Source: Asterionellopsis glacialis
Taxonomy: Eukaryota > Bacillariophyta > Plagiogrammaphyceae > Rhaphoneidales > Asterionellopsidaceae
DNA length: 24,563 nt
NCBI GenBank assembly: GCA_014885115.2
Contig: WKLE02005577.1
Coordinates: 1 to 24,563 of the forward strand
Direction: 5' to 3'
Below are positions 1 through 24,563 of the stretch, one piece after another. Positions within the stretch are counted from its first letter, which is position 1, and each line of letters opens with the position of its first letter. A model generated the notes under the pieces. It was given only the letters and a program-made list of their open reading frames with translations, made no database searches and had not been told where the DNA came from. The position numbers and the translations under genes were made by a program.

Positions 1-5
1 AAAAA

Positions 6-41
6 GCACCTCATATGAGGTATATACCTCATATGAGGTGC
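6..41. repeat. 36-bp perfect palindrome
   Basis: Positions 6-41 equal their own reverse complement. The palindrome is built from two copies of the 14-bp palindrome ACCTCATATGAGGT (8-21 and 26-39) separated by ATAT and bounded by GC on each side. Symmetry stops at 5 and 42. It could form a cruciform or be the arm of an element cut by the window edge. Confidence 0.9.
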
Positions 42-137
42 ATGGTAGAGTAGACACCAGAGCGCTCACCAACTCTTTTCATGACAACAGCTTCCACAAG
101 CGAGTGTAATACCCCATTATGGGTGCAAGGGGAGCAA

Positions 138-158
138 ATGGGACAGAGTTTGTCCCAT
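138..158. repeat. Short inverted repeat (8-bp arms)
   Basis: ATGGGACA (138-145) and TGTCCCAT (151-158) are exact reverse complements around a 5-base spacer. No function can be assigned. Confidence 0.6.
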
Positions 159-2730
159 CGTTTCCCTAAAAATGATCTATCTCTCTACCATATTGGTTGA
201 CAAACAACCTCCCCATTGCTTTTTTAGCCACGTTAATTTTTTAAGCATTGCAGTAGACCCTTGTAGAAGTTGTACCAAGCAAGAAACATGTGTATCCAAA
301 TGACAGTGAAAACAACCAGGAGGAACCAAAGTTGTCATCAACAACATGCAGCTCTCAACTACATTGACAATGATAATCATCAAACGAACAAACACCAACA
401 TGTCAGAATCCCAGGACAAGGAGTGCCTATCACATCATCTTGTCCAGACCACATGTGGCACTGGACGAAGTGGTGGTGCAGACACAAGAAAACCCACCAT
501 CAAGTAGGGGATACAACAGAAAAAAGACTGAACAAGTCATCATTGAACAGTGATGACAGCTCTTGGCAATGGAAATGATGTGTGGAGGGTCCTATCTGTC
601 CATCCTATCTCCCAAAACATTCAAGATGCAAAAGAAAATTGACAAACTTGATCAAATTGTGAACATCATGGAACTAAAGAAGAGGATCTATATATACCTG
701 ATACTACAAGAAACATCATGGCTTGAAGGCAATGATTATGAAAATAATTGTATTGAAATAGGGCATACCTTTTCTTTCCACAGGGAAGAAACAAACCAAC
801 ATGCAATAGAGGATGAGGAGGAGTGGAAATCATCTTATCAAAATGTGCAAAATACTAGATGTGGGAAGCTGCTAGAGCCAATACACCAGCAATAAGCAAC
901 TACATAAGCAGATGCCCAAGGTGGATGAACTTGACTCTCCAAACAACAAAAGAAACAAAAAAGGAAAGAAAGAAAAAGTACTAAATCTGCACTGCATATA
1001 CCATCCCAACATCAGAAAATTGGAAGAAGAGATCAACAACTTTTTTACAACAGCCTGAATGACTACCTTTGTGACATGTGATCAGATGATTGAGCTATTG
1101 CAATTGGAGTAGGCACAAACAGCCCCCTTGGTACAAGGATGAAACAACATAATCATATTGATGATCATCCTACGATAGGAAGTCATGCTGATTCCTACAA
1201 TAGGAATGATGACACTCATTAACTGCTTGAAGACACCATGCACCAACACAAACTTTTTGCAGCAAATGCATTCTTCAAACACAAGGGATACTATACCTGG
1301 TACTCTGAGTCATTACAAGCAAGAAGTCAAATTGGCTACTTTTTTGTATTGCAATGTGAACAGAGTGCAAGGTTACTGGAGATTAAAAAAATGTAGAAGT
1401 TAGAGTATGTTCAGATTGTTATTCAGCACAATAAAACTACAGCTACATATAAACAACCACATGAAAGAAAAACAAGTCAAGGAAAAAAAAAAGAGAATGT
1501 CATGGCATATGCCAACTAGAGACTCCTGTACCATGACTAAAAAAAGGAGGGATTTGTAATTAAAGTTGGGAAACAAATAAATCAAAGAAGCAACAGTGTG
1601 CTGAATTTGATATCACTCAAGAACTCAATCAGGTAATTACAAAGACAGCTAAAATAATACTTGCCACTGAAGAGAAGAGAATGACAAAGAACTGATACAA
1701 CTTTATTCACTGGAAACTTGATGCTCTACAAACAGCACATGATGAGTCCTATATATATGCATCTGGCAGTCCAAACAACAGTGACAAGCACAACGTGTTG
1801 TAAAAAGAAAGAGAGTAACACTAAGACAGGAAATCAAAATATCAAAAAGAGAAAGGTTTCAGGAAATTACAGAAGAAATAGCACAAGTCAATTTCAAAAG
1901 CAAACCAAAAGAAGTATGGAAAAGTGTGAGAAGTTTGGAAGCCTGCACCAAAGACCCCCACCAATGCCCAACACAACTCAAAACAAAGCATTTAGACAAT
2001 GGCAAACTAGTGCAAAGAGATGATCAAAACCTGAAAGTACTTCTTACCCCACACCACTTCTCTCAAAAATATTTAATGTTGAAAGCTAACCCATAGATAT
2101 GGAACTAATCAAAAGCATGATTCTTTAATTAGGATCTAGACTAAGGGGGTGTGTCATCCATTGAATAAAAAGCTGAAAAATGGGGGGATTCGCATTCTGC
2201 TCTTGACGGAGCTCGTACAGACAGACAGTAGAATTGTGTGATTGACATCATCTCGCGACTGATTGCGCGTGAATAATAATATGATTACAAAAGAACGGTT
2301 TGAGTATGTAGATTAGACATCTCGGATATTGTTTCTGGCTTTTTGACACGCATGCGTCAGCAGTCAGAGAAAAGAGGGGACAGAGAAGCTCAGATAGGTG
2401 AAGGGCCGACTGAGGATTCGGAAAAAAAATAAACATATGGATCTTTGCGATTGTATAGGTGCTAGGTAAACTTCAAAAATAGAAAAATATTTATTTAAAT
2501 GTACTTCATAATTTTTATTTTATACCTTTCAAGTCATACTAAAAGAAGGTAAAAAAATTGAAATACAAATTAAAATTTAGCGAACAACTAGAGAGTTAAG
2601 TTTGATGACTACGTTTCTGCAAATACTCTGTCAGAGGCCTTTGAGACTCCTCCCCAAACACCTAGTCTAGCTAGGATCTAGAAAACAACGCTGGAACGAT
2701 CCACAGATCGACAATAAAACAGCGTTCGCT

Positions 2731-3832
2731 ATGAAGTTCTTGGTCGGCTCCTTTTTTGTAACACTAGCATCAACTGCAAATGTTTGTGATGCCTTTGCTC
2801 CATCATCATTAGGGAGGAAATCGTCATCTTCGCCCCTTTCCATGGCAACCAATCATGATAGGAATGGCGATATCTCTGCTGCTGCTACAACTACAAGTCG
2901 TCGTGAAACACTTGGATGGATGGCTGCATCTACCATTGGTACCATGATGTTATCCACCTCCACGCAAGCTGCGAATGCAGTCACCGAATCGGGATTGGAC
3001 GTGGAAGACTTTTTACGTTCTGGTGGTGTATCACAACCAATGGGTGTTAGTGGGCAAGCTGGTAAAAGCAAGCCTGAAACGGGTGTCATATTGAGAGATG
3101 GTTCGGACATATCTCGTGATTCACGTTCAGGTAATGTTTTAGCTGAAATTCTACTAAAAGATGCTGAAAACAGTAAAGATTACACAGCAGCAGTTGTTAG
3201 TTTTACTTCACCTTGGGCACTCGGTACGTTTTTTTTTTTCAAGTTTTCGAAATAAATCACACACACACATGTAGTGATATCTAATCCTTCCTTTCTACTT
3301 GTTTCCTTTGTCTTTTTTTCCCTGTTCAAAACGTTTTTTTTTAAAAATCTCACACACACATACAGCCAAGGGTTTTGTCTTTGATGTAGAATGTCGTGAT
3401 GCTGATACGGGTGATGGTGTCTTTTTAATGGTGACACCCGAAACCAACAAGAAGGATTTAAGTGATATACCTAATTCATTCTTTGTCAATCAATTGGTGG
3501 CACCGACAGGTCGATTTTCCTTTTATGGTGCACCTACAGATATGAAAATTAAAAATTCAATTGTACAAGGTGATTATCGCATTATGGATGTAAGTTTTTC
3601 AACATTGGCACAATCGACACAAATGGAAATTCCACGCAAGGCACGTGTAGCTGCAACGATTCCCAAGGGGTCCAATCAAGTTGTCATGTTGGTAGCAAGT
3701 GCATCTGCATCACGATGGAAAAAAGGATCCGAGAAAGTTATTGATACAACCATTCAATCCTTCCGTGCAACGCCTGCACCTAAAACATCCATGAAATTAC
3801 GTGCGAAAGAACGTGACCCTTCTTCCTTGTAA
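2731..3832 (+). CDS. PsbP-like thylakoid-lumen protein
   Basis: Exons 2731-3223 and 3366-3832, 319 residues. The N-terminus is a three-part targeting sequence. Residues 1-21 are a signal peptide ending at DA|FAP with F22 at +1, the diatom plastid motif. Residues 57-58 are a twin arginine followed by a hydrophobic stretch and an ANA site near 83, as for Tat import into the thylakoid lumen. The mature part resembles the PsbP fold, best at the end: a VAATIPKG strand, a VVMLVASA strand, then RWKKG and a terminal helix ending in SFRA. PsbP relatives assist photosystem II oxygen evolution or photosystem assembly; which role applies here is unknown. The unspliced frame stops inside the intron at 3253. 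Family assignment is likely, exact orthology open. Confidence 0.75.
3224..3365 (+). other. Intron of PsbP-like gene (142 bp)
   Basis: The donor G|GTACGT lies at 3224 and the acceptor ACAG ends at 3365. Phase 1: the split codon GCC restores a continuous ...WALAKGF... reading. The intron holds T-runs and two CACACACACAT stretches, the first followed by another possible TAG acceptor (3271-3273). Confidence 0.85.
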
Positions 3833-4969
3833 TTCAATTTTTTTTAAAAAAGTAAAAAAGTCTTTTGAATATATATCGAAAGGCAACATAACATGTACAC
3901 GTTTCATTTCTGAATAATGCCCAAGAATGTGATGGATTTTCTTTCTCTAGTATGAATACATTTTTAGAAGAATACACATTTTGTTCCATGTTTTCCTAAT
4001 GTAATGGAGGTGTGCCAATGCTGTGCGAGTACTTTTTTTCATAATGTAGGGAACATAATACCAGAGTCTTTGAGTCAAAACAACAGTTACTCATAATGAT
4101 GACGTAGTTTGAAAGTCTGAATTCAAGAATCTTGACAAATGGCTTGTTTCTTCTTAATTTGGAGACGCAACTAGTAGAGGTAGTCGAAAACAAAAAAGAG
4201 GAATGAAAGAAGAGCATGCATGAGCAGGTGTATCCCTGCAAGTGGTACCAGTACACTGTACCTACTGTGTATGGAAGACATCAGGATCTCTTATTCTGCA
4301 CAATCATAATCTTTCTCACTGGTGGCGGTGCTTGTATATTATAAATTTGATAGTTGTAGTAAGTATTGGTGTTTAAAAAAGAAAACTAAATTGTGGTGAC
4401 ATTTCACAAACTAAAAGGATACCTCCTCATTCCATCTCGATAATCAGACATTCATGTCTTCCATGTGAGATAAAGATTCTTTGATTTTGGCGCGACAAAT
4501 AATAATGATATAGATGGATAAAAAAAAACAAAAAAGAGATTTTTTTGTGGGTTGCACCACACAAACATTGAGAACGCACGACTCGAGACATGTTTGAATG
4601 GATGGACAACATAAATAAATACTATGTTGAGCGCGAACGATTGTGAGTGCAAAGATGAATCGAATCGAACGAGAATGGAATCAATGACGTCATAATGGGT
4701 TCTTCGTCGATAATAGATCGGAGATCAAACGCTTGATTCTACTCTCTGGATATGTTGATGTCATCGATAATCTGATATCATCGATCATGGAACATGGTCG
4801 AATTTTATCATTGGTTTTACCGCTTGTTCCTTCTTTTTGTGTGTCGTTCGAGAATTTTTTCATGATTTGCGTCGTTTTCTCTCCATGACATGGATCATTA
4901 GAAAACTTTATAGAGAGTATCGTACATGAACCCCTACTTACCTTACTGAACTAACCATAAAAAAGAAGA
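3833..4969. other. Intergenic region
   Basis: No gene is supported. It holds T/A homopolymers just after the stop, a GTAC-rich patch near 4244-4262 (GGTAC and GTACC as inverted arms), a TTTTGGCGCG E2F-like word at 4485-4494, a full TGACGTCA at 4685-4692, and two TCATCGAT copies at 4761-4768 and 4778-4785. The right half is probably the promoter of the gene at 4970. Confidence 0.6.
4685..4692. promoter_or_regulatory. CRE-type palindrome TGACGTCA
   Basis: A perfect bZIP-type TGACGTCA lies 278 bases before the ATG at 4970. TGACGT elements mediate CO2/light control of carbonic anhydrase genes in Phaeodactylum, so a bZIP site is plausible, but one 8-mer can occur by chance. Confidence 0.4.
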
Positions 4970-7247
4970 ATGAATATTAGTTGTTTTGTGATCCTCCTTT
5001 TGTTTTCTTACAATAATGTCAGCAACGCATTTACCTTACAACAACAAAAACAACAAAAAGGACATTATGGACAATCATATGTCATGAATTCCATAGCGAT
5101 GACAAGAAGAAGAGTACATTCTAATAATAATATTAATAATTATAATAATAATAGAAAGGTAAGTACTACAAAACTACAACAAAATCAAAATAAAAATACA
5201 AATGAAAATGAAGAATCAAATAATAACAAAAGGAACAAAAAAATCAATGCAACAAATCGACGATCCTTTTTAGTCAATACAGCATCAGCATTATGCACAA
5301 CAACAACAACAGCGACAGCTACCATAATGATGCCCTCCGTTGCTACAGCACGTGCTGGATTAGTCCAATTTCCATGTGCAGATGGTGAATTAGGCAATAC
5401 CTATAATTTTATGAGAAGTGGTGAAAGTTTGTTGGAAGCAGATAATATATGGTCAACCAATCCATTATTTTTAACCAATCGTGAGGCTGCCCTGAGTGAA
5501 AGGGGTATTGAACAAGTCGAACGGACATGTCGTGCCTTGATTGCTGGGGGAATCAATCCTAGTAGTCCCATGTCACCTACCATTGTACGGTATTCCTTGG
5601 CAGCATCTACCATTGATACAGCCAATATCGTTGGACGAGAATTAAAAATTGGACGTGATCGATTAGTACCCGAATTCAACTTTATGGATCCACGAGCAGT
5701 GGGGAAATGGGATATGTTACCCCTCAATACAACCCAGGCAGCTGTCTTTGCCATGGATAATGATGAAGCCGGTCCCTATGGAAAAAATGGTAGACCACCT
5801 GCCAATGAAGATAGCACACCTCATGAAACATTACAAGATCAAGCTGTACGATTACGACAATTATTATCTGGTACGTTATGGATGATGCATACATACATGC
5901 ATACATATTATGTTGTAATGATACTGCAAATATTGTTTGTATTTGTAACCCTATGATTGTGAAAGGAAAACGAAAATGAAAAAGAAATATGGATATTACT
6001 GTCGTTTGTACCTTTCCCATTATTCTCATCCCTCCCTCACGTAACTCGTCTCTTTTTTTGATATCTCTGTATTGGTGCATGGCATAATAACAGTTTTGGA
6101 AACACAATATTCAGGTGATACTGTATTATTAATATTTCCAGATGGGACAGGTCCAGCTTTGTTATCCGCCTTAATTGCAGGGATTGATTTAAATCGTGTA
6201 CATGAATTAGAATTTCAACCATCGGAAATACGTTTAAATGTAACCATGGGTAATACGTTAAAGGTATTACAACAAAAACAAGAATCTAATATCAAGGAAA
6301 GATATCAACAAACATTACAAATGGGCCGTACGGAATTGAATCATTTAAAGAATACGTCACCAGAGGATATTATGAATGTGAAAGATCAACAATTAGAACA
6401 GGATCGTCTTGAAATGGAAGCACAACAATTGGAAAAACAATTGGAAAAACAAAAATTAGAAGAAACCATCAAGGCTGAACAACGTGAACGTATGAAACAA
6501 ATTGAACAAGAACGTCAACGTAAACGTGATGCAATTGCCAATGAACGTAAACAAAAACAACAACAAATGATGACAACAAAAAGTAATGACAGTTCTACAA
6601 CAACAGCAACAACAACTAATCCACAAGAACAATCACAAAGTCCAATATCTGTTATTTTAGGATCTTTGGGTGCCTTGGGTGTAGGTGCATTGTCTCTTGC
6701 CAAAAGTAGTGAGACGGATAATGATAATGCTGATACAAGTAATAGGAATAATACAATTGTGACAACCACGAAAGAGATCAATGGAACGACACCACAAAAC
6801 GAAACAACGATTTCAACTACTATTGATGAAAGTATGGTTGTAGAAATGGCAAATATGAATCGTACCAATGATGGATTGTCACAAAGGACAAATGTCACTA
6901 CTACTAGTACCAGGACGGATGAAAATGACAATGAAGCACCACAAAAGAGTATTCCATTGATGACCAACAACAATGGCGAAACTCGAATCAATGATGGGGT
7001 CATATCTTCTGGCAAGAGTGGTAAGGAAACAACAACAACAATATCGTTACCAACATCGATTAACCTTGATATCTCATCATCATCATCGAGGGATACGATG
7101 AATGCTGCTGCTGCTGATTCCACAGGCGACACGGCTCTCCTCAAAGCCAAACAAGCCATGAACAATTATTTAGATGAAGATGATGGTGGTGAAGCATGGT
7201 TACAAAGTTTAAATGAAATTATTGATGAATCTGATAATGGTAAATGA
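4970..7247 (+). CDS. Lumen-targeted histidine-phosphatase-like protein lacking catalytic His, with coiled coil
   Basis: Exons 4970-5870 and 6094-7247, 684 residues. Residues 1-20 are a signal peptide ending NA|FTL (F21 at +1), followed by an Asn/Gln-rich linker. A twin arginine at 97-98, a hydrophobic stretch and ATARA (125-129) suggest delivery to the thylakoid lumen. Residues about 134-350 follow the histidine phosphatase (PGAM-like) pattern: LSERGIEQV (175-183), STIDTA (213-218), a PEFNFMD...GKWD segment and the terminal strand plus helix. However, the RHG motif is R149-S150-G151 and the second SHG motif is P316-D317-G318, so both catalytic histidines are missing. Residues 388-460 are a highly charged coiled coil rich in Gln, Glu, Lys and Arg. 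Residues 484-503 are hydrophobic (possible membrane contact), and an Asn/Thr/Ser-rich tail ends in an acidic segment. Probably a scaffold or regulatory pseudo-enzyme; function unknown. Confidence 0.75.
5871..6093 (+). other. Intron of pseudo-phosphatase gene (223 bp)
   Basis: The donor G|GTACGT is at 5871 and the preferred acceptor ACAG ends at 6093 (phase 1). A second acceptor, TCAG ending at 6114, is also in frame and would drop seven residues (VLETQYS). The first is preferred because those residues continue the helix leading into the VLLIFPDG strand. Confidence 0.8.
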
Positions 7248-7544
7248 TTTGAATGGTAACGTTATTATACTAACTAATTAGTAAGTGTACTCATGAGAAG
7301 AGAAAAACACACACGCACACACACCCAAGATCTTATTTTTTCATTCGTAACCACTAACTATATATTATGTAGAAGGCTCGGTTTTTAGTTCCACCCTCTC
7401 ATGCCGTGGCAATGTCGAGTATAGCCATAATCAACACTTGAATTGGAGAGGAGCCAAAACTAGAGAGACATCCAAGTTTGCTGCCGTTTATATTACGAAA
7501 TTATGCACTACTTGAATTCTCATTGATGAAGGTACTCCTATGTC
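7248..7544. other. Convergent 3' intergenic spacer
   Basis: This 297-bp spacer lies between two convergent stop codons. It contains a CA-rich microsatellite near 7306-7325 and no gene. Both 3' UTRs must fit or overlap here. Confidence 0.6.
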
Positions 7545-10500
7545 TTACTCTATTTCAGCAAGCAAATCATCGCCATCAACATTGTCTTTGTTTTCAACAT
7601 ATACTTTCTTGATTGTGCCTGCAATGGGAGCTTTGATTTCTGTCTCCATCTTCATTGCCGACAACTTGAAAAGTGTTTGGCCTTCTTCCACAGAGTCTCC
7701 ATCACTCGCAAGTACATCAACAATTACTCCAGGCATTGGACAACCTAGGTGACCCTTGTTGGTTGGGTCGCACTTTTCACGTCTGGCTGATTTTATAGCA
7801 CCACCACCGCCGGCAGCCAATTTGAGTGGGGTCACCTCGTCAGGGGTACGAATGAACCAGCGTTCACCATTAACTTCCAAACTAACTGCACGAGTTCCGG
7901 TCGCCTCATCATATTGGTCAATTGCAGAAACCCGGATGAAATATTCTTTGCCTGGCCCAATCGCTACCTCAACCTCTTCACCAGTTTTCATTGGGCGAAG
8001 AAAGACGTTGGTAGGGAGATCACTGATGGATCCGTAAATTTTCTCGAAGGCAAGCCACTCTTTGAAGACAGCCGGGTAAAGTGCATGAGACAAAAGGTCC
8101 TTGTAAGAAATTCTTGACTCTCCGAATGCTTCTTTGAGCATCTTTTCAGATGCATCAAAGTCGTAATCGGGCAACTCAGCTCCTGGACGACCCTCAAAGC
8201 ACTCTCTACCATCTGGAAGAGAACGTCCTTTCAATACCTTGGAACGAAGAGGTTCAGGGAAACCTCCCGGAGGAGGTCCCATTGCCCCCTGGAAGTACTC
8301 AATGACAGAGTTGGGAAGAGGAAGCTTGTCAGCATCTGCAAGTACATCCTCCTTTGTGACACCAAGACTAATCATGAACTGTGCCAAATCACCCACGACT
8401 TTGGAGGAAGGTGTGACCTTGGGAATATCTCCCATGAGCTTGTTAGCATCTTGATATGCCTTCTTTACCTCTCCGAATCGGCCCGTCAATCCTAGTTGTT
8501 GGGATTGGAACAAGAGATTAGTATATTGACCACCAGGGATTTCGTGCATGTAAACATTGCTACCAACTGCAGAACTCAACTGTGGAACTTCAAAAGGTGA
8601 GTATTGGTTTCTCTTGCTCTCCCAATACTGATTAAGTAATTGAAGAGCTTCAAGGTTAAGATGGTTTTCGTCACTTCCTACAGCCGCTACGATCGCTCCT
8701 AGACATGGCTGCGAGCTGAGACCAGACATTGAGTCAATGGCACCATCAACTATATCGGCTCCCGAATCAGCGCCTGCGAGCATTGCAGATACTCCCATAC
8801 CTGCTGTGTCATGTGTGTGAAGGTGGATCGGAACATCGGGATACTTCCTGCGAAGCTCACCGACAAGCATTTTGACTGCTCGAGGAGTCAAAAGACCTGC
8901 CATATCCTTGATGGCAAGGGCATGGGTGCCAAGATTCATCAGTTCTTCTGCATAATCAAGATAATATTTAAGATTATATTTGTTGTCAGCACTTGTGTTT
9001 GTCACATCTCCAGTGTAACAGATGGCAGCTTCCACAAAGCCACCAGCAGCAACAGCTGCCTTGATGCCGAGTTCCATGTTTCCAGTGTAATTGAGTGAGT
9101 CGAAGACACGGAAAACGTCAATGCCGCTGTCATATGCTTGCTTACAGAAAGCATATACAAGATTATCGGGGTAGGATGTGTACCCGACTGCATTTGCGCC
9201 ACGTAAAAGCATTTGGAAGCAGACATCAGGAGCGGCCGCTCGAAGTTTTTCAAGACGTTCCCAAGGACACTCGTGCAAGAAACGCATTGCTACGTCAAAT
9301 GTGGCACCACCCCACATCTCCTCACTGAAAACGTCAGCGTTTGCGAATGCAGCATTGGTAGCTTCAGCGGCAAGGAGGAGATCTTTTGTTCTCATACGAG
9401 TTGCGAGAATACTCTGGTGGGCATCTCTCCAAGTTGTATCTGTTACTAGTAGACGTGGATGATTTCTTACTGCTTTGGCCAATGCCGAAGCGCCCTGTTC
9501 ACGCAAAATCTTTCGGAAGCTCGGTGTTACAACTCCCTCAACTTTTTTATTAGCCAGAATTGCCTTGATAGCCTTGGTATCTGGAGGCGTCACATCAGCG
9601 ACCGGAAGTCCTGCGCATATCTCTGGGTTCGCACCTAACGTCGATGGATGTCCATTAACAGCCAAATTTGCAATATACTTGAGGTACCCCTCTAAATCAT
9701 CAAGTTTTTGATAGCACTGACTCTTGCGCCCCGGCACGGGTGTTGTGTCAAGCAACTTGGGGTTTTGTTCAATGAAGTTGAGGTCAAAGTTTCCATTCAT
9801 AAACTCTGGATGAGCAAGTACGTTTAATAGGAAAGGGATGTTGTTCTTGACACCACGAATGTGGTTTTCGATAAGTGTTCTGTGCATTCGGCGCACAACA
9901 CCCTCCCATGTGCTGCCCTTCGCAGTATACTGAAAATTAGGAAATAAAATAGATTTTGTTAGGCACGCTGGTTTGAACTAAAGGGTCGTTCACGACGCAC
10001 ATGGTATTCTCAATGCATTCTCACCTTGACCAACAAACTATCAAAGTAGGGTTGGATAACCATACCCGCGTATCCACACCCATCAATACGGATCCCAGGC
10101 CCAGTGCTGTGACGGCAAACATCAAGCATACCCGTGTCTGGAGCGAAATCCCTAGCGGGATCCTCCGTTGTAATACGACATTGCATAGCAATACCTACAG
10201 GAATGATTGTTTCCTGGTTTAATCCAAGTTGTTCGAAGGTAGCGCCACCGGCAATGAGGAACGTGGATTGAACAATATCAATGTTCGTCACTTCTTCAGT
10301 TACAGTATGTTCGACTTGAACACGAGGATTGACTTCCATAAAGTAGTGCTGCCCGTTTTCATCTACAAGAAACTCTACAGTTCCGGCACATAAATACTTG
10401 CAAGCCTTTGTTAGTTTCAATGCATCGTCCTGGACGTTCTTTCGGACTTCGCTTGAGTGATGCCACGCTGGTGCAATCTCGATTAACTTCTGGTGACGAC

Positions 10501-11293
10501 GTTGGATAGAGCAGTCTCTCTCCCAAAGATGAACAACATTGCCCTTTCCATCTCCTAAAACTTGAACTTCAACATGTTTGGCGCTACCAACATATCGTTC
10601 AATGAAGCAGCTTCCATCGCCAAAGGACGCCAATGCTTCACTGGCGGCTGCGTTGAAGAGGGGGATCAATTCCTCCCGTGTTCGGACGACACGCATTCCC
10701 TTTCCTCCGCCTCCTTTGGCAGCCTTGATCATGACGGGGAGTCCGTATTTGTCAACAAAATCTTCGGCCTGTTGAGGATCCGTAACGGCTCCATCAGTTC
10801 CAGGAACAACACTCACGCCAGCAGATATAGCGAGTTCCTTTGCCTTGGTCTTGTCACCGAAAATGTCGAGGTGCTCGACCCGTGGACCAATAAAGGTGAT
10901 GTTATTGTCGACACATGCCTGTGCAAACTCGGCAGATTCTGCGAGGAAACCGTATCCAGGATGGATAGCATCGACACCAGCATCCTTTGCAACCTTGATT
11001 ATGCCATCAATGTTGAGGTAGGATCCAACTGGAGTCCCATTCTCGGGAAGGCAGTAGGACTCATCAGCATTCCAACGGTGAGTTCCATGACGGTCTTCGT
11101 GAGCGTAGACCGCGACAGTCTTCATGTTGAGTTCAGTGGCAGCACGAAAGATGCGTACGGCGATTTCTCCACGATTTGCAGCCATGATGGTCTGGAAAGG
11201 GCAAAGTTCGGTAGGATTAGGACGAAGAGGCTTCGTGGAAGTTTGCCTCTGAAACTCCGGCATGCTCATGGCGTTGGGTGGCATCGGCGGCAT
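7545..11293 (-). CDS. PYC: Pyruvate carboxylase
   Basis: Exons 11293-10025 and 9929-7545 (minus), 1217 residues, close to the usual 1150-1200 of single-chain eukaryotic enzymes. It makes oxaloacetate from pyruvate, bicarbonate and ATP. Biotin carboxylase occupies about 33-480: MAANRGEIAVRIFRA, the glycine-rich ATP loop KGGGGKGM (193-200) and the catalytic segment MEVNPRVQVEH (319-329). Carboxyltransferase: DTTWRDAHQS (587-596), IKDMAG with the likely carboxylated K764, and metal-binding H794 and H796 in HLHTHD. The biotinyl domain is C-terminal with SAMKMET and biotin-accepting K1183. The chosen ATG (11293) follows an A-rich leader. An upstream in-frame ATG at 11443 would add 50 residues that do not look like a clear presequence. 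Location is thus probably cytosolic, but organelle targeting through an unseen exon is possible. Confidence 0.96.
9930..10024 (-). other. Intron of pyruvate carboxylase gene (95 bp)
   Basis: On the minus strand the donor AAG|GTGAGA starts at 10024 and the acceptor TTTCAG ends at 9930. Phase 0. Removal joins ...DSLLVK to YTAKGSTWEG, matching the family's conserved reading across this point. Confidence 0.92.
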
Positions 11294-12242
11294 TTTTTTG
11301 TTTGAATCTTGTTTGTCGGTGTATGGATGGATTGTATAAGAGAGCAACGATGTGACGGTCGCACACAAGTCGTTCTTTGTGATTTTCTTCTGTTTTTTTT
11401 TATGACAGTGTTGCACAACGTCGAGTAACCAATGAACAACCATTTAAGATTTTTGGGCTTCTCATTTCAGTTTCTTCGAGGGATCCCGGATGCGAACCCT
11501 ATTTGACAACCCGGAGAGCTTCTCCAAGATATTGTGAAATTTCAAGTGATGCTAGTGGATGAATGTATCCACCGTAGGACCTACTACAACTAGATGTACT
11601 TACTAGTCCTACCGTAGAGGACTACAGTGGTCGTTGGAGAGAGGCAGGCGCGCACCCTAGACAGTCAGTACCTCTGGTAGCATGGTCTGCTGTCTCCCTC
11701 CATCGTTTTTTGCTTTGCTGCTAAACTGACGGAATGAAACTTGAAAAACGAGTTACGGGAGAGCGAGGGATTGTTTCGGACGTATGATTCTCGTACACAG
11801 CCAGACGTCCGAGTTTACGAATCAAGAACACTCCTTTGGATTTACCTGGGGAATCAATTCTACGGTAACTACGAGGATATTGGGAGCCACGAGCCACGGG
11901 ATACCTGCCGATGACGTGGATCTTCATTTTCTTGTCTGGTCAGCATTTTTGCGCTTTGTGACCGCACCGTGCTGACTGCTGAGTGCAGAATTGTTCTGTC
12001 GTGGCAGCAATAAGATCGTTGTACAACGACAATAACAACTTTGTCGTCACTTTTTCTTCATCGTAATCGTGCATTGGATTGTGTGTTGTGTTGTTTCCTG
12101 ACAGATCAGATCGATACGATTGACACAGAAATCAAGTGACATACTTACGTACATATTATTTGCAATAGTATCTAGAGCATAAACGACTCCTTCCTTTCGA
12201 CAGAACTCAATTGATAAACATAGTTTTTCACAATAAAACACA
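11294..12242. promoter_or_regulatory. Divergent promoter region, PYC / ABC1-type kinase
   Basis: This 949-bp segment separates two divergent start codons. It contains GTAGGAC (11574-11580) and GTCCTAC (11606-11612) as inverted copies, an inverted repeat TCGGACGT (11776-11783) / ACGTCCGA (11805-11812), and TGACGTGG at 11912-11919. The 11294-11443 part is likely the pyruvate carboxylase 5' UTR. No gene is supported. Confidence 0.55.
11776..11812. repeat. Inverted repeat in divergent promoter (8-bp arms)
   Basis: TCGGACGT and ACGTCCGA are exact inverted copies with a 21-base spacer; each contains ACGT, the core of bZIP sites. Could be a paired factor site. Confidence 0.45.
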
Positions 12243-15073
12243 ATGAGAGTTCACTGGTTGGCCGTTGCTCTAGTGTGTGGCACAACCGCATTTTCTCCTT
12301 CAGTGCAAGCTTTTACTCCTATTTCTACAAGTCCACGACCATTCACATCGGTTCGCATCCATGCTTCTACGTTGGATAAAACTGAAGCAACAAAGGAAAC
12401 AACCAAGTCAAATGGTGAAAGCAGCAGCAGCAGCAGCAGCAGCAGCACAAAGTTCGCCACTGATAATGATGATGAAGGTGACTTGAGTTTTTCTGATCGA
12501 CTTGCTAATTCCGGTGTTGCATCGGCTGCTGCCATGGCTACAGCAGCTGTCAATGCTGCCGTATCAATGAAGGCTCTTGAAGCCCCTGATGTAGAAAAGT
12601 CCTACATTTCACTGGATCGGTCTGCCAATGAAATCGATGAAGAGGGACTCCCCTTGGTGTATGATAAGGATGCAATTCAAAAGTACTGGAGTAAGGAACG
12701 AGGTGCACTGAATAAACGCTGGGGATACTTTGTGGGAAAAGCTGTACCGTTCCTTACTCGACTCACTACATTATTTATCAAGGATGGAAAGATTGATGAA
12801 AAATACATTCCAGAATTGTCAGAAAAGGCACGAATTGACTTACAAGATCTTGGTCCAACCTTCATCAAGGCTGGACAAATGATGAGTGTCCGTCCTGATG
12901 TTTTGCCACAAGCAACCCTAGATGAATTGACGAAACTCCAGGATTCAGTCGTACCATTTGAAACAAGCATAGCTGTAGAACAAATTGAAAAGGAATTGGG
13001 TGGTCCTCTTGGACAGTTCTTCACTTCGATTTCAGAAGAACCCGTAGCTGCTGCATCATTAGCTCAAGTATATTTAGCAACACTCAATGACGGAAAAGAT
13101 ACTCGTGTTGCCATCAAGGTTCAACGTCCAGACGTTTTGGGAACCGTATCGAAGGATTTGTACGTGTTGCGTCGTGCAGCCGAAGTCTTTCAGGGACTTG
13201 TGGATCGCTTTGCACCTCAACAACGGACCAATTACGTTGCTCTTTTGAATGAATGGTCCATTGGATTCTACACAGAGTTGGACTTTAATAATGAAGCCAA
13301 GAATCAAGAAACCCTTCGCAATATGCTCATTGACAACAATATTCAAGGAGTTACAGTACCAAAGGTTTACAAGGACTTGTGCACTAGACGAATCTTGGTG
13401 AGCGAATGGATGGATGGTAAAAAGTTAAGCAGTTGTACAGATCAAGAAATTGCTCAAGTAACACCCTTTGCTCAAGAAGCCTTTTTGACACAACTTTTTG
13501 AAGTAGGTTTCTTTCATGCAGATCCCCATCCAGGTAAGAAACATGACAGACGCAGGTTTTTTTTTTTTTTTTTTTTTAAATTGACACATTGAACATATTC
13601 AAATATCTAGCTAACCAAAACTTTTCATTATTTTCTTCTTTTTCCCACGTGATGTAACTCTGTGTAGGCAACTTACTTTTCCTTGATGAACCCACGGAGG
13701 AAGGACATCAATTGGCTTTGATTGATTGTGGACTTATGGCTGAGATTGGTAGTAAAGACCGTGATAATATGATTTCTGCTGTTATTCATCTTGCCAACAA
13801 GGACTACGCCAATCTTGTGGATGATTTCATAAAACTAAAGATTTTACCAGAAGATTCAGATAGAGCTGCAATTATCCCTCTCATGGATAAGGCACTGTCA
13901 CCCTACGTCAAGGGCGGTGGAGCCAAGAAGTACGAAGAAGAATTAAAGAAATTATATGGAATGGAAGATGGATCTATGCAAAGTACAGTTGGTGGTTTCC
14001 AAGCCATGACACAAGATGCCTTGACTGTTCTAAATGATATTCCCTTTAGTATCCCACCTTACTTTGCTATTTTGGGTAGAGCTATTGTTACACTTGAGGG
14101 TGTAGCCCTTACGGGTAATCCAGATTATGGGATTATTATGGAGAGTTATCCATTCATTGCTCGAAAGCTCCTTCGAGAAGATCGTCCTGAAATTCAACGT
14201 GCTCTCCAGGAAGTACTATACAGTGGAGGATCTGGAGGAACCGAACTGAAATTATCCCGACTTTTGGCTTTGCTAAACAATGCTTCCGGTGCTGTTGCCA
14301 CCCAGGAAGGTGCTGCATTCGTTGATCTGGATGCTGTCCCAGAAGACGGTCTAAGCTTCCCCACTGCATTGAAGTTCCTAATGTCGGACAGAGCGGAAAG
14401 TCTTCGTAATCTCCTTGAAGATGAAGTGGATAACGTTGTTGATATTTTGAGTAGACAATTGGTACGAAAAGGTCTTGGTGAAGCCGTTGTGGCCTTGACA
14501 CCACCACGCCCTCCCAGTATTCCATTCTTGGGGGATATTTTCCCTCCTAGTCCCAAGCTTGATGAGATTCCCTTGCCACTTTTACTTCCTGGAATTGGTC
14601 AAGACGGAATTAACAGACCATCTGTATCTGTATTAACATTGAATCAATTTAGAGACTATGTGGCTCCCAAGCTTTCACAAGATGATGAACTGTATGCATT
14701 GGGATTGTCGGATGCTGCACAAGAATTCTTTGGTGATGAAGTTGCTGAATTTGTGCGTGGTGAGGGTGTGTTTAGTACCAAGAGCGCAGACCTACTCTTG
14801 TCGGCTGTAAAATCAGGCGCCTTTGGTCAGAATGATGTCCTTAGTGGAGAAACCGCACAAGGTATTATTGAGTTTGTGGGGAATGCCTTATCAACTCTTT
14901 CCTCCGATGGTAGTAGCTCGTCGTCATTCGATGAAACAATAAAGGAAGCCCTATCAGAACTTGATGATTCGGAACGTGCTAGACTTGAAGAGATTACAGA
15001 AGAATTGATTCAACGAAGTATTGCAAGAGCTGTTGAACGTCTGTCTCAAGTGGAGAGGTTGATATCAGCATAA
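12243..15073 (+). CDS. ABC1/UbiB-family atypical kinase, plastid-targeted
   Basis: Exons 12243-13533 and 13668-15073, 898 residues. The N-terminus is a signal peptide with two possible diatom cleavage sites, TA|FSP (F17) and QA|FTP (F24), then a low-complexity Ser run encoded by AGC repeats near 12420. The ABC1 kinase-like domain spans about 190-480. It contains the family-specific KAGQ motif (209-212) followed by MMSVRPDVLP, the alanine-rich loop AAASLAQVY (269-277), VAIKVQRP with K292, ELDFNNEA (345-352), VSEWMDG, HADPHPGN (425-432) and the metal-binding D450-C451-G452. Plant and algal plastid ABC1 kinases sit at plastoglobules or thylakoids and affect prenyl-lipid (tocopherol, plastoquinone) metabolism and photooxidative stress; that role is inferred here. 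The C-terminal 400 residues are conserved-looking but unassigned. Confidence 0.93.
13534..13667 (+). other. Intron of ABC1-type kinase gene (134 bp)
   Basis: The donor CAG|GTAAGA is at 13534 and the acceptor TGTAG ends at 13667; phase 1. It splits the glycine codon of the HADPHPGN catalytic motif, so correct splicing is required for kinase-fold integrity. It carries a long T-run near 13557-13577. Confidence 0.92.
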
Positions 15074-15494
15074 GAAGAACCATAAATAGAAGATATGTGT
15101 AACAAGTAGAATCATCTATAAATAAACTTTATGTTGCACGTTTGGAGAAATCAAATTGCATTTTGAAAAATAAGCCGATACGGGAAAACAAAGCATCTTG
15201 AAGGTTTCTATCCTTTCTTCGTGGGTACTACTCTAGTGAGAGATATGCTTGGTTTGAAAAAGACAATCTATTTCAACAATATAGTGATATCATTGACATA
15301 TGAGTGTACCAGCATGCCGTGACAAACAGTCTAGTATTTTAAAAAACGTAAACCCTATCAACCTAGTTTGTTTTTTAAAATAAAAACACAATCCAACCCA
15401 ATTTTTATGTTTCCCGTACAATTATATAACAAGACAAGTATGATATTTTTTTCCATGGAGTAAATGTAGTGACACCTGAGAAATGAAATCTAAT
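15074..15494. other. Convergent 3' intergenic region
   Basis: An AT-rich spacer of 421 bp between the convergent kinase and primase genes, with T and A runs and no supported gene. Confidence 0.6.
15121..15126 (+). terminator. Possible polyadenylation signal
   Basis: AATAAA lies 48 bases after the kinase stop codon. Use of this hexamer in the organism is assumed, not shown. Confidence 0.3.
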
Positions 15495-17122
15495 CTAATG
15501 CAATGTCCCTTCAGCCTTGATGGGTGTCACTTTAGCAGCGGCATTCATAATTTTGTCAGTTGTTGTTTCTGCAGATCCTCCTGATTTGGTTTTATGATAT
15601 GCTGCACTAGCAGCAAACCATGCATTCGGATGATTCCCTACTCCATCCAACTTGACATCCGGTACTGTTGCAGCTTGAGGGTGCATGACTTCAAAGTGTT
15701 TGGCACATGCCAATTGATAATTTTTACTTTTTTTCAGGGCAAGGATCGCTTTTTGATCGGCGTTCGTACCAATATTCATTTTGGACAAGAGAGATCCTAA
15801 ATGAGTTTCATCGTAGTGCCGGTACGGACATCCATGGTGGTCACCGGATTGAGGTCCTTGACCCATGATAATTTTCGTGCAATTATAGGGTGTGTAGGAA
15901 GCACGTTTCCCCTCCTTCCCGTACATGTGACGAATGTTATAACTGTAGTTTTTATGGAATTGTTCCGAGGACATGATTTTGGAGAATTCCCCTTGAAAGA
16001 ATAAAAGAGATTCCTCCATGGACATGCCTGCACCCTTTAAAAATAAACCATACTGCAATCGTCCCCAATGTTTGAGCTTGTGGTCCCGTTTTAATCCCGT
16101 ATGCAGTTGGGACATGCATAATGGCATGGATGTGGTAGCATACCGATCAATGTTGGATGCCTTTAATTCATCAAAATTTTGATCCGTCTGGTCCGTGAAG
16201 CGATTCCCGCCCGTGTATTGAGAATTCATATTTTTCAACAGGGGTGCAATCCGTTGTGATTCTTCCGTTACCTGTCCAAATGCTTGAGATGCCAGTACCA
16301 ATGACTTGGACAGTGCCATACGGAACTTGCTCGACAGGATACTTACTACCTTACTCAAAGGAACGTATGCCAAACCTCCCTTGACGAAACAGGATCGGGA
16401 GGCAATCAAATCCAAGGCTTCTACGAATGGGATTGCATAGTAAGGGGTAGATGTAAATTCTCCCAGAGTCGTATGGGGCATACTCAACAATTCTGTTTTC
16501 AATCCTTCCTTGGTTTCCGGTGATACTTGATTCAACGTAATGTGACTCTTTTTTAAAAATGCTTCGAGTGCAGTGGGTTTTTTCATGATTTGTTCAAGTC
16601 GATACCGAAACAAATGTCCTTCTTGTACCAAAAACCACCGACGGAGTTCTTCGGTACGACAATAGGCTGCACGTAAAATAAAATGTGATGCAAGATCTGT
16701 ATCTGCATCAGACTTGAATTGAGATTTGAGTGCATTGTCTAATTGAATACGATACGTATCACCCGTAATGTTACGAACTTTCATTTCTTCAATCTTTCGA
16801 AGGACCTGGCATGACATTAATGATAATGATAATAATATTATTAGATTTCGTAGGATGAATGAATGAAATATAACAAGAGAATCATAAAGACAAAGAGAAA
16901 GAGTATATCTTGGCGGCCTTTTTCCGAAAATCATGTCATGCATTTATTTATTTATTTACTTACCTTGAGACGGGCAAGAGCAAATTCTTCAAAGTCATCG
17001 AGACTCAATTCAAAATTTGGAACTTGATTGTAAAAGTTAATATCACCAATGCTTGCTGCTGTACGTTGTTCCTCTGCCTTGATGATGGCAGAGCGGACAG
17101 GACGACTCGATACGACATTCAT
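15495..17122 (-). CDS. PRIM2: DNA primase large subunit (p58)
   Basis: Exons 17122-16964 and 16805-15495 (minus), 489 residues. This is the regulatory subunit of primase in the polymerase alpha-primase complex, which starts RNA primers in nuclear DNA replication. The N-terminus has the p58 signature FYNQVPNFELSLDDFEEFAL, then RLKVLRKIEE across the splice. The C-terminal iron-sulfur domain keeps four cysteines with family-like spacing: C283 (MPLC), C362 (YNCTK), C379 (HHGCPY) and C420 (LACAKHFE). Adjacent conserved stretches are LKHWGRLQYGLFLKG and YNIRHMYGKEG. The start ATG has A at -3. An E2F-like palindrome lies about 220 bases upstream, consistent with cell-cycle control. The short C-terminal tail is low in complexity. 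Identity is secure. Confidence 0.96.
16806..16963 (-). other. PRIM2: Intron of PRIM2 (158 bp)
   Basis: On the minus strand the donor AAG|GTAAGT starts at 16963 and the acceptor GCCAG ends at 16806; phase 0. Without splicing the reading frame would start inside the intron and lose the N-terminal 53 residues. Confidence 0.93.
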
Positions 17123-17765
17123 TCTTCAAGTAACAAAACACAACAATCTCTCTCTCTCTCTATGGCGGTATAGATTGCCTTGTATCCTTGACAAACCTAC
17201 CTATCAACAAGGCAAAATGCTGCTATTGTACACTACTTGACAAGGATGACAAACTAATTACACCTACTTGTGTTTGATGGAATGTTTGGCACCAAATAAA
17301 TAATTGAAACTATTCGAATGAGTTTTTTCTTTCCCGTTTTCAGTTTGGCGCGCCAAGTTGTTCTACAAGGAAAATCCTGACAATCCCCCAAACCCAGAAT
17401 TCTACGATTGATTGCGAAGGAGTGCGAGTTCAGTAAAATAATAAAATTTGTGTATGTGTCTGGCTGTCGACCGATTGAACCTCATTAGCTCTAACACTTT
17501 CATAGTTAGAGTTCCTACATTCGCACTAACACTAAACAGATTGGGGTTCAATTGGGCGGTGTAGGAGTAATAATATAATATTATGCGGTCCGGACAAAAC
17601 TTGAACCAATATTATTTTCACATCTTGTTGAAGTACAAGATAACGCATGTCATGTCACGCCAAGAAGAAGAAAAAAATTCGATAAATGACGAGTGGCTTT
17701 CTCTCTAGAGAGAGATGACTGCGATATATTTGTGTATCCTTCTTCCATGTACATGATCCATCATC
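17123..17765. promoter_or_regulatory. Divergent promoter region, PRIM2 / calycin-like gene
   Basis: A 643-bp gap between divergent ATGs. It contains a CT-repeat (about 17147-17161), a hairpin-forming stretch (17175-17247), the E2F-like TTTGGCGCGCCAA (17344-17356) with a nearby TTTCCCGT (17330-17337), an inverted repeat CTCTAAC/GTTAGAG (17489-17495, 17505-17511) and a 14-bp palindrome centred on CTAG (17700-17713). No gene is supported. Confidence 0.55.
17344..17356. promoter_or_regulatory. E2F-like palindromic site
   Basis: TTTGGCGCGCCAA contains the 12-bp palindrome TTGGCGCGCCAA, i.e. overlapping E2F/DP-type sites (TTTSSCGC) on both strands. It lies about 222 bases upstream of the primase start codon, a place where E2F control is expected from other eukaryotes. 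Confidence 0.6.
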
Positions 17766-18374
17766 ATGGCACACGAACCAAATTCAGACAAGAACTGCAA
17801 CAACAATAATGATGCTGCAGAAGCTTTAGACTTTACAGGGCGTTGGATACGCGAACCATCGTTATGTATTGGATTACCGGAAGCATTAGAAGCTCGTGGT
17901 TACGATAAGGATATAGCTGCTAAAAAGGCTCTTGGTCCATATGTTCAAGAATGGTTTAAACGTCAAACAACAAATGATACTACTTCTTCTTCTTCTTCCT
18001 TTTGGAATGTCACAACCTATAATACTGAAATGGACAAACCATGGAGAAAGGTTACCTATCCTACAGTTGGAGAGTTTCAAGAAACCTACCACGGATCATC
18101 TGTCATTTTTGGTCCATCTGATCCTCAGGGATCTATTTTAAAACGTCATGTAGAATATCAATCATGTACGGAAAGTGATTTAGGTGTAGCCTATGTGATT
18201 ATAACTCAAAATCCTCATGGTGATGCAACAGAGATATCCAAACGATATTTATCCAAGGGAAAACTTGTCCTTGAACGTACATTTCGTCGTTCCAGTAGTA
18301 GTAATAGTAATACAAGGAGTGATGACAATGTATATGTGGTATCTACTGAAGTATTTGAAAGAGAAACCAAGTAA
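17766..18374 (+). CDS. Calycin / fatty-acid-binding-protein-like protein
   Basis: A single-exon gene of 202 residues. It starts FTGRWIRE (23-30), like the F-x-G-x-W opening of lipocalins and FABPs, followed by a helical region (GLPEALEARGYDKDIAAKKALGP) like the FABP helix-turn-helix lid. A series of alternating beta-strands follows (WNVTTYNTE, WRKVTYPTVGEFQETY, SILKRHVEYQS, VAYVIITQNP, EISKRYLSKGKLVLERTF, VYVVSTEVFER). This order fits a small beta-barrel that binds a hydrophobic ligand. Ser/Asn-rich insertions (73-78, 175-182) interrupt loops. No signal peptide is visible, so it is probably cytosolic. The call rests on fold-like pattern only; the ligand is unknown, and another small beta-barrel family is possible. 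Confidence 0.6.
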   Translation: MAHEPNSDKNCNNNNDAAEALDFTGRWIREPSLCIGLPEALEARGYDKDIAAKKALGPYVQEWFKRQTTNDTTSSSSSFWNVTTYNTEMDKPWRKVTYPTVGEFQETYHGSSVIFGPSDPQGSILKRHVEYQSCTESDLGVAYVIITQNPHGDATEISKRYLSKGKLVLERTFRRSSSSNSNTRSDDNVYVVSTEVFERETK

Positions 18375-19940
18375 AAGTAATTTAAAAAAAAAAAAATAAC
18401 TGTATCTATTTTTTTTTTTGACAGTGTCATGAGATATAAATACAAGAAAAAGAATGACAAATTTAAACCAAAAAAAATGAAAATGTGAGCATGGGGCATT
18501 TGTTAGTTACTGTACTATTACGAGATGCAGAAATGTTGAACATTCTTGATTGGAAAAAGAATTGTTTCTACACTTTCCACCCACAAGTCAAATATGTTGT
18601 GAATCGAATGGCTATAAGTAAAAGAAAAAGTAGTATATACACACTTTGCAGGTACAAGGATTGTCTTTCATATCTTGATTGGCAGATTTAAAAAAAAAAA
18701 AAATACGAAAATACCATCATAACCATGAGTTCCTTGATTTTACAATCTTGTTTTTTGGTTGTACTAATTTACTGTAAAGTATAATAACGATAACCAAATT
18801 TCCTTTTTTTTTTTTTGCGAGATAAATACCCCCAAATTCATAATAAATTGTGTGTGATGACACACAAGACTCTATTTGTACAAAGCTTCACAAAATCTTT
18901 TAATTTCTACCATATGGAGATATCTCTTTCAAATTTTTGTAATGGCCATATATACACTCATCAATGCACTTTAGTTCACTTACTAAAATTTAACAATTTT
19001 TCTTGGAATACAAACTGATCCAATCCATGCGTCTGTAAGCCGTACAAAATTGGTTTGTAGATCATGAATGAACAAGGAAGCAAACATCTTTGCAAAACCA
19101 TTCGTTTTCTAGTAGTTCAGTTCTCCAGAGAGAGTAGTAGACTAGTCTAATGAATATTCGAGATCTGGTTCGAAACTATCAAATGAGATTTCCGACAGAA
19201 ATTAACATCTTCCTGTATGTTCCTCTACTCTAGAGCTCTAGAGAGGGGTCACCAATAAAAGCGAATCTATATAAAAACATACACCGTAGAGTTTAACGGG
19301 GGTGTACCTGGAGGTGAGAGGCAGGCTGCGTCATGAACTCTCCGAAAACCTGAAAAAAAATGAATTTCTGTAGGCCCATCAAAGACACATACATACAGGT
19401 ACTGTACAGTGTATGTTTCTTTCATAGTAGTTAGTTGCAGTAATCTTTTTGTATTATTTATTATTACTTTAAAAATTTTGACGCATAAAATATCTATTTA
19501 TTTAGGACCAAATAGATTTTTTAGGTAATGATTACTACAGGCTTCCCCATATAAAATGGAAATTCTGTACAGTACCAGTCCGTACCAGGTAGTCCTACCT
19601 AGTCTACCCTTACTTACTGTATTATTTGCAGGCTGCGCGCTGCCGTGACTACTACCGCCCCCGCCCTTCTTTGGGAACAAAAAAGACGGACCAGGTACAC
19701 CTGGTACTCTAGACCTATTGCTAGGACTAGTCGTACTACCAGGTACTTTAGAACACTGAGGAAACATATCTTATCTCTCTGGACTGTTCCTACGGTTCTC
19801 TCTCTCTAGAGAAGGGTCCTACGCAAACCACAGACACAACAACAGATATCCCCATCTAACCAGACCCACAGGACGCACAGCCGAAGTTCATTTTTTTCGT
19901 TATTTTGGTTCACGAAGGGTTGGAAACAACAGTGTAGACA
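18375..19940. other. Long intergenic region upstream of the receptor
   Basis: About 1.57 kb without a supported gene; short frames here (60-94 codons) lack coding character. The left part has A/T homopolymers. From 19220 onward it is richer in short palindromes: CTCTAGAGCTCTAGAG (19228-19243), ACTGTACAGT (19401-19410), ACCAGGT/ACCTGGT arms (19690-19696, 19699-19705), and GTCCTAC words (19592-19598, 19816-19822). TATA-like words occur near 19267 and 19549. The right half is likely receptor promoter and 5' UTR. Confidence 0.55.
19228..19243. repeat. 16-bp perfect palindrome
   Basis: CTCTAGAGCTCTAGAG equals its reverse complement. Related CTAG-centred palindromes occur at 17700-17713 and near 19806. 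Confidence 0.7.
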
Positions 19941-20456
19941 ATGTCTGCCTTCCTCATCTGCATATGTCTTTTTGCTGCAATTGTTGCTGTTAGTAGCCTT
20001 GACGTTGCTCTGGATTGTGATCCGTGCATTGACAGACCTTCCTATAAAATCAAGGTGATCGTTCATGGGACGAAACGAGATCTATTCTGGCAACAGGTCC
20101 ATGATGCAGCCCTTCAAGCGGGAAGGGACATGAGAGTGGAATTGCTGTTTGATCTCTATGAGAATTACGATGAGAATACAATGGCTACGGATATCGAGAA
20201 TGCTGTAATGGCTTCTACCAGAGTTCATCAAAGCGGTGGTCCCAAAATCGACGCTCTTGTCGTCACAATCCCATCTCCGACTGTAGAGGAGGCAGTGAAG
20301 ATAGCAGTGAAGCATATTCCGGTATTTGGTATAAACAGTGGTTACGATGTAGCTGAGGAACTTGGACTTTTAGGTTTCATTGCCATGGATGGTACGTAGC
20401 AAAAGTTGTTTTTAAAATTCCATTCCTTTGTGTTCCAAATTTTTAATATTTCCGTG

Positions 20457-20492
<36 letters not shown>

Positions 20493-23402
20493 GCTCCCCC
20501 CGTACTAGAATACAATGGTGGATCGGAGGCCGCAAAACAATTTCTATCAAAAAGAAATGTAACAAAAGCACTCTTTATTGACCATACAAGCAATAACACT
20601 GCGGTCTATAGAAGATTCAACGGGTTTGCAGATACTCTCCAACAAAATGTTGTGACGTCTAATGAAACAAATGTTTTCAATGGAACAACAAATAATGTTG
20701 AGGTAGAATATCTCACGGTAGACCCTAGTACTGATGACCTCGTTAAGCAAATAGAACCTTACTTGGAAGGCTGTAAATATGATGCTGTTCTTCTGGCCGG
20801 CGGACTAACAACACTTGAAGCAACTACATCAGCTTTCTATGCAAATAATTGTGATTTGTCCGATACCCTTCTTGGATCCTTTGACACTGGCACATCAATT
20901 TATGATGCCATTGCCGTTGGAAAGCTTTCTTTTACTATTTCTCAACGGCAGTATCTACAAGGCACTTTAAGTGTGGTGTTGGCATCCTTGTATGCTACGA
21001 CTGGTAAAACACTTGCTAGATCTTCCGAGTCGAAGGAGTACGGAATTTACTCTTCTGGCCCAACTGTTATCAACCTTCGCAATCTACCCAGTGATACACT
21101 TCAAGTTTGCGAAGCAGAAGCATTCCCTGTGTGTTCCAACAACACAGTCGAAGAACCGGTCAACGAGATGACTGGATCCAACAAATGTCCATGCACAGAT
21201 AGGTCCCTTATTAAAATCGGCGGAGTTCTTCATGGTAGTGCGTTACATAGACATGGATGCCTTTCTTGTCTATTTTCTTTTAGTCTTACATATTCTGATC
21301 TTTTTATACGTAATTTCTTGCTCTCTGATTAATGTATTATCATGGCTTCAGTTACAACTGATATCTTTTGGGATGTTGTATTTGAACAATGCGAGCAGGC
21401 TGCAAACGACCTTGGTATTGAACTCCTACTAGAACGAATGGAGCCTCAGGAATCGGCTGAAGTTTGGCATACAAAGATGGCGCAAAAAATGATTTCTTTG
21501 TGTCAACAAGACATAGATGGCCTTTTTGTCACAATTCCAAGTGAATATGTTGTCGCAGCAATTAAACAGTGCGAATCTCTCAACGTTCCTGTCATCTCTG
21601 TCAACTCTGGTCTAGATATCGCTCAAAATATAAGTTTGATGCATCATATTTCACAGCAGGAGTATGCTGCTGGACTCGCTGCAGGAAAACGTCTTCTCGA
21701 AAGTGGTTTAGTGCAAGAAGTCATATGCTTGGACGTTGAACCGGGAAACATAGCTGTCGATGATCGCTGTAGAGGTTTACGTGACGCGACAATGGACTAC
21801 AGCGAGGTGAAACATCTTGGATCAGTCGATGTCTATAAAGATAATGATGCTGTTGCCATAAAAGCCATTGAAGATGCCGTGAACAGAACTGGGGATTGGA
21901 GCGGAGTTGGATTGCTGAACACTGGAAGTGGAAATGCTGATGTCGTCAAACAATTAAAAATGCGCCACGAAAAATTTGTATCTGGTACATTTGACTTAAG
22001 CAACGAGATTTACAAAGGGCTCGATGACGGTTTATTCTTATTTGGTATCGACCAAAACCCGTTCATGCAAGGATATATTCCAGTGTGGTTGCTTACCATT
22101 TTGGCATCCACAAAACAACATTTAGTTACGTCTTTGATTGAAACTGGACCAGCCTTTATTGAAAAATCTCCTTCTAATGAACAAAAGATTTGTACATCAA
22201 ACCACTTTGAAGTCTGCCCCAGGCCCGTAAAGCACAACAAAAATCAAATTGAGAAAATCAGACCGTTTGGGATTACCGCTTGTGTCGTTGCCGGTTTAGT
22301 ATCATTTTGCTTCTTTCTTTGGTTGATAATCTTCCGGAGTAACGCTGTTGTAAAAAAGTCTCAACCATTATTCTTAGGGATGGTTTGTTTTGGGACTCTT
22401 CTCATGGCTTCTGCCATTATTCCTCTGAGCATAGATGATTCTATTGCATCCGACAAAACTTGCAGTATGGCCTGCATGGCGGCACCTTGGCTCTTCTCTA
22501 TAGGTTTCACCATCGCTTTCTCGGCACTCTTCAGTAAGATTTGGCGCATAAATCAGATTATGAAGAACTCACAGCGCTTCCGACGTGTAACGGTTAGGAC
22601 AAGAGACGTGCTACTCCCATTTACTATTCTTTTGACATTGAATATTGTCTTTATGCTTGTTTGGAATGTTGTCGATCCTATGTATTGGGACAGGACGGAG
22701 CCAACAAAAACCGGTGATGGTCTAGAGTCATATGGGTACTGTCATCTTGGCGATGGAAGTGTCTCTACATCAATGTTTGCCTGTTTGGTTCTTGTGTTTT
22801 TGCTAGCCATTGTCCTTGCAAATGTTGAAGCATACAAGGCAAGAAACATTAGTACAGAATTCAGTGAAAGCAAATCCATTGCCATGGTAATGGTGTGTTT
22901 TCTACAGGCAATGTTGTTGGGCATACCTTTAGTTGCACTGGTATCTGATAACCCCCCAGCTTCTTATTTTGTGAAGGTTGCGCTTATATTTGTCATCTGC
23001 ATTTCTTTGGTGCTTCTCATCTTTATTCCCAAGTTGCATCATGTACGTGCATTAAACAAAGAGAACACCAAAAGAAGGATGAGTACAACGAATGCTCTCA
23101 GAGTAAGGGTCTACCAGAAAGAGAAACTTGCAAGTACGGTTGACTCCAATGTAGACCCATCAACCATCTTATCAAGTAGCTTTCACAGTTCTCTATCCAA
23201 GGAACAACTTATTGAACTTGCTAAGCGTCTAAATGAAACATGGGACGATGGCTTCGAACCTATCGAACTTGGAAATCTCCTACGGGAGTTTGGAGTTTCT
23301 GTAGCCAGTAATGATAACCGAAGGGCGTCTTTCGCTGATAAGGTAGTTTCTATAGATACTTCTAATGACCAAAATGCAGCATCTTCCACCGAGAATAACT
23401 GA
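19941..23402 (+). CDS. Class C (GABA-B-like) GPCR with two tandem bacterial-type sugar-binding domains
   Basis: Exons 19941-20391, 20509-21234 and 21352-23402, 1075 residues. A signal peptide (1 to about 20) is followed by two PBP type-1 (ribose-binding/Peripla_BP_4-like) modules, about 36-359 and 386-681. They are internal repeats: LVVTIPSP/LFVTIPSE, FGINSGYDVA/ISVNSGLDIA, TISQRQYLQG/GIDQNPFMQG, and each closes with C-x4-F-x-V-C (351-359, 673-681). Repeat 2 ends like bacterial sugar-binding proteins (IDQxPxxQGY). Seven helices follow at about 699-720, 730-750, 769-790, 812-833, 863-886, 901-923 and 930-952. Class C hallmarks are the W-x6-F-x-A-x8-W pattern around helix 3 (FSKIWRINQI), VWNVVDP after helix 4 and the extracellular cysteines near C763/C767 and C856. 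The cytosolic tail (953-1075) is short. It probably signals ligand binding through G proteins; ligand and partner are unknown. Confidence 0.88.
20392..20508 (+). other. Receptor intron 1 (117 bp) with CTG repeat
   Basis: The donor G|GTACGT is at 20392 and the acceptor ACTAG ends at 20508; phase 1. The split codon GAA gives ...AMDEYNGGSE. A run of ten TGC units fills 20461-20490, just before the acceptor. Confidence 0.8.
20461..20490 (+). repeat. (TGC)10 trinucleotide microsatellite
   Basis: Ten uninterrupted TGC units inside receptor intron 1. They occupy the place of the usual pyrimidine tract and would encode poly-Leu if the intron were retained in another frame. Confidence 0.95.
21235..21351 (+). 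other. Receptor intron 2 (117 bp)
   Basis: The donor G|GTAGTG is at 21235 and the acceptor CTTCAG ends at 21351; phase 1. It joins KIGGVLH to VTTDIFW, near the start of the second binding module. It has the same length and phase as intron 1. Confidence 0.82.
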
Positions 23403-24306
23403 AACCAGAAAATCAGAGGAACAAAAATTTTCTTGATCACATATGCCATGCTTCATGAAATGGGAAATATGGTATCTATGCAACCCTGAAAGTGCCACCA
23501 ATCTCTCCATCTAATGATGGATCCATGAAGGCAAGTCTCACGGCGGAAGAAGCACTACAGCGGAGTACCCTCTATGTTTCAAGCTCCCATTTAGGCCTTC
23601 GGTTACCTGTAAAAGACAGTGTAGGAGAACCTAATGCCGTAAATGTTGTCCCACTCTACTGTGCAATCGATGTGGGAATCATTGAAGCGCAACTTGAGCT
23701 TTGCACCGCGTATCGAAGAAGCACAATATGATTAACGGGATACTTCTGGGTCAAGTAATACCACTACTCGAAGTGAACCATTGATGGGTGACTGACTTCG
23801 TGTGCCGCACTCTCCTCTCTATGGTTCCTCGTTATCTTTTCGTTTGCCTCTGCATAGATCTTTGGGTAAGAGTGTTCGAACTTTGAGTTCCATGGTTATA
23901 CCAGAATCGGAAAGAAATGAAAACCCTTTAAAGCTGGTGGAACTACCAGTCTTGGACGAGAATTGTGGCACGGAGTCTGCTGGTCACACCTCCTTAAGCC
24001 AACCTCAACTTGTTGCTTTTATTCGCCCAAAACTCTTAGACCATCGAATAACCGTTTCGTTTAGTCGGCCGGGCCCGACTGCTTGAAGGATGAAGCACAG
24101 AAAATCCGATCAAGAGCAAAACATGTTTCTGCGGCAATTGATGCTGGAAAATGTCCATACGATTAGTGATTATTCTACCCGTTGTTTTGAGGTAGCTCGA
24201 CAAGTTCAATGTACAGAAAAAGATGGATAGTTGGCCATGGCATTATCTTATTGTAGAATTAAGTTGATCTCAATCCAAACCTTTTCGACACTTGCAATTC
24301 GATTGA
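23403..24306 (+). pseudogene. Possible degraded coding sequence
   Basis: No intact gene is seen. Several short + strand frames look protein-like but break each other. One is open at 23459-23731 (containing TAEEALQRSTLYVSSSHLG), one at about 23802-24086, and one at 24089-24166 (containing DEAQKIRSRAKHVSAAIDAG) preceded in a shifted frame by GRARLLE (24067-24087). A continuous protein would need several frameshifts or unrecognised introns. No family is recognised. It may be a decayed gene or chance coding-like sequence between the receptor and the right-edge gene. Confidence 0.3.
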
Positions 24307-24563
24307 TCACAAATCAGATAAACTTGCTGTTTCGTCCCACCATGACAATTTCTTTTTAGATTTCAGTGATACATGGTTATAGCATTTTTTTCTATGATGC
24401 TGCTGCTGGTTTTGTTTATTGTTAATACTGGATGTCTTTGTCTTCGAAGCTTTCAAAGACGTGGGGAGTGATTCTCTTTCTTCTTCTACCATCTTTATTT
24501 GATGGTGGTACTCATTCATCAACTTTTTAAGTTTTGTGGCGTAACTGTCCGCTACTTGATGAA
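24307..24563 (-). CDS. 3' end of an unidentified gene (partial)
   Basis: The frame is open from the right window edge to a TGA at 24307-24309, giving the last 84 or so residues of a protein read on the minus strand. The first visible part is a charged helix with coiled-coil character (ATKLKKLMNEYHHQIKMVEEE), followed by a basic, Gln/His-rich segment and a C-terminus ending ETASLSDL. Internal ATGs exist (for instance at 24519), but the frame reads through to the edge, so the start probably lies outside. No family is recognised. It could also be a chance frame. Confidence 0.45.
   Translation of the reverse strand, partial: HQVADSYATKLKKLMNEYHHQIKMVEEERESLPTSLKASKTKTSSINNKQNQQQHHRKKCYNHVSLKSKKKLSWWDETASLSDL

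Follow-up and report, generated by a model that had tools for sequence, protein, structure and literature searches.

Introduction

Animal GABA-B receptors carry one flytrap per chain. Ectodomain swaps to bacterial-type binding domains are already known among class C receptors, because Krishnan et al. (2012, PMC3251606) describe fungal and Dictyostelium 7tm_3 receptors whose binding domain is BMP in 13 proteins of D. discoideum and LysR_substrate, SBP_bac_1 or OpuAC elsewhere. Port et al. (2013, PMC3727952) describe three receptors of the diatom P. tricornutum whose N-termini resemble the periplasmic portion of ABC sugar transporters, and in the same species GPCR1A or GPCR4 transformants showed altered cell shape and stronger attachment (Fu et al. 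2020, PMC7452957). Diatom GPCR genes are reported to respond in their expression to growth on surfaces, mating cues or signal molecules of bacteria, and overexpression of some of them to alter cell shape (PMC7452957, PMC5485032, PMC7296067); the passages concerned name no ligand that binds such a receptor.

Here, we analyzed a stretch of 24,563 nt from Asterionellopsis glacialis (GCA_014885115.2, contig WKLE02005577.1, positions 1 to 24,563, forward strand), referred to below as the window. It contains a gene whose product combines a signal peptide with a pair of Peripla_BP_4 modules and a class C 7TM domain that is closest to the one in GABA-B.

Gene structure and domain architecture

Translation gave a single open frame from three forward-strand exons (19941-20391, 20509-21234 or 21237, and 21352-23402) separated by GT-AG introns. 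Exon 1 (19941..20391) provides the start codon, the signal peptide (approximately 19941-20000), a C-D-P-C-I-D-R cap and the start of module 1, and is followed by intron 1 (20392..20508; 117 nt), which contains a CTG repeat. Exon 2 (20509..21237) encodes the remainder of module 1, the Cys linker C-P-C-T-D-R and the first strand of module 2. After intron 2 (21238..21351; 114 nt), exon 3 (21352..23402) supplies the remainder of module 2, a C-x4-F-x-V-C stalk, the 7TM domain, the cytoplasmic tail and the stop codon.

The original prediction placed the second donor at 21235, giving 1075 residues, and this model proved one residue short. Donor 21238 (GTGCGT) yields H-G-I-TTD, read VLHGITTDIFW as in homologues. 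Because two residues lie between H and TTD in 37/37 matching homologue stretches (GV or GI in 29 of the 37), we prefer this donor and a window protein of 1076 residues.

The splicing of the window gene is inferred from sequence, and exons 1-2 and exon 3 could in principle be two adjacent genes joined by a gene-model artefact, which we consider highly improbable. Homologues show the identical order in one protein, and their residues agree across both exon junctions; the A-M-D-E-Y at the exon 1/2 junction, for example, is also present in P0001. This homologue, whose source label is an MMETSP transcript ORF of type complete, contains module 1, module 2 and the 7TM domain in the same order, a finding that speaks against two genes having been joined in error. 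Separate transcripts for exons 1-2 and exon 3 were thus rejected, the homologues being continuous.

Pfam placed Peripla_BP_4 in two stretches of the window protein (protein E 9e-42). Module 1 covers residues ~35-362 (20043..21143, split by intron 1) and module 2 residues ~386-685 of 1076 (21213..22226, split by intron 2); self-alignment of the two gave 28% identity over 337 columns (E 5e-28). The linker between them (21144..21212) carries the C-P-C-T-D-R motif, an echo of the module-1 cap. The 7TM domain (22272..23033) matched 7tm_3 with E 4e-35 and 122 bits against a curated cut-off of 33.5, and its nearest PDB structure was GABA-B R2 (6uo8, E 9e-25). Hydropathy revealed a signal-like N-terminus and seven hydrophobic segments downstream, with loop charges that agree with the positive-inside rule. 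These results bear out the original prediction of a signal peptide, tandem bacterial-type sugar-binding modules and a seven-helix GABA-B-like domain, and the motifs on which it drew (TIPS, NSGxD, the Q-x4-Q-G block, C-x4-F-x-V-C, FSKIWR and VWNVVDP) were all found in the translation. Near the C-terminus, a stretch of ~30 residues of the L..L...L......GI type (23208..23297) appears to have similar counterparts in several closer relatives, as judged by a loose pattern that was run on 22 proteins and also matches elsewhere.

Recurrence of the tandem architecture

Module 1, module 2 and the 7TM domain occurred in this order in 23 of 53 database matches and in 12 of 40 further matches. The architecture thus recurs, and several named diatoms are among its carriers. 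An alignment, A1, was built from 35 of the 53 matches, the remainder being omitted as 7TM-only, odd or carrying extra domains.

Variants of the architecture were also found. Five proteins (P0082, P0085, P0086, P0088 and P0089) have the tandem ectodomain without a 7TM match and with one hydrophobic segment after it, while two others (P0036 and P0041) have a Cys-rich end and no hydrophobic segment. In P0019, a single chain unites the tandem modules, a 7TM domain and a PDEase_I domain, an arrangement suggestive of cyclic-nucleotide signalling. Among open PMC papers, our literature search found neither a tandem flytrap GPCR nor a combination of Peripla_BP_4 with 7tm_3.

The 7TM domain and signalling

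The FSKIWR, SESK and IPK motifs of the window protein align with GABA-B R2 and correspond to K/R after TM3, an acidic residue before TM6 and P-K at TM7, positions that are called crucial for GABA-B activation (PMC3727952). At E up to 1, Pfam returned no ANF_receptor (PF01094) match. Because its ectodomain is Peripla_BP_4 instead of ANF_receptor, we classify the window protein on the basis of the 7TM domain, as a class C GPCR and not as a GABA-B receptor. In the 7TM tree, 18 diatom-type domains grouped apart from five insect GABA-B1-like ones. A single clade of all 14 tandem 7TM domains was absent from the best tree, yet was not rejected (AU p 0.105). A sister relationship between the window and P0019 7TM domains was rejected (p 0.02); since P0019 forms a long branch, its 7TM domain may reflect either a domain swap or fast divergence.

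In the A. glacialis assembly, a G-alpha model search gave four matches, all below the cut-off, two of which were Arf-like when read out; a strict P-loop pattern recovered no G-alpha, and RGS was not found, results that do not amount to absence. The ectodomain might instead serve mainly in scavenging or anchoring, with a 7TM part that does not signal through heterotrimeric G proteins. That no G-alpha was recognized in the assembly is in line with this idea, as are the seven proteins above that have the tandem ectodomain without a 7TM match. However, the window 7TM domain retains the positions described as crucial for GABA-B activation (PMC3727952), and the union of tandem modules, 7TM and PDEase_I in P0019 points to cyclic nucleotide signalling; we therefore regard a mainly scavenging role as quite unlikely.

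Subfamily and bacterial relatives of the modules

A lead overlooked by the original prediction came from NCBIfam, in which the rhizopine/inositol-type subfamily was the best-scoring assignment for the modules. The rhizopine model (rhzpin_SBP, NF052284) was the top model for module 1, with 94.8 bits against 19.6 bits for the next, RbsB, and the sole match for module 2 at E up to 0.01 (134 bits). It matched 35/35 proteins of A1, with a best E of 3e-84 versus 3e-13 for the next model. Both modules nevertheless lie far below its equivalog cut-off of 420 bits and are related to, not members of, the NF052284 equivalog. Because five bacterial relatives, at 243 to 338 bits, miss the cut-off as well, the model names a neighbourhood, not a ligand. 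Each of the two modules, and the bacterial profile too, had its best PDB match in 4ru1, the nearest solved SBP, which we take to have been solved with myo-inositol.

Alternatively, the ligand could be a common monosaccharide such as ribose or glucose, or autoinducer-2, given that the fold is also that of RbsB, LsrB and related proteins. Peripla_BP_4 spans many sugar SBPs, the PDB matches include ribose-named and other sugar SBPs, and RbsB was the second NCBIfam model, present in 21 of the 35 A1 members. Yet at E up to 0.01 RbsB reached just 19.6 bits on module 1 and gave no match to module 2, LsrB, XylF and MglB matched neither module, and rhzpin_SBP was ahead by tens of bits. A monosaccharide or autoinducer-2 ligand thus appears unlikely, and ribose or AI-2 as a first guess is unsupported by the NCBIfam scores.

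Gene neighbourhoods offer further orientation. We considered the best 80 of at least 593 bacterial loci confirmed with one peptide pattern, many of them Pelagibacteraceae near-copies, and examined up to ~4 kb of flank per locus; 4 of the 80 loci supplied the query genes. We applied a strict rule that called for iolG with >=50% identity across 250 residues or more, or for iolB/C/D/E with >=45% across 150 or more; 52 of these best 80 loci had such a gene in the flank. After dereplication at 75% identity the count was 12 of 31 loci drawn from the same best 80; the 19 with no iol gene by the strict rule included the Gemmatimonadota group of the query sequence. A looser count (61 of the best 80) was replaced because weak iolG matches may be other oxidoreductases. 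At locus L021, the neighbours were genes other than iol. Within ten genomes, iolG above the cut-off occurred within 10 kb of 8 of 10 such SBPs, compared with 7 of 140 other Peripla_BP_4 genes among those listed, but 8/10 is no unbiased rate because the genomes were chosen after iol neighbourhoods had been counted. Bacterial relatives thus often adjoin myo-inositol breakdown (iol) genes, which makes for a testable ligand guess.

Origin of the modules

In the careful tree, from which P0067 was left out as a long branch, module 1 (9 rows), module 2 (10 rows) and the bacterial sequences (37 rows) formed groups with UFBoot/SH-aLRT support of 100/100, 100/97 and 100/99, respectively. Two quick trees likewise placed each of the three on its own side of a branch. 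Because modules 1 and 2 each form a single group apart from bacteria, the grouping fits one acquisition followed by one duplication. The diatom modules branch outside every sampled bacterial member in the careful tree, and binding specificity may therefore have moved.

Motif positions in the two modules

We compared motif positions across 28 module-1, 34 module-2 and 37 bacterial rows. We omitted P0067 and seven proteins that are soluble or partial (P0034 to P0039, P0041) but retained P0028 and P0032, neither of which has a 7TM match. The original prediction suggested that the ancestral ligand chemistry survives in module 2 alone. The part that stands is the difference at the closing motif: the module-2 IDQ has the D that is typical of bacteria (97% of the 37 bacterial and 100% of the 34 module-2 rows), and the ISQ of module 1 reflects a change throughout its family (S in 89% of the 28 rows). 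In other sugar SBPs, the residue preceding this Q is A or G (2ioy IAQ, 2qvc MGQ). Further family-wide changes in module 1 are M at the Q494-equivalent and loss of the C518/C532 pair, in addition to S at the D626-equivalent; bacteria and module 2 show conservation at all of these positions.

As worded, however, the claim is too strong. Module 1 of the window protein retains H-G, D, F-W, N-S-G, R, F-D and Q, and among the 28 module-1 rows R, the D of FD and the G of NSG reach 100% and Q and N 96%. H, G, F and W stand at 75-79%, the N-terminus being absent in some rows, and the D before F-W at just 50%. Across both module families, R and the D of FD are retained in 100% and Q in at least 96%. Decay of module 1 was rejected as well, since its mean identity between the window protein and 27 homologues is as high as that of module 2 (50% versus 48%), although it has fewer near-invariant columns (44 versus 61).

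These patterns bear on whether module 2 binds ligand alone, with module 1 acting as a flytrap that binds nothing or is modulatory, and that sets up an interface of dimer-like kind within one chain. GB2 plays such a role for GB1 in GABA-B. The fixed changes at conserved module-1 positions, its fewer near-invariant columns and its lower score against the bacterial model would all be expected of such a flytrap. On the other hand, R, FD, Q and NSG persist in module 1, similarity across homologues is about equal for the two modules, and altered specificity accounts for the fixed changes equally well. Binding by module 2 alone is therefore a real but somewhat doubtful possibility.

Proposed receptor model

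We favour, with roughly even confidence, a diatom class C GPCR that senses cyclitol-like polyols through tandem modules derived from one bacterial rhizopine/myo-inositol-type SBP. An ancestor would have acquired the bacterial SBP gene once; the gene copy would then have been duplicated within the gene, each copy capped by a small Cys motif, and the tandem fused with a 7TM domain of the GABA-B-like type. The flytrap would close once ligand occupies the cleft of module 2 and, probably, that of module 1 as well. Closure would in turn switch on the 7TM domain by way of the short Cys stalk, similarly to GABA-B, with putative downstream coupling. We infer that the likeliest ligands are inositols, inosamines or polyols related to them, of algal or bacterial origin. 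As for module 1, it may have shifted its specificity or adopted a supporting role.

The original prediction proposed that a chain with two flytraps might sense two ligands or undergo dimer-like activation within itself. A bolder reading along these lines, which we think improbable as a whole, is a diatom cell-surface inositol/cyclitol GPCR whose two flytraps share one bacterial origin, became fixed in distinct states when a single duplication had occurred, and read two different polyols in one chain, as GABA-B does with two subunits. In this reading the tandem ectodomain would also be a cassette that came to sit on 7TM domains of more than one kind, one of which has a cyclic-nucleotide phosphodiesterase built in.

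If the cyclitol-sensing model is true, it would provide a ligand for an algal GPCR and a case of a bacterial uptake protein reused as a eukaryotic receptor sensor, duplicated to give two flytraps per chain. The tandem-module receptor family offers a concrete ligand guess from bacterial neighbourhoods and modules that can be expressed separately.

Comparison with known systems

The receptors of Port et al. (PMC3727952) and Fu et al. share with the window protein a diatom class C 7TM domain. The main text of Port et al. contains neither "tandem" nor "rhizopine" and refers to inositol as a second messenger only, and a tandem protein may be present among their sequences. The receptors of Krishnan et al. 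(PMC3251606) likewise place a bacterial-type periplasmic binding domain on a class C 7TM, but the passages on these domains do not name Peripla_BP_4, and the word "tandem" is absent from the text. The Dictyostelium Grl receptors have a BMP-type ectodomain (PMC3251606), whereas the window protein has no BMP match in Pfam at E up to 1. Tandem flytraps on a single signalling chain are shared with BvgS-type proteins (PMC4352136), which are bacterial sensor kinases, while the window protein is a GPCR.

Rhizopine/inositol ABC-transporter SBPs (NF052284, 4ru1) are the best model and PDB match, with key motif positions retained; the window modules differ in being arranged in tandem, fused to a 7TM domain and below the equivalog cut-off, and in the fixed changes of module 1. 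Animal GABA-B is the closest PDB relative of the 7TM domain and shares its TM3, TM6 and TM7 positions, and neither receptor has a Cys-rich domain between flytrap and 7TM. The window protein differs in having two flytraps per chain, built from Peripla_BP_4 rather than ANF_receptor.

Architecture and gene model of the receptor

The receptor almost certainly has the architecture originally described, two tandem bacterial-type sugar-binding modules followed by a GABA-B-like class C domain (7TM). In Pfam searches, Peripla_BP_4 matched over two stretches (E 9e-42 for the whole protein) and 7tm_3 also matched (E 4e-35), while ANF_receptor was absent at E up to 1. An alignment of module 1 with module 2 showed 28% identity (E 5e-28). 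The closest PDB entry to the 7TM was GABA-B R2 (6uo8, E 9e-25), and that to module 2 was 4ru1, a CUT2-family monosaccharide-binding protein (E 6e-18), which was again the top match for module 1 alone (E 8e-11). The loop charges of the 7TM agreed with the positive-inside rule; of nine N-x-S/T sequons, seven were located in the ectodomain.

The gene (19941-23402) consists of three exons, the first of which (19941-20391, + strand) joins exon 2 in frame across a GT-AG intron; a CTG trinucleotide repeat lies within this intron (20459-20490). The predicted three-exon frame was confirmed, but not the length of 1075 residues that follows from placing the intron 2 donor at 21235. A donor at 21238 gives 1076 residues and brings back one residue kept by homologues: the spacing from H to TTD was two residues in 37 of 37 matching homologue stretches, with GV or GI in 29 of them. 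The original observation stands, corrected by one residue, and its interpretation was right in part. Residue numbers refer to the 1075-residue translation unless stated. The C-terminal stretch at 23208-23297 has counterparts in several closer relatives.

The assembly comprises 40.3 Mb in 1503 contigs, the window being contig C1383, and contains a silicon transporter gene (E 7e-82). The receptor gene, as two exon pieces, was the sole Peripla_BP_4 gene matched in this genome. Its neighbors encode a pyruvate-carboxylase-like enzyme (7548-11443, - strand), an ABC1 atypical kinase (12237-13589, + strand), and a DNA primase large subunit (15498-16943, - strand), none with a visible link to the receptor.

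Distribution of the tandem architecture

We conducted a protein search and a profile search, scoring about 8000 candidates in each. The protein search yielded at least 53 matches. Judged by HMMs built from the receptor's own modules (module, >230 residues; 7TM, >200 residues), 23 of these contained module 1, module 2, and the 7TM, and six more contained all three with one or more partial. Twelve of the 53 matched by the 7TM alone: P0040 (source label CCRYP), which carries a chemoreceptor-like PDC domain, and eleven others, ten of them named insect proteins or GABA-B receptors. The profile search yielded at least 69 matches, 40 of them new; the full order was found in 11 of these 40, with module 1 split in one further case and a partial 7TM in another. 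Nine showed both modules and no 7TM match, some of which may have been cut off by contig ends. By name, full-order proteins came from the diatoms Seminavis robusta, Cylindrotheca closterium, and Fistulifera solaris and from one Bacillariaceae MAG; some are therefore already in public databases, one under the name of a GABA-B receptor.

Several variants of the ectodomain were also observed. P0011 (1470 aa) has an NMT1-type binding domain ahead of the tandem modules and 7TM, giving three binding domains in one chain. Tandem ectodomains with no 7TM match ended in Cys-rich stretches lacking a hydrophobic segment in P0036 (Pseudo-nitzschia multistriata) and P0041 (a Psemu1 gene model), and were followed by a single hydrophobic segment in P0082 (Mayamaea pseudoterrestris) and P0089 (S. 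robusta). P0067 (428 aa), possibly a bacterial tandem, contains the end of one module and a whole second module of the rhizopine-like subfamily.

Origin and divergence of the modules

A careful phylogenetic tree contained 56 rows (37 bacterial, 9 module 1, and 10 module 2), and each set fell on its own side of a branch (UFBoot/SH-aLRT: bacteria, 100/99; module 1, 100/100; module 2, 100/97). The same grouping appeared in two quick trees, one with 84 rows and the other with 57. With bacteria taken as the outgroup, it fits one acquisition and one internal duplication preceding the spread of the receptors, although one of the two modules may instead have come from an unsampled donor.

Conservation was counted over 37 bacterial, 28 module 1, and 34 module 2 rows. 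Among 80 columns at least 85% conserved in bacteria, at least half of the rows kept the bacterial letter at 43 in module 1 and 46 in module 2. Common to both modules were R186/R531 and D276/D607 (100%), as well as Q296/Q627 and the N of NSG (at least 96%); several kept positions presumably correspond to sugar contacts in RbsB. The N-terminal H, G, F, and W were kept at 75-79% in module 1, where some rows are incomplete, versus 88-94% in module 2, and the D preceding F-W at 50% versus 91%. Family-wide in module 1, S replaces the D that precedes Q296/Q627 (89%), M replaces another Q (79%), and F stands where module 2 has the Cys pair C518/C532 (71% and 46%). The proposal that only module 2 keeps the ancestral chemistry was correct in that the D-to-S change is family-wide, but "only" was too strong, as module 1 keeps R186, D276, Q296, and NSG.

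Mean identity of the receptor to 27 homologues was 50% in module 1 and 48% in module 2, with 44 and 61 columns, respectively, at 90% or more. From these figures, module 1 was altered and afterward conserved at several positions, a history better suited to altered specificity or a structural role than to decay.

Ligand and signaling

Among 18950 NCBIfam models, the rhizopine-type SBP model (rhzpin_SBP, NF052284) led for module 1 with 94.8 bits (RbsB next, 19.6). For module 2 it was the sole model within E 0.01, at 134 bits, and it matched all 35 proteins of a homologue alignment. None of these matches reached the model's equivalog cut-off of 420 bits, nor did five bacterial relatives (243 to 338 bits), and rhizopine itself is therefore not implied. 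In the class C receptor P0042, which has one Peripla_BP_4 domain of another kind, RhaS was the top model and rhzpin_SBP came second, so the fold alone does not produce this preference.

Bacterial relatives were the best 80 of at least 593 confirmed loci, fetched with flanks up to about 4 kb. All four loci inspected closely had the myo-inositol breakdown gene iolG (in L054 at 332.6 bits, slightly below the cut-off of 355), three also with iolB and iolC, iolD, or iolE. Under a strict rule (iolG, ≥50% identity over 250 residues; iolB/C/D/E, ≥45% over 150), an iol gene occurred in the fetched flanks of 52 of these best 80 loci, and in 12 of 31 after removal of near-copies at 75% identity. In ten genomes, an over-cut-off iolG lay within 10 kb of 8 of 10 such SBPs, against 7 of the 140 other Peripla_BP_4 genes listed (Fisher p 5e-8). 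These figures serve as a contrast, not as a rate, because the genomes were picked with the neighborhoods already known and 150 of 311 matches were used. The diatom modules branch outside every sampled bacterial member, and their ligand may therefore have shifted; we consider the ligand class proposed from the model scores and iol neighborhoods, cyclitol-like polyols, about equally likely to be right or wrong.

The best-supported mechanism is that ligand would close the flytrap of module 2, with module 1 binding or stabilizing, and that a short Cys stalk would hand the change on to the GABA-B-like 7TM. No Cys-rich domain lies between module 2 and the 7TM, the stalk being C-x4-F-x-V-C, and in alignment with GABA-B R2 the 7TM retains the K/R, acidic, and P-K positions. 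No G-alpha was recognized in the assembly, where introns and possible gaps could hide one. P0019 (1483 aa) carries a PDEase_I domain (E 2e-70) behind the tandem modules and 7TM in one chain, which hints at cyclic nucleotides.

Comparison with other class C receptors

In a tree of 7TM domains, 18 diatom-type domains were separated from five insect ones (100/100). Module 2 of the receptor clustered with those of P0019, P0021, and P0054 (100/99; 54-60% identity). Yet the receptor's 7TM shared only 31% identity with that of P0019 and with the partial one of P0054, and 57-58% with those of P0012 and P0021. Two readings fit these sequences: transfer of the ectodomain from one 7TM type to another, or very rapid divergence of a single 7TM.

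We found no description of the tandem architecture in the portions of the open PMC literature searched. Port et al. 2013 (PMC3727952) describe three P. tricornutum receptors whose N-termini resemble periplasmic parts of sugar transporters, the word "tandem" being missing from the main text. A bacterial binding domain on a class C 7TM is not novel by itself, because Krishnan et al. 2012 (PMC3251606) report several such domains in fungi and Dictyostelium. The A. glacialis genome contains two other class C 7TM genes. In one (L002, C603:36145-39900), a piece at 189-2271 matches SBP_bac_8, so that here too a diatom 7TM is paired with a binding domain of bacterial type; the other (L003, C58:1529-5389) has an ANF_receptor ectodomain, a layout like that of animal class C receptors.
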